From: Natronococcus sp. CG52
GTDB taxonomy: Archaea; Halobacteriota; Halobacteria; Halobacteriales; Natrialbaceae
Length of the DNA: 64,000 nucleotides
Direction of reading: 5' to 3'
Assembly (NCBI RefSeq): GCF_023913515.1
Contig: NZ_CP099391.1
Span: 372,001-436,000 of the forward strand
In this document: one piece after another, positions 1 through 64,000 of the stretch
How positions within the stretch are numbered: position 1 is the stretch's first letter
Layout of the letters: every line of letters starts with the position of its first letter
Notes under the pieces: generated by a model
The model's input: only the letters and a program-made list of their open reading frames with translations
Told to the model about the DNA's origin: nothing
Database searches by the model: none
Translations under genes and position numbers: made by a program

Positions 1-2
1 AT

Positions 3-548
3 CCGGCGCACGCCGTCACGCCGGGTGCCGTTACGCGGCTGCGCAACGACGCCGGTGGGCTCGTCTGTGTCGCGTTGGCCGACCGGGTGGCCCGCCAGTG
101 GGGCCTGCCGTTCCTTCAGGAGACACTAGACCATCCCGCGACAGCGAACCACGACCTCGAGTACGACGAGCGTTCGTCGTTCTCGATCGCGGTGAACCAC
201 CGCGACACCCGCACGGGCATCACCGACGAAGACCGCGCGTACACCGTCTCTACCATCGGGGCGGGTGCTGCAGCCCCCGAGACGCTTGATTTCCCTGCCG
301 AATTCCGCACGCCCGGCCACGTTCACCTGTTGCGGGCGGCGCCGGACCTGGTGGCCGACCGGGAGGGACACACGGAACTCAGCCTTCTGCTAGCGGAGGC
401 GGCGAACCTGCCACCGGCCGCGGTCGTCTGCGAGATGCTCAACGACGAGACGGGGCGGGAACGTTCGCCAGTCTCCGCGAACTCGTCCGCGGATCGTAAC
501 GGCTTCCACTTCGTGGAAGGTGAACGCCTCATCGAGAAATTCAGTTAA
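3..548 (+). CDS. ribB: 3,4-dihydroxy-2-butanone 4-phosphate synthase, 3' part
   Basis: The reading frame is already open at base 3 and has no start in the window, so the N-terminus lies upstream. RibB converts ribulose 5-phosphate to 3,4-dihydroxy-2-butanone 4-phosphate and formate for riboflavin synthesis in the cytoplasm. Visible family blocks in order are VTPGAVTRLRNDAGGLVCVA, SFSIAVNHRDTRTGITD (substrate and metal region), FRTPGHVHLLRA, the GHTE motif and PAAVVCEML. It ends with a short tail, VEGERLIEKFS, as in stand-alone archaeal RibB; no GTP cyclohydrolase II domain follows. The family identification is firm; only the length is unknown. Confidence 0.93.
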   Translation, partial: PAHAVTPGAVTRLRNDAGGLVCVALADRVARQWGLPFLQETLDHPATANHDLEYDERSSFSIAVNHRDTRTGITDEDRAYTVSTIGAGAAAPETLDFPAEFRTPGHVHLLRAAPDLVADREGHTELSLLLAEAANLPPAAVVCEMLNDETGRERSPVSANSSADRNGFHFVEGERLIEKFS

Positions 549-918
549 CAAATCCACCTTATTTCAAAACGGTCGGAGGATCCACGATTAGGCTCTGTAA
601 GCGCCACTCAGCGTGTCCGCAACAGAAAATCGTGTAGAGAGGTACAACAAAACGAGAAGTGCCTGGACCGGGGTTCCCAGTCGAATTCGTGAGAAGAGTA
701 CCATAATAACTGAGTGTCCAGGTAGATAGAAATACCACTTGTGAATAGAACGGGAACACTCCACTCGTTCTCCGTTGTTCACCCATGGTCTCTGGTGGGA
801 CGACTTCTATCCGGGGTCTAAACAAGGCCCGACTACGTAAGGAGTCGGGAACGAGTAACTACTCCCTCCGAATAGTATTCGAAGATCACTCATCCCGTCA
901 AGGAACATTTCAATGATG
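549..918. other. gene-free stretch between ribB and usp
   Basis: An open frame of 88 codons exists on the minus strand (559-825), but its product resembles nothing I recognise. Base composition is lower in GC than the flanking genes, so this may be decayed DNA. I see no RNA gene or clear repeat here. Confidence 0.4.
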
Positions 919-1458
919 TCACGCTCTTTCTGGTCGGTCACGCGTCGCGATCGCGGGCGGCGTTTCGTTGCCGAGAGCCTCTTCAGTGCGTCGCACTACG
1001 ATCACTGAAATGGGTGACCGACGAACAACGCTTTCGGAAACGCTTCCATACAACAGGTGAGCAAGTCCATGACGGCCGTGGCTTCCGATAACGATCTGGT
1101 CGAATCTGCCACCGACGGCCTGTTCGACGATCGTCTGAGCCGGTTTTCCCGATACCATCATCGTCCTGATTTCAAGCCCCTTTTCGGATGCTTTCTCTTG
1201 AGCTACTTCTAACAGCGTCTTTGCGTCACTTACCAACGACTCGTACCGGGGGAATTGCTCTTCAGATTTTACGAACGCTGCCCAGTACCCCTCGGGAAGC
1301 CGAAGGACGTGCAGCACCGTAATCTCTGTCTCAGGAAACGTTTCAAGTGCAAATTCGAATGCCTCATCGGCCTCCGATGAACCGTCTATTGGAATCAAAG
1401 TCTTTCCGACCTCGTGGTCGGTCTGTACGCCAGTTGATTCGATGCTGTGGTTGTTCAT
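919..1458 (-). CDS. UspA-family universal stress protein
   Basis: A single-domain universal stress protein of 179 aa, within the family's usual range apart from about 18 extra N-terminal and about 20 extra C-terminal residues. The first strand carries the conserved Asp (LIPIDGS, about residue 25). The ATP-binding G-2x-G-9x-G-S motif is intact (G125, G128, G138-S139, in GSHGRHGLAHLLYGS). Such proteins bind ATP and act in stress tolerance; the specific role is not visible. It lies alone, with a 16-bp gap before the frameshifted gene upstream on the same strand. Confidence 0.9.
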   Translation of the reverse strand: MNNHSIESTGVQTDHEVGKTLIPIDGSSEADEAFEFALETFPETEITVLHVLRLPEGYWAAFVKSEEQFPRYESLVSDAKTLLEVAQEKASEKGLEIRTMMVSGKPAQTIVEQAVGGRFDQIVIGSHGRHGLAHLLYGSVSESVVRRSPISVIVVRRTEEALGNETPPAIATRDRPERA

Positions 1459-1474
1459 ATTACTCTCTTTTATT

Positions 1475-1798
1475 CTACCTTTTCAGCAGCGTGGCTACGT
1501 TGCCGGATACACATCGAAGTGTCTGACCGTCGGTTCGAACTCCAGCAGGAAGTCTTCGTTCGGGATAGTATTTCGCTATCTCGATGTCAGGGCCAACGAA
1601 CGCCTCTATCGCCGTTTCTGACTCCCAGAACGTGAGCGTGAAGAAATGCGCCTCGTCGCCTTCGATCCGACGGAGGAGATACGCGGCACGGTTCCCCTCG
1701 ACCGACTCGTGGTCCGGAATCGCTCGTTGTTCGGTAAATTCGAGATACTCGCCTGCTTTCGATGCAGGCGTTTCTCCGTGCCAGATGCGCGCAATCAT
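1475..1798 (-). pseudogene. antibiotic-biosynthesis-monooxygenase-like protein with 3' frameshift
   Basis: A small ferredoxin-like-fold protein of the ABM type (MIARIWHGETP start, FFTLTFWESETAIEAFVG core). The frame is normal up to IAKYYP and then reads basic nonsense to the stop at 1475. In the next frame, the DNA immediately after YYP encodes NEDFLLEFEPTVRHFDVY and stops at 1495, which is the expected family C-terminus. So one base has been gained (or two lost) near 1558-1565. The ATG at 1796-1798 fits the family start better than the upstream GTG at 1805-1807. The product may still fold poorly, or the shift may be a sequencing error. Confidence 0.75.
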
Positions 1799-1803
1799 CG
1801 TTA

Positions 1804-2052
1804 TCACGACCTTCGGCTGTGGTTCTCCTCATCCGATGAACGGCGTCCCTGAGCGGTGCTGATGAGTACCACTTCACACCGCTGACACTGATAGAAGGCG
1901 GTGGCACTCTGGTTGCCGAGGTACGTGCGGTGACCGGTAGGGTGCGTGCACTCGTTCACGTCTCCAATGACGAATTCCCGCCGTACCATCCGTCTCTGCC
2001 TGCTCGGTTTCGTCATCTGCAAGTATCCGTACGCACGGTCCATCGATAGCAC
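1804..2052 (-). CDS. small zinc-binding protein (putative)
   Basis: An open frame of 82 codons with four spaced potential zinc ligands: C35 and H37 (ECTHPTGHRTYLG), then C56 and C59 (YQCQRC). This is typical of the many small zinc-finger proteins of haloarchaea. Alternative ATGs at 2043, 2016 and 1989 would shorten the N-terminus without losing the ligands. It lies directly before the monooxygenase-like gene, its stop 5 bases from that gene's ATG, suggesting co-transcription. Function unknown. Confidence 0.55.
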   Translation of the reverse strand: MLSMDRAYGYLQMTKPSRQRRMVRREFVIGDVNECTHPTGHRTYLGNQSATAFYQCQRCEVVLISTAQGRRSSDEENHSRRS

Positions 2053-2222
2053 TGCATTTGCACTATTACAAACCGAGTGGGCCAGATATACGCACAGTAA
2101 TGAGGGAAATTCCGCTTTGCAGACGCGCCGCTGTCTCCCCTCAGTGTCGCGGTCACTCGCCGAGCGGAGGGATGATAGATCCGATTGCGGTCAGATGATT
2201 GATCAGACGTTTCAGTGGTAGG

Positions 2223-3014
2223 TTAGTCTTCATCGAACTGCGTAGCTGACACAGCGGTCACGTCCTGCTCATCGGAGATCTGACCGGCAGGAAGCGTGGT
2301 TCCTCGAGCTATCGTAACTGCCCAGGCTTCGGCGCGACGAAGTCGATACCGAAGCGTCGTCAGTGGCAGGTTGAGTTCGTCGGCGACGTCTTCGAGCGTC
2401 GCCTTGCGCGGATACTCGTAATAGCCGAGGCGCACGGCGGTTTCGAGCGCTTTGCGCTGTTCGTAGGGAATGTCCGTCCCGTTGCTTCGGTTAGTGTGTT
2501 GCCACTGCTCGGGCGTCCCGACGCGGCGAACCGTGAGGGTAACGTCGTCTGGAAGGTCGCTTTGGAGCGCGTCGTGGAATACGCCGAGGTCTCGGTTGGC
2601 GGGAATCAGGACGCGCCATTCGTAGTGCGGTCCGCGCTGTGTCGCATTAAACACGAGCCCGTCACCGAGGGTCGCGACGGCGAGCGCGGAGACGGAGTAA
2701 CAGAAGGTCTCCTCGGCCGTTGAATGGTAGACCGTGCGGGTGGTCGGTTCGTGTTCGAGCACCTCGTACTCGACCCGGGCGTCACAGGCCGGATGTGGCC
2801 AGATGCACTCGTTGCAGATATCCGGATTGAGGTAGACGGTTTCGAGCGCATCAAGCGCGCGTTCAGGTCCCGTAATGCGTTCAACTCTCCATCCGGTGTC
2901 CGGAGATGCTGAAATAGCGAGGGCGGTTGCCACCACTTCCGGATGGTCGATATAGATATCTCTGACCGGATGAACACCTCGTTCGTAGGTGAAGAGAACG
3001 GAGTATTCGCGCAT
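2223..3014 (-). CDS. bacterio-opsin-activator-type HTH transcriptional regulator
   Basis: 263 aa. The C-terminal region (about residues 186-240) is an HTH_10 domain: it starts YEQRKALETAVRLGYYEYPR and contains the helix-turn-helix ATLEDVADELNLPLTTLRYR. The N-terminal region (about 1-180) is a family-type sensor module with a cluster C-x2-C...H-x2-C (ICNECIWPHPAC) that could bind metal or sense redox state. Haloarchaeal genomes carry many such paralogues. It stands alone and its target is not evident. Confidence 0.88.
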   Translation of the reverse strand: MREYSVLFTYERGVHPVRDIYIDHPEVVATALAISASPDTGWRVERITGPERALDALETVYLNPDICNECIWPHPACDARVEYEVLEHEPTTRTVYHSTAEETFCYSVSALAVATLGDGLVFNATQRGPHYEWRVLIPANRDLGVFHDALQSDLPDDVTLTVRRVGTPEQWQHTNRSNGTDIPYEQRKALETAVRLGYYEYPRKATLEDVADELNLPLTTLRYRLRRAEAWAVTIARGTTLPAGQISDEQDVTAVSATQFDED

Positions 3015-3217
3015 GCATACGGTTAGGGGAGGATCGGGCTTAGCTATTGAGCCAGATGTGGGCGAAATACTCGTTTGACTACAGTATACCCTCTGGATAT
3101 TCGGGTATATTCGAACCGGTACTCTACCTCTGTTTCGAGAAAATCATTCGTGCGCTAATATTCGGATCGTCACGGTCCGATCGAACTAAACCAGACAAGC
3201 TAGAAATCACGCGGCAC

Positions 3218-3301
3218 TATAGTACCAACTGAAACGATTTACACACCGATCACACGACAGCTGTGCGATCGGGTGTGCGCTGACTTTCAGTGGCTACTAT
3301 A
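3218..3301. repeat. 84-bp imperfect palindrome, MITE-like
   Basis: The left end reads TATAGTACCAACTGAAA and the right end is its imperfect reverse complement (TTTCAGTGGCTACTATA). The arms continue through CACACCGATCACACGAC and its mirror GTGCGATCGGGTGTG, with the centre near 3260. Related left halves occur at 30762 and 54751. No coding capacity. The form fits a non-autonomous transposable element, but no matching transposase is in the window. Confidence 0.65.
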
Positions 3302-3553
3302 CGTAGCCAGACAGATTCGTCGCACCGGAACTGTCTAGGTTACTGATCGAACCCTAGCGAGAGCCAGACGGGTTAGAAGCCGAGAATCCGTTGCGCGCGA
3401 TCGACTGCCCCTGCTGCCAGTATAGTAGAGACAGTTCATCTCGAATCGATAGCGGATTTCTCACTCTATATTTCAGTCAGAGCATGTCGGAATCGTCTCT
3501 TGGAGGCTCCGTAGCAGAAGCTTTCGAACGGAAATATCAATAAATTATAATAT

Positions 3554-3567
3554 CCTAGGCCGGGATT
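3554..3567. repeat. att-like copy of the tRNA-Thr 3' end
   Basis: CCTAGGCCGGGATT here is identical to 8607-8620, the 3' end of the tRNA-Thr gene. The AT-rich sequence just to the left also matches (TATCAA-TAAATTATAA against TATCAACAAAATTATAA next to the tRNA). The orientation is that expected for the distal attachment site of an element inserted at the tRNA 3' end. Confidence 0.6.
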
Positions 3568-3860
3568 GTCTATTGATTTTGCGAGAGCTGTACCAAGTTC
3601 ACTGACCGTTCGAGTAGCAAGATCTGGCAGAATAGATGGCGCTGTCGGGCGATTGTTGCGCCACAAATGTATGGGCGCTATAGGCTTCGGTTCGACTATC
3701 GAGCGAATGATCATTTGAGGCGTGAGGCGTTCGAATTCGGGGGTCTGAAAACAGTGATGCAAACGGGGATTCGGGTGGACACGGCCGCCGAGGCTCAGAC
3801 CCACCGTCCCTAATCGTACACTCGAACTGTACATCGCCGATCGGACGACCACTCTTCGAC

Positions 3861-4250
3861 TCAATCGTCTGGAACGCGATCGACACCTCGGTGAAGTTCG
3901 TGGACTAAGACACGTCCGCTTCCCAACTCTGAGGCTTTGTTCCTCAGCTCCTGGGTGAGGTCCTCGCCAATGTGGCCATAGACGTCGATGGATTCGAGTT
4001 CGATGAACTCGCCAATTGGGGGGAACTTCGGACCCGCAACCTCCATGTGAAATTTCAACGAGTCCTGATCAGCGTGCTTGTGCATCACGGTCATCCGATC
4101 TCCGTCGGCGCTGAAGTAGACGTCGTACGCCAGGATCTCCGGCTCGTTGGTCTCGACGAAATCCACTAGCTCCGCCATCGCCGGTTTGAGTTCTTCCAAC
4201 TTCCCGTCGCGCACTACCGATCGGTCGATATACACGATGGAGTCAGACAT
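3861..4250 (-). CDS. antibiotic-biosynthesis-monooxygenase-like (ABM fold) protein
   Basis: 129 aa. It reads as a dimeric alpha-beta-barrel domain: an IVYIDRSVVRDGKLEELKPA strand-helix opening, then ILAYDVYFSADGDRMTVMHK, then a helix with KFHMEVAGPKF. ABM-fold proteins include quinol monooxygenases and haem-degrading enzymes; the substrate is not predictable. It is the last gene before the left boundary of the putative tRNA-Thr island and is separated from the TauE operon by about 300 bp. Confidence 0.7.
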   Translation of the reverse strand: MSDSIVYIDRSVVRDGKLEELKPAMAELVDFVETNEPEILAYDVYFSADGDRMTVMHKHADQDSLKFHMEVAGPKFPPIGEFIELESIDVYGHIGEDLTQELRNKASELGSGRVLVHELHRGVDRVPDD

Positions 4251-4557
4251 CTCGCCCCCTGTTCTTGACGCTGCAACGGCGTTGTACTGCTTCCGTGTTG
4301 ATCGCTACTGTTGTTGCCATAGGATCCCCTCTAGTCGCTGCGCCCAGCACGACAGAACCTCCTCCAGTACCGAGGCATCGGTGCAGGCGCCATTGGCCGG
4401 TTACGACGCGTGTTGTGTTAGCCGTTGTCACGGGGGGCAGTAGTTTCTATTAGCTCGACGAAAACACCCAGCAATATTGCTGCAGAAACCACGACAGGCC
4501 GGCGGGCAGCCTACCGTTCGGCCTCTATAGTAGTATCAGTCGAAGCTATGCTCGTAG
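4251..4557. other. intergenic stretch, nothing recognised
   Basis: About 300 bp between the ABM-like gene and the TauE gene. Short open frames on both strands lack recognisable products or conserved starts. It presumably contains the promoter of the ABM-like gene. Confidence 0.4.
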
Positions 4558-5547
4558 TTAGTGGGTCCGTGGCGACCCATGTTCTCGATTCTTCCTGAGC
4601 GAATCGACCGACGCGTGGACGACCGCACCACTGACCAGAACTGCAGTTACGAAGACGAGGGCTGCACTCGCTGTCTCAAGCGTCTCGACGCCGTATACCG
4701 CACTCACCTGCTTACTTGCGGTGGCAATACTCCCAGCGAGCAGCATACCAGCGAAGTATCCCTTGATGTCAGCTTCGTTTACGAGACGCGTCGCACCTGC
4801 ACCGATGCGAGCGCCGAGCGCGCTCCCGCCGAGCAACGCGGCGACAACAGGGATATTGACGGCGTTCGACTGGGCGTAGACGAACGTCCCGAACGCACCC
4901 GAAATCGAAATCTGGAGGATGCTGGTTCCAGCAGCGATTGCTGTGGGAATGCCGAACCCGTAGACCATGACGGGGAGCAGAAGGAATCCTCCACCGACAC
5001 CGAGACATCCGCAGAGGATGCCGATACTCGACCCAACAGCAAGGATAACCCACACCGAGACGGTCGCACCGCCAGGTAGCGACATCATTGGTGGGAGTGT
5101 GATGGACTGAACTTCGGTAGCAACTCGGCCCGTTCCCGTTTCGGTACCGTCAGTACGAGCATCTCGGAGGACAACGAGTCCGACAACTCCCAGAAGGCCA
5201 ACGTACGCCGCGCTGATGACGAAGTCAGCGCTGCCGAAATCCGTAAGCAGGAACACGATCCGGGTGCCGACCTCGATGCCGAATGTCATTCCGAGAATCA
5301 TCACCGCCGCCAGCGTGTAGCTGACCTGACCGTGATCACGGTGTCTGAGCGCACCGATAACACTGGTGCCGAAGACGAACGCGAGTCCGCTCCCGACAGC
5401 TACCGGGGCCGGATATCCGATCACCAACAGCGTTGGCGTCACGAGGAACGAGCCTCCCATCCCGAAGAACCCAAAGAGGACGCCGATGAGCAGGCCGAAC
5501 CCGACGAAGAGACCGATCATCGGGATACCGAGGCCAAGAGGTTCCAT
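4558..5547 (-). CDS. sulfite exporter TauE/SafE family membrane protein
   Basis: 329 aa with about eight hydrophobic segments in two similar halves. Each half opens with a glycine-rich signature (GFGLLIGVLFGFFGMGGSFL near residues 17-36; GILCGCLGVGGGFLLLP near 175-191), the hallmark of TauE/SafE permeases, which export sulfite, sulfonates or other small organic anions. The start lies 2 bases after the stop of the 81-codon membrane gene, so the genes are co-transcribed. In this operon it may export a product or by-product of the FAD oxidase, which is inference. Confidence 0.9.
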   Translation of the reverse strand: MEPLGLGIPMIGLFVGFGLLIGVLFGFFGMGGSFLVTPTLLVIGYPAPVAVGSGLAFVFGTSVIGALRHRDHGQVSYTLAAVMILGMTFGIEVGTRIVFLLTDFGSADFVISAAYVGLLGVVGLVVLRDARTDGTETGTGRVATEVQSITLPPMMSLPGGATVSVWVILAVGSSIGILCGCLGVGGGFLLLPVMVYGFGIPTAIAAGTSILQISISGAFGTFVYAQSNAVNIPVVAALLGGSALGARIGAGATRLVNEADIKGYFAGMLLAGSIATASKQVSAVYGVETLETASAALVFVTAVLVSGAVVHASVDSLRKNREHGSPRTH

Positions 5548-5549
5548 GG

Positions 5550-5795
5550 TCAGGTACTCACGAGCATTTCACGAGCGGCCGGGCTAGCAACCCGCGCCAG
5601 TGCCCCGTATCCGACGTACAGCACGAGTGCTTCAGCCAGCACGTAACCAACCGTGGCAACAGCCTGCCCGGACTCGCCGAGGACGGGAACGACCAGTAGG
5701 ACGCTCAGACATACCACCGTTATACTCAGTAGTACGACCCAGACTGTCGATAAGCGGCATCCGACGGCCGGGGATTCCGACTCCCAATCACTCAT
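5550..5795 (-). CDS. small two-helix membrane protein
   Basis: 81 aa with two hydrophobic segments (about residues 17-39 and 46-66) and no recognised motif. It sits between the FAD oxidase and the TauE gene, overlapping the former by 8 bp and preceding the latter by 2 bp. This tight packing supports it as a real translated gene and possibly an accessory subunit of the exporter. Confidence 0.7.
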   Translation of the reverse strand: MSDWESESPAVGCRLSTVWVVLLSITVVCLSVLLVVPVLGESGQAVATVGYVLAEALVLYVGYGALARVASPAAREMLVST

Positions 5796-7278
5796 GGTAG
5801 GCTCCTCCGTCGGCCTCAGCGCTTCCGGACGGCGTGATGTTCTGGTTTAGGCTGAACAGATTCGTCGGGTCGTACTCGTCTTTCAGGGCGACTAACCGCT
5901 CGTACGTCGGTCCAAACGTGGCCCGCATCATGTCGTTGCCCTCTTCGAGGAATCCCGGGAAGTTCAGGTACACCGACCCGTCCGAGAACTGGCGCATGTC
6001 GTCGAGACAGTCACGCACCCACTCGACGTTCGCGTCGTCGCCCTCCGGGCACTCCCAGTTCGCTTCGACGCCGAGCAGGAAGGGAGCGTGCCGTCCCGCG
6101 AACGCACTGTCTTCGACGTCTACTCGTTCGATCGCGCCACCCAACTGCCAGACATCGACCGTCGAGAGTGGTGACGGTGCTACATCGGTCCAGTAAGCGA
6201 TTCGATCGATGGCGGAGTCCGACAGACCGTCGAGGTACAGCGACTTCCAGTAGTAGCGCATCCCGTCGGGGTAGTCCTCGTCGAAGAGCTGCTGGTAGTC
6301 CACGTACGGCATCGTCCCGCTGAAGTCGACAATCGGTTCAGCGATCTCCCGCAGGGGCGCGAGCGCGCGCTCACCGTCCTCGACCGACCCCGCGTAACAG
6401 CCCGTGATGGCGATCTTGGTGTCGTCCACCGCGTCCGAGGAGAAGAGTTCCTCATCGGGCATCACACCCGACAACGTGAGCGTGCTGGCTTCGTCGGGTG
6501 CTGACGCGACGTACTCGCGGTACGCGCGCAGACACTCGCGCATTCGGCCCCCCGGATAGAATACGAGGCAGGTCGCCACCTCGGGCCCGACCGGGTGGAG
6601 GTCGAACTCGAAGCCGGTAACGACCCCGAAATTCCCGCCGCCACCGCGAAGGCCCCAGAAGAGGTTCGGGTTTTCGTCTTCGCTGGCGGTCAGGTAGCCA
6701 CCGTCTGCCGTGACCAGATTTACGGAGGCGAGGTTGTCGCAGGTTAGGCCGTACTTGCAGCGGAGGTGACCGATGCCACCTCCCAGCGTCAGTCCCGCGA
6801 CGCCCGTCTCAGAGACGACCCCGCCGGGCGTTGCGAGACCGAAGGCCTGCGTCTCGTGATCGACATCCGCCCACGTGGCACCGGCCTGGACCCACGCTGT
6901 CCGTGCGTCAGGGTCTACCCACACACCCCGCATCTCGGAGAGATCGATGACGAGGCCGTCGTCGCAGACGGCCGTCCCGGCGACGTTGTGGCCACCACCG
7001 CGAACCGCCACCAGCAGATCGTTCTCGCGCGCGAAGTTCACCGCGCTGATGACGTCGCCGACGCCACGACATCGGGCAATCAGGCCCGGACGCTTGTCGA
7101 TCATCCCGTTCCACACTGCACGCGCGTCGTCGTAGGCAGCGTCCTCAGAACGGCTGCGCCGTTCTGATGGAGTCGAAAGAGCGAAGCTCTTTCGAACGTC
7201 GTCAGGACAAATTAGATCGCCGTGGAATCCTGCTTCGAACTGTTCGATCTGTTCGATGGGGATGGCTAGTCGTGCCAT
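5788..7278 (-). CDS. FAD-linked oxidoreductase, berberine-bridge-enzyme type
   Basis: 496 aa, usual family length. An FAD-binding PCMH domain (about residues 60-240) contains VRGGGHNVAG, whose His is the expected 8-alpha-histidyl attachment site, and GVVSETGVAGLTLGGGIGHL. The second covalent site, a Cys in bicovalent relatives, is Val here, so monocovalent FAD is expected. The C-terminus has the BBE motif YDPTNLFSLNQNI. The N-terminus carries an in-frame palindromic insert near 7140-7200. These enzymes oxidise sugars or secondary metabolites with O2. First gene of an operon with the small membrane protein and TauE; the regulator at 7419 is divergent. Confidence 0.92.
   Translation of the reverse strand: MARLAIPIEQIEQFEAGFHGDLICPDDVRKSFALSTPSERRSRSEDAAYDDARAVWNGMIDKRPGLIARCRGVGDVISAVNFARENDLLVAVRGGGHNVAGTAVCDDGLVIDLSEMRGVWVDPDARTAWVQAGATWADVDHETQAFGLATPGGVVSETGVAGLTLGGGIGHLRCKYGLTCDNLASVNLVTADGGYLTASEDENPNLFWGLRGGGGNFGVVTGFEFDLHPVGPEVATCLVFYPGGRMRECLRAYREYVASAPDEASTLTLSGVMPDEELFSSDAVDDTKIAITGCYAGSVEDGERALAPLREIAEPIVDFSGTMPYVDYQQLFDEDYPDGMRYYWKSLYLDGLSDSAIDRIAYWTDVAPSPLSTVDVWQLGGAIERVDVEDSAFAGRHAPFLLGVEANWECPEGDDANVEWVRDCLDDMRQFSDGSVYLNFPGFLEEGNDMMRATFGPTYERLVALKDEYDPTNLFSLNQNITPSGSAEADGGAYHE
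7146..7194. repeat. paired-hairpin palindromic insert within the FAD oxidase gene
   Basis: Two perfect hairpins: 7146-7166 (8-bp arms CAGAACGG/CCGTTCTG, 5-nt loop) and 7174-7194 (9-bp arms CGAAAGAGC/GCTCTTTCG, loop GAA), 7 nt apart. They encode about 20 extra residues between LICPDD and AYDDARAVWNG, where relatives run on directly. The reading frame is kept. Confidence 0.65.
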
Positions 7279-7418
7279 ACAGGAGCGGACGACCGCACGG
7301 ATGTTGACCTCACCCGTCGAGTAGCATTCGGCATCGAGAGTACCGTTTCAGGTGGTGAGACGAATTTCGGATCGGGTACCGGATAGAGTTACTATCAGCG
7401 CCTCCCTCTGTCTAGAGG

Positions 7419-8339
7419 GTGAGTCACATGGTGCCTGACCAAGACGACCGATCGGACGGGGATAGTCGTCCACCCCCGGGCTCGCCGGTCTTAGAGGCGA
7501 TTCTGGAAAACGAACGGAACCGTCGTTACCTCGGCCAGCGTCTGGACGCCGCGGGTGATCGTATCGATACGGACCTCCTCGGCGACATCGTCAGGCACGG
7601 TCCCGTCCTCGAAGCACTGCTGGAGGAACCGCTTGATCGGCGGGAAATCGAAGCGCGCCTCGACATCTCGCGGGCGACGAGCCACCGCTACACGCAGTGG
7701 CTCGACGAGCAGGGCTTCGTCGAGAAAGTCGATGGCCGATTCCAGTTGACCTGGCGCGGCGCAGTCATCGCCGAGGAAGTCCTCCGGTTCGAGGCGAACG
7801 TCCGGACCGCACACAGAATGACGCCGCTTCTGGACGCGGTCTGTGAGGATCACCGGGACTTCATCCTCGAACCGTTCGTGGATGCGACGATCACCGTCGC
7901 CGAATCGGACGATCCCTACAAACCAGTCGAGCGGTTCGTCGCGCTCGTCAACGAGTCGGAGACATTCCGGGGGTTCAACACGACGCACATGGCACCGCTG
8001 GTCCTCGGCGAGTTCCACCAGCGGGTGTTCGACGAAACCGACACCGAGATCATCTACCTGCCGCACATCGTCGAGAAACTCTTCGAGACGTACCCCGAGC
8101 GCGCCCGCGAGGCGATCGATCGCGGACACTTGACTCTCCGAACGCGCGAAAACCTGCCGTACGGCCTCGCGCTGTTCGACGACCGCGTCGGGATCGGGGG
8201 CTACGACGAGGCAACCGGTCTTATGCAGGTGTTCGTCGATACGGACGCGCCGATTGCGCGCGAGTGGGCCGAGCGCGTCTACGCATCGGTCAGAGCGGAT
8301 TCCAAATCACTCGAAGAGCAGTCGGGTCCAATCTGGTAA
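7419..8339 (+). CDS. FilR1-like winged-helix transcriptional regulator
   Basis: 306 aa. An N-terminal winged helix (about residues 45-115) has the recognition region DRREIEARLDISRATSHRYT. It is followed by an alpha/beta domain ending with LTLRTRENLPYGLALFDDRV and a glycine-rich GIGGYDEATG segment, the layout of archaeal regulators related to FilR1. A GTG start at 7419 is used here; an ATG three codons downstream (7428) is equally possible. Transcribed away from the FAD oxidase operon across a 140-bp shared region, so it probably controls that operon. Confidence 0.85.
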   Translation: MSHMVPDQDDRSDGDSRPPPGSPVLEAILENERNRRYLGQRLDAAGDRIDTDLLGDIVRHGPVLEALLEEPLDRREIEARLDISRATSHRYTQWLDEQGFVEKVDGRFQLTWRGAVIAEEVLRFEANVRTAHRMTPLLDAVCEDHRDFILEPFVDATITVAESDDPYKPVERFVALVNESETFRGFNTTHMAPLVLGEFHQRVFDETDTEIIYLPHIVEKLFETYPERAREAIDRGHLTLRTRENLPYGLALFDDRVGIGGYDEATGLMQVFVDTDAPIAREWAERVYASVRADSKSLEEQSGPIW

Positions 8340-8604
8340 CACGCTCTCGGTGTGAAGGAATCGTTTTCTGAGTAGCTTCTCTCTGTGCGTAATACGGCTA
8401 CCGAGAATCTATCAATACTATACGGTTTCAATGGAGGCGGCGATCTGAATTTTGGGCCGAGAACTCGCGCGAGCCGATAGTGTCGTCTTCTACGAGATGG
8501 ATTCCATAGAATTACTTTGACTATCTCATCTAGAAACGCTTGGATCCCTCTTCAGAGAATTCTCAAGAGAAGGTTCTGCGCGGTATTATCAACAAAATTA
8601 TAAG

Positions 8605-8676
8605 AGCCTAGGCCGGGATTTGAACCCGGGCTCTCGTCCTTACCAAGGACGCGCTTTACCGCTAAGCTACCCAGGC
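8605..8676 (-). tRNA. tRNA-Thr (GGT)
   Basis: The cloverleaf is complete on the minus strand: acceptor GCCTGGG pairs with CCTAGGC (one G-U), D-arm GCTTAGCGGTAAAGC, anticodon stem CGTCC/GGACG with loop TTGGTAA (anticodon GGT), and T-arm GGGTTCAAATCCC. The discriminator is U and CCA is not encoded. Its 3' end is duplicated at 3554-3567, suggesting use as an integration site. Confidence 0.95.
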
Positions 8677-8750
8677 GCGTACTTTCTCGTTGACTCGAGT
8701 CCTCTTTATGGGTTTCGATTCGCCACCGGGCGTGGGTTACCGTAGCGCAG

Positions 8751-9473
8751 TTAGCTATCCGTCGCGGAGGTCGCCCGATCGGTCGTGGATTCCTCGATCG
8801 AACACTCGGACGGGATCGAGTCGGGCCCGATCAGACAGTGCTCGGCGGGCGGGAACGACGTTCCGGCGGTCGCGGCGAGCTCCTCGACGGTCTCGAGGAG
8901 CGTTGCGGACGGCGTTTCGTCCACGGCGGCGGCGCCGGCGAGGACGGCGAGTTCGAGGACGTCGCGCTCGAGGTTCGCGTCGTGGCTCGCCGGATCGACG
9001 ACGTCGCCGCTGTCATCACGGTCGTCGAGGCGGTGAGTCTGGTCCTGGCCGAACGCCTGGACCGTCCGGACCGCCTTGCCGGCGGCGTCGGTGCGAGCGA
9101 GGAGGTAGAATCCGCGGGCGACGAGGATATCCGCAGCCAGGATCTCGAGGTCGCCGTCGATGTCCTGGCCGCCGTCGGTCCACGGCTCGGAGTGGGCCAG
9201 TGATCGCGTGAGGCGGAGTCCTTCGTAGATGAGCTGGACGCCGGCCGCGTGCGTGACGACGCCGTCGGTCTCGGCGGAGTCGCGTTCGTCCGTCTCGTCG
9301 CGTACGGTGGTCGCCTCGGACGCGACCGCTGTGGCGCTCTCGAGTGCGAGTGCACCAGGAAGCATCGATGCGTCATCGAGCGTCGATTCGATGAAGTCGT
9401 GCAACCGCGGTGGTTCGACGTCCGCGACAGCCTCGACGGCCGCCCGCCGACATCTGTCGGCCTGTTCCATCAT
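8751..9473 (-). CDS. uncharacterised haloarchaeal all-helical protein
   Basis: 240 aa, soluble, rich in Ala, Glu and Asp. The conserved-looking core is GVQLIYEGLRLTRSLAHSEP and EILAADILVARGFYLLARTD, which vaguely recalls helical prenyl-synthase-like folds but lacks their Asp-rich catalytic motifs. Two tandem ATGs (9473 and 9470) are possible starts. It ends close to the tRNA-Thr gene and is divergent from the enoyl-CoA hydratase gene with a 57-bp gap. Function unknown. Confidence 0.75.
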   Translation of the reverse strand: MMEQADRCRRAAVEAVADVEPPRLHDFIESTLDDASMLPGALALESATAVASEATTVRDETDERDSAETDGVVTHAAGVQLIYEGLRLTRSLAHSEPWTDGGQDIDGDLEILAADILVARGFYLLARTDAAGKAVRTVQAFGQDQTHRLDDRDDSGDVVDPASHDANLERDVLELAVLAGAAAVDETPSATLLETVEELAATAGTSFPPAEHCLIGPDSIPSECSIEESTTDRATSATDS

Positions 9474-9530
9474 GGGGCCGTTACGAGGGAGGAGGCAAAG
9501 ACCTTTGGAAACGCCCGGTAGAGTCGTGGC

Positions 9531-10229
9531 ATGATCGACGCTGACGACGACGGCTCGTTCCGGATCGTCACGATCGAGCGGCCTGCGCGGCGAAACGCGC
9601 TGACGGTCGGAACGCTCGAGTCACTCGAGGCGGCGATCGCCGAGGCCGAGGAGCCGGTGATCGCTCTCCGCGGAGCGGGGCCGGCGTTCTGTGCCGGCGC
9701 CGATCTCGCGGAGGTCGCCGATCTCGACCGAGGAGAGGCCGAGGAGTTCGCTCGGCTCGGACAACGCGTCGCCCGGACGATCGAGGAGAGTTCGGCCGTC
9801 GTCGTCGCCGAGATCGACGGCCCGGCGCGCGGCGGCGGGCTCGAGCTCGCGCTCGCCTGCGACGTCCGCGTCGGCACGCCCGATTCGACCTACGGCGAGC
9901 CCGGCGTCACTTTCGGACTGTTCGGCGCCTGGGGCGGGACGGTCAGGCTCCCACGGATCGTCGGCGAGGGCGACGCGCTCGAACTCGCCTGTTCCGGGCG
10001 GGTCGCCGACGCCGAAGAGGCGCTGCGGATGGGGCTGATCTCGCGACTCGAGGACGACCCGCGGACGGTGACGGAGGAGATCGCCGCGAACGCGGCCGAC
10101 GCGTTGTCCGTCCTGAAACGTCGCCTCCGGGACGATCGCGACCGAGAGACGCAGGAACGACTCGAGGCCGAGGTCTTCGGCGACCTCGTCGCCTCGCACG
10201 CCGCGGATCTCGACGCGGTTCTCGACTAA
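9531..10229 (+). CDS. enoyl-CoA hydratase/isomerase family protein
   Basis: 232 aa, slightly short for crotonases. The two oxyanion-hole segments are present: GAGPAFCAGADLAEVADL (about residues 46-63) and DGPARGGGLELALACDVRVG (about 86-105). The second catalytic Glu of hydratases is not obvious (FGLFGAWGGTVRLPR replaces the usual LGLIPGxGGT), so an isomerase or another crotonase activity is possible. Followed 61 bp later by a GNAT gene on the same strand. Confidence 0.85.
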   Translation: MIDADDDGSFRIVTIERPARRNALTVGTLESLEAAIAEAEEPVIALRGAGPAFCAGADLAEVADLDRGEAEEFARLGQRVARTIEESSAVVVAEIDGPARGGGLELALACDVRVGTPDSTYGEPGVTFGLFGAWGGTVRLPRIVGEGDALELACSGRVADAEEALRMGLISRLEDDPRTVTEEIAANAADALSVLKRRLRDDRDRETQERLEAEVFGDLVASHAADLDAVLD

Positions 10230-10290
10230 CGCGCCACTGATTGCCACACCGCCGAACGATTTTTCGACCGGCGCGAGAGAGAAGCGAGCG

Positions 10291-10824
10291 ATGCCCGGAC
10301 CCGCGTTCCTGCTCGGCGACGACGTGACGCTCCGGACGATCGAGGAGGCGGACCTCGAGTTCCTGCAGACGGCGGTCAACGATCCGCGGATCTGGCGGCC
10401 GATCGGCCGATCGACGCCCATCAACGCCGAGCAGGAGCGCGAGTTCTTCGAGAACGTCGTCTGTGACGACGACGGCGTCCACCTCCTGATCGCCGCCGAC
10501 TCGGAGTCGGTGGGGACGATCGGCCTCGACTCGATCGACTGGGAGGCGCGGCAGGCGGAGCTCGGCTACTGGATCGCGCCCGAACACCATGGGCGGGGGT
10601 ACGGCACCGAAGCCGCTGCACTGCTCGTCGAGCACGGCTTCGACCAGCTCGGGCTCCACAAGATCTCCGCGCGCGTGTTCGAGTTCAACGACGCCTCGCG
10701 GCGACTGCTCGAGTCGGTCGGCTTCACCGAGGAGGGGGTCCACCGGGACACCGAGTTCATCGACGGCGAGTTCCAGGACACACACTGGTACGGACTCCTC
10801 GAGGACGAGTGGCGGGCCGAGTGA
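10291..10824 (+). CDS. GNAT acetyltransferase, RimJ/RimL type
   Basis: 177 aa, one GNAT domain. It shows the N-terminal ligand segment VTLRTIEEADLEFLQ, the central AELGYWIAPEHHGRGYGTEAAALL with the acetyl-CoA-binding R/Q-x2-G-x-G/A pattern (HGRGYG), and the C-terminal NDASRRLLESVGFTEEG. Relatives acetylate protein N-termini or small amines; the substrate here is unknown. Converges with nadE, the stops lying 12 bp apart. Confidence 0.88.
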   Translation: MPGPAFLLGDDVTLRTIEEADLEFLQTAVNDPRIWRPIGRSTPINAEQEREFFENVVCDDDGVHLLIAADSESVGTIGLDSIDWEARQAELGYWIAPEHHGRGYGTEAAALLVEHGFDQLGLHKISARVFEFNDASRRLLESVGFTEEGVHRDTEFIDGEFQDTHWYGLLEDEWRAE

Positions 10825-10836
10825 GAGCCGAGCGTG

Positions 10837-11631
10837 TTAGTCGAGCGGCTCCGGGGCCGGCGGCACCCGGCGCTTGTGCGCGCTGCGCTCGTACATTCCG
10901 CGAATCCGTTCGACGGTCTCCGGCTCGATCTCGAGCTCTCGAGCCGTCGCGTCGACCGACAGCGGCCCGTCGACGTGGGTCGCGAGGATCGAGTCGAGCG
11001 TCTCGTAGCCGATCCCCATCTCCTCCTCGTCGGTCTGATCGGCCCACAGCTCCGCGGTGGGGGTCTTGGTCACCAGATCGTCGGGGACACCCGCGTGACG
11101 GGCGAGCTGGCGCACCTGTGCCTTGTAGAGGTTACCGATCGGGTGACAGTCGACCGCTCCGTCGCCGTACTTGGTGAAGTAGCCGACGGCGGCCTCGCTG
11201 CGGTTGCCCGTTCCGAGCACGACTCGATTCTCGTGGTTCGCCACCAGGTAGTTCAGCACGGCCCGAACGCGCGCTCGAGCGTTGCCGACCGCCTCGTGGT
11301 CGCTCTCCGCTTCGGGATAGGCGCCGAGCAGCGAGTCGACGATCGGCTCGATCTCGATCACGTCGTGGGTGATCTCGAGGTTTCGCGCGACGCGCTCGGC
11401 GTCGCTCATGTTCTCGTCGCCGCTGACGCGTGCGGGCAGGACGAGCCCGTGGACGTTCTCGGCGCCGAGCGCGTCGACTGAGAGGTTGGCGACGAGGGTG
11501 CTATCGATCCCGCCGGAGAGTCCGAGGACGGCGCCGTCTACGCCCGCCGCGTCGATCTGCCCGCGGATGAACTTCGTAATGTGGTCGTGTCGTCGTTCCA
11601 GTTCCGCGTCCGAAAACCGAAGGTCGATCAT
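10837..11631 (-). CDS. nadE: NAD+ synthase, ammonia-dependent
   Basis: 264 aa, the length of single-domain NadE without a glutaminase domain. It adenylates nicotinate adenine dinucleotide with ATP and amidates it with ammonia to give NAD+. The PP-loop SGGIDS (residues 39-44) binds ATP pyrophosphate. Further family blocks are GTGNRSEAAVGYFTKYGDG and IGNLYKAQVRQLARHAGVP, with PTAELWADQTDEEEMG near the C-terminus. The C-terminal tail RRVPPAPEPLD is typical. An NAD kinase gene lies 3 kb away on the plus strand. Confidence 0.96.
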   Translation of the reverse strand: MIDLRFSDAELERRHDHITKFIRGQIDAAGVDGAVLGLSGGIDSTLVANLSVDALGAENVHGLVLPARVSGDENMSDAERVARNLEITHDVIEIEPIVDSLLGAYPEAESDHEAVGNARARVRAVLNYLVANHENRVVLGTGNRSEAAVGYFTKYGDGAVDCHPIGNLYKAQVRQLARHAGVPDDLVTKTPTAELWADQTDEEEMGIGYETLDSILATHVDGPLSVDATARELEIEPETVERIRGMYERSAHKRRVPPAPEPLD

Positions 11632-11899
11632 CGGCCGAGTGTACGTATGGATCGGCCTAATAGGCTCCCCTCGACCGAAAAAAGTGGACGGCCGGTCGAT
11701 TCTCGAGGATTCGTGCGGAACGCTACGTTGAAGTGTAATCGGCAGCTACGTTCGGGTGACGAAAGCGTCGCGCGCCGGCGGTGAGCGATTTCGCAGGAAT
11801 CGCGATCCGCGGGGCAGACGAACGAAGTGAGTCTGCGCCGGTGGTGAGCAAATCCTCCGAATTTGCGAGCCTCGGCGCGTGAAGAGTACAGCGACGAAC
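11632..11899. repeat. intergenic stretch with three short hairpins
   Basis: Between nadE and tRNA-Gly are GCGATT...AATCGC (about 11788-11806), GCAGAC...GTCTGC (about 11814-11836) and GCAAAT...ATTTGC (about 11849-11867). The last two flank GCGCCGGTGGT, which also begins the tRNA-Gly at 11900. They resemble in form the palindromic inserts found inside genes elsewhere in the window. Confidence 0.4.
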
Positions 11900-11970
11900 G
11901 CGCCGGTGGTCTAGTGGCAGGACATAAGCTTCCCAAGCTTATAGCCCGGGTTCAACTCCCGGTCGGCGCA
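11900..11970 (+). tRNA. tRNA-Gly (CCC)
   Basis: Acceptor GCGCCGG pairs with TCGGCGC (terminal G-U). The D-arm contains AGTGGCAGGAC, the anticodon stem TAAGC/GCTTA encloses loop TTCCCAA (anticodon CCC), and the T-arm is CCGGGTTCAACTCCCGG. Discriminator A at 11970, no encoded CCA. A T-rich CTTTTG follows and may be the terminator. Confidence 0.94.
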
Positions 11971-12071
11971 CTTTTGCGGCGAACAAGAGCGCGAGCCGCA
12001 CTTGCGGTCGAGGGGAGTGAGCCCTGCCAGTCGAAGCGGACGAGCGGAGCGGGGTCGAGCGCCTGGCTCTC

Positions 12072-12093
12072 GTTCGACTCCCGGGTCGGTGCA
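12072..12093 (+). repeat. tRNA-Gly 3'-end-like fragment
   Basis: GTTCGACTCCCGGGTCGGTGCA closely matches the T-loop to discriminator portion of the tRNA-Gly gene 120 bp upstream (GTTCAACTCCCGGTCGGCGCA), in the same orientation. No D-arm or anticodon arm precedes it, so it is not a tRNA; it may be an attachment-site remnant. Confidence 0.45.
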
Positions 12094-12121
12094 TCCTTCT
12101 CGAGCAGCCACTCACAACCGC

Positions 12122-12292
12122 TCAGTCCCCGGCAAGTTCTCGGCTGACCGTCGCGAACAGCACGGCGTCACACGAGTAACAGGTGAACACGTCGGGTTCG
12201 ATCCTTCGACTGCTTGTCCCCTCGTGAACGATCACCGATTCGGGTTCGACGGCGAGTTCCAGCGGCTCGTTACAGTGTGGACAGGTTTCCAT
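12122..12292 (-). CDS. 56-aa zinc-ribbon protein
   Basis: Starting at the ATG at 12290-12292, the product has two zinc knuckles: CPHC (residues 4-7) and CYSC (38-41). The spacing is typical of small haloarchaeal CPxCG zinc-finger proteins. The open frame extends upstream to 12487, but that extension overlaps the 460-codon membrane gene and looks like noise, so the short start is preferred. Function unknown. Confidence 0.7.
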   Translation of the reverse strand: METCPHCNEPLELAVEPESVIVHEGTSSRRIEPDVFTCYSCDAVLFATVSRELAGD

Positions 12293-12380
12293 ACCGGTCC
12301 TACGGCCGTGCGGACCGTATACCGACTGCTCGCACGTGTTCCTCGAGAGGACAAGACCGGACGGCGAAGAGCCGAAACCG

Positions 12381-13763
12381 CTACAGGTAGCCGAACAGGA
12401 TCCCGACGAGCACCAGCACCCACATAGCGACGCCGGCGAGCAGTAGGTCGTTGAATCGGGACTCTCGAGTCGCCCGTTTGGCCGCACCGGCGGCGATCAG
12501 CCCGAGAGCGATGACGACGAGCATCCGTTGGAGGACAACGTCGAGCGGGATCGCGTCGACACCGAGCAGCCCGTAGTCGAGCCAGATGGCCAGTGACAGC
12601 GAACCGGCGGCGACGATCGCAGCGTCGAGCCGTCGAGTGAGCCCGCGCGCGATCAGATAGGTCGCGGTCGGGATTCCGACCGCAATCACCGGGTAGAGCA
12701 GTGCCGCGATCATGTGTGGGGTGAGGAAGTGAGTGCGCCGCTCGAGGAGCAGTCCGCCCATCCGAACGCCGAGCAACAGCGCGAGGATGGTAAACAACAG
12801 GATAACGTGGCCGGCCTCGAGCCGACCGGCGGCGGCCGCGATCCGCTGGCGATCGTGGTCGGTCAGGCGACCGCCGAGCCCGCTCGACTCGCGCTCGGCC
12901 GGTCGTTCCTCGAGGGTTTCTCCGGCACTGCTGGCGCGTCGAACGCGACGGTTGGCTACCAGTCCGGCTCCCGCGGGGAGTACAACCATCCCCGTCAGGT
13001 CGACGACGGTCGCCCAGCCGTTGGCGTCCGACGGGCCGGCGTTGTCGAGATAGATCCGGCGAACGTCCTCTTCCGTGTCGACGCGGGGATGATCCATGAA
13101 GTCCGTCTCGACTTTCGACTGGGCGGCTTCGACGCCGTCGACGCGGTGACGGAGGGTGAACCAGTCGAAGTGTTCGGTGTGGGCCTGCATGGCGAGCCAC
13201 TCGTCGTCCTCGTTCGGGCTCTCGTAGAGCCGGATGTGGTAGCGCTGGCCGTAGTAGTCGCCGTCCTCGAACTGGAGCGACTCGGTCGCCCAGTAGCCGT
13301 CCTCGCCCGGGCCAGGGTCGATCCAGGCGTAGCGAGTCGCCCCCGTGGCCTCACCCCAGGCGATACCGGTCGCGTGGCGACCGTCCTCCTCGAGGACCGT
13401 GGTATTCTCGAGGACGGTATTGTTCTCGAGAATCGTGTCGTTCCCGGGGCCATCCTCGGCTTCCTCTTCTTTCTCTTCGACCTCTTCCCAGTCGCCGTCT
13501 CCCCGTTCGCTCATCGCCCAGAGCACGTCGTCGGTCTCACCGCGGACGATGACGTTTACTGGGCTCCGCTCCTGGAAGCGTTCCTGCGGGCTGAGGAACC
13601 GCCAGAACTCGCTCTCGGAGTCCTCCAGCGAGACCAGTTCCGGCGTCTCCTGTGCGTCCTCGGTCGGTTCGTCGATCGAACTCGAGAACAACAGCGAGGG
13701 ACCGCCGATGAAGAGAAACGCGGCTGCGATGAGGACGACTGCGACCACGTGCGAACGGCGCAT
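12381..13763 (-). CDS. exported membrane protein with LssY-C-like domain
   Basis: 460 aa. An N-terminal hydrophobic segment (residues 7-27) is followed by a long extracytoplasmic region, then five or six membrane segments from about residue 330 to the end. The outer part contains SPVNVIVRGETDDVLWAM and YYGQRYHIRLYESPNEDDEW, resembling the LssY C-terminal domain. A short tandem repeat (ILENNTVLENTTVLEED, about residues 111-127) offers three N-x-T glycosylation sequons. The role is unknown; LssY-C proteins are often linked to phosphatidic acid phosphatases and membrane transport. The TATA box at 13787 suggests a leaderless transcript. Confidence 0.75.
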   Translation of the reverse strand: MRRSHVVAVVLIAAAFLFIGGPSLLFSSSIDEPTEDAQETPELVSLEDSESEFWRFLSPQERFQERSPVNVIVRGETDDVLWAMSERGDGDWEEVEEKEEEAEDGPGNDTILENNTVLENTTVLEEDGRHATGIAWGEATGATRYAWIDPGPGEDGYWATESLQFEDGDYYGQRYHIRLYESPNEDDEWLAMQAHTEHFDWFTLRHRVDGVEAAQSKVETDFMDHPRVDTEEDVRRIYLDNAGPSDANGWATVVDLTGMVVLPAGAGLVANRRVRRASSAGETLEERPAERESSGLGGRLTDHDRQRIAAAAGRLEAGHVILLFTILALLLGVRMGGLLLERRTHFLTPHMIAALLYPVIAVGIPTATYLIARGLTRRLDAAIVAAGSLSLAIWLDYGLLGVDAIPLDVVLQRMLVVIALGLIAAGAAKRATRESRFNDLLLAGVAMWVLVLVGILFGYL

Positions 13764-13785
13764 TCTCTTCCCTGTTGTGGGAGAC

Positions 13786-13793
13786 GATATATC
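13786..13793 (-). promoter_or_regulatory. TATA box of the LssY-C-like gene
   Basis: Minus-strand ATTGATATATCG centres about 26 nt before the first base of the ATG at 13763. That is the distance expected for a haloarchaeal promoter with transcription beginning at the start codon (leaderless mRNA). Confidence 0.55.
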
Positions 13794-13841
13794 AATATGC
13801 GCGTTGGTACGGCAAGGTTACCGGGCGTAGCGCCGGTCGAT

Positions 13842-14204
13842 CTACACGCCGGGCACGCCGAGCACTTCGGGTGCGATGATGCCGACCATCGCAAACGCGT
13901 AGACGATACCGACGGCGACGAGCCAGGCGACGAATCCGATCGCGACCGCCGTCCCCCAGCCACCGGGATACCGCCAGTTTACCACGCCGATCCAGACGAC
14001 GAGCATCACCAGCACGCCCAGAATCGGAATCCAGCCGACGAAGTAACTCGCGAGGGCCCACGCGAGTGCGCCGATCAGCGCCGTCAGCGCGGCGTTTGGA
14101 ACCCCCGCGTCCGTGTCGAGTACCAGTCGCGCCCCGGCGAGGATGGCGACCGTCCCCACCAGCAGACTGAGAACGAAGACCAGTACGGCGTCCTCGGCCG
14201 ACAT
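13842..14204 (-). CDS. four-helix membrane protein of unknown function
   Basis: 120 aa, almost entirely hydrophobic, with segments at about residues 5-26, 35-58, 60-75 and 84-112. There is no motif I can name. It follows the amphi-Trp gene, whose stop at 14206 is 1 bp upstream of this start, so the two are probably one operon. Confidence 0.75.
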   Translation of the reverse strand: MSAEDAVLVFVLSLLVGTVAILAGARLVLDTDAGVPNAALTALIGALAWALASYFVGWIPILGVLVMLVVWIGVVNWRYPGGWGTAVAIGFVAWLVAVGIVYAFAMVGIIAPEVLGVPGV

Positions 14205-14205
14205 T

Positions 14206-14445
14206 TCAGGGTTTCCAACTCAGTTCGATGGCGATGGTTTCGCGTTCCCCCCGGAGTATCGACGAGCGCTCCACGACGTCGACCGAGACGTTGACGTTCT
14301 CCGGTGGACTGAGGGAGACGGTTTTGTTGCCGACGGCGACGGCGATCTCTTCGCTTCCGTCGTCGAACTCCTGGGCGAGACTCGAGAGGTACGACGCGAG
14401 TTCGGCCCGAGTCATCACGTCGTCGCTTGTCGTCCGTTCCGCCAT
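14206..14445 (-). CDS. amphi-Trp domain protein
   Basis: 79 aa from the ATG at 14443-14445. It matches the amphi-Trp domain: a short helix (TRAELASYLSSLAQEFDDG), two amphipathic strands (EIAVAVGNKTVSLSPPENVNV) and the terminal ELSW tryptophan that names the domain. The frame extends 18 codons further upstream, but the internal ATG gives the family's usual start. Function of the family is not established. Its stop abuts the membrane protein gene. Confidence 0.85.
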   Translation of the reverse strand: MAERTTSDDVMTRAELASYLSSLAQEFDDGSEEIAVAVGNKTVSLSPPENVNVSVDVVERSSILRGERETIAIELSWKP

Positions 14446-14614
14446 ACCGGTCCGGTCACGGGTCGGCCGCAAAAGTATGGACCGCGAACGCGCGATCAAT
14501 CCGGATTTACTCGCGAGAACGCGTTGAAACGGGTCGCTACTGACGGCGGCGTCTGATCGGCCGACAGCCGACGGGACGCATGACTTTTTGTCCGCGGACG
14601 GCTAGCCGCCGACG

Positions 14615-15448
14615 ATGGACGTCGCCGTCGGAATCGTCGCACAACGTGACAACGAGCGGGCACAGGAACTCGCCGCGACGCTGGTCGAGACGCTCGAGCG
14701 AGCGGACGACACCGTCGCGGTCGTCGACGAGGAAACTGGGACTGCGATCGACAGCGATCACGTCCCGGTCGCGGCGATGGCCGACCGCGATCTCGTCGTG
14801 AGTATCGGCGGCGACGGTACGCTCCTGTTCGTCGCCCGCGAGGTCGGCAGCGCGCCGATCCTCGGCGTCAACCTCGGCGAGGTCGGCTTTCTCAACGCCG
14901 TCGCACCGGAGGCCGCCGTTGCCGCCGTCAGGGACCTCGTCGCGACGCTCCGGGAAACCGGCGACGTCGAGAGCCGAAAGCTCGCTCGGCTCCGGGCGAG
15001 CGGCGACGACTGGACGCTCGACCCGGCGCTCAACGAGATTCTCGTCCACGGCCCGCGGCGGGGCCGCGGCGGCGGCGTCACCGTCGAGATCCGCGTCGAC
15101 GGCGAGCGATACGCCGAGAGCCACGCCGACGGCGTTCTCGTCGCCACGCCCACGGGGTCGACCGCGTACAACCTGAGCGAACGGGGACCGCTCGTCCACC
15201 CCACGGCCGACGCGTTAGTCGTGACACAGATGGCCGCGATCGATTCGATGCCGCCGCTGGTCGTGGATTCCGACGCAGAGATCACGCTTACCGTCTCCGG
15301 AGCCGAGACTGCGTACGCGATCAGCGACGGCCGCAACCGGCAGGAACTCGAGCCGCCGGCGACGGTCGAGGTTTCGGTCGCCGACGACCCCGTTACGCTC
15401 GTCGGCCCGCAGGCCAGCTTCTTCGACGGGCTCGAGAAACTCGAGTGA
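14615..15448 (+). CDS. nadK: NAD kinase
   Basis: 277 aa. It phosphorylates NAD+ to NADP+ using ATP or polyphosphate. The GGDGT active-site motif is at residues 65-69 (VVSIGGDGTLL), the LNEILVHGP segment near 134-142, and the second conserved motif VATPTGSTAYNLS near 176-188. Length and order fit archaeal NadK. The stop is directly followed by the DsbA-like gene on the other strand, with no gap. Confidence 0.95.
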   Translation: MDVAVGIVAQRDNERAQELAATLVETLERADDTVAVVDEETGTAIDSDHVPVAAMADRDLVVSIGGDGTLLFVAREVGSAPILGVNLGEVGFLNAVAPEAAVAAVRDLVATLRETGDVESRKLARLRASGDDWTLDPALNEILVHGPRRGRGGGVTVEIRVDGERYAESHADGVLVATPTGSTAYNLSERGPLVHPTADALVVTQMAAIDSMPPLVVDSDAEITLTVSGAETAYAISDGRNRQELEPPATVEVSVADDPVTLVGPQASFFDGLEKLE

Positions 15449-16084
15449 TCAGTCGTCGCCGTCGATCAGGCGCTCGAGCTGCGCCGGCGGCACCGCACCG
15501 CGGGCCGCGTACCCGTCGTGGACGAACGTCGGCACGCCGGTGACTCCCTGCTGCTGGGCGTCGGTGAACCGATCCTCGAGCTCCGCCCGAAGCCCGTCGT
15601 CCTCGATCGCCTCCCGAATTTCGTCCTCTGGCAGGTCGGCGTCGGTAGCGAGGGCGGTCAGCACGTCGGGATCGCCGATGTCGCGTCCGTCCTGCCAGAG
15701 GGCCTCGTAGATCGCCGCGTCGAAGTCGGCCCACCGGTCCGGGTAGGTTCCCGAGACGTACCACGAGGCGAGCTGTGCGTTCAGCGAGTCGACCTCGATC
15801 GCCAGCTCCTGGGCCATCTCGACGTCGTACTCCTCCCGGAGTCGACGGACGTTCTCCCGCGCCTGCTCGAAGTAATCGTCGTCTTTCCCGTCGTCGGCCG
15901 AGTGATCGATCGAACCGTCGTCGTTTCGCTTCCCCCGCCGCAGGTCGAACGGGTGCCACTCGACCTCGAGTGACCCGTCTCGTTCGTCGCGGTACCGCTC
16001 GAGCGACTGTTTGCCCAGGTAACAGAAGGGACAGACGTAGTCGGCATAGAGCGTGAGTCGATCGATCTGCTCCGTGTCGGACAT
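15449..16084 (-). CDS. DsbA-family thiol oxidoreductase (FrnE-like)
   Basis: 211 aa from the ATG at 16082-16084, preferred over the upstream ATG because the thioredoxin fold should begin near TLYADYVCPFC. The CPFC active site (C18, C21) opens a thioredoxin fold with a helical insertion (about residues 40-160). The cis-Pro loop is GVTGVPTFVHDG near 180. FrnE-type members act on protein disulfides or isomerise polyketide and chromene substrates. No signal peptide, so cytoplasmic. Convergent with nadK. Confidence 0.9.
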   Translation of the reverse strand: MSDTEQIDRLTLYADYVCPFCYLGKQSLERYRDERDGSLEVEWHPFDLRRGKRNDDGSIDHSADDGKDDDYFEQARENVRRLREEYDVEMAQELAIEVDSLNAQLASWYVSGTYPDRWADFDAAIYEALWQDGRDIGDPDVLTALATDADLPEDEIREAIEDDGLRAELEDRFTDAQQQGVTGVPTFVHDGYAARGAVPPAQLERLIDGDD

Positions 16085-16197
16085 GCTCGCGGTAGGTGTT
16101 CGCGACGGAAAAGCCACCGGTCACCGGCAGTTGGCTCGGGAACCGGGCGAGCCTGAAGTTCGAGTGAGCTCCCTCGAGCAGCGGCCCTTCGGCCGGG

Positions 16198-16968
16198 TTA
16201 CTCGCCGGCGTCGTCGGTCTCGGAGTCGCCAGTCGCGTCGCTCGACTCCTCGTCGGTGCGGGCCTCGAGGCTCGGCAGGTTCGGGTCCCGGTAGGGGTTA
16301 CGGCCGTAGGCCGGGAGTTCGTCCTCGAGTTGCGATTTCAGCACTCGACGGAGGCGGTTCAGATTCGTCGTGTCGAGGCCGTACTGGGCCGCGAGTCGCT
16401 TGAACGCCTCCTCGTCCGTGATATCGTGGGCGCGGTACTGGCCGAACAGCTCGTCCATCCGGTCGGGTGACAGCGCCGAGGCGTCGATATCGTCGAGGCC
16501 GAAGTACGCCTGGCGGTCGACGTCGACCACGTGGCGGATGACGACCAGGGCGACCTTCGGAATCGCGCGCTGGCTGCCGAACTCGGTGAGGTCGATCTCG
16601 TCCATCACGCCGAGCGCGAGGTCTCGCTGCCACGGCGTCAGATCGAGGGCGTTACACAGCGCCTGGGTCGTCCGCAGGCGGTCGAGTCGGTGGGCGCGCT
16701 CGCTGTATCCCGGCGTCGCGCCGTGTTGTTCGTCGTGGAGCCGCCGGACGCTCTCCGGGAGCTCCTCGTCGGGCGACTCAGCGCGACCGATGACGGTCGC
16801 GCTCGGCGTGACGACGCCCCACTGGCGGACGGTCGAATCGCGCTGGACGTCTGCTCGGGAGAGTGACCCGGAGCCGGGGCGCGTCTCGAGGCGGCGGTCA
16901 CCGTCCCGGCCGTCGGGATCGGGGTCCCGCTGGAGGGCTGGCCCGGAGTCAACACCGTCGTCGTACAT
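16198..16968 (-). CDS. putative RNA polymerase epsilon-type protein
   Basis: 256 aa from the ATG at 16966-16968; the frame continues 53 codons upstream, but that part reads through a repeat and looks non-coding. The conserved core WGVVTPSATVIGRAESPDEE, RRLHDEQH, TTQALCNALDLTPWQRD and FGSQRAIPKVALVVIRHVVD is what I recall for the halobacterial protein annotated as DNA-directed RNA polymerase subunit epsilon, with a TFIIB/cyclin-like helical look. A helix-turn-helix-like segment, ITDEEAFKRLAAQYGLDTTN, follows. The name is from memory of annotation; biochemical evidence is limited. Confidence 0.65.
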   Translation of the reverse strand: MYDDGVDSGPALQRDPDPDGRDGDRRLETRPGSGSLSRADVQRDSTVRQWGVVTPSATVIGRAESPDEELPESVRRLHDEQHGATPGYSERAHRLDRLRTTQALCNALDLTPWQRDLALGVMDEIDLTEFGSQRAIPKVALVVIRHVVDVDRQAYFGLDDIDASALSPDRMDELFGQYRAHDITDEEAFKRLAAQYGLDTTNLNRLRRVLKSQLEDELPAYGRNPYRDPNLPSLEARTDEESSDATGDSETDDAGE

Positions 16969-17097
16969 CGTGTGTCGCTCAGACCGGGAGACGGAAAAAG
17001 ACTTGCTCGTTTTGCCGCCGTTGGGACTGCTAAACCGATTAACACGTCGTTCAGAAGTACAATCGCCCGATACAATCAGGTGCGAAAAAGCCCTTCG

Positions 17098-17129
17098 TAG
17101 CTCTACTTTGTGACCAGAACTACTCAAAG
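17098..17129 (-). repeat. 52-bp repeat family, copy 1 (32-bp core only)
   Basis: Core matches the family consensus at 27 of 32 positions. The 20 bp on the left side are not conserved. It lies about 130 bp upstream of the epsilon-type gene. Confidence 0.7.
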
Positions 17130-17184
17130 GAAACCGGCCCCTCGATTAACGACAGTCGCCCGGCTGGAGCGTCCGAGAACGGTA

Positions 17185-17236
17185 GAACGACCGACTACCC
17201 GTCATAGCTCTACCTTGTAACCAGAGATACTTAAAA
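17185..17236 (-). repeat. 52-bp repeat family, copy 2
   Basis: Core differs at 3 of 32 positions from the consensus. On the minus strand a TATA-like TTTAAGTAT precedes an ATG at 17203-17205, which opens a 19-codon frame ending at 17146. Confidence 0.8.
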
Positions 17237-17313
17237 CGAAAACGGCTCGAGTGAGAACACCAGTGCCGAAGTGGGATACCGGACGCGTCGCTGAGGAACG
17301 ATCGAAACCAGTC

Positions 17314-17365
17314 GAACGGATAACTTCCCGTCGTATCTCTACCTTGTGACCAGAGACACTTAAAG
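17314..17365 (-). repeat. 52-bp repeat family, copy 3
   Basis: One mismatch in the 32-bp core. The ATG present in copies 2, 4 and 5 is changed to ACG here. It begins 32 bp beyond the stop of the nucleotidyltransferase gene. Confidence 0.85.
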
Positions 17366-17397
17366 AACGGACGGGCGGTGCGCCGCCGCGACCCGCG

Positions 17398-18318
17398 TCA
17401 CCGTACCGTCTCGAGCATCTCGTCGATGAACTCGTCCAGTCGTTTCCGACTGGGTCCGTCTCGAGCGTGAATCTCGGGATCGATCCGTTTCGACGGGTGG
17501 GCGAACGCCCGACCCACCGCGTCGCCGACCCGAACGTCGCCCTCACCATCCCGCTTTCGCTCGAGTAGCGCTCGAGCGCGGTCGATTCGGGCCGCGTCGA
17601 ACGCCGACGGAGCCTGTTGGTCGAGGAACGTCTCGAACTCGAGCGCCGGGAGCTCGTGGTCGCCGCGTTCGCCGGTCGCTCGCAGGTAGCGCGCGGCCAT
17701 CGCGGCGCGGCAGACCGTCAGGTTTCGTTTGACCGTCAGCCTCGTCCGCGTCTCGGTGAACCGTTCGTCGTCCGCAGAAACGGTCGTCGTCCCGTCGTCG
17801 TCCTCGACGACGTACTCGTCTGCGCGCGCCTCGAGGATCGGAAAGAGCCGACCGTCGCTCCGAACCAGGTGCTCGGAGAGGTACTTGCGGTAGTTGTTCG
17901 CGGCGATCCCTCGCCACGCGTGGTAGAGGTCGATGGGGTTGTACGTTCGCTCGACGTACGCGGCCAGTTCGTCGGGGTCGTACGCGGCGCGGTATCGGAT
18001 CGGACTCCGGAGGAGATCGATCGCACCGTCGTTCGAGTCGGCGAGCAACGCCGCGAACTTGCGGACGTCCCAGCCCTGGTACTCGAACGCGTCGCGCTCC
18101 GCGAGGGTAACGTCGTCGACGCCCTCGAGGTGGGCGTACCGCCGCAGGTCCGTCGGCGCGTAGACGAAGCCGACATCGTAGTCGCTCGCCGGACTCGCCG
18201 CGCCCCAGGCGTGACTCCCGCGGGCGACCGCCAACACGACCGACACTTCGTGGGCGCGTTCGATCTCGGCGAGTTGATCGTCGACCGTTTCGCGCACGTG
18301 AGCGGGGACCGATCCCAT
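17398..18318 (-). CDS. predicted nucleotidyltransferase (Pol-beta superfamily)
   Basis: 306 aa. Residues about 28-52 carry the Pol-beta-type signature GSHAWGAASPASDYDVGFVY, i.e. GS...SD-x-D with both metal-binding Asp residues. The rest is helical with conserved DLLRSP, PIDLYHAWRGIAANNY and VKRNLTVCRAAMAARYL segments, as in the YcgL-type nucleotidyltransferases. These proteins transfer a nucleotide to an unknown acceptor; some are phage- or toxin-related. It stands alone and is framed on both sides by copies of the 52-bp repeat, two upstream and three downstream. Confidence 0.85.
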   Translation of the reverse strand: MGSVPAHVRETVDDQLAEIERAHEVSVVLAVARGSHAWGAASPASDYDVGFVYAPTDLRRYAHLEGVDDVTLAERDAFEYQGWDVRKFAALLADSNDGAIDLLRSPIRYRAAYDPDELAAYVERTYNPIDLYHAWRGIAANNYRKYLSEHLVRSDGRLFPILEARADEYVVEDDDGTTTVSADDERFTETRTRLTVKRNLTVCRAAMAARYLRATGERGDHELPALEFETFLDQQAPSAFDAARIDRARALLERKRDGEGDVRVGDAVGRAFAHPSKRIDPEIHARDGPSRKRLDEFIDEMLETVR

Positions 18319-18422
18319 CGTTACCGTCGTCCGCTACGTTTCGAGAGTGGACAAGTGCTCCGGCCCTCGTCCTCGCTCGAGGGCGTACCACACGCGTCGC
18401 TCGAACGGAGTTGAGTGCGGTA

Positions 18423-18474
18423 GAACGGACGACTTCCCGTCATAGCTCTACCTTGTGACCAGAGACACTTAAAG
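18423..18474 (-). repeat. 52-bp repeat family, copy 4 (consensus)
   Basis: The core matches the consensus exactly. Minus-strand TTTAAG lies about 27 nt before the ATG at 18441-18443, opening a 40-codon frame that ends at 18321, three bases before the nucleotidyltransferase ATG. Confidence 0.88.
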
Positions 18475-18555
18475 AGCGAGCGGGTGATCGAAGCGAAGAG
18501 ATCCTTGAGTCGACGAGCGATGGCTGCAGCGCTCACCGTTTGTAGGACACCCCGA

Positions 18556-18607
18556 GAACGGACGACTTCCCGTCATAGCTCCACCTTGTGACCAGAGACA
18601 CTTAAAG
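18556..18607 (-). repeat. 52-bp repeat family, copy 5
   Basis: One mismatch in the core; the 20-bp left part GAACGGACGACTTCCCGTCA is identical to copy 4. The ATG at 18574-18576 opens a 35-codon frame whose stop falls in the TATA-like sequence of copy 4. Confidence 0.88.
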
Positions 18608-18741
18608 AAACGAGCGTTCCCGAACACCACCCGCTGCCGGAGGTTCCGGCACGAGCGTGTTCGTTCGACACCGAAACTCACGTCGAAGGAGGGAGTACCG
18701 GTTCCGAAAGGTCTAATCGCACGCTACCCTGAATACGGACA

Positions 18742-19668
18742 ATGAGTCAACAGCTTCCGGACGTGCAGGCGTCGTCCCCCGACGTTACCGTCGGCCTGAG
18801 TCAGGTTGGCGTCACCGGCGTCGAGAAACTCGTCAAGATCGCCCGCGAGGACAAACGACCGATCGTGCTGACGGCCGAGTTCGAGGTCTTCGTCGACCTC
18901 CCCGCCTGGCGAAAGGGCGCGGACATGAGCCGCAACATGGAGGTCATCGACGAGATCCTCGAGGACGCCACCAGGGACGAGGCCTACCGCGTCGAGGAGG
19001 TCTGCGGCGAGGTCGCCGAACGACTCCTCGGCAAACACGACTACACTTCGCGCGCAGAGGTCTCGATGGAGGCGGAGTTCATGCGCCGCGAGCAGACGCC
19101 CGCGAGCGACCGCGAAACCCAGCACACGGTCGACATCATCGCGGCCGCCTCGGCGACCGAGGAGGGTACCCGCGAGGAGATCGGCGCGAAGGTCGTCGGA
19201 ATGACGGTCTGTCCCTGCTCGCAGGGGATGTCCGCCGCGCGCGCGAAACAGACGCTCGAGGACCTGGGCGTCGAGGAGGAGACGATCACGGAGTTTCTCG
19301 ACCAGGTGCCACAGCCGGGTCACTCCCAGCGCGGGCACGCGACGCTGACCGTCGAAGCGAACGGCGATCCGGACGTCGACCTCAACGACGTCATCGACAT
19401 CGCCCGCGACTCGATGAGCGCGCGGATCTACAACCTCGCAAAGCGACCCGACGAGGATCACATGACGTACGCGGCCCACGCGGACGCGAAGTTCGTCGAG
19501 GACTGCGTGCGGTCGATGGCCGAGGGGGTCGTCGACGAGTTCGATCACCTGCCGGACGACGCCGTGGTCACGATGAAACAGTCGAACGACGAGTCGATTC
19601 ACCAGCACAACGCTCACGCCGAACGAATCGTCGAGATGGATCAGTTGCGTTCGGAAGTCGACGACTAG
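18742..19668 (+). CDS. mptA: GTP cyclohydrolase MptA (GTP cyclohydrolase IV type)
   Basis: 308 aa. MptA converts GTP to 7,8-dihydro-D-neopterin 2',3'-cyclic phosphate, the first step of archaeal pterin (tetrahydrofolate/methanopterin-like) synthesis, and belongs to the FolE2 family. The metal and catalytic motif CPCSQGMSA is at C157-P-C159, preceded by [15 protein letters not shown] and followed by [17 protein letters not shown] with metal-ligand His residues. The C-terminus holds [20 protein letters not shown], also conserved. It is divergent from the nucleotidyltransferase gene; two 52-bp repeats lie between them. Confidence 0.95.
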
Positions 19669-19748
19669 CGAGGCGACTGTAGCCATTGGTGTGCCGACTG
19701 CACGGCGAGAGGAAGATCGGCGCTGTCGAATCGAGTCAGGACCGATCT

Positions 19749-20564
19749 TCAGTTGCCGCTGTCGAGTACGAGCTGCTCTGCCTCTTCCCACCGCGGAACG
19801 AACTCGGAGTTGACCTTCGCGGCGAACTCCGGATCCTTGAGATCGATCATCCCGAACGCGTCGCCCGACGAGAGCGGGTTCGGAACCTGGATGCAGACTT
19901 CGACGCTGTCGATAACGTTGAACGAGCCGGTAACGGCGTCGTTGGTTCGGACGTCGTAGTTGTCGCGCGTCTGTAACACGTCCCGATAGCGCTCGCCGAC
20001 CTTCGGAGAGAGCGAGTTGACCATCTCTCGTGTCATCAGAATGTCGACTGCCACGCCGCGGTCGAGCGCGTTCTCGATCTCCGCGTGGATCTCCTCGCTG
20101 ACGACCTGTATATCTCGCGCGGGAACGGGATCGGCAAAGACCATCACGATGTGCTCGTCCGCGGCCGCCAGCCGCTCCAGCAACAGATCCACCGTCTCCT
20201 CCGGGCCGACGGCGGCGGTCCAGAACTGCTCCTCGACGGGGTCCGCCGCGTCGAGTTCGCTGGCGAGGTTATCGACGATCGACTCGTACTGCTCCGCCTT
20301 CTCCTCGAGTTCGCGCTTCTTGTCGTCGAGCAGGCGATCCAGCGCGGTCGAGGGTTCGACGGCGACGTACTTCTTCGGCCGACTCGCGGTCTGGCTGCGG
20401 ACGAGATTGTACTGTTCGATGCTGTTGAGCACGTCGTAGATCCGCCCCATCGGCACGTCGCTCGCGCGCGATAGCTCCTTGGCGGTCGTGGGACCGGTGT
20501 TCAGCAGTGCTCGGTACGCTCGAGCCTCGTACTCGGAGAGCCCGAGATCCCTGAGACTGGCCAT
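19749..20564 (-). CDS. TrmB-family transcriptional regulator
   Basis: 271 aa. An N-terminal winged helix (about residues 1-80) opens with LRDLGLSEYEARAYRALLNT and contains TAKELSRASDVPMGRIYDVL. A coiled linker (DDKKRELEEKAEQYESI) leads to a C-terminal effector domain of the phospholipase-D-like TrmB type (about 115-265). TrmB proteins sense sugars or metabolites and regulate central metabolism; the ligand here is unknown. It follows the DUF255 gene on the same strand with an 81-bp gap. Confidence 0.9.
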   Translation of the reverse strand: MASLRDLGLSEYEARAYRALLNTGPTTAKELSRASDVPMGRIYDVLNSIEQYNLVRSQTASRPKKYVAVEPSTALDRLLDDKKRELEEKAEQYESIVDNLASELDAADPVEEQFWTAAVGPEETVDLLLERLAAADEHIVMVFADPVPARDIQVVSEEIHAEIENALDRGVAVDILMTREMVNSLSPKVGERYRDVLQTRDNYDVRTNDAVTGSFNVIDSVEVCIQVPNPLSSGDAFGMIDLKDPEFAAKVNSEFVPRWEEAEQLVLDSGN

Positions 20565-20645
20565 ACGAACAGAGGTTCACCCGAGAAACAAAAACGCTGT
20601 GGTAGTTTGCTGAATTTCTGACCTGCGGCGTCTTACCCCCGTAGC

Positions 20646-22286
20646 TCACTCGAGAACTGTCCGGACTCGATCGCTCAACTTCTCCGGAGTTTCGGCCGGC
20701 GGTGAGACCTGATCGCCGCGTTCGACGCGTGCGGTACCGGATTCCAGCCCGTCGGCTCCCGGGACGACGACCTTCTCGTGATCCGCGAGGCGCAACGCCG
20801 CGCGATGGAGGTCCGAACCGGGATCGTCACCGACACGGAGCACGAGCGGCCCCTCGAGCAGCCGGGAGACGACCGTCGCGTACTGGGCTATCTGGACGCC
20901 GAAGCGGTCACTGGCGCCGGCAAAGTCCTCGAGCGTCTCTCTGGCGATCCGTCGGTATCGATCCTCGCCAGTGAGCACCGCGAGCTCGGCCAGTCCGTCG
21001 GCGAGGGCGACGTTCGCGTCCAGCGGTCGCAGCGGTCGGTCGCACAGTCCGACGCCGTCGGCCGCGCTGTCGACGAACGAGTCCCCCTCACGGAGCCGGT
21101 CGATCGTCGCGTCGGCGATCGCCGTCGCATCTGCGAGGACGTCCGTCTCGAGCGTGCTCCCGGCCGTCGTCAGGGCGGCGAGCCCGCGGGCCTGGTTCGA
21201 GAGCAGGCACACCGGTTCGTCGGCGGTGTCGCCGTCCTCGAGTGCGTGTGCGACGACGCCGTCGACGAGCAGTTCCTCCCGGAGCGTCGCGAGCGCGCGC
21301 TCGGCGTACCGCCGTGCCCGCTCGTCGTCCGTGTAGGCGTAGTAGGTGAGCAGCCCTTCGATCGCCAGCGCGTTCGGGCCGGCGAAGACGCCCTCGTCGA
21401 CCGGCGGATCGTCGGCAGCCTCGCGCTCGGAGGGCTCGAGGCTGTAGCTCGCCGCGTCTCCGGGGGCCTGACTGTTCGCGAACGCGTCGGCGTCGGCGTT
21501 CCACAGCGTCGTCGTCAGGAACTCGATAGTGCGTTCGGCGGGGTCGCGGTACTCGTCTTTCCCCGTGTGGAGGTAGGCGTTCGCGAACGCGCGTACGAGC
21601 GCGGCGTTGGAGTCGAGCAGCTTCTCGTGCTGGAGCCCCGACCAGTCGCGTTCGGTCGCGAACCGGTAGAAGCCGCCCTCGTACTCGTCGAGCAGGTTCG
21701 CGCTGACAGCGTCGAACGAGCGCAGCGCCATCTCGCGGTCGCGCTTGAGCGCGAACTCGAGCGCGTCGGGCAGCGGGAACTTCGGTCCCGACCCCCAGCC
21801 CCCGGCAACCTCGTCGTAGGCCTCGGTAAGCTGGCCGAGCATCGACGCCTCGTCGTCGCTCGAGAGCGCGCCGGCCGGCGGCTCGTCCTCTCGAAGCGCC
21901 CGGGGGACGCGAGCGGCGCCGCTGCCTTTCGTCTCCCACATCGTGCGGACGCTGTCGAGCACCTGGCGCATCCCGTCCGGGCCGAGGTAGCCGGCGCCGG
22001 TCAGGACGTTCCCGTCCGGGGCGAGAAAGACCGTCGACGGAAAGCCGCCCATGTTGTACCGATCGCGCACGCGCGGATGACGGTCGACGTCGACTCGAAC
22101 CGGGACGAAGCCGTCGTTGACGTGTGCCGCGATCCGCGGCTCCGCGTAGGTCTCCGCATCCATCTCGTGGCAGTGATCGCACCACGCTGCGGTGAGCGAA
22201 CACAGAACTGGGACGTCGGCCGAAGCGGCCTCGTCGAAGGCGTCCTGGCCCCACTCGCGCCACTCGACGCGCGTTTGATCGTTCAT
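20646..22286 (-). CDS. DUF255/YyaL-type protein with thioredoxin-like domain
   Basis: 546 aa, shorter than the roughly 700 aa of bacterial YyaL. An N-terminal thioredoxin-like domain has the redox motif CDHC (C36-C39) in LTAAWCDHCHEMD and NMGGFPSTVFLAPDG. It is followed by an (alpha/alpha)6 barrel-like region starting at GGWGSGPKFPLPDALEF (about 163-179) with GGFYRFATERDWSGLQHEKL. The function of the family is unknown; the fold suggests carbohydrate epimerase or glycosidase ancestry. No signal peptide. Confidence 0.9.
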   Translation of the reverse strand: MNDQTRVEWREWGQDAFDEAASADVPVLCSLTAAWCDHCHEMDAETYAEPRIAAHVNDGFVPVRVDVDRHPRVRDRYNMGGFPSTVFLAPDGNVLTGAGYLGPDGMRQVLDSVRTMWETKGSGAARVPRALREDEPPAGALSSDDEASMLGQLTEAYDEVAGGWGSGPKFPLPDALEFALKRDREMALRSFDAVSANLLDEYEGGFYRFATERDWSGLQHEKLLDSNAALVRAFANAYLHTGKDEYRDPAERTIEFLTTTLWNADADAFANSQAPGDAASYSLEPSEREAADDPPVDEGVFAGPNALAIEGLLTYYAYTDDERARRYAERALATLREELLVDGVVAHALEDGDTADEPVCLLSNQARGLAALTTAGSTLETDVLADATAIADATIDRLREGDSFVDSAADGVGLCDRPLRPLDANVALADGLAELAVLTGEDRYRRIARETLEDFAGASDRFGVQIAQYATVVSRLLEGPLVLRVGDDPGSDLHRAALRLADHEKVVVPGADGLESGTARVERGDQVSPPAETPEKLSDRVRTVLE

Positions 22287-22424
22287 ACTGGTCCGTTGGC
22301 CGTCCGCGGCCTAAGAGCTTCGTTCGGGTTCGAGCGGACGGACGGATCGATCCGCTCCGCCGCGAACGTCCGCGTCGCGAAACGAGTGTAAAGGGTTTTC
22401 ACCCGGCAACGGCTATATTGCGGT

Positions 22425-23012
22425 ATGCTCCGGTGGATCCTTGCGCTACTGCTGATCCCGTTTCTCGATGCGGTGCTCCTCGGGTTCGTCGCGACCGCCT
22501 ACACCGGCTGGACGCTGATGGTCCTGCTGGTCGTGTTGACCGGTCTCGTCGGAATGTTGCTCGTGCGGGCCGAGGGACGGCGGACGATCCGAAAGATGCA
22601 GCGGTCGCTCGCCGAGGGGAGACCGCCGACCAACGAGTTGCTCGACGGCGGGTTCCTGATCGCCTCCGGAGCGTTTCTGCTCACGCCGGGTCTGGTCACG
22701 GACCTGATCGGCTTCCTGCTGGTCGTTCCGCTGACCCGGATCCCGATCCGAACCGCGCTCAAACGCTACGTGATCGTCCCGTACGCGGACAAGAAGACTG
22801 GCGGCTTCGCCAGCGGCAAGGTCTGGACGTTCGGCTTCCCGGACGAGAACGAATCGGGGGCGAGCCGAACCGAATCGACCGATGGCGGGACCTACGACCT
22901 CGGCAAGGACGCCTACTCGGTCGATTCGAACGACGAGGACTCGTACACGATCGAGTTCGGCGACGAGGAGACGGACTCGAGCGACGATAGCGACGACCCC
23001 TTCGCTCGGTAG
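22425..23012 (+). CDS. FxsA-family membrane protein
   Basis: 195 aa. Three to four membrane segments lie in the first 110 residues (LRWILALLLIPFLDAVLLG; TLMVLLVVLTGLVGMLLV; FLIASGAFLLTPGLVTDLIG), with the conserved FxsA feature GAFLLTPGLVTDLIGFLLV-P. A long acidic cytoplasmic tail (about 130-195) is a halophile addition. FxsA affects phage exclusion in E. coli when overproduced; the normal role is unclear. It is divergent from the DUF255 gene and followed by tRNA-Ile. Confidence 0.9.
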   Translation: MLRWILALLLIPFLDAVLLGFVATAYTGWTLMVLLVVLTGLVGMLLVRAEGRRTIRKMQRSLAEGRPPTNELLDGGFLIASGAFLLTPGLVTDLIGFLLVVPLTRIPIRTALKRYVIVPYADKKTGGFASGKVWTFGFPDENESGASRTESTDGGTYDLGKDAYSVDSNDEDSYTIEFGDEETDSSDDSDDPFAR

Positions 23013-23080
23013 CGGTTCGCACGGGTCCGAGAGAAAGAAACGCTTAAACATATAACCGCACAACTGACTGATGCGGACGC

Positions 23081-23154
23081 GGGCCAATAGCTCAATTAGG
23101 TCGAGCGCCACTCTGATAAGGTGGAGGTTCTCGGTTCAAATCCGAGTTGGCCCA
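23081..23154 (+). tRNA. tRNA-Ile (GAT)
   Basis: Acceptor GGGCCAA pairs with TTGGCCC, D-arm GCTCAATTAGGTCGAGC, anticodon stem CCACT/GGTGG around loop CTGATAA (anticodon GAT), and T-arm CTCGGTTCAAATCCGAG. Discriminator A, no encoded CCA. The last 14 bases plus two more are repeated at 24630, marking this tRNA as an integration site. Confidence 0.96.
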
Positions 23155-23156
23155 CT
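23141..23156. repeat. attL-like direct repeat at tRNA-Ile
   Basis: TCCGAGTTGGCCCACT forms the 3' end of tRNA-Ile and is repeated exactly at 24630-24645 in the same orientation. Confidence 0.8.
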
Positions 23157-23386
23157 CAGCTTCTGAACGCTTCTTAGACACTCGGAAACGCCAGGTTTAG
23201 CGTTCAACGGTTCCGTTCACGGCGTTCGAGGGAACCGATGTCCCCTCGATTTCGCCGCTTAGTTGATTCACTTCTGAACGCGGGTCGCCTCCGTCTTGGG
23301 ATTCCAATTAGCCCAAACGGTTGTATAGTTGATAAAATTTTGGGTGGTCAGACATCGTATTTCTAAATCAAAACGCATCTTTGGCA

Positions 23387-23896
23387 TTACTCGAAGAGAG
23401 GCGCAGACGTGTCGAACCCGATTGGTCGTTCCCCCTCCCAGTTGACGGCGAGGATCGCATCTCGAAACGATTTGATTCTCTGCTCAACGACGTCGAGCGG
23501 ATGCGTGTCGATGAATTGCGCTTGTTCGTGAGCGACGACCGTCGAGCCGTCGTTCACTTGCAAGTGTACCGGTCCGAGGTCGTGGTGAGTGTCATCTTGG
23601 TGCCAGCTGACCAGCAGACTTCGGTCCGGCTCAATCCAGTTGATCCTGTAGTGCTCATACGGATCGCTCGTTCGTAGCTGGAACCCGACCTCGACCCGAG
23701 CGCCTGTCGCTGGATACTCGTCATCGTCGAGAAACTGTCGCGGATTCACGTCGCCAATGACATAATACGGGCCAGCTTCGCGCGGCTCAGCACGCCGTCG
23801 TCGAACGTTGTCACAGTCAGCACTGAGCCGTTGCTGGATACGGTCGTGGAGCCGTTTGCTCTGCAAGTTCGCCCGATTAGCGAGAAATACAACCAT
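23387..23896 (-). CDS. uncharacterised protein, possible toxin-like partner
   Basis: 169 aa from the ATG at 23894-23896; the frame is open for 37 more codons upstream, but they overlap the preceding reading frame. The stop of that frame and this ATG overlap (TAATG), so translation is coupled. The core RVEVGFQLRTSDPYEHYRIN, LLVSWHQDDTHHDLGPVHLQ is predicted beta-rich. It resembles in outline small TumE/DUF6516-like proteins of toxin-antitoxin pairs, but I cannot confirm this. The coiled-coil tail of the upstream frame could be its former partner. Confidence 0.6.
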   Translation of the reverse strand: MVVFLANRANLQSKRLHDRIQQRLSADCDNVRRRRAEPREAGPYYVIGDVNPRQFLDDDEYPATGARVEVGFQLRTSDPYEHYRINWIEPDRSLLVSWHQDDTHHDLGPVHLQVNDGSTVVAHEQAQFIDTHPLDVVEQRIKSFRDAILAVNWEGERPIGFDTSAPLFE

Positions 23897-24513
23897 TAAG
23901 CGAACGACGAACGCGAGTCGGTTCGGGACGAGGAGAGTTCGACGACATCTCCGTACAGCTGGAGCGCATGCTTTACGAGCCCGAGTTCCGTGTTGATCGC
24001 TTCCCATGTAGCGATCACGTTGCGATGCTCTCTAAGCTCTTCAGCCGACAACTCGTCCGTAGCGAGTCGCTCTCGGAACTCCGTGAGCGATCCAACGTTG
24101 TACTCCGCCGCGAGCTCTTCTTGCTCCGCTTTCAGCTCCGTGAGTTGGCTTTCTAACTCGTCGCGCTGTTGCTCCTCCGGCGGGACCTGCGGGACCATGA
24201 CTTTGGTGTGCAGGTCCGGATCGACCGCCTCGATCGATCCGCACCAGCGGAGGAACACGCGGATCGTACACATCTGCGTCTGGAGCGAGACGGTGTTGAG
24301 GTCGCCGTCCTCCTTCCGCCAGAGACGGTACTCGTGTACGTGCCGCCCCGTGAGGTCGTTCATGTTGTCGATGTCTTTCTCGTCGCACCAGCGGACGAAG
24401 TGGTTCGTCCGGTAGCGGTGGCCGCGAACGGTCCACTCCATCGATTGCGTCTCCTTGTGGTCGAGGTAGAGTTGCTGCGCGGTGCGCGGATCGATCGGTT
24501 CGAGATTATCATT
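23896..24513 (-). pseudogene. tyrosine recombinase N-terminal remnant fused to a coiled-coil frame
   Basis: Residues 1-68 of the frame from the ATG at 24441 (WTVRGHRYRTNHFVRWCDEK, LTGRHVHEYRLWRKEDGDLN, MCTIRVFLRWCGSIEAV) are the SAM-like core-binding domain of haloarchaeal integrases. In the same frame upstream, 24442-24513 encodes NLEPIDPRTAQQLYLDHKET, the usual integrase N-terminus, but without a start codon in frame. After about residue 70, the catalytic R-H-R-Y domain is absent and replaced by a coiled coil (ELESQLTELKAEQEELAAEY) and a helical tail. This looks like a deletion fusion between an integrase and the first gene of a two-gene cassette. Confidence 0.7.
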
Positions 24514-24629
24514 TCCGTGATTGGATATGGCTTTCCCCGGAATCCCAACTTGAAGGAAACCACCTGACAGCGTCCGATTATCAGAAGCATTCAGACGCTG
24601 AACGGAACTGTAAGGTCAACGAACCATTT

Positions 24630-24645
24630 CCGAGTTGGCCCACTT
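24630..24645. repeat. attR-like direct repeat
   Basis: Exact copy of 23141-23156 (TCCGAGTTGGCCCACT), the distal end of the tRNA-Ile element. Confidence 0.8.
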
Positions 24646-24833
24646 TTCGTTGCGACTATACCGTGAGCAGCGAGTACGTGCTGCCACGAGGATTTGAAGT
24701 AACGAAGTCGCAGCCCAGGACGAATACGAAATCTGGACCGACAACACGCATGCTGAACGGAACTTCGACGTTCAGTAGTTGTCTCACGTCGCATCACCAC
24801 GTTTAACCACTTCCAAAGAAGGCTGCGATCGGT

Positions 24834-24995
24834 TCAAATTTCGACCGCGCCGATCCACCGTTCCGTCCCGTGCACTGGACAGAACGATTGGTGGTTCCGT
24901 TTGCAGTTCGGATCCATACACCACCCGCATTCACACCACCGCTGCAGTGACCGGTTCGGGATGACTTGCCTGCAGAGCGTACACCTGGACTTCAT
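24834..24995 (-). CDS. 53-aa zinc-finger protein
   Basis: A short gene read directly from the minus strand: ATG at 24993-24995, stop at 24834. The product is packed with metal ligands in an ordered pattern: C5 and C8 (CTLC), C21-C23-C26 (WCECGWC), C31, H35, C39 and H42 (CPVHG), ending ERWIGAVEI. This arrangement fits a compact treble-clef or B-box-like zinc protein, common among haloarchaeal small proteins. It lies just outside the tRNA-Ile element. Function unknown. Confidence 0.7.
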   Translation of the reverse strand: MKSRCTLCRQVIPNRSLQRWCECGWCMDPNCKRNHQSFCPVHGTERWIGAVEI

Positions 24996-25274
24996 ATACT
25001 ATGGTATGCTTTACCACCTCATAGTTCTATGCGTCGAGAAGGGTGTTTTTCACGCTAACGTCCGCGCTAATGGCTGGAACGGAATTTCGTCGCTGTATTT
25101 CCGTTTCGGCCGGGTGGTCGTGCGTTCGAGCCGAACGGTCTCGAGGAAGCGGTCACGAGACGGCTTGACCGAGACACTCGTCGTGTGAACGGGGAACTAC
25201 GGCCTCCAAATCGCGCGGGAACGCCGTTCGGACGCCCGCACACCTTTTCGTCCGTCGGCGTCGAAGCCGTCGAC

Positions 25275-26246
25275 ATGGACGTGACCGTTCTCGGTACCGG
25301 CGGCACCATCGCGAGCACCGACGCGACCGGCGGTGCGACGCCGACACGAACGGGTGAACAACTCCTCGAGGCCGTTCCCGAACTCGAGGACTACGGCACG
25401 CTCACCGTCGAAGAAGTCGCTCACATTCCGAGCTACGAGATGGACGCGGCGACGCTCGAAACAGTCGGCGAGCGGGTGCGAGCGCTCGACGACGATCCGA
25501 CGGTCGACGCCGTCGTCGTCACGCACGGAACGGACACGATAGAGGAGGCGGCCTACTACCTCGACGTTACCGTCCAGCCGGATACGCCGGTGTTTCTGAC
25601 GGGCGCCCAGCGCCGCCCGGACGAGGTGAGCCCGGACGGGCCGAGCAACCTGCTGTCGGCGGTCCGTGCCGGACGCGCGTTCGCCAAGCGTGGCGCCGGC
25701 GGTACGTTCGTCGCGTTCAACGAGTCGGTTCACGCCGCGCGATCGGTGACGAAGACGCACACGTCGGCCCTCGAGACGTTTCGATCCGTGAACGCCGGGC
25801 CGGTCGCGACCCTCGACCGAGACGGCGTCGCGGTCCACCGTGCTCCTCGAGCCGAGACCCGACCGCTCGCGGCGACGTCGCTCGCCGCGACCGTCTTCAC
25901 GATCAAGAGCGGGAGCTGCGTCACCGGCGGTCTGCTCGAAGCCGCACTGGAGCGCGACGCGGACGGGATCGTCGTCGAGGGCACCGGGCTGGGGAACGCG
26001 ACCGCAGGTATCGCCGAGGCCGCCCGCGAGGCGATCGACGACGGGGTGCCGGTCGTCGTCGCGTCGCGCTGTCTCGAGGGACGAGTAACGCCGGTGTACG
26101 GCGGCGACGGCGGCGGCGAACGCCTTCGGGAGTACGGCGCCATCTTCGCCGGCGACCTTCCCGCGCAGAAGGCCCGGATCCGACTCGCGCTCGCGCTCGA
26201 GGCGTACGACGACGAGACGGGGATTCGGGACGCGTTCGCCGAGTAG
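25275..26246 (+). CDS. L-asparaginase, type I-like
   Basis: 323 aa from the ATG at 25275, chosen because the conserved first strand MDVTVLGTGGTIAS begins there; the frame is open 30 codons further upstream. It hydrolyses asparagine to aspartate and ammonia. The two catalytic motifs are TGGTIAS (residues 8-14, first Thr) and VVTHGTDTIEEAA (about 81-93, second Thr-Asp). The following VFLTGAQRRPDEVSPDGPSN matches the family's dimer and substrate loop. Cytoplasmic, no signal peptide. Confidence 0.93.
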   Translation: MDVTVLGTGGTIASTDATGGATPTRTGEQLLEAVPELEDYGTLTVEEVAHIPSYEMDAATLETVGERVRALDDDPTVDAVVVTHGTDTIEEAAYYLDVTVQPDTPVFLTGAQRRPDEVSPDGPSNLLSAVRAGRAFAKRGAGGTFVAFNESVHAARSVTKTHTSALETFRSVNAGPVATLDRDGVAVHRAPRAETRPLAATSLAATVFTIKSGSCVTGGLLEAALERDADGIVVEGTGLGNATAGIAEAAREAIDDGVPVVVASRCLEGRVTPVYGGDGGGERLREYGAIFAGDLPAQKARIRLALALEAYDDETGIRDAFAE

Positions 26247-26613
26247 TTAGCAGTCGATAGGGACGATTCGGTAATTGCGTGTGCATACTGAACAACCGCC
26301 GTTGAGACCGCAGTGCCGATCGGCCGCTGCCGGGCGGGACTGAAAGGGGCCAGGGACTTTCGCAGTGACAACTACGGGACCAGGTCCCGCTCGCACGAAC
26401 ACACGGGATGGCCACACCCTCCCCAGCCGACTCACTCGCTGCGCTCGTTCGTCCCTCGCACAATGTTGTCGACCGCCCTCACTGGCGTTCGGCCGGTCGA
26501 CAGCGCGCGCCACTGCAGGAGAGGGATCGGACCGAAGTGATACGTAGTTCCCTTGTACGTACCACGAAGTTTCACGTGAGGGTCTGAGTAAGAAACAGCA
26601 GTACCAACTACCG
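26247..26613. other. intergenic stretch, no gene recognised
   Basis: Lies between the convergent asparaginase and polysaccharide deacetylase genes. Open frames here are extensions or shadows. The segment around 26400-26450 (GGATGGCCACACCCTCCCCA) looks like a sequence I associate with dispersed haloarchaeal intergenic repeats, but there is only one copy in the window. Confidence 0.35.
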
Positions 26614-27513
26614 TTAGACGTAGTCGCTCTCGCTCTCGTAGACCGACGGATCGTCCCTGTACTTCTCGGCAACGGTCTCGAGGGTGACGAACTGTGCGTT
26701 CTCGTGGCCCTTGACGTACCGGATGAACTCCTCGAACAGCGGGATCATGTGCGGCAGGCCGTGGATGTCCGGGTGGATCGTGAACGTGTAGACGCCGGCA
26801 CCTCGCCGGTCGTACAGGAAGTCGAACTGGCGCTTGTAGTACTGTTCGTACATCATCTCCGGATTCTTGTAGCCGGCGTGGTAGATCGGCTGTTTGATAA
26901 ACAGCATCGGCGGGATGTCGTCCCGGTACCAGCTGATCGGAATCTCGACGACGTCGGTTTCCTCGCCGTACTGATACGGCCCCATCCACGTCTCCGGATC
27001 CTCGTCGTACTGGATCTTCTCCCAGCTATCTCCCTTGCGCATCCAACCGGGCTCGAACTGGCGCTCCATCAGACTGCTGTCGTAATCGAAGCCGTGCTTC
27101 TCGACCAGATCCGGCGTATTCTCGCTGAACTCCCACCAGCTGGCGCGGTGGCCGACGGGCTCCGAGCCGGTGATGTCCTCGATGAGGTCGATCGACACCT
27201 CGAGGATCTCGTCCTCCTGTTCCCGCGAGAGGTCGGTCGGATTTTCGTGCGAGTAGCCGTGGACGCCGAGTTCGTGTCCGGCGGCTGCAACCGCCTCGAT
27301 CTCGTCGCGGAAGGTCTCGATCGTGTGACCGGGGACGTACCAGGACGTCTCGATGTCCGCGTCCTCGAAGAGCGCGAGCATCCGCGGAATGCCCTCGTTT
27401 CCGGCGGACAACCCTCGAGAGAGGTCCGCGGGCGAGTCCTCGCCGCCGTAGGAGCCGAGCCAGCCGGCGACACAGTCCGCGTCGACGCCGATCGCAACGT
27501 CAATGTCACCCAT
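26614..27513 (-). CDS. polysaccharide deacetylase family protein
   Basis: 299 aa from the ATG at 27511-27513; the frame runs open to 28215 only because it is antisense to msrA. NodB-type motifs: VDAD near residue 10, the metal site HGYSH (H85, H89), and GHRASWWEFSENTPDLVEKH followed by GFDYDSS. A late catalytic segment is FTIHPDIHGLPHM near 245. This pattern is closest to the PuuE/allantoinase-like and peptidoglycan-deacetylase-like branch that hydrolyses amides; with no signal peptide, a small-molecule amidase role is plausible. Confidence 0.88.
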   Translation of the reverse strand: MGDIDVAIGVDADCVAGWLGSYGGEDSPADLSRGLSAGNEGIPRMLALFEDADIETSWYVPGHTIETFRDEIEAVAAAGHELGVHGYSHENPTDLSREQEDEILEVSIDLIEDITGSEPVGHRASWWEFSENTPDLVEKHGFDYDSSLMERQFEPGWMRKGDSWEKIQYDEDPETWMGPYQYGEETDVVEIPISWYRDDIPPMLFIKQPIYHAGYKNPEMMYEQYYKRQFDFLYDRRGAGVYTFTIHPDIHGLPHMIPLFEEFIRYVKGHENAQFVTLETVAEKYRDDPSVYESESDYV

Positions 27514-27633
27514 AGTGTATCCGAGACGGCCACCGACCAGCCTAAAGAAGGCTATCACCCCTATCCGTGACTGTGTTCCGAGAGCGACCGTTCGCGGCGA
27601 CACACGCATACGGCTTCGGCCGAACGTTTCGAT

Positions 27634-28299
27634 ATGACACGGACGAGCGACGGGTCGACGGAACCGGCGCTGCTCGAGGGCGCGCCCCTCGAGATACCCG
27701 ACGCGACGGAGACGGCGACGTTCGGAATGGGCTGTTTCTGGGGTCCCGACGCCCGGTTCGGCGCGCTCTACGGCGTCGCCCGGACGCGCGTCGGCTACGC
27801 GGGCGGGACCGAGCCCGATCCAACCTACTTCTCGCTCGGCGACCACACGGAGGTCGTCCAAGTTGCGTACGATCCCGCGGAGCTGTCCTACGAGGACCTG
27901 CTCGAGGTGTTCTGGACGAACCACGACTGGAGCACGTCGGCACCCAAACGGCAGTATCGCAGCGTCGTCCTCGCTCACGACGACGACCAGTACGAGGCGG
28001 CGTGCGGTGAACGGGCCGCGCTCGCGGAACGGACCGGTCGGTCGGTGACGACCGACGTCGAACGACTCGAGGGATTCACCCCTGCAGAGGAGTTTCACCA
28101 GAAGTACGAACTGCAGTCGACGCCGGTCGTCGGGGACGAACTCGAGCGCCTGTACGGCGACGGGTTCGTCGATTCGACGGTCGTCGCGCGACTCAACGGG
28201 TTCGTGGCCGGTCACGGAGCGCCGGCACAGCGCGACGAAGTGCTGGCTGCGCTGGACCTTCCGATGCCGGTTCTCGCGGAACTCCGCCGTCGCCTCTGA
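27634..28299 (+). CDS. msrA: peptide-methionine (S)-S-oxide reductase
   Basis: 221 aa. Repairs methionine S-sulfoxide in proteins. The catalytic Cys34 is in FGMGCFWGPDARFG (GCFWG signature). Downstream are VGYAGG, HTEVVQVAYDPAELSYEDLL and the YHQKY-like element EEFHQKYELQ. Cys residues after position 200, which act as resolving Cys in some MsrA, are absent, so a single-Cys or external-reductant mechanism is likely. Divergent from the polysaccharide deacetylase gene. Confidence 0.95.
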   Translation: MTRTSDGSTEPALLEGAPLEIPDATETATFGMGCFWGPDARFGALYGVARTRVGYAGGTEPDPTYFSLGDHTEVVQVAYDPAELSYEDLLEVFWTNHDWSTSAPKRQYRSVVLAHDDDQYEAACGERAALAERTGRSVTTDVERLEGFTPAEEFHQKYELQSTPVVGDELERLYGDGFVDSTVVARLNGFVAGHGAPAQRDEVLAALDLPMPVLAELRRRL

Positions 28300-28389
28300 G
28301 TCGGCTGTTCTGGATCACCCGCGCGGCCGATCGACATCTAAACCTATTCATACGATGCAGCGAGTAGCCGTACGTGTGGGAGAAGTAAC

Positions 28390-29070
28390 ATGAGTTCGTG
28401 GAAGCGAGACTTCGGGAGGGGGCTCATCGTTCTCGTTCCGATCCTCGTTACGCTGTTCATCGTGTCCGTGCTCTACTCGTTCGTCGCGAGCGTCACCCCG
28501 GCAGTGATGCTCGACGGCGACGTACTCGGCACGGTGCTCGTCGGCGTCAACGAGGAGACTCTCGAGCACCTCGCGGGTGTGATTCGCGTCCTCGTTTTGC
28601 TCTCGATCGTCGGGCTGTTGATGTACGGAATTGGGGGCCTCGCGCGAACGACGATCGGCGAACTGTTCGAAGCCTGGCTCGATCACGCGGCGAATCGCGT
28701 TCCCGGGTTGCGTCTCGTCTACAACGCGTCGAAAACCACGACTGAGGTAACGGTCGGGACGGATGCGGTACAGAGCCCGGTCAAAATTGAGCTCTGGGAA
28801 GGGCTTCGAATGACTGCGTTCAAGACCGGCCACCGAACCACGGACGGGCGCGTGCTCCTCTTCCTGCCGACGGCGCCGAACATTACCACGGGATTCGTTC
28901 TCGAGGCGGATCCCGACGACATCACGGAGCTAGACGAGAGCGCGGAAGCGGCGCTCACGCGGATCATCAGCGCCGGCTTCGGCGACGCGACGCGCTCTCG
29001 AGGCGAGAGTAGCGCCGAACAGCTGATCGACGGCGTGGACGATCGGTCGTCCCGTCGGCCGGACTCGTAG
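28390..29070 (+). CDS. DUF502-family membrane protein
   Basis: 226 aa with two membrane segments (about residues 12-35 and 62-84). The remainder is the conserved DUF502 soluble region containing VPGLRLVYNASKTTTE and KTGHRTTDGRVLLFLPTAPNITTGFV, a hallmark near residues 155-180. Family function unknown. The tail (about 190-226) is acidic and variable. It is followed by the TraB gene on the same strand. Confidence 0.9.
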   Translation: MSSWKRDFGRGLIVLVPILVTLFIVSVLYSFVASVTPAVMLDGDVLGTVLVGVNEETLEHLAGVIRVLVLLSIVGLLMYGIGGLARTTIGELFEAWLDHAANRVPGLRLVYNASKTTTEVTVGTDAVQSPVKIELWEGLRMTAFKTGHRTTDGRVLLFLPTAPNITTGFVLEADPDDITELDESAEAALTRIISAGFGDATRSRGESSAEQLIDGVDDRSSRRPDS

Positions 29071-29208
29071 GGAGGAGACGCCGCAGACACAATCTCGGTG
29101 CTCGAGCCATCCTTCCGTCGGCCATCTGGCGCACCCTGGCGGAACCGGGCTGGAGCCGACGCGGGCACTGTTAGCTTCAAGCCCGTGGTCGACGAACTGT
29201 GCGAACGA

Positions 29209-29961
29209 ATGTCTGACCACGGAACCATCACCTTCGTCCCCAGCGTCCACTTCTCGAGGACTCACCGACAGCGAACGCGCGAAACGATCCGAACCGTCGA
29301 ACCCGACGTCGTCGCCGTCGAACTCGACGAGCGCCGGTTCGAGAACTTCCAGCAGGGCCGGCGACCGAACCCGGTCGAACTGGCTCGCGACCTCCCGCCG
29401 CCGGTGGCGGCCGGATACGTGGTGTTGCGAGCGATACAGCAGACCGTCGTCCGACTGTCGGGTCTCGATCCCACGAAAACGGACATGGAGACGGCGATCG
29501 AGACGGCCGCCGAACTCGACACCGAGGTCGCCCTCATCGACGAACCGCTGTCGGAGACCGTTACCGCCCTCACGAATCGCGTCGGCCTCGAGACGCTGCC
29601 GAGACTGCTGTTCCGCACCCAGATGCTGGGCCCCGAGGAGTACGCCCGGCAGATGGAGGTGGTGGCGACCCCGTTCTCGGCGATCGATCACGGCGACGAC
29701 GTCCAGCCGGTGATCGACAACATGCGACGGCTGCTTCCCGAAGTAGCGGAGGTCCTGATCGATCGGCGCGATCGAGCGATGGCCGAACGCCTCCACCGGC
29801 TTCGACGCGCGGGATACGACGTCGTCGCGATCATCGGTGCCGGACACCACAACGGAATTCGTCGCGCACTCGAGGAACTCGAGACCGAGTCCGCGGATCC
29901 CGACGTGCGCGTCCCTCTCGAGCGACCGGTGCGCAAGGTAACGCGGATCCCCATCGACTGA
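29209..29961 (+). CDS. TraB/PrgY-family protein
   Basis: 250 aa from the ATG at 29209, preferred over the upstream in-frame ATG at 29098 because the fold starts with ITFVPSVHFSRTH. The two GxxH-type metal motifs of the TraB family appear as VPSVHFS (His near residue 13) and IIGAGHHNGI near 212; EPDVVAVELDERRFENF is also conserved. Most archaeal TraB proteins have C-terminal membrane helices, absent here, so this is a short soluble form. Related proteins are implicated in peptide pheromone shutdown in bacteria; the archaeal role is unknown. Confidence 0.85.
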   Translation: MSDHGTITFVPSVHFSRTHRQRTRETIRTVEPDVVAVELDERRFENFQQGRRPNPVELARDLPPPVAAGYVVLRAIQQTVVRLSGLDPTKTDMETAIETAAELDTEVALIDEPLSETVTALTNRVGLETLPRLLFRTQMLGPEEYARQMEVVATPFSAIDHGDDVQPVIDNMRRLLPEVAEVLIDRRDRAMAERLHRLRRAGYDVVAIIGAGHHNGIRRALEELETESADPDVRVPLERPVRKVTRIPID

Positions 29962-30025
29962 CGAGTAGAATCGTCGATGTCGCCGGCCGCCCGCAAGCGA
30001 CGATTGAGTGTTTCCGGAACGAGCG

Positions 30026-30370
30026 TCAGTTCCGCCCGCTGCGACCGGTGCTTTCCGGCTTCTTCGGCAGGTGCTGGTACCTGTAGAGCTCTCCGCTCTT
30101 GATCAGGACCACGAGAACGTCCCGCTCTTCGACACTGTCGAACTCGTCGACGTCGAGGACGAGTTGGTCGACCACCTGGTTGTCCTCCTCGAGTAAGAGT
30201 ACGACGTGCCGTCCATCGACGATTCGATCGACGACGCCGATATACCGGTCAGCATCCTCGGGAGGGGCGGATCGTGCACCGACCGTAACCGATGCAGCGA
30301 CCGTCGAGACGCCTAGGGCGCCGATCGTTCGGAGTGCGACTCGTCGTGACAGTTGATTGGATGCTGTCAT
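30026..30370 (-). CDS. Tat-exported DUF3006-like protein
   Basis: 114 aa from the ATG at 30368-30370. The N-terminus is a twin-arginine-type signal (SRRVALRTIGALGVSTVAAS, about residues 8-27) with likely cleavage after VGARS. The mature part IGVVDRIVDGRHVVLLLEED followed by FDSVEERDVLVVLI resembles DUF3006, a small beta domain of bacterial secreted proteins. Function unknown. The start at 30424 is less likely, since the Tat motif would then lie too far in. Confidence 0.75.
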   Translation of the reverse strand: MTASNQLSRRVALRTIGALGVSTVAASVTVGARSAPPEDADRYIGVVDRIVDGRHVVLLLEEDNQVVDQLVLDVDEFDSVEERDVLVVLIKSGELYRYQHLPKKPESTGRSGRN

Positions 30371-31191
30371 ACCCCGGTTGGGCGCGGTCTGGTATATAAA
30401 ATCGCGGACCGACGGAAACGGCACCGCTCAGAGAGGGCTGAGTAGCGTACCGTCTGGCTCGAGCGCCGACGCCAAGGCCCGGTAGTCTCGCTGGTACTAC
30501 TCGTGATCTTCGATTAGGGTTCGCGGAGCGGAGGTAACACGACACGGATCGTTCGATCGAGCACCTGTCTTCGTTGAGCAGAAACAATCACACACAGATA
30601 CTACTCTAGAATTAGAGTGATCGAGCCGAACGGCTCGACCGATCGTTGGTGATCGTCTACGGAAGATCGATCGGCGGCCGGCGGTTGGAACGCAACCGAA
30701 TCGCACACTGCGGTCGCGAATCTGCCACCCTGTCTGAAAACAGGCGCTACTAACGGTACACTATAGTAACCACTGAAAGTCAGTGCACACCCGATCGCAC
30801 GACAGGAGCGCGGTTCTCGCTTGCTTCGCTCGCTCCGAACCGCGCACAGTGCGATTCTCCCTACTGCGAACGGCAGCAGCTCCCGATGCTCCTCGGTAAC
30901 CTTCGAAAATAGCGTCTGTGGTATCATGCATCGTCGTACTGACACTGCTGAACTGCGGCCTCCGGCGGCGAAACTAGCACAGTGGGTTACCGCTCTTTCT
31001 TCCGGTCGCTGGTCCCGTGGTCCGACTATTCTCAATTCGATAACTGTGGATCACCTTTCGTATCCAACTGTGAGCTATCTACTACCCGATCGGATACAGA
31101 AACTCTCTAAGATATTATGACTGCTATCCCTATTGAAGCGAGTAACGGTTCACACTTCAATTATATTTATTCGGTACCCTCGTTCGTGACA
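30371..31191. other. gene-poor stretch with a MITE-like fragment
   Basis: No gene supported. It includes the repeat at 30762-30857. Open frames on both strands are short, Arg/Ser-rich and unconvincing. GC content is below the genome average seen in the flanking genes, consistent with decayed DNA. Confidence 0.45.
30762..30857. repeat. MITE-like repeat copy interrupted by a hairpin
   Basis: TATAGTAACCACTGAAAGTC, then CACACCCGATCGCACGACAG, matches the arms of the 3218-3301 palindrome. After 30805 the centre is replaced by a long hairpin (GCGCGGTTC...GAACCGCGC, about 30809-30846), and only ACAGTGCGATT of the other arm remains. Confidence 0.55.
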
Positions 31192-31338
31192 GATTCCGCG
31201 TACGTAGAACTCGGTGTACCGGACGTGATCAACGCCACGGGAACGAAGACGCGAATCGGGCCGGAAGCCGCCGAGACCGTGAACAGGCCTTCCTCCGGCT
31301 TCGCCCGGGTCTCGGACCTCCAGGAACGGGCGTCGAAA
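31192..31338 (+). pseudogene. remnant of a SelA-like PLP-dependent enzyme
   Basis: Within a longer open frame, codons covering this interval read YVELGVPDVINATGTKTRIG then PEAAETVNRPSSGFARVSDL QERAS. This is the N-terminal signature of SelA-like aminotransferase-fold enzymes (for example D-glucosaminate-6-phosphate ammonia-lyase relatives). A few residues between TRIG and PEAAE, normally GGSL-like, are missing. Nothing recognisable follows, and the PLP lysine region is absent, so only a fragment survives. Confidence 0.65.
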
Positions 31339-31836
31339 CACGACCCGGAGCCACGCACGCTACTGAGTCCGCTATACGGAACGGGCTCGCCGGTCGCTTC
31401 GCGCGGAATATATGAGATATTAAATAACTTTGCAGAATTAAACGAAAACTATCATACTCTCCCCGCCGGCTACCGCTTACAGTCGCTTCCTCGGATCGAT
31501 TCCGATAGCTGTCAGCGAGCCCGCCCGATACCGGCGAAACCGGACGAAACGACGATTAACCGCTCTCGTCCTGATCGCTCGAGGTCGAACTCTTCTATCG
31601 GCACCGCTGACCACGAAACCGCGCTATCTGTCCGCTACTCGAAGGTATCGACCGATGATTCGAACTTCGAGTGTTCAGTAACGAGCCTCGCCGATCTCCC
31701 ATTTATGTCTGGTACGTTCTTATTATCTATTTCAGCTATGTCTGTGAAAGTTCCGGCAGTACCGTTACGAGCATACGTTCGTAAATGACGCTCGCTCTCG
31801 GAATCCTTTTTGCGGACCGGGTTCATCGCTCTGGTA
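31339..31836. other. low-GC stretch after the SelA-like remnant
   Basis: No gene recognised. It is AT-rich around 31400-31460. The open frame running through it to 31788 has no motif, and its Arg/Ser-rich product argues against coding. It ends in the region that should hold the rdfA promoter. Confidence 0.4.
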
Positions 31837-32463
31837 GTGACCGATCGTAGTGATTCCGCGGACCAGCGCGCGGCGTGTTGTAAGCTCGGGCGAGTTGCGG
31901 GCGAGTACGACCTCTCGAGGCTCGACGACGACCTCGTCGCGTACTGGACCGGAGACGGCGACGAACAGCACAGCACGCGGGAACTCGCGACGCTCGTGAA
32001 CCAGCGCGTGCTCGAGGCGGCCCTCCGGGAGGCCGGCGTCTCGTACAAGGAAGGTGAGATCGAGAACACCTACCGGTTGCTCACCGACGACGACGTCACC
32101 AGCGGGACCCGGGTCCAGACCCGGAACGAACTCGAGCGCGACGGCGTCCCGGTCGAGGCGGTCGAATCCGACTTCGTCTCCCATCAGACCGTTTACAATC
32201 ACCTGACCAAGTGTCTCGAGGCGTCCCTCGAGGCGCCGGACGACGAGGAGCGCCTCGAGCGCGGGGCGGAGAAACTCGGGGCACTCCAGAACCGGACCGA
32301 GGCGGTGACGGTCGATACGATCGCCCAGCTGCGGCGCAACGACGTGATCGACGTCGGCGAGTTCGACGTGCTCGTCTCGGTGACGGTGACCTGCGAGGAG
32401 TGCCACCAGCAGTTTACCGTCCGGGAACTCCTCGACGAGCGAACCTGCGGCTGTGCGGACTGA
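31837..32463 (+). CDS. rdfA: rod-determining factor RdfA-like protein
   Basis: 208 aa from a GTG at 31837; an upstream TTG (31810) is less plausible. Family blocks: CKLGRVAGEYDLSRLDDDLV, ELATLVNQRVLEAALREAGV, the strongly conserved EIENTYRLLTDDDVTSGTRV and VESDFVSHQTVYNHL. The C-terminus carries a zinc ribbon, CEECHQQFTVRELLDERTCGC. In Haloferax volcanii, RdfA is needed for rod-shaped cells. It is followed at once by the SMC-related gene, the pairing known in other haloarchaea. Confidence 0.85.
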   Translation: MTDRSDSADQRAACCKLGRVAGEYDLSRLDDDLVAYWTGDGDEQHSTRELATLVNQRVLEAALREAGVSYKEGEIENTYRLLTDDDVTSGTRVQTRNELERDGVPVEAVESDFVSHQTVYNHLTKCLEASLEAPDDEERLERGAEKLGALQNRTEAVTVDTIAQLRRNDVIDVGEFDVLVSVTVTCEECHQQFTVRELLDERTCGCAD

Positions 32464-32541
32464 CGACGCCGCGATAAAACTGCTTTCGACGGACCGGCCG
32501 ATGTGATAATACCTATCTGTACGGACCCGTTATCGGGGTGT

Positions 32542-34512
32542 ATGAGCACGAACCAGAACGTAGAGAACCGCGAAACTCCCGAGCAGACGACGCTCTCGGT
32601 CACCAACATCGGTGGAATCGAGGAGACGACCGTTTCGTTCCAGCAAGGAATCACCGTACTCTCCGGCCGAAACGCGACGAATCGCACGTCGCTGCTCCAG
32701 GGAATCATGGCCGCGCTCGGGAGCGACCGGGCGAGTCTCAAGGCCGACGCCGACGAGGGGTCGGCGATTCTCGATTTCGACGACGAGACGTACCGACAGA
32801 CGCTCCGTCGGCAGAACGGGACGATCGTCACCGAGGGTGAGCCGTACCTCGAGGATCCGGAACTCGCGGATCTGTTCGCGTTCCTGCTCGAGTCGAACGA
32901 GGCGCGCCGGGCCGTCGCGCGCGGCGACGAACTCCGGGACCTGATCATGCGCCCGGTCGACACCGACGCGATTAAAGCGGAGATCCGACAGCTCGAACAG
33001 CGGAAACAGCGTCTCGACGACCAGCTCGGCGAACTCGACGATCTCGAGGATCGCCTCCCCGATCTCGAGGCGAAGCGGACGCGGCTGGCCGACGAGATCG
33101 AGGAGCTCCGCGAGGAACTCGAAACGGCCGAGGAGGCTCTCGAGTCGACGAACGTCGACGTCGAGACCCGACGCGAGGAACGATCGGAACTCGAGACGAA
33201 ACTGGACGAACTCCGCGACACCCGTTCGGAGCTCGAACGCACTCGCGACCGGATCGACACCGAGCGCGAGAGCATCGAAGCGCTCGAGGCGGAACGCGAT
33301 GAGGTGGAGGCACAGCTCGACGAGCTCTCGACGGGCGAGGAAGCCGATATCGATCGTCTGGAGGCGGAAATCGACACACTGCAGGATCAGAAGGATGGTC
33401 TCAACGAGGAAATCTCGCAACTGCAGCGCACGATCCAGTTCAACGAGCGGCTGCTCGAGGATCCGGGCGAGTTCCTCGCGGGCGACGATGGCGGCGCCGG
33501 GGGCGACGGCGCCGTTACCGACCAGCTGCTGCCGGACGACGATTCGGAGACGGTCACCTGCTGGACCTGCGGCTCGTCGGTCGCCACGGAACAGATCGAA
33601 ACCACGATCGAACAGCTTCGGACGGCACACCAGGACCGACTCGAGGAGCGGTCGGCGGTTAACGCCGACCTCGACGAGAAGCGAGAGACGCTCACCGAGA
33701 TCAACGAGAACCGGACGGAGTACCGGCAGGCCACTCGTCGCATCGAGTCGATCGACGACGAGATCGACCGCCGCCGCGACCGAATCGACGAACTCACGAG
33801 CGAGCGCGAGTCGCTGACCGACGAGATCGACGACCTCGAGGGCGAGATCGACGACCTCGAGAGCGACGGCTCGGAGGACATCCTCGAGAAACATCGGGAG
33901 GTCAACCAGCTCGAGTTCGAACTCGAGCGGAAGGAACGCGAGCGCGACGAGATCGAGGACGAAATCGCATCAGTCGAGGATCGACTCGGCGACCGCGAGG
34001 GGCTCGAGGCGCGCCGCGAGGAGGCCACCGAGGAGCTCACCGGCCTGCGCACCCGCATCGATCGGATCGAGGAGGACGCTGTCGAGGCGTTCAACGAGCA
34101 CATGGCGAACCTCCTCGAGACGCTCGGCTACGACAACCTGGACCGGATCTGGATCGATCGGACGACCCGCGACGTCCGCGAGGGACGCCGAAAGGTGTCG
34201 AAGTCCTCGTTCGACCTCAAGATCGTCCGGAGCACCGACGAGGGTGCGGCCTACGAGGACGCGATCGAGCACCTGAGCGAGAGCGAGCGCGAGGTGACCG
34301 GACTCGTATTCGCGCTGGCGGGCTATCTCGTCCACGACGTCTACGAGACGGTGCCGTTCATGCTGCTCGACTCGCTCGAGGCGATCGACGCCGAGCGAAT
34401 CGCGGCGCTCGTCGAGTACTTCGAATCGTACGCGCCCTACCTCGTCGTCGCGCTGCTTGAGGAGGACGCCGAGGCACTCGCCGAGCAACACGACGTCGTC
34501 ACCGAAATCTGA
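32542..34512 (+). CDS. archaea-specific SMC-related protein
   Basis: 656 aa from the ATG at 32542. An ATP-binding head is split by a long antiparallel coiled coil (about residues 145-325 and 360-520). The Walker-A-like motif is GRNATNRTS (residues 42-50), where the usual Lys before Thr/Ser is Arg. A CWTC zinc-hook-like motif sits at the hinge near residue 340, as in Rad50. The signature region is AIEHLSESEREVTGLVFALA, and Walker B is PFMLLDSLEAID near 606. It is probably a DNA- or chromosome-organising ATPase working with RdfA; that link is inferred from adjacency. Confidence 0.88.
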   Translation: MSTNQNVENRETPEQTTLSVTNIGGIEETTVSFQQGITVLSGRNATNRTSLLQGIMAALGSDRASLKADADEGSAILDFDDETYRQTLRRQNGTIVTEGEPYLEDPELADLFAFLLESNEARRAVARGDELRDLIMRPVDTDAIKAEIRQLEQRKQRLDDQLGELDDLEDRLPDLEAKRTRLADEIEELREELETAEEALESTNVDVETRREERSELETKLDELRDTRSELERTRDRIDTERESIEALEAERDEVEAQLDELSTGEEADIDRLEAEIDTLQDQKDGLNEEISQLQRTIQFNERLLEDPGEFLAGDDGGAGGDGAVTDQLLPDDDSETVTCWTCGSSVATEQIETTIEQLRTAHQDRLEERSAVNADLDEKRETLTEINENRTEYRQATRRIESIDDEIDRRRDRIDELTSERESLTDEIDDLEGEIDDLESDGSEDILEKHREVNQLEFELERKERERDEIEDEIASVEDRLGDREGLEARREEATEELTGLRTRIDRIEEDAVEAFNEHMANLLETLGYDNLDRIWIDRTTRDVREGRRKVSKSSFDLKIVRSTDEGAAYEDAIEHLSESEREVTGLVFALAGYLVHDVYETVPFMLLDSLEAIDAERIAALVEYFESYAPYLVVALLEEDAEALAEQHDVVTEI

Positions 34513-34644
34513 CGGCACCTGCCGAGTTCCGGGGCTGTACCGTTTTCCAATCGTACTCGCCGTCGCGTTCCAGTGTGCGGACTCCGAGAACGCTCGCTGC
34601 AACCTCGCGACCCGTCGCCGGTTCAGCCGTGATTCTGCCGTGGT

Positions 34645-35406
34645 TTAGCCGTACGCGAGCGTCACCCTGATCTCGCCCGCCTTGTCCCGGAGTAGGTTCA
34701 CGAACTCCTCGTGGACGTCCTCCGTGAATCGGCTCGCCGGACCGAACAGCCCCAGTGCGCCGAGGAGTTCGTCGTCGGGCGTGTGAACCGGAACGGCGAC
34801 GCCACAGAGACCGTCCATGTACTCCTCGTCGTTGATCGCGTAGCCGCGGTCCCGTACCCGGTCGAGTTCCTCGGAGAGCGCGTCCGGGTCGGTGATCGTG
34901 TTGCTCGTGTGCCTCTCGAGCCCCTTCGTCTCGACGAAGTCGGCGACCGCCTCGTCGTCCCACTCCGCGAGAATCACCTTTCCGGAGGCCAGCGAGTGCA
35001 GCGGGCGTCGCTTCCCGATCATCGTGTCGGAGAGGCTCCCGTACCGGTGGAGGTAGACGGCGTCGTACTCCTCCTCGACGACGAACAGCGATCGCTCGTC
35101 GGTCTCCTGTCCCAGTTCGAACACCTTGCGTTTCGCGGCGGTGTACCCCGTCTTCCGGTTTCGGGTCTGCTCGCTGATCTCGAGCAGTCGGAGGCCGATG
35201 TAGTACCCCCCCTCGCGTTCGATGACGTACCCCATGTCGGTGAGCGTCGCGAGGTGACGGTAGACCGTGCTCTTCGGCAGTTCCGTCCGCTCGGTGATCT
35301 CGGTGATCGTCAGCCCCTCCTCGGACTTGAGCGCCTCGAGGATCGCGAACGTCTTTCTGGTCGTCGAGACGCCCGTGTTGGCCCCGCCGTCCCGTTCTGC
35401 GGTCAT
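34645..35406 (-). CDS. IclR-family transcriptional regulator
   Basis: 253 aa. N-terminal winged helix (about residues 14-80): TRKTFAILEALKSEEGLTIT and TELPKSTVYRHLATLTDMGY. C-terminal IclR effector domain (about 95-250), with HSLASGKVILAEWDDEAVAD and GLCGVAVPVHTPDDELLGAL. IclR proteins bind small organic acids and control catabolic operons. It lies next to the acyl-CoA dehydrogenase and TRAP transporter genes, so it is the natural candidate regulator of that block. Confidence 0.93.
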   Translation of the reverse strand: MTAERDGGANTGVSTTRKTFAILEALKSEEGLTITEITERTELPKSTVYRHLATLTDMGYVIEREGGYYIGLRLLEISEQTRNRKTGYTAAKRKVFELGQETDERSLFVVEEEYDAVYLHRYGSLSDTMIGKRRPLHSLASGKVILAEWDDEAVADFVETKGLERHTSNTITDPDALSEELDRVRDRGYAINDEEYMDGLCGVAVPVHTPDDELLGALGLFGPASRFTEDVHEEFVNLLRDKAGEIRVTLAYG

Positions 35407-35670
35407 ATCTACTCGTCTCCCGATATCCCCATCAATGTTCCGGATAGCAAAACGCGAACGCCATCATACGAAACGAATGCCGCGAACGTCACGGACAGCG
35501 GGGCGGCAGGTCACTATGCGGAACGCGAGTTCGAGTGCCGGATCGTCCTCGAGTCTCCTCGGTTGGTTCCGTCGACGGTCGCACCGCGGCTCGGTAGCGT
35601 GACTCGTCGGATCGGAGCCCTCGTGTGCGAGAGAATTACGAGTTTTCGGCGCGGTCGCCGTCGGCGCGAC

Positions 35671-36834
35671 CTACTGGTAGGCCTGGAGGCCGGTGAGGTC
35701 CTCGCCGAGGACGAGCGTGTGGATGTCGTGGGTCCCCTCGTAGGTGTAGACGGTCTCCATGTTCGCCATGTGGCGCATCGGCGAGTAGTCGGTCGTGATG
35801 CCGTTGCCGCCGAGCATCTCGCGGGCGACCTTCGACTGCTCGCGGGCCATCCGGACGTTGTTCCGCTTGGCCATCGAGACGTGTTGGGGGCGCATCTCGC
35901 CGCGCTCTTTGAGATCGGCCAGCCGGTAGGCCAGCAGCTGGGCGAGCGTGATCTGGGTCGCCATCTCCGCGAGCTTCTGCTGTTGAAGCTGGAACCGACC
36001 GATCGGGCCGCCGAACTGCTCGCGATCGATCGCGTACTGGCGGGCCTCCTCGAAGCAGTCCCGCGCGGCGCCGACGGCCCCCCAGGCGATGCCGTATCGC
36101 GCCTGGGTGAGACAGGAGAGCGGCCCCTTCATCCCGGAGACGCCCGGCAACACGTTCTCTTCGGGGACGTAGACGCCGTTCAGCCCGATCTCGCCGGTGA
36201 TCGACGCTCGCAGCGAGAGCTTTTCGGTGATCTTGTTCGTGGAGACGCCGTCGCGGTCGGTTTCGACGAGAAATCCGCGAACGGGGTCGTCCTCTGCCGA
36301 GCGGTCGCGCGCCCAGACGACGGCGACGTCGGCGATCGGCGAGTTCGTGATCCACGTCTTCGAGCCGTTGAGGACGTAGCCGTCGCCGTCTTCCTCCGCA
36401 TAGGTCTCCATCGCCGACGGGTTCGAGCCGTGTTCGGGTTCGGTGAGGCCGAAACAGCCGATCGCTTCACCCCGGCCCATCGCCGGGAGCCACTCTTCTT
36501 TCTGATCCTCGCTCCCGTACGCGTGGATCGGGTACATGACGAGCGCGCCCTGGACCGACGCCATCGAGCGCAGCCCCGAGTCGCCCGCCTCGAGTTCCTG
36601 CATCAGCAGTCCGTAGGCGGTCTCCGAGACGTTCGGCGAGCCGTACCCCTCGAGGTTCGGCGCGTAGAAGCCGAGTTCACCCATCTTCGGGATGAGCTCC
36701 TTCGGAAACGTCCCCGCTTCGAAGTGGTCGCCGACGTCGGGTTTGACGCGTTCTTCGACGAACTCTCGGGCGGTGTCCCGGATCATCCGCTCCTCCTGGT
36801 CGAGGTCTCCCTCGAGCTGAACGAAATCCAGCAT
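35671..36834 (-). CDS. acyl-CoA dehydrogenase, glutaryl-CoA dehydrogenase type
   Basis: 387 aa, full length. FAD- and substrate-binding blocks: IGCFGLTEPEHGSNPSAMET, GYVLNGSKTWITNSPIADVA, REQFGGPIGRFQLQQQKLAE and the C-terminal TVYTYEGTHDIHTLVLGEDL with the catalytic Glu in YEGTH. The HDIHTLVLG ending and the RFQLQQQKL segment favour the glutaryl-CoA dehydrogenase subgroup, which oxidises and decarboxylates glutaryl-CoA to crotonyl-CoA. The nearby ligase, enoyl-CoA hydratase, hydroxyacyl-CoA dehydrogenase and thiolase would carry crotonyl-CoA to acetyl-CoA. Confidence 0.9.
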   Translation of the reverse strand: MLDFVQLEGDLDQEERMIRDTAREFVEERVKPDVGDHFEAGTFPKELIPKMGELGFYAPNLEGYGSPNVSETAYGLLMQELEAGDSGLRSMASVQGALVMYPIHAYGSEDQKEEWLPAMGRGEAIGCFGLTEPEHGSNPSAMETYAEEDGDGYVLNGSKTWITNSPIADVAVVWARDRSAEDDPVRGFLVETDRDGVSTNKITEKLSLRASITGEIGLNGVYVPEENVLPGVSGMKGPLSCLTQARYGIAWGAVGAARDCFEEARQYAIDREQFGGPIGRFQLQQQKLAEMATQITLAQLLAYRLADLKERGEMRPQHVSMAKRNNVRMAREQSKVAREMLGGNGITTDYSPMRHMANMETVYTYEGTHDIHTLVLGEDLTGLQAYQ

Positions 36835-37195
36835 ACCCGCTAGTACGCAATTGCCCCCATAGGTATTGTGGTATATCTATCGTGGCAGTGATCGTTTCGG
36901 ATCGATTGCCGTTCGTCTCACCTCGAGAGTAGAACATCGCTCGTTCTGCACGGCGAAACGCGTCCTCCTAATCGGAGTCGCTCGATCGGCTTTGCCGCGG
37001 CGAGTTTGCTATGTGAAACGCGATAGGGCCGGGACGGAACGCCGCGCTCTCGCCGACTTGCCGCGCGTACCGTCGCTCGGCCGTCCGCTCAGACGGTGCT
37101 TACGGAGTTCGGAAAGCGGAACGCACGCCTTGCGTTGTAAGCGTCTCGGACGATTAACGATAACATTATGTGCGATCGCTATGGATCACCGTACC
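36835..37195. other. divergent intergenic region before the TRAP operon
   Basis: About 360 bp between the divergent glutaryl-CoA-dehydrogenase-like gene and the TRAP binding-protein gene. The open frame on the plus strand through this region is Arg-rich and non-coding in character. AT-rich patches near 36863-36885 (before the minus gene) and 37153-37170 (before the plus gene) may hold the two promoters. Confidence 0.45.
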
Positions 37196-38242
37196 ATGCC
37201 GACCAGAGAGACTTCCGGTTACGTCCAGAACCGTCGCTCGTTCCTCGCTGCCGCCGGTGGCGGCGCGACTGCAGCGGTTGCGGGCTGTCTCGGCGATATC
37301 GAGGGTGCGCTGGAAGACGACGAACAGCAGAACCTCCGGATGCGCACTGCTGCCGCGGAGACGGCGGCCTACGGCGCGAACGAGGGGATCGCCAGCGTCG
37401 TCAACGACCGGACGGACGAGATCTACGTCGAGGCGCAGACGAGTTCGGGAACGGAGGCCAACATCGGCGCACTCGACGACGAGAGCGCCGAGATGGTTTA
37501 CATCCAGAACTGGTCGGCGCGAGAGGTCGCGGAGGGCGTCGAGCCGTTCGACGACCTCGACTTCGAGATGGCGCAGGTGTTCCACTTCTACGACCTGCCG
37601 TGGTTCTTCTGTAGCGCGGACGAGGAGCTCGAAACCCTCTCGGATATCGACTCGGAGACGGCAGTTTCGCCGACACCGGAGGGGTCGGGCACCGCACCCG
37701 CCCTCGAGCACGCCCTGGAACGGGTCGGCGACTACGACCGCGTCAGTTACAGCTACGGCGAGCAGGGGAGCGCGATGAACGAGGGACAGCTCGACGTCAG
37801 CGTCGGGACGTACATGAACTTCCAGATCGTGCCGGGATGGCTCCAGGAGATGATGGGTACCGTCGACCTGAACGTTCTCGGCGTCGACGACGACACCCTC
37901 GAGGACTGGCGGGACGACGACAAACTGCTGATCGACTCCTTCGACGGCGGCGACCTCGAGGAGGCGACGTCGACGCCCGAGGAGGTCCACTGCCCGACGT
38001 TCGCGTACAACTTCGTCTGTCGTGACGACCTCGACTACGACACCGTCTACGCGTTCCTCGAGACGACGTACGACCACCGCGAGGAACTCGAGGAGTACAG
38101 CGCGTTGCTCGACCAGCTCGCAGACGACGAGTTCTGGGTCGAGAACATGTACGACGGCGTCCCGTTCCACGACGCGGCCGCCGACTTCTACGAGGAGATC
38201 GGGATCTGGTCCGACGAGTTCGAACGCGTCGACGACGCCTGA
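37196..38242 (+). CDS. TAXI-type TRAP transporter substrate-binding lipoprotein
   Basis: 348 aa from the ATG at 37196; another in-frame ATG at 37181 would add five residues. The N-terminus has a Tat motif and a lipobox: NRRSFLAAAGGGATAAVAGC, so a lipid-anchored Tat lipoprotein on the outer face. The body is a TAXI-family periplasmic-binding fold: TAAAETAAYGANEGIASVVN, SAEMVYIQNWSAREVAEG, then AVSPTPEGSGTAPALEHALE. It captures an organic acid for the fused permease encoded 6 bp downstream. Confidence 0.9.
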   Translation: MPTRETSGYVQNRRSFLAAAGGGATAAVAGCLGDIEGALEDDEQQNLRMRTAAAETAAYGANEGIASVVNDRTDEIYVEAQTSSGTEANIGALDDESAEMVYIQNWSAREVAEGVEPFDDLDFEMAQVFHFYDLPWFFCSADEELETLSDIDSETAVSPTPEGSGTAPALEHALERVGDYDRVSYSYGEQGSAMNEGQLDVSVGTYMNFQIVPGWLQEMMGTVDLNVLGVDDDTLEDWRDDDKLLIDSFDGGDLEEATSTPEEVHCPTFAYNFVCRDDLDYDTVYAFLETTYDHREELEEYSALLDQLADDEFWVENMYDGVPFHDAAADFYEEIGIWSDEFERVDDA

Positions 38243-38248
38243 CGGACG

Positions 38249-40384
38249 ATGGCGACGAACAGTCAGTCCGACGTGCGGCGGAACCCGCTGTGGGTGCTGG
38301 ACGGCGCAGCCTACGCGCTGGGGGCGTTCCTGACGCTGTTGACGCTCGGCTACGCGACGGTGTTGGGGTTCGGCCTCCCGCGGGTCGGTATCTACGCCCA
38401 GTCGGAGCTGTACGTGAACGTCTTCCTCGGGGTCGGGTTGGCGGCGTACTACGCCGACTACGCGCGGTCGCAACTGCGCGACGTCGCGGAGCAGTCGGAG
38501 CTACACGACGGAGCGGCGGACGCCGACGAGCCCGGTGATGGGACCGCTGACGCTCGGTCCCGCCGTGTTCGCGATCGACTCCGGGCCAGGTACGCGCGGA
38601 TCGATCCGGCGATCTCCATCGCGCTCGCGGGCGTCGCACTCGCCTCGACGGCGTACGTTCACGTCAACTTCGCGCGCCTCTTCGAGGACGCCCACCTCGC
38701 CGGCTACACTCCCGTCGACATCGTCGTGGGAACCGTCCTCATCTTCCTCGCGGTCGACGCGACGCGACGCGCGTTCGGCTGGGTGATCGCCGCGGTCGCC
38801 GTGCTGTCGGTGCTGTACGCACACTGGCTGGTGATCGGCCTCGTGTTCCTGGCGTCGAACGCGGTTCCCGTCGTCGACGTTCCCGGGCTATTTCGTCACA
38901 CCGGCATGAGCTGGACCGACATCGCTCGCGACGGAGCGATCAGCATCAACGGCGTTTACGACCCCCAACTCATGGGAATCGGCTCGACGTGGGTCGCGAT
39001 CTTCATCATGTTCGCCGGCATCGCGAAGGCGTTCGGCCTGATGGACTTCATCCTCGCGGTCGGCCGCGAACTCGGCACCAGCCTTCGAACGGGGGTCGTC
39101 CAGATCGCCGTCATCTCGAGTATGATCATGGGGTCGATCACCGGGAGCGCGGCCGCGAACACGGCGACGACGGGGAGTTTCACCATTCCGATGCTGAAGG
39201 AACAGGGCGTTCGCGACGACTTCGCCGCGTCGATCGAGGCGGTCGCCTCCGCCGGCGGACAGATGCTGCCGCCGGTGATGGGCGTCGCCGCCTTCCTCAT
39301 GGCGGACATCCTCGGCGTCAGCTACGTGCAGATCATCCAGGCGGGTACGATCCCGGCGGCGCTGTTCTACCTCTCGGTCTGCATCGCCGTTCACTTCACG
39401 GTTCTCAAGTTCGGCTGGATCTCGAGCGACCTCTCGTCGTTCGACTGGCGGCTCCTGCTGGGCGGCGTTCACTTCGCGATTCCGCTGTTCGTCCTGCTGT
39501 ACACGCTGATCTATCTCCGGTACACGCCGCTGTCGTCGGGCCTGTACACGATCCTCTCGATCTTCGGCGTGATGATCGTCAAGAACGTCTACGAGGACGG
39601 TCCCGACCTCGAGACCGCTCGAGCGACGGGCAGGCAAACCCTCGACGGCCTCTCCCAGGGCGGGCTCGAGATGGCCCCGCTCGTCGGCGTGCTCGCAGCG
39701 ATGGGGCTGATCGTCGAACTGCTCGAGGGCACCGGACTGACTCAGGGCGTCGCGACGACGATCGTCGGCCTCGGCGGCGGACTGCTCGTCGTCGTGCTGG
39801 CGCTCGCGATGCTGGCGAGCATCCTGTTCGGGCTGGGGATGCCGACGCCGGCGGCGTACATCCTCGTCGTCGTGCTGGTCGCCCCCGGCGTCATCGGGAT
39901 GGGCGTGCCCGAACTCACGACCCACATGTTCGTCTTCTACTTCGCCATGCTGTCGGCGATCACGCCGCCGGTCGCGATCTCGGTCGCGATCGGCTCGCGC
40001 ATCGCCGGGACGAGCTTCACGAAATCCTGTCTGCAGGCGCTGCGGATCGGCGCGCCCGGGTTCGTCATTCCGTTCGCGTTCGTCACGAACAACAGCCTCA
40101 TCTACTGGGCCCCGGAGACGCTGTTCGCGTTCCCGGTCGTCCTCCTCGGAACGGTCGGGCTCATCGTCGCGACCGTCGGATTCGACGGGGCGCACGACCT
40201 CGACTACCCGTGGCGGGCGCTCTACGCGGTCGCCGCGTTCGCCGCGATGTTCGGTGCCGTCGAACACGTCGCCTTCCAGGTGGTCGGCGCCGTCATCATC
40301 GCCGCCGGACTGGTGTACGCGAACGTGATCGTCGGTTACAGCGCCGACTCCCGCCGGAGCGTCGACGAGTCGACGCTCGAGTGA
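38249..40384 (+). CDS. TRAP transporter fused permease (4TM-12TM)
   Basis: 711 aa with about 16 or more membrane segments. The N-terminal third corresponds to the small DctQ-like subunit and the rest to the large DctM-like subunit. Conserved DctM features include SSMIMGSITGSAAANTATTG near residues 290-309, GGQMLPPVMGVAAFLMADIL, and the second half GMPTPAAYILVVVLVAP. It drives sodium- or proton-coupled uptake of an organic acid delivered by the TAXI protein. An acidic loop (about 85-115) is a halophile insertion. Operon with 37196-38242. Confidence 0.93.
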   Translation: MATNSQSDVRRNPLWVLDGAAYALGAFLTLLTLGYATVLGFGLPRVGIYAQSELYVNVFLGVGLAAYYADYARSQLRDVAEQSELHDGAADADEPGDGTADARSRRVRDRLRARYARIDPAISIALAGVALASTAYVHVNFARLFEDAHLAGYTPVDIVVGTVLIFLAVDATRRAFGWVIAAVAVLSVLYAHWLVIGLVFLASNAVPVVDVPGLFRHTGMSWTDIARDGAISINGVYDPQLMGIGSTWVAIFIMFAGIAKAFGLMDFILAVGRELGTSLRTGVVQIAVISSMIMGSITGSAAANTATTGSFTIPMLKEQGVRDDFAASIEAVASAGGQMLPPVMGVAAFLMADILGVSYVQIIQAGTIPAALFYLSVCIAVHFTVLKFGWISSDLSSFDWRLLLGGVHFAIPLFVLLYTLIYLRYTPLSSGLYTILSIFGVMIVKNVYEDGPDLETARATGRQTLDGLSQGGLEMAPLVGVLAAMGLIVELLEGTGLTQGVATTIVGLGGGLLVVVLALAMLASILFGLGMPTPAAYILVVVLVAPGVIGMGVPELTTHMFVFYFAMLSAITPPVAISVAIGSRIAGTSFTKSCLQALRIGAPGFVIPFAFVTNNSLIYWAPETLFAFPVVLLGTVGLIVATVGFDGAHDLDYPWRALYAVAAFAAMFGAVEHVAFQVVGAVIIAAGLVYANVIVGYSADSRRSVDESTLE

Positions 40385-40442
40385 GCCCTCGCCGCTCCCT
40401 TTTCACCGCGCTCGCTCGAACCGGAGTAACAACGTTTTTGTA

Positions 40443-40450
40443 TTGTTCAC
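40443..40450. promoter_or_regulatory. TTGTTCAC motif before the acyl-CoA ligase gene
   Basis: The octamer lies directly before the ATG at 40451 and recurs upstream of the acyl-CoA dehydrogenase (42165) and, as a full palindrome, upstream of the lactate permease (51384). A shared operator half-site is possible. Confidence 0.35.
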
Positions 40451-42061
40451 ATGACGCATGCACAAGGAATGACGAATCTCGTCACAGCAGTCGCTGCGAC
40501 CGTCGATTCGAACCCGGAGTCGCCCGCGATCGCGTTCGACGGCGATCGAGTGAGCTACGAGGCGTTCTGGGACCGGGCCGGACGATTCGCGAAGGCGCTC
40601 GACGAGCGAGGGGTCGGCGAGGGCGACCGGGTCGGAATCTACCTCCCGAACCTGCCGCAGTTCGTCACGGCGTTCTACGGCACGCTCCGGGCCGGCGGCA
40701 TCGTCGTCCCGATGAACCCGCAGTACAAGGCCCGCGAACTCAGTCACCTGCTCGGCGACAGCGGCGCGAAGGCGGTCGTCTCGCTCGGCGCGAACGTCGA
40801 CGAAGTCGGCTCGGTGCTCGAGGACACCGCCGTCGAACACGTGATCGCCGTCGGCGACACCGAGGATTCGGCGGCGGTCGGCTTCGAGGAGTTCCTCGCC
40901 GACGAGACGCTCGAGATCGTCGACCGCGCGGACGGAGACGTCGCCGTCCAGCCCTACACCTCGGGGACGACCGGCACGCCGAAGGGCGTCCTGCTCACCC
41001 ACCGCAACCTCGCCTGGACGACGCGGGCGAACGCCGACGTCCCGCCGGGGGGATTTCAGGAGTCGGATCGACTGGTCGGCACGCTCCCGCTCTTTCACAT
41101 CTACGGGATGTCCGTCGTGATGAACGGCGCCATGTACAGCGGCGGTACCTACTACCCCGTTTCCGAGTGGGACGCACCGACGGTGATGGACCTGCTCGAG
41201 GACGCGGAGATCTCGATCATGTTCGGCGTCCCGGCGATGTTCAACGACGTGATCAACCAGCCCGAGGCCGACGCCTACGAGTTCGACTCCCTGCGGTTCG
41301 TCAACTCGGGCGGGGCCAGTCTCCCGATCGAGGTGCTCGAACGCTTCGAGACGCTGTACGGCGTCCAGTTGAACGAGGGGTACGGGCTCACGGAGACGAG
41401 TCCGGTTACCCACGCCAACACGGCCGACTCGCGGCGAAAGGGTAGCATCGGGCAGCCCCTCGACGGCGTCGAGGCGAAGGTCGTAGACGAGGAGTTCGAG
41501 GAAGTGCCTCGAGTCCCGGAGGGGCCGGTGAACGAGGAGAGCGTTGCGTCGACGACGCAACGGAACGGAGGCGGCGAAGCCGCCGACGCCTCCCTCCACG
41601 AGATCACGGGAGAACTCGTCGTCGCCGGTCCGAACGTGATGAAGGGGTACTACGGACTGCCGGAAGCGAACGTGGAGGCCTTCACCGAGGAGGGCGGCAC
41701 GCGCTGGTTCCACACCGGCGACGTCTGTTACTGGGACGAGGACGACTTCTTCTTCGTCGTCGACCGCGAGAAACACATGATCGTCACCGGCGGCTACAAC
41801 GTCTATCCGCGAGAGATAGAGGAACTTCTCTTCGAGCACGAGGCCGTCGCGGACGCCGCCGTCGTCGGCGTGCCGGACGACCGTCGCGGCGAGACCGTGA
41901 AGGCGCTGGTCGTGCCGGTTCCCGACGCTGACGTGACGCCCGAGGAGATCAAACGGTACTGCCTGGACGGCCTGGCGGAGTACAAACACCCGCGGGAGGT
42001 CCAGTTCGTCGAGGAACTGCCCCGAACGACGACCGGGAAGGTCCAGAAGTTCAAGATCTGA
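40451..42061 (+). CDS. acyl-CoA ligase (class I adenylate-forming)
   Basis: 536 aa, full length. It activates a carboxylic acid to its CoA thioester via an acyl-adenylate. Motifs: the phosphate-binding loop YTSGTTGTPKGVLLTHRNL (about residues 168-186), NEGYGLTETSPVTH (A5-like), WFHTGDVCYWDEDDF (A7) and IVTGGYNVYPREIEELLF (A8), with the terminal catalytic Lys in TTTGKVQKFKI. An in-frame two-hairpin insert lies near residues 364-380. The ATG at 40469 is an alternative start. The TRAP operon ends 66 bp upstream on the same strand, suggesting the imported acid is its substrate. Confidence 0.93.
   Translation: MTHAQGMTNLVTAVAATVDSNPESPAIAFDGDRVSYEAFWDRAGRFAKALDERGVGEGDRVGIYLPNLPQFVTAFYGTLRAGGIVVPMNPQYKARELSHLLGDSGAKAVVSLGANVDEVGSVLEDTAVEHVIAVGDTEDSAAVGFEEFLADETLEIVDRADGDVAVQPYTSGTTGTPKGVLLTHRNLAWTTRANADVPPGGFQESDRLVGTLPLFHIYGMSVVMNGAMYSGGTYYPVSEWDAPTVMDLLEDAEISIMFGVPAMFNDVINQPEADAYEFDSLRFVNSGGASLPIEVLERFETLYGVQLNEGYGLTETSPVTHANTADSRRKGSIGQPLDGVEAKVVDEEFEEVPRVPEGPVNEESVASTTQRNGGGEAADASLHEITGELVVAGPNVMKGYYGLPEANVEAFTEEGGTRWFHTGDVCYWDEDDFFFVVDREKHMIVTGGYNVYPREIEELLFEHEAVADAAVVGVPDDRRGETVKALVVPVPDADVTPEEIKRYCLDGLAEYKHPREVQFVEELPRTTTGKVQKFKI
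41542..41584. repeat. paired-hairpin palindromic insert within the acyl-CoA ligase gene
   Basis: Hairpin 41542-41562 has perfect 9-bp arms CGTTGCGTC/GACGCAACG with loop GAC. After 7 nt, hairpin 41570-41584 has 6-bp arms GGCGGC/GCCGCC with loop GAA. It adds about 17 residues between VNEE and SLHEITGEL without breaking the frame. Confidence 0.65.
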
Positions 42062-42164
42062 GACGGAGACGAGTAACGTTCGAACGCTACGAACCCCTCG
42101 AGTCGCCGTCGTTCGCCGACAGTCGGATTCGCGCTTCCGTCCGAGAGCGGCGACTGTATTTACA

Positions 42165-42172
42165 TTGTTCAC
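42165..42172. promoter_or_regulatory. TTGTTCAC motif upstream of the acyl-CoA dehydrogenase gene
   Basis: It lies 73 bp before the ATG at 42245, beside AT-rich promoter-like sequence (ACTATATACGATAATATAC). Same octamer as at 40443 and 51382. Confidence 0.35.
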
Positions 42173-42244
42173 TATATACGATAATATACTTACACTGTTA
42201 GACACAACCGAAGCTATTTTGTACGAGTATTCCGATGGTACGGT

Positions 42245-43429
42245 ATGGCATTCGCTCTGTCCGACGAGCACCGCGCAATCCGCGAGGCCGTTCGCGAGTT
42301 CGGCGAAAACGAGATGAAACCGGTGGCCGAAGAGTACGACCGGGAGGGAACGTATCCCGAAGAGATCCGCAGGGAGGCGGCGCAGTACGACTTCGTCGCG
42401 CCGGGGATTCCCCTGGAGTACGACGGTGCCGGGATGGACAAGATCTCCTCGACGATCGTCACCGAAGAGCTGTGGCGGGCCGATCCCGGGATCGGCTCGG
42501 CCGTCGGCAGCGCCGGCTTCGGGACGAACATGATCCTCGAGTTCGGCGACGAGTGGATGAAAGAGGAGTGGCTCCCGAAGATCGCCAACGGCGAGACCGC
42601 CTCCTGTTCGATGATCTCCGAACCCGCACACGGCTCGAACGTCGCCGGCATCGAGACCGTGGCGGAGCGCGAGGCGCAGGGCGCCTCGGAACGAAGCGGT
42701 GCAGCCGCTGAGAAGGACGGCGACGGCTACGTGCTCAACGGGAACAAGATGTGGATCACGAACGGGACCGTCGCCGACGTCGGCGTCCTGATGGCCAAGA
42801 CCAGCCCCGACGAGGGCCACCGCGGGATCACCGCGTTCCTCGTCGAGATGGACGCCGACGGCGTCCGGACCGAGAAGATCGACAACAAGCTCGGCATCCG
42901 CGCCTCCGACCTCGCCGAGGTCATCGTCGACGACGTCCGCGTGCCCGAGGAGAACGTCATCGGCGAGGTCGATCAGGGATTCTACCAGCTGATGGAGTTC
43001 TTCGCCTCCGGCCGCACCAGCGTCGCCGCCCAGGCCGTCGGCGCCGCCCAGGGTGCCCTCGACGCGGCGCTCGACTACGCCAATCAGCGTGAGCAGTTCG
43101 GCCAGAAGATCAAGGAATTCCAGGCTATCGAGCACAAACTCGCCGAGATGGCGACGAAAGTCGAGGCCGCTCGATCGCTGACCTACCGCGCCGCGACCCA
43201 GGTCGAGCGGAACAACCAGGACGTCGCCGCGCAGTTCTCGAGCATGGCGAAGCTGTTCGCCAGCGAAATCTCGGTCGAAGTCGCCGACGAAGGGGTTCAG
43301 GTCCACGGCGGTTCGGGCTACGTCACGGACTACCCGGCCGAACGCTACTACCGCGACGCCCGCATCACGAAGATCTACGAGGGAACGAGCGAGATTCAGA
43401 AGAACATCATCGCCGACCAGTTGCTGTAG
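42245..43429 (+). CDS. acyl-CoA dehydrogenase
   Basis: 394 aa. It introduces the alpha-beta double bond in an acyl-CoA, reducing FAD. Blocks: ASCSMISEPAHGSNVAG, YVLNGNKMWITNGTVADVGV, EEHRGITA-type loop DEGHRGITAFLVEMDADGVR, GRTSVAAQAVGAAQGALDAA, EQFGQKIKEFQAIEHKLAEM and the catalytic-Glu region KIYEGTSEIQKNIIADQLL. An in-frame palindromic insert near residues 141-156 distinguishes it from relatives. Same strand as the ligase; the thiolase gene is convergent downstream. Confidence 0.94.
   Translation: MAFALSDEHRAIREAVREFGENEMKPVAEEYDREGTYPEEIRREAAQYDFVAPGIPLEYDGAGMDKISSTIVTEELWRADPGIGSAVGSAGFGTNMILEFGDEWMKEEWLPKIANGETASCSMISEPAHGSNVAGIETVAEREAQGASERSGAAAEKDGDGYVLNGNKMWITNGTVADVGVLMAKTSPDEGHRGITAFLVEMDADGVRTEKIDNKLGIRASDLAEVIVDDVRVPEENVIGEVDQGFYQLMEFFASGRTSVAAQAVGAAQGALDAALDYANQREQFGQKIKEFQAIEHKLAEMATKVEAARSLTYRAATQVERNNQDVAAQFSSMAKLFASEISVEVADEGVQVHGGSGYVTDYPAERYYRDARITKIYEGTSEIQKNIIADQLL
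42670..42709. repeat. paired-hairpin palindromic insert within the acyl-CoA dehydrogenase gene
   Basis: Hairpin 42670-42688 has perfect 8-bp arms CGAGGCGC/GCGCCTCG with loop AGG. After 6 nt, hairpin 42695-42709 has arms AGCGGT/GCCGCT (one G-T pair) with loop GCA. It adds about 15 residues between TVAE and KDGDGYVLNG, in frame. Confidence 0.65.
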
Positions 43430-43444
43430 GCGCTCTTCTCTCCG

Positions 43445-44590
43445 CTACCTCCCGTCCGGAACGCGGAACTCGACCGCGGCGCCCTGTCCGTAGCCGACGC
43501 ACATCGTCGACAGGCCGAGACCGCCGCCGCGTCGCCGCAGTTCGTGGACGAGCGTTACGGGCAACCGAGCGCCCGACGCCCCGAGCGGATGTCCAAGGGC
43601 GATGGCGCCGCCGTTGACGTTGAAAATCTCGTCGTCGAAACCGAGTTCGTCCCTGCAGTACAGCGTTTGGCTGGCGAACGCCTCGTTGAGTTCGACGAGA
43701 TCGTAGTCGTCGGCCGAGCGGCCGTTTCGCTCCCAGATGCCCCGGACTGCCGGAACCGGGCCGATCCCCATCAGTTCGGGATCGACGCCGGCGACGTTGT
43801 GATCCTCGATTTTCGCCATGATCTCGAGGCCGCGCTCCTCGGCGAATGCCCTGCTCGTGATCAGGACTCCTGCGGCCCCGTCGGAGACCTGGGAGGCGTT
43901 GGCGGCGGTGACGGTGCCGTCCTCCTCGAACGCCGGCGGGAGGCCCGATATTTTCTCCGTCGTGGTACCGGGACGCAGGCCCTCGTCTTCCTCGACGACC
44001 CGTTCGTCCGTCTCGATGGGGACGATCTCGTCGTCGAATCTGCCCGCGTCGGTCGCCTCGACCGCACGCTGCTGGCTGCGAGCGCCGTACTCGTCCTGGC
44101 GCTCGCGAGGGATGTCGTACTCTCGGGCGACCGTTTCGGCCGTCTGACCCATCCGGAGGCCGGCGACGTCGTACTGTTCGGCGATGCCGTCGTAGGAGCC
44201 GATCCCCTTCCGGCGCTCGTTTCGGCTCATGTTCTCGACGCCGCCCGCGATAACGACCTCGCGCTGGCCGGCCCGAACGGCGTCGCTCGCGCTCGTGATC
44301 GCCTCGGTCGAGGACGCGCAGAGGCGATCGATCGTGGTTCCCGGCACGCTCTCGCCCAGTTCCGAGCAGAGCGCGATCACGCGGGCGAGGTTGTTGCTCT
44401 GTTCGTTCACCTGCTTGGCACAGCCCCAGCGGATGTCGTCGATATCGGCGCCGGAGAGTCCCGTCCGCTCGAGCATCGTATCGACGAGCGGGACCGAGAG
44501 CCCCTCGCTTCCCGTCTCGGCGAAGACGCCGCCCCGTTTCCCCTGCGGAGTTCGCACTGCCTGGACCACGACTGGCTGCTGATCGGACAT
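43445..44590 (-). CDS. thiolase (acetyl-CoA C-acyltransferase)
   Basis: 381 aa, full-length degradative or biosynthetic thiolase. The nucleophilic Cys is in TIDRLCASSTEAITSA (about residue 90). GGVENMSR follows, and the C-terminal catalytic His and Cys are in GGAIALGHPLGASGARL and STMCVGYGQGAAVEF. It cleaves 3-ketoacyl-CoA to acetyl-CoA, completing beta-oxidation with the adjacent hydroxyacyl-CoA dehydrogenase and enoyl-CoA hydratase. Divergent from the dehydrogenase gene across about 100 bp. Confidence 0.94.
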   Translation of the reverse strand: MSDQQPVVVQAVRTPQGKRGGVFAETGSEGLSVPLVDTMLERTGLSGADIDDIRWGCAKQVNEQSNNLARVIALCSELGESVPGTTIDRLCASSTEAITSASDAVRAGQREVVIAGGVENMSRNERRKGIGSYDGIAEQYDVAGLRMGQTAETVAREYDIPRERQDEYGARSQQRAVEATDAGRFDDEIVPIETDERVVEEDEGLRPGTTTEKISGLPPAFEEDGTVTAANASQVSDGAAGVLITSRAFAEERGLEIMAKIEDHNVAGVDPELMGIGPVPAVRGIWERNGRSADDYDLVELNEAFASQTLYCRDELGFDDEIFNVNGGAIALGHPLGASGARLPVTLVHELRRRGGGLGLSTMCVGYGQGAAVEFRVPDGR

Positions 44591-44689
44591 TGGGATCCGG
44601 TCTCACTCCGTCGATATAGGTGCTGCGCTCTCGGGGATCCCACCGCGCGAAGGAGAACGTTTTTGATGATCAATCGGCTGCATTAGCAC

Positions 44690-45580
44690 ATGCAAATCGC
44701 AGTTCTCGGTGCCGGCAGCATGGGGCACGGAATCGCCCAGGTGTCCGCGATGGCGGGCCACGACGTCGTCCTGCGGGACGTCGAATCGGAGTTCGTCGAG
44801 AGCGGTCTCGAGGGAATCCGCGAGAACCTCCAGGGGGGCGTCGACCGGGACAAACTCACGGAGACGGAGATGGAGGAGACGATCGCGCGGATCGAGGGGA
44901 CGACCGACCTCACGGACGCCGTCGGCGACGCCGACCTCGTGGTCGAGGCGGTCCCCGAGGACATGAACCTGAAACGGGACGTCTTCTCCGACGTCGAGGA
45001 TGCCGCGAGCGAGGAGACGGTCATCGCCTCGAACACCTCCTCGCTCTCCGTGACGGAGATGGCCAGCGCGCTCGAGCACCCCGAACGCGCGATCGGGCTC
45101 CACTTTTTCAACCCGCCGCACCTGATGGATCTGGTCGAGATCGTGATCGCCGAACAGACCGACGACCGTACCGAAGCATTCGCCGTCGACTACGTCCGCG
45201 AGATCGAGAAGGAGGACGTCGTCGTCCGCGACAGCGCCGGCTTCGCCACCTCGCGGCTCGGTCTCGTGACGGGGCTCGAGGCGATCCGGATGGTCGAGGA
45301 GGGCGTCGCGAGCCCGGCGGACATCGACGAGGCGATGAAACTCGGCTACGGCTACCCGATGGGCCCGATCGAACTCGGCGACCACGTCGGTCTCGACGTT
45401 CGCCTGCACATCGCCGAACACCTCCGCGAGGAGCTCGGCGAGCGGTTCAAGCCGCCGCAGGCGCTGCGCCGAAAGGTTCGGGCGGGCAAACTCGGCAAGA
45501 AGTCCGGCGAGGGGTTCTACGTCTGGGAGGACGGCGAACGCGCCGGGATGAGCGGCGAGTGGGGTGACGCGGATGAGTGA
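44690..45580 (+). CDS. 3-hydroxyacyl-CoA dehydrogenase
   Basis: 296 aa, the short HBDH/PaaH-type. N-terminal Rossmann fold with GAGSMGHGIAQV (residues 6-17) binding NAD+. The conserved SNTSSLSVTEMA segment is near residues 120-131 and the catalytic His region IGLHFFNPPHLMDLVEIV near 137-154. The C-terminal dimer domain ends GKKSGEGFYVWEDGE. It overlaps the following enoyl-CoA hydratase gene by 8 bp, so the two are co-translated; together they interconvert enoyl-, 3-hydroxy- and 3-ketoacyl-CoA. Confidence 0.95.
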   Translation: MQIAVLGAGSMGHGIAQVSAMAGHDVVLRDVESEFVESGLEGIRENLQGGVDRDKLTETEMEETIARIEGTTDLTDAVGDADLVVEAVPEDMNLKRDVFSDVEDAASEETVIASNTSSLSVTEMASALEHPERAIGLHFFNPPHLMDLVEIVIAEQTDDRTEAFAVDYVREIEKEDVVVRDSAGFATSRLGLVTGLEAIRMVEEGVASPADIDEAMKLGYGYPMGPIELGDHVGLDVRLHIAEHLREELGERFKPPQALRRKVRAGKLGKKSGEGFYVWEDGERAGMSGEWGDADE

Positions 45581-46379
45581 GCTAACCGACGAGTACGAGG
45601 TGCTCTCGGTCGAGGTCGGCGAGCACGCCGACCGCGTCGCGACGGTCGCCATCGAGCGCCCGGACGCCCGCAACGCGCTCAACGGGCAGGTCCGAACCGA
45701 GCTGAAGGACGCGGTCGCCGCCGCGGAGGCGGACGACGACGTCCGCGTGCTCGTCCTCACGGGCGGGGAGGGCTCGGGTGCGTTCGTCGCCGGCGCGGAC
45801 GTCACCGAGTTCCAGGATCGCGGTCTCGTCGAACAGCGCGAGGCCAGCCAGCGACCCCGCGTCTACGAGACCGTCGACGACGCCTCGATTCCGGTCATCG
45901 CCCGGGTCAACGGTCACGCGCTCGGCGGCGGCTGCGAACTCGCGCAGGCCTGCGACGTCCGGATCGCCGAGTCGGGCGCGAAGCTCGGCCAGCCCGAGAT
46001 CAACCTCGGACTCATCCCCGGCGGCGGCGGCACGCAGCGTCTCACCCGCCTCGTCGGCGAGGGCCAGGCGATGCGCCTCGTCCTGTCGGGCGAACTGATC
46101 GACGCCGCGGAGGCGAAGGCGATCGGCCTCGTGGACGACGTCTACGACGCCGAGGACCTCGACGAGGGCGTCTACGGCCTCGCGGAATCGATGGCCGAGA
46201 AGAGTCCCATCGCCCTCGAGTTCGGCAAGAAGGCGGTCAAGGCGGGCTCTCGAATGGGACTCGAGGAGGGCCTCGAGTACGAGTCCGAACTGTTCGTCCA
46301 GCTCTTCGCCACCGAGGACAAGGACGAGGGGATCGGCGCGTTCCTCGAAGGACGGGAGCCGAAGTTCGAGGGGAAGTGA
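45573..46379 (+). CDS. enoyl-CoA hydratase
   Basis: 268 aa from the ATG at 45573, overlapping the preceding stop by 8 bp. Both oxyanion-hole segments are clear: GGEGSGAFVAGADVTEFQD and VNGHALGGGCELAQACDVRI. Both catalytic Glu residues are present, in GGGCELAQ and LGQPEINLGLIPGGGGTQRL, so it should be an active hydratase, unlike the crotonase at 9531. Last gene of the beta-oxidation block. Confidence 0.95.
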   Translation: MSELTDEYEVLSVEVGEHADRVATVAIERPDARNALNGQVRTELKDAVAAAEADDDVRVLVLTGGEGSGAFVAGADVTEFQDRGLVEQREASQRPRVYETVDDASIPVIARVNGHALGGGCELAQACDVRIAESGAKLGQPEINLGLIPGGGGTQRLTRLVGEGQAMRLVLSGELIDAAEAKAIGLVDDVYDAEDLDEGVYGLAESMAEKSPIALEFGKKAVKAGSRMGLEEGLEYESELFVQLFATEDKDEGIGAFLEGREPKFEGK

Positions 46380-46723
46380 GGCGGCTCTGCTGAACCGACA
46401 GACCGTTCGACGAGAGCGTAACTCAACAAACTGTCCTTTTCTCCGCCCTTTCGAATATCAAACAGGTATGTCCAGTTTCGTCTGTCGGGTGTCCCGGAAG
46501 CTGTTACCGCCGGAGAAATCGCCCGCTCGAGCAATTTAACTGGCTACCGAGCGATGAGAGATCGAATGACCCGTCGAACCCGTCGAAATCGGCTCTGTCT
46601 CGAAACAGCCCTGAGATCCCTTCGAACGGGCGAGAGGGGCAATCTGCTGTTTGCCCGGCTTCGTGCTTCTCCCTGACGGATACGCGATGTATCATCTGCG
46701 AGTGATTCTTCAAATTTGTCAAT
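46380..46723. other. intergenic stretch between the beta-oxidation and lactate blocks
   Basis: About 340 bp between convergent genes. I found no gene, tRNA or clear repeat. Minus-strand frames entering from the hydratase gene are antisense shadows. Confidence 0.45.
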
Positions 46724-48955
46724 TTACCGCTGACCGTTCCGACCGCGACGTGCCGGATCGAGCACCTCGACCGGGTGCGTCGCGTCGCGCTCGAGCAGCG
46801 CACCCAGTTGCTCCTCGCAGGAGGTTCCGCTGGCGACGACCAGTCTGTCTCGCGCCGTCGGCGTCGTAAACTGGTCGCGGAGGCGGTCGCCGACGTCCAT
46901 ACTGAGTTCGTAGTACTCCGACTTGTAGCCGAAGCTGCCGGCCATCCCGCAGCACTCGACGTCGCTCTCGAGGACGTCGGCGCCGAGGCGGTCGAGCACC
47001 GCCGTCGTGTAGCGCTCGAGGCCGAGCGTCCGCTGCTGGCAGTGAGCGTGGTAGGCGACCGGTCGCTCGGGCGCGCGGAGCGCCGAGGAGTCGGCGCCGT
47101 TCTCGAGACGGCCGTAGACGTACTCGAGGATCTCGTAGCTCCCCTCTCGAAGCCGCTCGAACGACCGCTCCGGGAGCAGTTTTTCGTACTCGCGGTGGAA
47201 CATCGCCAGGTCGGAAGGTTCGATAACGACGACGTCTCGGCCGGCGTCGAGGTGTTCGGCGAGCGCCGCGTACACCCGGCTCGCCCGCTCGTCGGCGGTG
47301 TCGATCATCCCCTGCGAGAGGGGGGCGCGTCCGCTCTCGCCCACTGGGGGAATCCGGACGTGGACGTCCAGCGCCTCGAGCACCCGGACCGCGGCTTTTC
47401 CGCGGTCGACGTCGACGTAATTGGTGTAGGTGTCGGGATAGAGGACGGCCTCGCGGCTGGCGTCCGCTTGCGAGACGCCCGGTCCCCGCGCGCTATGCCA
47501 GCCCCGCAGCGTCTCACGTTCGAACTCGGGGAGCGACCGCCGCTCGTCGACGCCGAGGGTTCGATCGAGGAGTGTCCTGACCGGACCCAGGTCGGCAACC
47601 CAGTTCGATACCGGCGCGGTCGCGCTGCCCAGTTTCGCGAGCGTCTCGTAGTTGCCGAACAGCCGCTTCTGGGGATCGATCCCGCTCGGCTCCTCGTCGG
47701 GAACCAGTTCGTCGTAGACGAACTCGAACTGACTATCGTCGCCCTCGCGGTTGAGCCGGTCGCGGACCACGGTGTTGATCCAGGGGATGTCGATCTTGAC
47801 CGGGCAGGCGTTGACGCAGCGCGAGCAGCCCGTACAAAGGTCGTTGAACTCGGCGGCGCTGTCGGAGCCGTGGACGCCGGTCTCCCAGCCCGTCGCGATG
47901 CCGCCGGAGTAGGTTTCCCCGCCGAAGGCGTGGCCGCCGACGGACTGGAAGTTGGCACACGAGTTCGCACAGGCCGAACAGCGGATGCAGTACAGCGTCT
48001 CCCGGAGCTGATCGTCCTCGCGCATGTCCATGCGGCCGTTGTCGACGAGCACGAGGTGGAAATCGCGGTCGTCCGCGGTCGCCGAGGAGAGCGGTGCGTC
48101 GGGATCCCGGTCGAGCGACGGCGCGTCGACCGGCGGCGTCAGCACGGAGACGTAGGAGGTGATGTCCTGGCCCGTTCCCGATTTGCCGATGAGTTCGACG
48201 AACGGGTGGAGGTCCTCGACCGTCGGGATAATTTTCTCGACCCCGGCGACGGCGATCTGGGTGTCCGTCGCAGTCACCGTCTTCCGGGCGTTGCCCTCGC
48301 TGGTGACGAGCGCGATCGATCCCGAGTCCGCGGTGACGAAGTTCGCACCGGTCATCCCGACGTCTGCCTCGCGGATGCGCTCGCCGAGGAACTCGCGGGC
48401 GAACACCGTGAGGTCCTCGGCGGTCTCGAGCGGGGTGTCCGGATCGAACCGCTCGCGAAACAGCTCGGCGATACCCTCGCGGGACTTGTGGATCGCCGGC
48501 GCGACGATGTGCGATGGTGCTTCGTCGGCAACCTGGAGGACGAACTCTCCGAGGTCGGTCTCCCAGACGTCGATATCGTCGCGCTCGAGCGCGTCGTTGA
48601 CCTCGAGCTCTTCGGTGGTCATCGACTTCGACTTGACCACCGTCTCGGCCTCGGCGTCGGCGACGACCTCTCGGACGTAGCGGTTCGCGTCCGCGGCGTC
48701 GTCGGCGAGGTAGACCGTCCCGCCGTTTGCCTCGACGGACGCGGTGACCTCGTCGATCAGTTCGGGCAGATTCTCGATGGCGTCCTCCTTGATCTCGCGG
48801 GCCCGATTCCGGTACGCCTCGGCGGCCTCGAGGTCGCCGATGGCGTCGTACCGCCCCCGGTTGAACGTCTGCGTGTTTCGCTCGACGGCGTCGCCCTCGG
48901 TCCGCAGCAGGTGGTGAATGCGGCTCGCTTTCGCCTCGCGCGAATCGGAGCTCAT
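46724..48955 (-). CDS. LUD-domain/Fe-S/CCG fusion (LutB-LutA-like)
   Basis: 743 aa from the ATG at 48953-48955; the open frame extends far upstream only as antisense of the permease. An N-terminal LUD domain (about residues 60-310: KSKSMTTEELEVNDALERD, ADVGMTGANFVTADSGSIAL) is followed by two 4Fe-4S clusters, CIRCSACANSCAN and CTGCSRCVNACPV. The C-terminal part is CCG-type, with YAHCQQRTLGLERY and CCGMAGSFGYKSEYYE. This joins the roles of bacterial LutB and LutA in L-lactate oxidation to pyruvate. It overlaps the LutC-like gene by 4 bp. Confidence 0.92.
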   Translation of the reverse strand: MSSDSREAKASRIHHLLRTEGDAVERNTQTFNRGRYDAIGDLEAAEAYRNRAREIKEDAIENLPELIDEVTASVEANGGTVYLADDAADANRYVREVVADAEAETVVKSKSMTTEELEVNDALERDDIDVWETDLGEFVLQVADEAPSHIVAPAIHKSREGIAELFRERFDPDTPLETAEDLTVFAREFLGERIREADVGMTGANFVTADSGSIALVTSEGNARKTVTATDTQIAVAGVEKIIPTVEDLHPFVELIGKSGTGQDITSYVSVLTPPVDAPSLDRDPDAPLSSATADDRDFHLVLVDNGRMDMREDDQLRETLYCIRCSACANSCANFQSVGGHAFGGETYSGGIATGWETGVHGSDSAAEFNDLCTGCSRCVNACPVKIDIPWINTVVRDRLNREGDDSQFEFVYDELVPDEEPSGIDPQKRLFGNYETLAKLGSATAPVSNWVADLGPVRTLLDRTLGVDERRSLPEFERETLRGWHSARGPGVSQADASREAVLYPDTYTNYVDVDRGKAAVRVLEALDVHVRIPPVGESGRAPLSQGMIDTADERASRVYAALAEHLDAGRDVVVIEPSDLAMFHREYEKLLPERSFERLREGSYEILEYVYGRLENGADSSALRAPERPVAYHAHCQQRTLGLERYTTAVLDRLGADVLESDVECCGMAGSFGYKSEYYELSMDVGDRLRDQFTTPTARDRLVVASGTSCEEQLGALLERDATHPVEVLDPARRGRNGQR

Positions 48956-49458
48956 CGGTCCTCGATCACCACCGCGCGAACCGCCTTCGGCCCGTGTGCG
49001 CCCGTGACGAGCGCCCCCATGTCGGCCGTCGCGCTCGGTCCCGTCGCGAGTACGGTGTCGGCACCACCGCCTCTGGTGTCGGTTCCGAGTCGCTCGAACG
49101 CCGCTTCCATGTCGGGAAGCACGTCGCTCGCGGCGACGATCGCGACGTGGACATCTGCGTAGAGGCTGCTCGGCTCCTCGCCAGTTGGCGAGGACCTGAT
49201 CGCGACGGAGCCGTAGTCCGCGACGGCGAACTCGACGGCCGTGATCCCCGTCGTCGCGGCCTCGAGTTCGTTCGGCGTCGGCTCCGTCTCGACCCCCTCG
49301 GGCAGCGAGACGCCGTCGAACGGAAGGGGAGTGCCGACGGCCGGGGGCTCGAGGATGTCCGCTACTGCGTCCCGAGCCTCGGCCGCGATCGTTCGCTCCA
49401 GCCTGACGTCGACCCCCCGGAGGGCCGATTCGAACGTCCCGATTGCGTCGCTTTCCAT
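48952..49458 (-). CDS. LUD-domain protein (LutC-like)
   Basis: 168 aa from the ATG at 49456-49458, shorter than typical LutC. The region ATTGITAVEFAVADYGSVAI is the characteristic LUD motif, followed by VHVAIVAASDVLPDMEAAF and the C-terminal GPSATADMGALVTGAHGPKA. It is the third component of the lactate-utilisation complex, encoded just before the LutB-LutA-like fusion with a 4-bp ATGA overlap. The frame is open 15 codons further upstream. Confidence 0.9.
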   Translation of the reverse strand: MESDAIGTFESALRGVDVRLERTIAAEARDAVADILEPPAVGTPLPFDGVSLPEGVETEPTPNELEAATTGITAVEFAVADYGSVAIRSSPTGEEPSSLYADVHVAIVAASDVLPDMEAAFERLGTDTRGGGADTVLATGPSATADMGALVTGAHGPKAVRAVVIEDR

Positions 49459-49566
49459 TAGTGGTGTGTTGCCGGAGCGCACAGTAGGGTGTTTCGTCTC
49501 CACTCGTCTCGTGTGACGGCCTCGAGTCGGGTCGATCGACCCGACTCGAGCGCCGCGCTCGTTCCG

Positions 49567-51330
49567 TCAGTAGACGTCGAACACCGCCGGCAGCACGTCG
49601 GGCATGACGTAGACGAACAACAGTGCCAGCAGCCCGACCAACACCGCGTAGTAGAGCAGCGGGATCAAATTCAGCCGGATGACTCTCCCTTCCTGGCCGA
49701 CGAGGCCGACCGTCGCCAGCGCCGCGACGACGTTGTGGATCGCCACGAGGTTGCCGACCGCGCCGCCGACGGCCTGCGTGCCGACCATGATCTGGCTCGA
49801 GAGACCGAGTTCGTGGGCGGCGGTGAACTGGAAGCCGCCGAACGTGATGTTCGAGACGGTGTTCGAACCGGCCATCGCCGCCCCGAGGCCGCCGATGAGC
49901 GCCGCGATGAACGGGTACACCGGCCCGACGACGTTCGCGGTGGTGATCGCGAGCAGTTCGATCATACTCTGGTCGAACGCCGCGCCGGGGGCGCCGCCCG
50001 AGAGGAGCATCACCTGTACCATCGCGATGACGAACACGAGCGCGATGAACGGCGAGACGAGCTTTTCGCCGGCCTCGAGCCAGGCGGCTTTGATCTGCGT
50101 GGCGTTCATCCCGAACAGCGGAATCGCGACGAGCGCGCTCAGGACCAACCAGAAACCGGGAACGTTGACCCAGGCGATCTCGGCCCCCAGCCCCTGTCCG
50201 AGGATGTCGCTCCACGCGAGGACGATGCCGACCGTGAACTCGCCGACGGGAGTGGCGACGTCCACGCCGATATCCGCGTCGGTGATGAACGCGGCGATCG
50301 GTTCCCAGACGCGAGTGAGCACGAGCAACGCGACGAGGACAACGTACGGCGACCACGCCTTGAACAGCGACATCGACGAGCTGTCGGTCCCGTCGGCGCC
50401 GTTGATCTCCTCGGCGTCGGGTTCGATCGTTCCCACCCAGTGGGCGGGCCACTCCTCGCGCGGCGGGAAGTCCCACGTCTCCTCGGGCAGGAAGTAGCCG
50501 GCGCGGAGCATCGCGACGGTGATCGCGCCGCCGACCATCGCCCCGATCAGCGACGGAAACTCGGCGGTGAGGAACCACGCCGAGATCCAGTAGGGGACCG
50601 CGAACGCGATCCCGGCGAACAGGCACAGCGGCGCGACCTCGAGCGCCGGCCGGATCGACCGCTCCTCGCGCGGCCCGAAGAAGTAGACGACCATCCCGAC
50701 GGCGAACAGCGGCATGACGAAGCCGACCAGCGCGTGGTAGGTCGCCGCCCACGCCGCGACCTCGTTCGAGTACTGGGTGACGGACATCCCGCCCTCGGAG
50801 ACGATCCGGTCCTCGTAGATGGTGAGCGGTTCGCGGATGCCGACGATGATGGGCGTCCCGACCGCGCCGTACGTGACGGCGATGATGTGGCCGATCAGCG
50901 CCGCGATCACGGCCGCCAGCGCCGGAAAGCCGAGCGCGAGCAACAGCGGCGCGACGACCGCCGCGGGCGTGCCGAACCCCGCGGCTCCCTCGATGAACGT
51001 GGCGAGGAAGAACGCGAGCAGGACGATCTGGACCCGCCGGTCGTCGGAGACGGACGCGAAGCCCCTGTTGATCCGGTCGAACGCGCCGGCCTGCATCAGC
51101 GTATAGAGCAACACCAGTGCGCCGAAGACGATCCACAGGATCTCGAGTGCGGTCATCACGCCGACGATCGACGCTCCCGCGAGGTACCCCGGCGGGTTGT
51201 TCCACCAGACGAACCCGACGATGAGGGCAGTCACCCAGGCGATCGGCATCGCTCGCGTCGCCGGCCACAGCAACCCGACGAGCAACACCGCGACCACCAG
51301 CAGCGGAAGCGCCGCCGCGACGACGTCCAT
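49567..51330 (-). CDS. lctP: L-lactate permease (LctP family)
   Basis: 587 aa with about 13 membrane segments. It opens MDVVAAALPLLVVAVLLVGL at the ATG at 51328-51330, chosen because LctP proteins begin at this hydrophobic segment; the frame is open 25 codons further up. Conserved LctP features: IEGAAGFGTPAAVVAPLLLA, HIIAVTYGAVGTPIIVG and AALIGGLGAAMAGSNTVSNI. It takes up lactate or glycolate with protons or sodium. Located between the Lut genes and the divergent D-lactate dehydrogenase, so import and oxidation are encoded together. Confidence 0.94.
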   Translation of the reverse strand: MDVVAAALPLLVVAVLLVGLLWPATRAMPIAWVTALIVGFVWWNNPPGYLAGASIVGVMTALEILWIVFGALVLLYTLMQAGAFDRINRGFASVSDDRRVQIVLLAFFLATFIEGAAGFGTPAAVVAPLLLALGFPALAAVIAALIGHIIAVTYGAVGTPIIVGIREPLTIYEDRIVSEGGMSVTQYSNEVAAWAATYHALVGFVMPLFAVGMVVYFFGPREERSIRPALEVAPLCLFAGIAFAVPYWISAWFLTAEFPSLIGAMVGGAITVAMLRAGYFLPEETWDFPPREEWPAHWVGTIEPDAEEINGADGTDSSSMSLFKAWSPYVVLVALLVLTRVWEPIAAFITDADIGVDVATPVGEFTVGIVLAWSDILGQGLGAEIAWVNVPGFWLVLSALVAIPLFGMNATQIKAAWLEAGEKLVSPFIALVFVIAMVQVMLLSGGAPGAAFDQSMIELLAITTANVVGPVYPFIAALIGGLGAAMAGSNTVSNITFGGFQFTAAHELGLSSQIMVGTQAVGGAVGNLVAIHNVVAALATVGLVGQEGRVIRLNLIPLLYYAVLVGLLALLFVYVMPDVLPAVFDVY

Positions 51331-51383
51331 CACCACGCTCCCCCACCTCCGCGATACCGCTCGAGTAACCGTACCCCTCTCTT

Positions 51384-51396
51384 GTTCACTGTGAAC
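51384..51396. promoter_or_regulatory. perfect palindrome GTTCACTGTGAAC upstream of lctP
   Basis: A 6-bp inverted repeat around a single T, 54 bp before the lctP ATG and within the 300-bp divergent region shared with the dehydrogenase gene. Its left half with the preceding TT equals the octamer found before two beta-oxidation genes. It looks like a regulator operator. Confidence 0.5.
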
Positions 51397-51628
51397 ATCT
51401 ACCACTACACCGTTCCTGATGAATAATAAGCGTATTTTCGAGTTGTATCTCCTGAGAATCGGACGCTCGGGATCGGTCGGCCCGAAATCGAACGCGTCCC
51501 CGGCGCGTCAGCGCGCCGGGAATCACCGGATTTCGGACGACCCGTTCCGAAACCACCCGACGCCGAACCGGTCTTTAATACGCTCCGGCAACATCTCTTC
51601 AACCAGCACCTGCGAGGCTCAACGTCAC

Positions 51629-54600
51629 ATGACAGCGCACATCTCTCCGTCTCACGGCGATCCGGCAGTCGACGACCGGGCGAACTACGACTACTGCAGC
51701 GACGACGTCGACCGTCCCGCGCTCGTCTCCGACCTCGAGGCCCTCGTCGACTGTGACGTTCGATTCGACTCCTACTCCCGCCAGCTGTACGCGACCGACG
51801 CGAGCGCCTACGAGGTGACGCCGATCGGGGTCGTCCTCCCCGAGTCGACGGCCGACGTGGTGGGCGTCGTCGAGTACTGCGCCGAGCGCGAGATTCCGGT
51901 CCTCCCGCGGGGCGGCGGGACGAGTCTCGCCGGCCAGAGCGTCAATCGCGCGGTCGTCCTGGATTTCACGCGGCACACGAACGAGATCCTCGAGATCGAT
52001 CCCGACGGTCGAACCGCGACCGTCCAACCGGGGACGATCCTCGGGACGCTGAACGAGGCGCTCGCACCCCACGACCTCAAGTTCGCGCCGGATCCCGCCT
52101 GGGGGGACAAGAGCGCGATCGGCGGCGCCATCGGCAACAACTCGACCGGCGCCCACTCGCTGCAGTACGGCAAGACCGACGCCTACGTCGAGTCCTGCGA
52201 GGTCGTCCTCGCCGACGGCACCGTCACCGAGTTCGGGGAGGTCACCCTCGACGAGATCGACGAGCGCGCCGACCCCGACGGCGACCTCGAGGGGCGGATC
52301 TACGCCGAGGTCCGGCGCATCCTCGAGGAGGAGGCGGACGTCGTCGAGGACGCCTATCCGAACCTCAAGCGGAACGTCTCGGGTTACAACCTCGATCGGC
52401 TCGTCGCGGAGGCCCGCGGCGAGACGCTTCCGGGTGGCGAGGAGACGGGCGAGACGGGAACCGTCAACCTCGCGCGTCTGCTGGCCGGCAGCGAGGGGAC
52501 CCTCGCGATCGTCACCGAGGTGACGGTGTCGCTCGAGCCCGTTCCCGAGACGAAGGCGGTCTCCCTGCTCTGTTACCGGGATCTCCACGAGGCGATGGCC
52601 GACGTCGAGCCGATCCTCGCCCACGACCCCGCCGCGGTCGAGGTGTTAGACGACGTGCTGATCGACCTGGCGCGGGATACCGCCGAGTTCGGCCCCGTCA
52701 CCGGGATGCTGCCCGACGGGACCAACGCCGTTCTGCTGGTCGAGTTCTACGCCGACGACGCGGCCCACGGGAAGGAACAGGTCGCCGGCCTGCTGGCCGA
52801 CCGCTGCCCGAGCGCGACGGCCGAGGGCGACCCGGCCGCGGATATCCCCCGGACGGATGCCGAACCGATCGCGATCGAGGCGCTCGAGGCCTACGAGAAG
52901 GCCGAGCGCACACAGCTCTGGAAGCTCCGCAAATCGGGGCTCCCGATCCTGCTCTCGCGGACGACCGACGAGAAGCACATCTCTTTCATCGAGGACACCG
53001 GCATCCCACCGGAGCGGCTGCCGGAGTTCGTCGAGGAGTTCGAGGCGATCCTCGAGGACCACGACACCTACGCCAGCTTCTACGCCCACGCCGGCCCCGG
53101 CGTCCTCCACGTCCGACCGCTCGTCAACACGAAGACGGACGTGGGACTCGACCAACTTCACGGCATCGCCGACGACGTCACCGACCTCGTGGTCGAACTC
53201 GGCGGCTCCGTCTCGGGCGAGCACGGCGACGGCCGCGCGCGCACCCAGTGGAACCACAAGCTCTACGGCGATCGGATCTGGGAGACGTTCCAGGATCTCA
53301 AGACCGCGTTCGACCCCAACTGGCTCCTCAACCCCGGGCAGGTCGTCTTCCGCGAGGGGGAGCCGACGGATCTGCGCGAGCACCTCCGATTCGATCCCGA
53401 CTACTCGTTCGAGGAGGGATTCGAGCCCGCACTCGAGTGGGAGAACGACAACGGGTTCCGGGGGATGGCCGAGCTCTGCCACGGCTGTGGCGGCTGTCGC
53501 GGCGAGCAGGAGACGACCGGCGGCGTGATGTGCCCGACCTTCCGGGCGAGCCGCGAGGAGATCACCAGCACGCGCGGCCGGGCGAACGCGCTCCGGCAGG
53601 CGATGAGCGGCGATCTCGATCCGGGCGAGGCGTTCTCCGACGAGTTCGTCGAGGAGGTGATGGGGCTCTGTATCGGCTGCAAGGGCTGTGCCATCGACTG
53701 TCCGAGCGAGGTCGACATGGCGAAGCTCAAAGCCGAGGTAACCCACGAGTACCACGAACGAAACGGGGCGACGCTCCGCGATCGGCTCTTCGCCAACGTC
53801 GCGACGCTCTCGCGGTGGGGCTCCAAACTCGCGCCGTTCTCGAACGCGTTCCCGAAGCTGCCGGGCGCCCGAGCGCTGCTCGAGACGACGCTCGGAATCG
53901 ACTCGAGCCGCCCGCTCCCGACGTTTCATCCGGAAACGTTCCAGAGCTGGTTCGAACGGCGCGGCGGGGCTCGTGTCCCCGAGGACGCCGCCGACCGGAA
54001 GGCCGTCGTCTACCCCGACCCGTACACGAACTACAGCCACCCCGAGGCGGGGAAGGCCGCGGTTCGCGTGCTCGAGGCCGCGGGCGTCCACGTCACGGTC
54101 CCGGACGACCTCGACGACACGGGCCGGCCGGCGTTCTCGAAGGGCTTTCTCGAACGGGCCAGGGAGACGGCCCGGGAGAACGTCCGCTCGCTCGCCCCGC
54201 TCGTCGAGGAGGGGTGGGACGTGGTCGTCATCGAACCTTCGGACGCGGTCATGTTCCAGTCCGATTACCTCGATCTACTGTCGGACGGGGGCGCAGCGAC
54301 GCTGGCGGACGCCACGTACGGCGTCTGCGAGTACGTTGACGTCTTCCGGCTGGACGAACGGATGGGGTTCGACGCGGATCGGGCGAACGCGGACCTGACC
54401 TATCACGGCCACTGCCACCAGAAGGCGACGGCGAAAGACCACCACGCCGTCGGCGTGCTCCGCCGGGCAGGTTATCGCGTCGATCCGCTCGATTCGGGTT
54501 GCTGCGGGATGGCCGGCAGCTTCGGCTACGAGGCAGAACACGCCTCGATGAGCGACGCCATCGCGAAGATTCTGTACGAGCAGGTCGACGAGAGCGACGG

Positions 54601-54712
54601 GGGGCGGGTCGTCGCTCCCGGCGCGTCCTGTCGCACCCAACTCGAGAACCGCTCTCGACGCGCCGAGCAGCCGCCGACGCCGATCGAACTCGTCGCCGAG
54701 GCGCTCGAGTAG
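51629..54712 (+). CDS. FAD-linked D-lactate/glycolate dehydrogenase fused to Fe-S subunit
   Basis: 1027 aa from the ATG at 51629, the first ATG before recognisable sequence. N-terminal FAD PCMH domain (about residues 60-280: VLPRGGGTSLAGQSVN, DKSAIGGAIGNNSTGAHSLQ), then an FAD-oxidase C-terminal domain ending GSVSGEHGDGRARTQW. The C-terminal third is GlpC/LutA-like: CHGCGGCRGE, CIGCKGCAIDCPSEVDM and CCGMAGSFGYEAEH. This GlcD-plus-Fe-S architecture oxidises D-2-hydroxy acids and passes electrons to quinone. Divergent from lctP, with which it shares a control region. Confidence 0.93.
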   Translation: MTAHISPSHGDPAVDDRANYDYCSDDVDRPALVSDLEALVDCDVRFDSYSRQLYATDASAYEVTPIGVVLPESTADVVGVVEYCAEREIPVLPRGGGTSLAGQSVNRAVVLDFTRHTNEILEIDPDGRTATVQPGTILGTLNEALAPHDLKFAPDPAWGDKSAIGGAIGNNSTGAHSLQYGKTDAYVESCEVVLADGTVTEFGEVTLDEIDERADPDGDLEGRIYAEVRRILEEEADVVEDAYPNLKRNVSGYNLDRLVAEARGETLPGGEETGETGTVNLARLLAGSEGTLAIVTEVTVSLEPVPETKAVSLLCYRDLHEAMADVEPILAHDPAAVEVLDDVLIDLARDTAEFGPVTGMLPDGTNAVLLVEFYADDAAHGKEQVAGLLADRCPSATAEGDPAADIPRTDAEPIAIEALEAYEKAERTQLWKLRKSGLPILLSRTTDEKHISFIEDTGIPPERLPEFVEEFEAILEDHDTYASFYAHAGPGVLHVRPLVNTKTDVGLDQLHGIADDVTDLVVELGGSVSGEHGDGRARTQWNHKLYGDRIWETFQDLKTAFDPNWLLNPGQVVFREGEPTDLREHLRFDPDYSFEEGFEPALEWENDNGFRGMAELCHGCGGCRGEQETTGGVMCPTFRASREEITSTRGRANALRQAMSGDLDPGEAFSDEFVEEVMGLCIGCKGCAIDCPSEVDMAKLKAEVTHEYHERNGATLRDRLFANVATLSRWGSKLAPFSNAFPKLPGARALLETTLGIDSSRPLPTFHPETFQSWFERRGGARVPEDAADRKAVVYPDPYTNYSHPEAGKAAVRVLEAAGVHVTVPDDLDDTGRPAFSKGFLERARETARENVRSLAPLVEEGWDVVVIEPSDAVMFQSDYLDLLSDGGAATLADATYGVCEYVDVFRLDERMGFDADRANADLTYHGHCHQKATAKDHHAVGVLRRAGYRVDPLDSGCCGMAGSFGYEAEHASMSDAIAKILYEQVDESDGGRVVAPGASCRTQLENRSRRAEQPPTPIELVAEALE

Positions 54713-54933
54713 TCCCTTCTCGAGGCAACCGCTGATTTCCGAGAGTTCTGTAGTACCGACTGAAACGGTTTACACGCCGACCGCACGGATCCCTCGCAGG
54801 CTGTACAATCATCGTGCTCGCTCGAGAGCGATCGAGACGAACCTCGCAGAAAAAGGCCGGAAGACGGGTTCCCGTCCCCTCGCGCTTCGGTCCTGCTCGC
54901 CGGCGTGAGCGACCGCATTTCCGGACCGGGTCG
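54713..54933. other. convergent intergenic region with MITE-like fragment
   Basis: At 54751-54786, TAGTACCGACTGAAACGGTTTACACGCCGACCGCAC is a diverged copy of the left arm of the 3218-3301 palindrome. The matching right arm is missing. No gene seen. Confidence 0.4.
54751..54786 (+). repeat. MITE-like half repeat
   Basis: TAGTACCGACTGAAACG and the following TTTACACGCCGACCGCAC align with the left arm at 3221-3256 with few differences. Only the left half is present. Confidence 0.5.
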
Positions 54934-55533
54934 TCAGCAGTCCACGGGCTCGACCCACTCCGTCGCCGGCTCTCCGTCGGGGATTCCCAGGAAGGTGACG
55001 TGTGCGAGCGCGCCGCCCTCGCTGTCCGCCTTGTGGACGTGGCCGGGGTCGATCCACGCGTCGCTCGCCGAGTACGTCCGCGGGACGCAGTCGTCTTCCA
55101 TCATGTGCTCGATTTCGCCCTCGAGCATGCGGACAATGGACATCCCGGGGTGGCGGTGCCACCCGGACTCCGCTCCCTCCTCCCACGTCGCCTCGGCGAG
55201 GATGACGGTCGAGGCGTCGTCGAGGTCGACGACGATCGGTTCGTCGGCGTCGTCGTAGGTCACCTCGAACGTCGCGGCCACGTCGTCGGCGAAGGCCGCG
55301 TGCTCGGCGATCACCTCCACGTCGAAGCCCTCGGGTTCGTCCACGTCGGCCTCCTCGTCGTAGTCATCGTCTTCCTCCTCCTCATCGTTGTGCTCGTCGG
55401 CGGTAGCGGGCGTGCTTACGGCGAGCGCGCCCGCTGCGACTGCGCCGGCTTTCAGAACTGTTCTGCGTAACACGCCGCCAATCGATTCGGTGTCGGCAGT
55501 CGTAGTACGGCTCTCGCTCGTATCGTCGATCAT
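54934..55533 (-). CDS. Tat-exported cupin-domain protein
   Basis: 199 aa. A twin-arginine-type signal (RRTVLKAGAVAAGALAVSTP, residues 23-42) is followed by a very acidic stretch (about 46-70) and a C-terminal cupin (about 85-195). The cupin metal residues are recognisable in GWHRHPGMSIVRMLEGEIEH (His-x-His, then Glu) and HVHKADSEGG. It is probably an exported or membrane-proximal beta-barrel metal protein; the substrate is unknown. Confidence 0.88.
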   Translation of the reverse strand: MIDDTSESRTTTADTESIGGVLRRTVLKAGAVAAGALAVSTPATADEHNDEEEEDDDYDEEADVDEPEGFDVEVIAEHAAFADDVAATFEVTYDDADEPIVVDLDDASTVILAEATWEEGAESGWHRHPGMSIVRMLEGEIEHMMEDDCVPRTYSASDAWIDPGHVHKADSEGGALAHVTFLGIPDGEPATEWVEPVDC

Positions 55534-55743
55534 AGTCGTGTATTCCTCCCAGCAGGAGGAGCTACGAGAACGGTGATCGAGTAGTTACCCGGTGATACTG
55601 CGCTACTCGGTGACGGTTTTGCAGCCGCTGACTACCGCTCAACGGGTGCAAGGTTCACTCAATACGAGCCGAATCTGATGCGAACAGCGCCGCACGCTCG
55701 GCACGCCTGAATCGATCCGGGACGCTCGCAGGTCACGCTGCCG

Positions 55744-56838
55744 TCAGGTGCCGACGATATCGTCGTACCGCGCGCCGGTCTGTTTCAGCGTCTCCGTTGA
55801 GTAGAGTTTCTCGTGGTCGACGGGGAGGTACTCCGTCGCCAGCTCGTCCACCTTCGCGTCGACGGCCTCGGAATCGCGACCGTGGATCATCGTGAACAGG
55901 TTGTACGGCCAGTCCTGGTCGGTCCGGCGCGGGCGGTGATAGCAGAGCGTGACGTACGGCAGGCCGCCCGCTCGCTCGCCGCGGGCGTCGAGTTCGTCGT
56001 CCGGCACGTTCCAGACGACCATGCAGTTCGAATCGAAGCCGGTGACGACGTGGTTGACGACGCAGCCGATCCGTTTGATACAGCCGTTCGCCCGCAACCG
56101 GTCGATGCGCTCGAGCACCGAATCGACGTCCGCCTCGAGCGCGTCGGCGACGTCCCGGTACGGCGTCTTCGTGAGGGGGAATCCACCCTGGATCTCGAGC
56201 AGCAGTTCGGCGTCGAACGGCGAGAGGTCCTCGGCCGCGTCCTCGCTGATTCGGGTCGCCGAGGCGTCCGTTCCCGCCTCCAGCGGGTTCGGGATCGCAG
56301 CGTCGTCGGTCTCCGACTCCGGGGCCACGGGAACCGTGCTCTCCCGTGCGAACCGATCGGCGTTGACGACCGGGAACTCGAGGTCGATGTAGTAGTCGGT
56401 GAGCATCGGTAGCACGAGGACTTCACAGCCGGTTCGGCGCTCGATCTCGTCGATGATCTCGTCGCGCGTCGTCCGCGATCCCGCGGTGACGACGAACCAC
56501 ATGTTCCACTCGTGATCCCGGGCGTAGTTGTGGTTGACCTGTCGGTACTCGTTGACGATCGACGCGACCTCCTCGAATCGATCCCCGGGAGCCTGCACCG
56601 CCGCGAGCGTCGAGGAACCGATCACGGGTGGGTTGAGGACGGCACCGAACCGACGGACGATCCCGTCGTCGTAGAGGCGCGAGACGCGCTCGAGGACCTC
56701 GTCTTCGTCGATCCCCAGCGAGTCGCCGACGCGGCGAAACGGCCGTTCTTCGATCGGCACGCCGCTCTGGTAGCCGTCGATGATGGCCGCGTCCGCGTCG
56801 TCGATGGCCTCGCGCCAGTCCTCCGACAGGATGCTCAT
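55744..56838 (-). CDS. siroheme decarboxylase-like protein (AhbA-AhbB fusion)
   Basis: 364 aa from the ATG at 56836-56838. Two Lrp/AsnC-like modules in tandem (about residues 15-165 and 210-364). Each has an HTH-like segment (RVGDSLGIDEDEVLERVSRL; DVADALEADVDSVLERIDRL), followed by an RRFGAVLN- or KRIGCVVNH-type strand and an AsnC effector-like region. This matches AhbA/AhbB, which decarboxylate siroheme to didecarboxysiroheme in the alternative archaeal haem pathway, fused into one chain. The linker (about 165-210) is acidic. A DNA-binding Lrp regulator is the alternative, but the paired-domain structure favours Ahb. Confidence 0.82.
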   Translation of the reverse strand: MSILSEDWREAIDDADAAIIDGYQSGVPIEERPFRRVGDSLGIDEDEVLERVSRLYDDGIVRRFGAVLNPPVIGSSTLAAVQAPGDRFEEVASIVNEYRQVNHNYARDHEWNMWFVVTAGSRTTRDEIIDEIERRTGCEVLVLPMLTDYYIDLEFPVVNADRFARESTVPVAPESETDDAAIPNPLEAGTDASATRISEDAAEDLSPFDAELLLEIQGGFPLTKTPYRDVADALEADVDSVLERIDRLRANGCIKRIGCVVNHVVTGFDSNCMVVWNVPDDELDARGERAGGLPYVTLCYHRPRRTDQDWPYNLFTMIHGRDSEAVDAKVDELATEYLPVDHEKLYSTETLKQTGARYDDIVGT

Positions 56839-57067
56839 TGGTGAATCTAGGGAGAACGCCACCGTATCGTTTTCGGGTCCGTCCGCGAGGCGGTAGCGAC
56901 GCGAGTTCGTCGCTCACGACAGGTCTGAGATCTTCGTCTTGCGGTTCTGTCACGGCCGACAGCACAGCCAGTGGGCGACGAGCGAGATTCGGCGAACGAC
57001 TGGTAACTGCGTCGTTACGCCGATCCGACTATAACGATTATTACTGTGGGTGCCGTTAGCACTATTC

Positions 57068-57826
57068 ATGGGAATGACTGAACCGATCTCGATCGAGGAG
57101 GACGACCGAACGAGTATCTACGAGTACGTCGAGGCCCACGGCGCGGTCGACCGGGACCGGGCTCGAGCGGAACTGCTTCCGCCGGACCCGCCGGGAGAGC
57201 CACAGCACTCGCGAGCGTTCCGGCACAACCTCGCGATTCTCAAGCGAGACGGCTACCTCGAGGAGGACGAGAACGGGACGCTGCGCATCGCGGTCGACGC
57301 GGCCGACGACGAGGAGTTCACCGCCGACGACGTGGCGGTCACCATCAGATCGGCGCGACAGGAGGACCTCTCGGGGATCGTCGGCGCGATGCGTCGCGTC
57401 GTCGAGGAGATGACCTACATCGAGGCGGAGACCATCGCGGACGAACTCGACCACGAGGACGTCCTGCTCCGACACAACGAGTTCGAGTCTCGGATGTTCT
57501 TCGTCGCGACCGTCGACGACGAGGTCGTCGGCTGGGCGCACCTCCACACCCCGAATCTCGAGAAGCTCTCCCACACGGCGGAGCTCACGGTCGGCGTGCT
57601 CGAGGAGTACCGCGGGGTGGGAATCGGCAGCCAGCTCCTCGACCGTACGCTCGAGTGGGTGCGCTCGAGGAACCACGAGAAGGTGTACCAGAGCGTCCCC
57701 TCGACCAACGAGGAAGCGATCGAGTTCTTCGAGGGCCGGGGCTGGGAGACCGAGGCCGTCCGCGAGAACCACTACAAACTCGAGGACGAGTACATCGACG
57801 AGGTGATGATGGCGATCGAGCTGTAA
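57068..57826 (+). CDS. GNAT acetyltransferase with N-terminal winged helix
   Basis: 252 aa from the ATG at 57068, or 250 from the ATG at 57074. The N-terminal region (about residues 8-75) reads as a winged helix (HNLAILKRDGYLEEDENGTL). The GNAT domain (about 88-245) contains VTIRSARQEDLSGIVGAMRR, AELTVGVLEEYRGVGIGSQL with the acetyl-CoA loop, and NEEAIEFFEGRGWETE. Halobacterial fusions of this kind are common; the target is unknown. It is divergent from the siroheme decarboxylase-like gene. Confidence 0.88.
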   Translation: MGMTEPISIEEDDRTSIYEYVEAHGAVDRDRARAELLPPDPPGEPQHSRAFRHNLAILKRDGYLEEDENGTLRIAVDAADDEEFTADDVAVTIRSARQEDLSGIVGAMRRVVEEMTYIEAETIADELDHEDVLLRHNEFESRMFFVATVDDEVVGWAHLHTPNLEKLSHTAELTVGVLEEYRGVGIGSQLLDRTLEWVRSRNHEKVYQSVPSTNEEAIEFFEGRGWETEAVRENHYKLEDEYIDEVMMAIEL

Positions 57827-57974
57827 CTCGCCGTTCGCCGGCAAATCCCGGGCGCGACGTCGACCGGAACCGGTCTCCCGGCAGCCACTCGCCGAGCGAC
57901 GCGCCCCTCATTTGCAGGGCGTGGAGATGCCCGAAAACGGGAGCCTTTTGCGCCCGCCTTCCCAACGACTGTCC

Positions 57975-59057
57975 ATGGCGCAGACATCCCAGGAGTTCGG
58001 CGAGTGGCCGCTCAAACGGCTGATGACCGAGGTCGTCGGATCGGGTCCGAAGTCGGCCGACGACATGACCCACGAACAGGCACGCGAGGCCTTCCAGCGC
58101 ATCCTCGCGGGCGAGCCCGACGGGACGACCCTCGGCGCGTTCTGGCTGGCGAACCGCTGGAAGCGCAACAACCCCGAGGAGCTCGCGGCCTACACCGACG
58201 TCATGCGCGAGGAGTCGGTCGTTACCGCCGAACCGGACGCCGACCCGGTCGACTGCGGGGCGAACTACGACGGTAAGCACACCTCCGCCCTGCTCGGCGT
58301 CGGTGCGGGACTCGTCGCCGCCGCGGCCGGAACGCCCGTCGTCGTCCACTCCGGCGACGGCGTCCCGACCCAGAAGGAGACGGCCTACAAGCACGTCCTC
58401 GACGAACTGGGCGTCCGGACCGAACTCGAGCCCGCGGAGAGCGCCGACATGGTCGACGAAACGGGCTTCGGCTTCTACTACCAGCCCGCGTTCAACCCCG
58501 GGATCGACGACCTGTTCGACCGGCGCGATCAGATGGGCGTTCGAACGTTCGTCAACACCATCGAGACGGTCGCCAACCCCGCGAACGCCGACGTCCACCT
58601 CGGCTCGTTCTACCACCTCGCGTTCGCGAAGAAGCTGACCGACCTCATCAAGGGAAGCGAGCGACTCGACTACTCCCGGGCGATCTTCTTCCAGGGGATG
58701 GAGGGCTACGACGACATCCGACCCGGTTACACGAAGGTCGCCGAGTGGGACCGCGAGGGCGACGACGGCGAGGAGTCCTTCGAGGACTACGAGATCGAGA
58801 CCGCCGAGTACGGCATGGAGATGGAGAGCGAGGATCTGGAAGTCGAGGACGTGACTACTGACTCCGCGACGATCACCGAGGAGGTGCTCGCCGGCGAACG
58901 CGACGACCACTTCGCCGACGCCATCGCGCTCAACGGCGCGTTTCGGATGTACGCTCGTCAGGACGTCGACTCGCTCGAGGACGGCCTCGAGCGGGCCCGT
59001 GCGGTTATCGACGACGGTAGCGCCGAATCCGTGCTCGAGGAACTCCGGGACTTTTGA
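57975..59057 (+). CDS. anthranilate phosphoribosyltransferase-like (TrpD2-like) protein
   Basis: 360 aa from the ATG at 57975. A helical N-terminal domain (MTHEQAREAFQRILAGEPDG, TTLGAFWLANRWKRNNPEEL) leads to the phosphoribosyl-pyrophosphate-binding region: GAGLVAAAAGTPVVVHSGDG near residues 120-140, and TVANPANADVHLGSFYH. The PRPP motif GTGGD of true TrpD is replaced by DCGANYDGKHTSALLG, and there is an acidic insertion (about 270-310). So the protein is a TrpD paralogue, possibly TrpD2/YbiB-like, rather than the tryptophan enzyme. No other tryptophan genes are near. Confidence 0.82.
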   Translation: MAQTSQEFGEWPLKRLMTEVVGSGPKSADDMTHEQAREAFQRILAGEPDGTTLGAFWLANRWKRNNPEELAAYTDVMREESVVTAEPDADPVDCGANYDGKHTSALLGVGAGLVAAAAGTPVVVHSGDGVPTQKETAYKHVLDELGVRTELEPAESADMVDETGFGFYYQPAFNPGIDDLFDRRDQMGVRTFVNTIETVANPANADVHLGSFYHLAFAKKLTDLIKGSERLDYSRAIFFQGMEGYDDIRPGYTKVAEWDREGDDGEESFEDYEIETAEYGMEMESEDLEVEDVTTDSATITEEVLAGERDDHFADAIALNGAFRMYARQDVDSLEDGLERARAVIDDGSAESVLEELRDF

Positions 59058-59159
59058 GAGCGATTCCCGCCTCGAGACCGCAACGAGGCGGCGGATTCGA
59101 CGACCGGCCCGATTTACCGATCCTCAATACTTTTTACCTGGCCGACAGTACTCGATCGC

Positions 59160-59549
59160 ATGGTTCCCGACACCTCCGCGCCCTCGAGGGTCGACGACGC
59201 AACCGCCGGCGACAGCTCTAACACCGTTATCAACGCGTTCATCGGCGGAATCGCCGGCGTGATCCTCTCGTTCGTGCCGCTGTCGACGGTCCTCGGCGGT
59301 GCGATCGCCGGCTATCTCGAGGGCGGCACGTCGGAGGACGGGCTGAAAGTCGGGGCGCTCGCCGGCGTCGTCATGCTGGTCCCGTTCGTGGTTCTCGCCG
59401 GCTTCTTCTTCCTCGTTTTCGCGCCGCCGGGAACGCCGATCGGGTTCGGGCTGCTCGGATTCGTCGTCCTGTTCTTCGGGATGCTCTACACCGTCGCGCT
59501 CGGCGTTCTCGGCGGCTATCTCGGAGTCTACGTGAAGAACGAGTTCTAA
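59160..59549 (+). CDS. DUF5518-type membrane protein
   Basis: 129 aa with three to four hydrophobic segments (about residues 22-49, 65-90, 98-125) and the glycine-rich VINAFIGGIAGVILSFVP, then LGGAIAGYLEGG and LGGYLGVYVKNEF, typical of the haloarchaeal DUF5518 family. Function unknown. It stands alone between the TrpD-like gene and the SDR gene. Confidence 0.8.
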   Translation: MVPDTSAPSRVDDATAGDSSNTVINAFIGGIAGVILSFVPLSTVLGGAIAGYLEGGTSEDGLKVGALAGVVMLVPFVVLAGFFFLVFAPPGTPIGFGLLGFVVLFFGMLYTVALGVLGGYLGVYVKNEF

Positions 59550-59668
59550 CGACGACCGGCGGGGGCTCTTACCACTGTTCGGTAGGCGGACTATTTCTAT
59601 AAACATCGTCTCTAATCAAGCGTAAAACCATGAACGAACTTATGTAGTCTCCCTCCGAGTATCGTGCT

Positions 59669-60430
59669 ATGCGACTCGAGAACGAGACGGCCCTCATCAC
59701 GGGTGCGGCCTCAGGCATCGGACGGGCGACCGCCGAACGGTTTGCGGCGGAAGGCGCGCGCGTCATCGTCACCGACATCGACAGCGACGGCGGGGAAACG
59801 GTCGCCACCGCCCTCGATGACGACGGTGCCGACGCGGAGTTTCACGACCTCGACGTCACCGACAGCGAGGAGTTCCACGCCGTCGTCGACGCCGTCGCGG
59901 AGGAGTACGGTCTCGACATCATCGTCAACAACGCCGGGACCGGCCACCCCTCCTCTCGGCTCGAGGAGACCGACGACTCGATTCGCGATTTCGTCATCGA
60001 CGTCAACGTGAAGGGCGTCTGGAACGGCTGCCACGCCGCCTTACCCCACATGAAAGAGCAGGGCCACGGCGCGATCGTCAACGTCGGTTCGCTGGCGAGC
60101 ATCCTCGGCCTTCCCAAGCAGGCGGCCTACTCGCTGAGCAAGGGCGCCGTTCTGAATCTCACTCGAGCGGTGGCCGCCGAGGCCGGACCCTACGGCGTCC
60201 GCGCCAACACCGTCTGTCCGGGCTTCACCGACACGGCGCTGCTCGAGCAGTACCTGGCGGTGCAGGACGACCCCGAGGCGGCCCGCGAGGAGATGGCCGC
60301 GGAGTACCCGCTCAAGCGACTCGGCGAAGCCGAGGAGGTCGCCGACTCGATCCTGTTCCTCGCGAGCGACGAGGCTTCCTTCGTCAGCGGCCACGGACTG
60401 GTCGTCGACGGCGGGTTCTCGACCTGCTGA
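59669..60430 (+). CDS. short-chain dehydrogenase/reductase
   Basis: 253 aa classical SDR. Nucleotide-binding TGAASGIGRA (residues 11-20), DIDSDGGE at the end of strand 2, NNAGTG near residue 89, the catalytic Tyr and Lys in AAYSLSKGAVL near 152, and the C-terminal FVSGHGLVVDGGFSTC. Asp at the end of the second strand favours NAD+. Relatives include 3-oxoacyl-ACP-type reductases and alcohol dehydrogenases; the substrate is not predictable. A TATA-like CTTATGTAG lies about 27 nt before the ATG, consistent with a leaderless transcript. Confidence 0.93.
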   Translation: MRLENETALITGAASGIGRATAERFAAEGARVIVTDIDSDGGETVATALDDDGADAEFHDLDVTDSEEFHAVVDAVAEEYGLDIIVNNAGTGHPSSRLEETDDSIRDFVIDVNVKGVWNGCHAALPHMKEQGHGAIVNVGSLASILGLPKQAAYSLSKGAVLNLTRAVAAEAGPYGVRANTVCPGFTDTALLEQYLAVQDDPEAAREEMAAEYPLKRLGEAEEVADSILFLASDEASFVSGHGLVVDGGFSTC

Positions 60431-60517
60431 CGGCTTCGAACCGGTTCGGATTCTCCCGACTCATCGCGGGCTCGTCGAACCGAAACGATCAATTATCCGT
60501 TCTGACATCTTCGGCAC

Positions 60518-61180
60518 GTGAGCACCTACGACGCGATCCTCTTCGACAGCGACGGCGTGCTGGTCGAGCCGCCCACCGCCGAAACCCAGACCGAAGCGAC
60601 GCGTGCGGCGTTCCGGGCGGTGGGCGTCGAGGACGTCGATCAGCGGTCGCTCGACGACGTCGTGAACGGCGTCACCGTCGGGCGGCTCCGCGAGATCTGT
60701 ACGAGCTACGACCTCGAGCCGGTGGAGTTCTGGCGAGCGCGCGAACACCACGACGAGCGCTCGCAGTTCGAGCAGTTCGACGCCGGCAACCGCGACCGGT
60801 ACGCGGACGTCGCCGCGATCGGGGACCTCGAGCAGCCCCGCGGCGTCGTGAGCAACAACCACCACAGCACGATCGAGTTCGTCCTGGACGCGTTCGACCT
60901 CGCGCCCCTGTTCGACACCTACTACGGTCGGCCGAAGACGATCGAGAGCCTCGAGCGGAAGAAACCGAATCCGCACTACCTCGAGCGCGCGCTCGAGGAC
61001 CTCGGCTGCGAGACGGCGCTGTACGTCGGCGACGGCGAGAGCGACGTGATCGCGGCCGACCGGGCCGGGATCGATTCGGCGTTCGTCCGTCGGCCTCACT
61101 GCGCGGACGTTACCCTGTCGGCGGCCCCGACCTACGACGTCGAGACGCTGGACGACGTCGCCGAAGTCGTCGCCGAGTGA
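60518..61180 (+). CDS. HAD-family hydrolase
   Basis: 220 aa from a GTG at 60518. Motif I is LFDSDGVLVEP (nucleophile Asp10, second Asp12), motif II is GVVSNNHHST near 107-116, motif III KKPNPHYLE near 149-157, and motif IV VGDGESDVIAADRAG near 171-185. The cap and motif arrangement is phosphoglycolate-phosphatase-like. Followed within 4 bp by the stop of the convergent aspartoacylase-like gene. Confidence 0.92.
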   Translation: MSTYDAILFDSDGVLVEPPTAETQTEATRAAFRAVGVEDVDQRSLDDVVNGVTVGRLREICTSYDLEPVEFWRAREHHDERSQFEQFDAGNRDRYADVAAIGDLEQPRGVVSNNHHSTIEFVLDAFDLAPLFDTYYGRPKTIESLERKKPNPHYLERALEDLGCETALYVGDGESDVIAADRAGIDSAFVRRPHCADVTLSAAPTYDVETLDDVAEVVAE

Positions 61181-61183
61181 CGG

Positions 61184-62155
61184 TCACTCCTCGCGAATCA
61201 GGGCCACGCTCCCGAGTTTCCCCCCTGCGGTGACGGTCGCTTCCCGCGTGAGCGTGTACAGCAGCCCCTCGCGATCCGCGACGGCCTCCTGGAGAACCTC
61301 GTAGGTCGTCGGATCGTAGACCGTTCCGAGCGCCGCCCCCTCCGAGACGAACTGGCCGACCTCGAGCGACGGCTTCGGCCGAAATAGGCCGGAATCGTCG
61401 GCGATGACCTGGCCGAGGTGGTTCCGGGCGAGGGTCTGTTCGCGTTCGGGAGCGTCGCCGGGGAGCAATCCGAGGTAGCGACAGACGCCGAGCAGTCCGT
61501 CGACCCCCTCCTCGACGGCGCCCTCGACGATCTGCTTGTTGTAGGCGAGTTCGGGCGTGATCGAGGGAATTCCCTCGTTCGCGGCCGCGACGCGGAGCTT
61601 TCCGGCGAAACCGCGGCGGTGCCACTCCTCCGAGGCGTCGTCGTCGGCCTCCTCGGAGAGCAGCAGGTCGGTGCCGAACGCCTCGGCGAGCGCGCGGGAT
61701 CGCTCGTCACCCTCGAGGAAGACGACGTGCGGGAGCATATTCGGACTCCCCGTGTGCAGGTCGACGAGGGCGTCGGCCTCGGCGACGTACTCCCAGAGGC
61801 GGGCGGCCATCCGCTGGTGGAGGCTCCCGTCGGCGTCGCCGGGCCAGACCCGGTTCATGTTCGGGTTGACGCTGTCGAGCACTTCCGGCGTCGTGTAGGT
61901 GATATGGTCGAACGTCAGGGGGTTCGCGACGGGGACGGCGACGATCGTTCCCGACAGCGAGTTCAGCGGGAGTCGCTCGTGGAATCGGCGAAGGGTCTCG
62001 GTGCCGTTGATCTCGCGGCCGTGCTGGGCGGCCTGCACGTAGAGCGTCGGTCCGTCGCCGTCGCCTCGGTAGGTGTGTACCGTCGTCGTGATCGCGACGC
62101 CCGACGGCAATTGCGCGAGCGTCACCGTCTCGGCCGTATGGGTCCCGCCAGTCAT
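61184..62155 (-). CDS. succinylglutamate desuccinylase/aspartoacylase family protein
   Basis: 323 aa from the ATG at 62153-62155. An M14-type zinc amidohydrolase: the zinc site is QAAQHGREINGTE (His and Glu, about residues 43-55) and the third ligand is in DALVDLHTGSPNM near 132-144. Further conserved segments are VAVPVANPLTF and ITPELAYNKQ, then a C-terminal beta domain (about 245-323). These enzymes deacylate N-acyl amino acids or related amides; the haloarchaeal substrates are unknown. Confidence 0.9.
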   Translation of the reverse strand: MTGGTHTAETVTLAQLPSGVAITTTVHTYRGDGDGPTLYVQAAQHGREINGTETLRRFHERLPLNSLSGTIVAVPVANPLTFDHITYTTPEVLDSVNPNMNRVWPGDADGSLHQRMAARLWEYVAEADALVDLHTGSPNMLPHVVFLEGDERSRALAEAFGTDLLLSEEADDDASEEWHRRGFAGKLRVAAANEGIPSITPELAYNKQIVEGAVEEGVDGLLGVCRYLGLLPGDAPEREQTLARNHLGQVIADDSGLFRPKPSLEVGQFVSEGAALGTVYDPTTYEVLQEAVADREGLLYTLTREATVTAGGKLGSVALIREE

Positions 62156-62310
62156 GGTCGGCCGTACCACGTCCGCCGGTATGTACCTGCGGCCTGTCGG
62201 CGCTCGAGGTGTTCCGTCGCGGCCCTCCCTCGGTCGTCCGATCGGCCCGTCGATCGGGTTTGCCTGCCCGAGACCACTAGGGTTTTCACCCGTCCCGACG
62301 ACGCCGACGT

Positions 62311-62829
62311 ATGGGCAACGTTACTGCGACCCTGCACACCACGAAGGGCGATATCGAGGTCGAACTCTACGACGAGCGCGCGCCGCGAACCGTCGACAAC
62401 TTCGTCGGGTTGGCTACGGGCGGTAAAACCTGGACCGACCCCGAGACGGGCGAGGAGGTCGAGGGCGAACCGCTGTACGACGACGTTGCATTCCACCGTA
62501 TCATCGAGGACTTCATGATCCAGGGCGGCGACCCGACCGAGACCGGTCGCGGCGGCCCCGGCTACCAGTTCGACGACGAGTTCCACGACGAACTGGGCCA
62601 CGACGACGCGGGTATCCTGAGCATGGCCAACTCCGGACCCGACACCAACGGCTCGCAGTTCTTCATCACGCTGGACGCACAGCCGCACCTCGACGGCCGC
62701 CACTCGGTCTTCGGCGAGGTCACCGACGGGATGGACGTCGTCCGCGAGATCGGGAGCGTCGACACCGGCCCGAACGACGAGCCGAAAGAGGACGTGGTGC
62801 TCGAGTCGGTCGACGTCGACTACGAGTAG
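62311..62829 (+). CDS. cyclophilin-type peptidyl-prolyl cis-trans isomerase
   Basis: 172 aa. The cyclophilin core is complete: VDNFVGLATGG, the active-site YDDVAFHRIIEDFMIQGGDP (with catalytic Arg), GGPGYQFDDEFHDEL, SMANSGPDTNGSQFFITLDA and PHLDGRHSVFGEVTDGMDVV. It catalyses proline isomerisation during protein folding. No signal peptide, so cytoplasmic. An acidic insert (TDPETGEEVEGEP) follows the first strand, as in halophile members. Confidence 0.95.
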   Translation: MGNVTATLHTTKGDIEVELYDERAPRTVDNFVGLATGGKTWTDPETGEEVEGEPLYDDVAFHRIIEDFMIQGGDPTETGRGGPGYQFDDEFHDELGHDDAGILSMANSGPDTNGSQFFITLDAQPHLDGRHSVFGEVTDGMDVVREIGSVDTGPNDEPKEDVVLESVDVDYE

Positions 62830-63060
62830 CGACGTTCACGGACTCCTGCGCGTTTCGACCGGCCCGCTTTTTCGTCGCTTCACTCCCCGATCTGCTCTCG
62901 TACTCGAGACGCAGTTCGCGTTTTTATCGCTCGCTCGAGCCAGCGGGCCGAGACGGTTTCCTTCTCGATAACGGCGAATAGCTCATCGTTCTGTCGGGTT
63001 ATAACAGGAACAGTAGGTGCATGAGAAATACTTTCATCGATGATTTTCTACTGTAGACTG

Positions 63061-64000
63061 ATGTCTCCCGACCAGTCAGACTGCGGACGGCGAACGGCCG
63101 TCCGACCGACGCGAGGCGAACCGGCGGCGGACCGAAGTCAGGTGTACGCGATCGACGACGGCGAACTTCGAGCCAGGGATCCGTCGGAGGTCGACCGGGA
63201 CTGCGGCTGCGGACGGACGCACACGCGTCGAACGTTCATGGGTGCGACCGCAGCCGGCGTGGCGGGACTGACACTCGGTTCTCAGGTCCCCAGCGTCGCG
63301 GCCGAGGAACCGGAGGGTGACACCGTCACGATCGTCCACGACCTCCACTCGCACAGCGAGATCGGCGAACCCGGTGAGCCGAACATCGCGCGCTACCAGC
63401 GGGTCGTCCAGGAACAACTCGCGGACCGCGACGACGCGGTCTTCCTCGCGAACGGGGACGAACTCGGCTCGTCGACGATCTCCTTTTTCACCGAGGGGGC
63501 GCACAAGATCGACTTCATGAACGACATGAACCTCACCGCCGCGGGCGTCGGCAACCACGACTTCGACTACGGCGTCGACGTCGCCGAGCGGCGGTTCAGA
63601 GACAGCGAGTTCCCGTGGCTGAACTCGGCGCTGTACACCCCCGACGGCGAGCTGTTCCCGGGCACCGAGCGGTACACGACGCTCGAGATCGGCGACCTCA
63701 CGGTCGGTCTCTTCAACGTCGTCCTCCGGGACTTCCACGGGATCACCGACTACCCCGACGAGTACGAGCAGCGGGATCCGGTCGAGACCGCCCGGGAAAT
63801 GACCGACCTCCTCCGGGAGGAGGAGGGCGCGGACGTCGTCGTCTGCTCGTCGCACACGCCCCACGAGACCCACTTCGAACTCGCCGAGGAGGTCGACGGC
63901 CTCGACGCGATCTTCGGCTCGCACTCCCACTACACGATGGACGCGGCGGAGATCCACGAGGGGACCGTCATCAGCGAGGTCGGCTACGCCTACTTCCACC
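63061..64000 (+). CDS. Tat-exported 5'-nucleotidase/metallophosphoesterase, 5' part
   Basis: The gene opens with the ATG at 63061 and has no stop within the window. About 60 hydrophilic residues precede a twin-arginine signal (RRTFMGATAAGVAGLTLG, about residues 59-76), an unusually long pre-region. The metallophosphoesterase motifs follow in order: VHDLHSHSEIG, ANGDELGSSTISFFTEG, AAGVGNHDFDYG (GNHD), VVVCSSHTPHETH and FGSHSHY. This fits the UshA-type 5'-nucleotidase catalytic domain that hydrolyses nucleotides outside the cell. The C-terminal substrate-binding domain should lie beyond the window. Confidence 0.9.
   Translation, partial: MSPDQSDCGRRTAVRPTRGEPAADRSQVYAIDDGELRARDPSEVDRDCGCGRTHTRRTFMGATAAGVAGLTLGSQVPSVAAEEPEGDTVTIVHDLHSHSEIGEPGEPNIARYQRVVQEQLADRDDAVFLANGDELGSSTISFFTEGAHKIDFMNDMNLTAAGVGNHDFDYGVDVAERRFRDSEFPWLNSALYTPDGELFPGTERYTTLEIGDLTVGLFNVVLRDFHGITDYPDEYEQRDPVETAREMTDLLREEEGADVVVCSSHTPHETHFELAEEVDGLDAIFGSHSHYTMDAAEIHEGTVISEVGYAYFH

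Follow-up and report, generated by a model that had tools for sequence, protein, structure and literature searches.

Why does the gene for a FAD-dependent oxidase in Natronococcus sp. CG52 hold two perfect DNA hairpins within its coding sequence, and what is the segment that they form? The gene lies in a 64,000-nt stretch of DNA, here called the window (G000:C1:372001-436000), which belongs to a 4.74-Mb genome in three contigs. An earlier note on this DNA had described two perfect hairpins with arms of 8 and 9 bp, spaced 7 nt apart, within an in-frame insert of about 20 residues. Both hairpins are present, but their arms are 10 bp long and the linker between them is 5 nt; the insert was confirmed at 19 residues by alignment with orthologues, which run from an RPDD-like motif to YDDAR without it. 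The features of the site are:

5788..7278, minus strand: gene for a FAD-dependent oxidase of the EncM/berberine-bridge type, 496 aa (open reading frame; Pfam FAD_binding_4 and BBE; EncM is the top match in the PDB, E 1e-108)
7138..7194, minus strand: 57-nt insert, codons 29-47 (RKSFALSTPSERRSRSEDA), from alignment against orthologues without it, L068 among them; AlphaFold2 pLDDT <50 at residues 28-45
7140..7200, plus strand: full type B element, matched by model R2 (CGTCCT...GAACGTC) at 58.9 bits, E 2.4e-15 (R2 E-values are rough, coming from a short calibration)
7140..7144, plus strand: left tag CGTCC, a conserved column block in alignment A4 (for the CGTC tag, compare PMC3733652)
7145..7167, plus strand: hairpin 1, 10-bp arms TCAGAACGGC and GCCGTTCTGA, loop TGC; its outer half CAGAA/TTCTG is kept across the type B family
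7168..7172, plus strand: linker TGGAG, 5 nt (TGGGC in the type B family)
7173..7195, plus strand: hairpin 2, 10-bp arms TCGAAAGAGC and GCTCTTTCGA, loop GAA
7194..7198, minus strand: right tag CGTTC (GAACG on the plus strand), facing outward as in a head-to-head dimer (alignment A4)

The hairpins lie near the start of the oxidase gene, inside its coding sequence and antisense to the model strand of the element. In other type B copies, for example L167 and L204, the right tag takes the CGTC form (GGACG on the plus strand).

As judged by sequence matches, the window segment is a member of a dispersed haloarchaeal family, type B, with the consensus CGTCCT-[CAGAAnnn/nnnTTCTG]-ATGGGC(TG)-[9-10-bp hairpin]-GAACG, in which the inner stems and loops are the main variable parts. 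The earlier note had proposed that structure rather than sequence is shared; on the contrary, the CGTCCT tag, the CAGAA/TTCTG outer stem, the ATGGGC linker and the GAACG end are strongly shared. A pattern taken from hairpin 1 of the window (CAGAAN{7,15}TTCTGNYGGGC) occurred in 71 of 119 haloarchaeal genomes, with its reversed control nearly absent. The covariance model R2, which was built on 15 copies with the window copy and its orthologues left out, recognised the window copy at the score given above. Copies matching R2 were found in 37 of 41 haloarchaeal genomes; in a sample drawn from the whole phylum, 22 of 24 genomes from the same order had copies, compared to 0 of 124 from outside that order. 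The matches are 55-67 nt long, with stems of 8-10 bp and, in the majority, 3-nt loops; most copies appear intergenic, often near tnpB. R2 copy counts are lower bounds, part of the candidates being scored per genome; G082 (L306-L312), a haloarchaeal genome of 1.9 Mb from another family, gave no fewer than 60 type B matches, of which some are clustered.

Hairpin pairs are numerous in the source genome. We also observed arrays, termed type A, of the form GTSGTT-[CGARA...]-TGATGA-[...]-AACSAC, with 2-4 hairpins at a period of ~27 nt and mostly outside clear genes. Examples in the source genome are G000:C1:489621-489721 (L109), C1:800947-801047 (L013) and C3:86570-86670 (L043); the homologous arrays L013 and L043 have inverted loops (gtc/gac and aga/tct). 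Model R1, made from type A arrays, had matches in 100 of 119 haloarchaeal genomes and scored the window site at 36.8 bits. Type A looks like a subfamily distinct from the coding type B.

Similar repeats have been described in bacteria. CGTC-tagged REPs were defined by Di Nocera, De Gregorio and Rocco in 2013 as four families, with five bacterial phyla listed and "Archaea" appearing in the reference list only (PMC3733652). They resemble type B in having an outer CGTC tag and head-to-head pairing, in being dispersed, sometimes inside palindromes and sometimes in frame within genes (20-30 aa in the REPs), and in having no known dedicated transposase (PMC3733652). Their tag (CGTC or TGTC/CCTC) is matched by a left CGTC in most A4 rows and a right CGTT/CGTC on the other strand, their stems of 8-9 bp by stems of 8-10 bp, and their mostly head-to-head dimers by tags that point outward on both sides. 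However, the first and second stem pairs of the REPs are A-T and T-A, whereas type B has C-G/A-T or T-A/C-G (C-G and A-U in 15 of 15 rows of hairpin 1, C-G in hairpin 2); REP loops are 4-5 nt long and those of type B 3 nt in most copies; the REPs end in a CCA tail, whereas hairpin 1 of type B is followed instead by the conserved ATGGGC linker; and the REPs are bacterial whereas type B is haloarchaeal. Because loop length, first stem pairs and tail differ, we keep type B apart from the four families and call it a putative archaeal variant of CGTC-tagged REPs that falls outside them.

The analogy with Rickettsia palindromic elements (RPEs), which had been drawn earlier, is apt: RPEs also lie in frame in many unrelated genes, give a similar peptide and favour one frame. 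They are longer (~150 bp; PMC10969869) than type B (57-64 nt, with R2 matches of 55-67 nt) and belong to another domain of life, and are likened to it by behaviour; RPE-4 and RPE-6 are themselves CGTC REPs. A 2024 review of prokaryotic MITEs described the in-frame frequency of RPEs as unusually high and regarded similar protein evolution in other prokaryotes as conceivable (PMC10969869). The GTAG REP/RAYT system is unlike type B, there being no GTAG tag in A4 and no PF01797 match in the source genome. Fungal mitochondrial double-hairpin elements, which are organellar, share with type B two adjacent hairpins, a conserved architecture and dispersal, a likeness of architecture alone. In the literature covered, which included few subscription journals, we found no report of in-frame palindromes or REPs in haloarchaea, and novelty is provisional to that extent.

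The reading that we prefer, with a probability of about 0.8, is that the segment is a copy of a haloarchaeal miniature double-hairpin repeat family, a CGTC-REP-like head-to-head dimer (CGTCC-hairpin-TGGGC-hairpin-GAACG), present in the oxidase gene as a tolerated selfish in-frame insertion.

The alternative that survives best, although we find it doubtful, is that the segment is a terminal-only remnant of an IS200/IS605 (TnpB) transposon, with end palindromes that fused after the core was lost and that are moved by the IS transposase. Such terminal-only IS605 derivatives, called PATEs, are known in Haloquadratum, and like type B they are small and haloarchaeal, with palindromes near both ends and minimal forms of 52 bp (PMC3119063). 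A TnpB-like gene was present within ~1.5 kb of 35 of 116 type B loci compared to 2 of 240 control pieces, the controls being drawn from the source genome only, and some type B copies lie near Y1 genes. However, PATE palindromes are part of IS ends, whereas type B copies interrupt IS605-type end palindromes (L144, L153, L154) and tnpB itself, and for this reason the IS elements look like targets. Furthermore, no transposase was found among the reported window ORFs around the insertion site, and the Y1 transposase domain PF01797 had no match in the source genome; it was present in 41 of the 61 genomes searched. A resident Y1 transposase was rejected as the mobiliser on this absence and because in relatives the number of copies shows no obvious relation to the presence of PF01797. 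A pattern search over the loci collected found no empty IS right-end palindromes. SMR-A of Haloquadratum walsbyi (PMC3119063) is likewise haloarchaeal, transposase-free and without clear target duplication, but it measures ~110 bp and has long terminal inverted repeats, compared to ~57-64 nt and a terminal match of CGTyC/GAACG only in type B, and its description mentions no in-frame paired hairpins inside genes. SMR-A targets near-terminal IS605-type palindromes; some type B copies do so too, whereas many, including the window copy, do not.

It is unlikely that the hairpins act as RNA, in a terminator, processing or stability element, with the coding copies being incidental. Many copies do appear intergenic, and a partly RNA-based action is assumed for bacterial REPs (PMC3733652). 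In the 15-row alignment, 97.6% of cells are paired and hairpin pairing is maintained by Watson-Crick changes on both sides (8 pairs changed in this way), and G-U pairs are almost absent, as expected for DNA palindromes and in contrast to the frequent G-T pairing noted for bacterial REPs (PMC3733652). The position of the window copy, within coding sequence near a gene start and antisense to the model strand, also argues against such a role, and a scan of five loci against Rfam gave no relevant match, on which ground a known RNA family was rejected as the identity of the element.

Within the oxidase gene, comparison with orthologues shows that the 57-nt segment is a real insertion, placed as V28-[RKSFALSTPSERRSRSEDA]-A48 and keeping the reading frame. 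Carriers show the pattern ...V-RKsxAxSxPxERxxRSxDx-xYDDAR..., and empty orthologues read ...RPDDV-DYDDAR...; the remaining homologues examined likewise pass directly from the RPDD-like motif to YDDAR. The carriers are the window gene, Natronococcus jeotgali (DSM 18795; L066/L341), G118, G067 and Halosimplex salinum (L342). A check for the same residues in orthologues from many genera left the insertion standing: carriers occur patchily in at least three haloarchaeal genera, and most orthologues from the same genera and families, together with all bacterial homologues examined and the deep haloarchaeal ones, lack the insert. In a tree made from the rest of the oxidase protein, carriers are interspersed among non-carriers and do not form one clade, so that two or three changes are required and transfer or loss must be assumed; a single insertion with strictly vertical descent was rejected as incompatible with this tree unless losses or transfer are added. 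Because the carriers have identical stem sequences, a single origin with later loss or transfer seems likelier than repeated insertion. Natrinema zhouii (L344, on a plasmid) has an 11-nt scar, TTCTGAGGACG, identical to the element's final 11 nt and located just upstream of the YDDAR codons, which we read as a direct trace of loss through partial deletion with the frame kept. The insert ends are ambiguous by a few nt on account of short repeated ends (CG on both sides), and the target duplication is ambiguous likewise. In the AlphaFold2 model of the window protein, pLDDT falls below 50 at residues 28-45 compared to a mean of 78.9, and the inserted peptide is probably a floppy loop.

These data also bear on the idea that the oxidase had these 19 residues ancestrally and that other lineages lost them, the hairpins being incidental. 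The scatter of carriers in the oxidase tree and the scar, which shows that loss occurs, would suit it, but bacterial and deep haloarchaeal homologues are without the insert, and the DNA matches a dispersed repeat that is present in unrelated genes; the family match largely refutes this explanation, which we regard as very improbable. Chance hairpins in GC-rich, codon-biased DNA, in whose favour one could cite the weak window pairs at 163-205 and 41542-41584, are ruled out by simulation and outgroup genomes (17 links vs 0.0 simulated; R2 E 2.4e-15; 0 of 124 outgroup genomes).

The links come from a paired-hairpin scan of 864 kb of the source genome (40 stretches of 20 kb and the window; 9-bp arms, at most one mismatch per pair), compared with second-order Markov simulations, and overlapping registers of one site are counted repeatedly among the 17; the window hairpins exceed chance expectation. 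The same design had been claimed for two other enzymes in the window, but a search with arms of at least 6 bp and a linker of 5-8 nt gave only the two weak pairs besides the site, and the claim is not supported. The pair at 163-205 has no GNA second loop and is not among the R2 matches; that at 41542-41584 has arms of 9 and 6 bp and a GAA loop, scores 15 bits with R1 (41542-41585) and is also not among the R2 matches. The latter is perhaps one of the two further copies claimed, and is a family member by neither model.

Type B copies occur within other genes as well. A total of 116 loci from relatives and the source genome were surveyed for genic copies, with coding status judged by codon statistics and homology:

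Leucyl-tRNA synthetase (LeuRS; L173): in-frame copy; alignment with a solved structure breaks at the insert
PurL (L148): in-frame copy
Lhr-type helicase of the source genome, G000:C1:2797414-2799975 (L240/L320): 59-aa in-frame insert made of a type B copy and more hairpins
Two acyl-CoA dehydrogenases (L277, L264): in-frame copies
Carboxyltransferase (L231): in-frame copy; alignment with a solved structure breaks at the insert
TnpB (L218/L295 and L158): in-frame copies
GNAT protein (L285): in-frame copy
PLP-dependent enzyme resembling TrpB (L165, 1468-1614): in-frame copy, plus a second one followed by an early end of the frame
Luciferase-like monooxygenase (L166, 1495-1556) and macro-domain protein (L152, 1470-1531): frame-breaking copies

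Inserts were compared with an empty orthologue or a solved structure for the oxidase, Lhr, acyl-CoA dehydrogenase, carboxyltransferase and LeuRS. The Lhr insert is missing from the congener G001, and alignment of an acyl-CoA dehydrogenase to a solved structure breaks at the insert (query 198/226 vs chain 176/183). The frame breaks in L165, L166 and L152 are perhaps recent insertions awaiting purging.

Eleven antisense in-frame genic copies, the window copy included, all use one phase and have no stops in them, and this phase gives the most hydrophilic product among the six frames (mean hydropathy -1.47). Antisense genic copies were in frame in 11 of 13 cases (P ~4e-4, with the length distribution of the non-genic class as reference). 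The genic set behind this result is small, and finding part of it via open reading frames gave in-frame cases an advantage; the non-genic class, for its part, still held ~10 sense-strand tnpB copies, mostly in frame, and on that count the test is conservative. The codon-score classifier had missed the in-frame tnpB copies, with their atypical codon usage, and the window copy, which is too near the gene start. As a separate observation, sense-strand copies recur, mostly in frame, at one C-terminal TnpB site (HSES-[TSSES...]-TPVETA): L218 753-816, L296 1564-1627, L281 1614-1674, L308 1608-1668, L232 1501-1564 and L282 1579-1639. In L308, TnpB holds two type B copies in tandem.

We found that among copies with the same inner stem, the loops of 194 of 1325 differing pairs were exact reverse complements, compared to 13 complements and 2 reversals. 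Even allowing for the interdependence of these pairs, and for the contribution that a bias towards GNA loops on either strand would make, the contrast is large; it suggests that hairpin centres flip, inverting in the DNA.

Under the preferred reading as a selfish repeat, we infer that the element would move into CG-containing targets in the form of DNA hairpins, either single-stranded or cruciform, and that its mobiliser is probably an IS200/IS605-type tyrosine (HUH) transposase working in trans. Most landings in genes would be purged, and survivors would be those that keep the frame and the phase giving a hydrophilic, Ser/Asp/Glu/Arg-rich peptide, which could be tolerated as a disordered loop; afterwards, the hairpins would decay or the insert would be lost. 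We take the predicted peptide to be a tolerated selfish insertion and not a functional domain.

More broadly, we lean towards the view that a haloarchaea-wide double-hairpin element, for which no transposase of its own is obvious, has lengthened important enzymes such as LeuRS, PurL and the Lhr helicase on repeated occasions, each time by a hydrophilic disordered segment read in a single fixed phase, that its hairpin centres invert in the DNA, and that it would be an archaeal counterpart of protein-coding palindromes. In-frame palindromes of this sort have so far been discussed largely as something peculiar to Rickettsia and some other bacteria; if haloarchaea in general show them too, this would suggest that proteins can be lengthened by selfish hairpin DNA as a general process. 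Haloarchaea that are amenable to genetics would then also allow a test of which enzyme moves CGTC-type repeats, a question left from 2013. In annotating haloarchaeal proteins, a loop of ~18-22 residues of the D/R-V-R/H..SEDA type should first be examined as a possible inserted repeat before a function is assigned to it.
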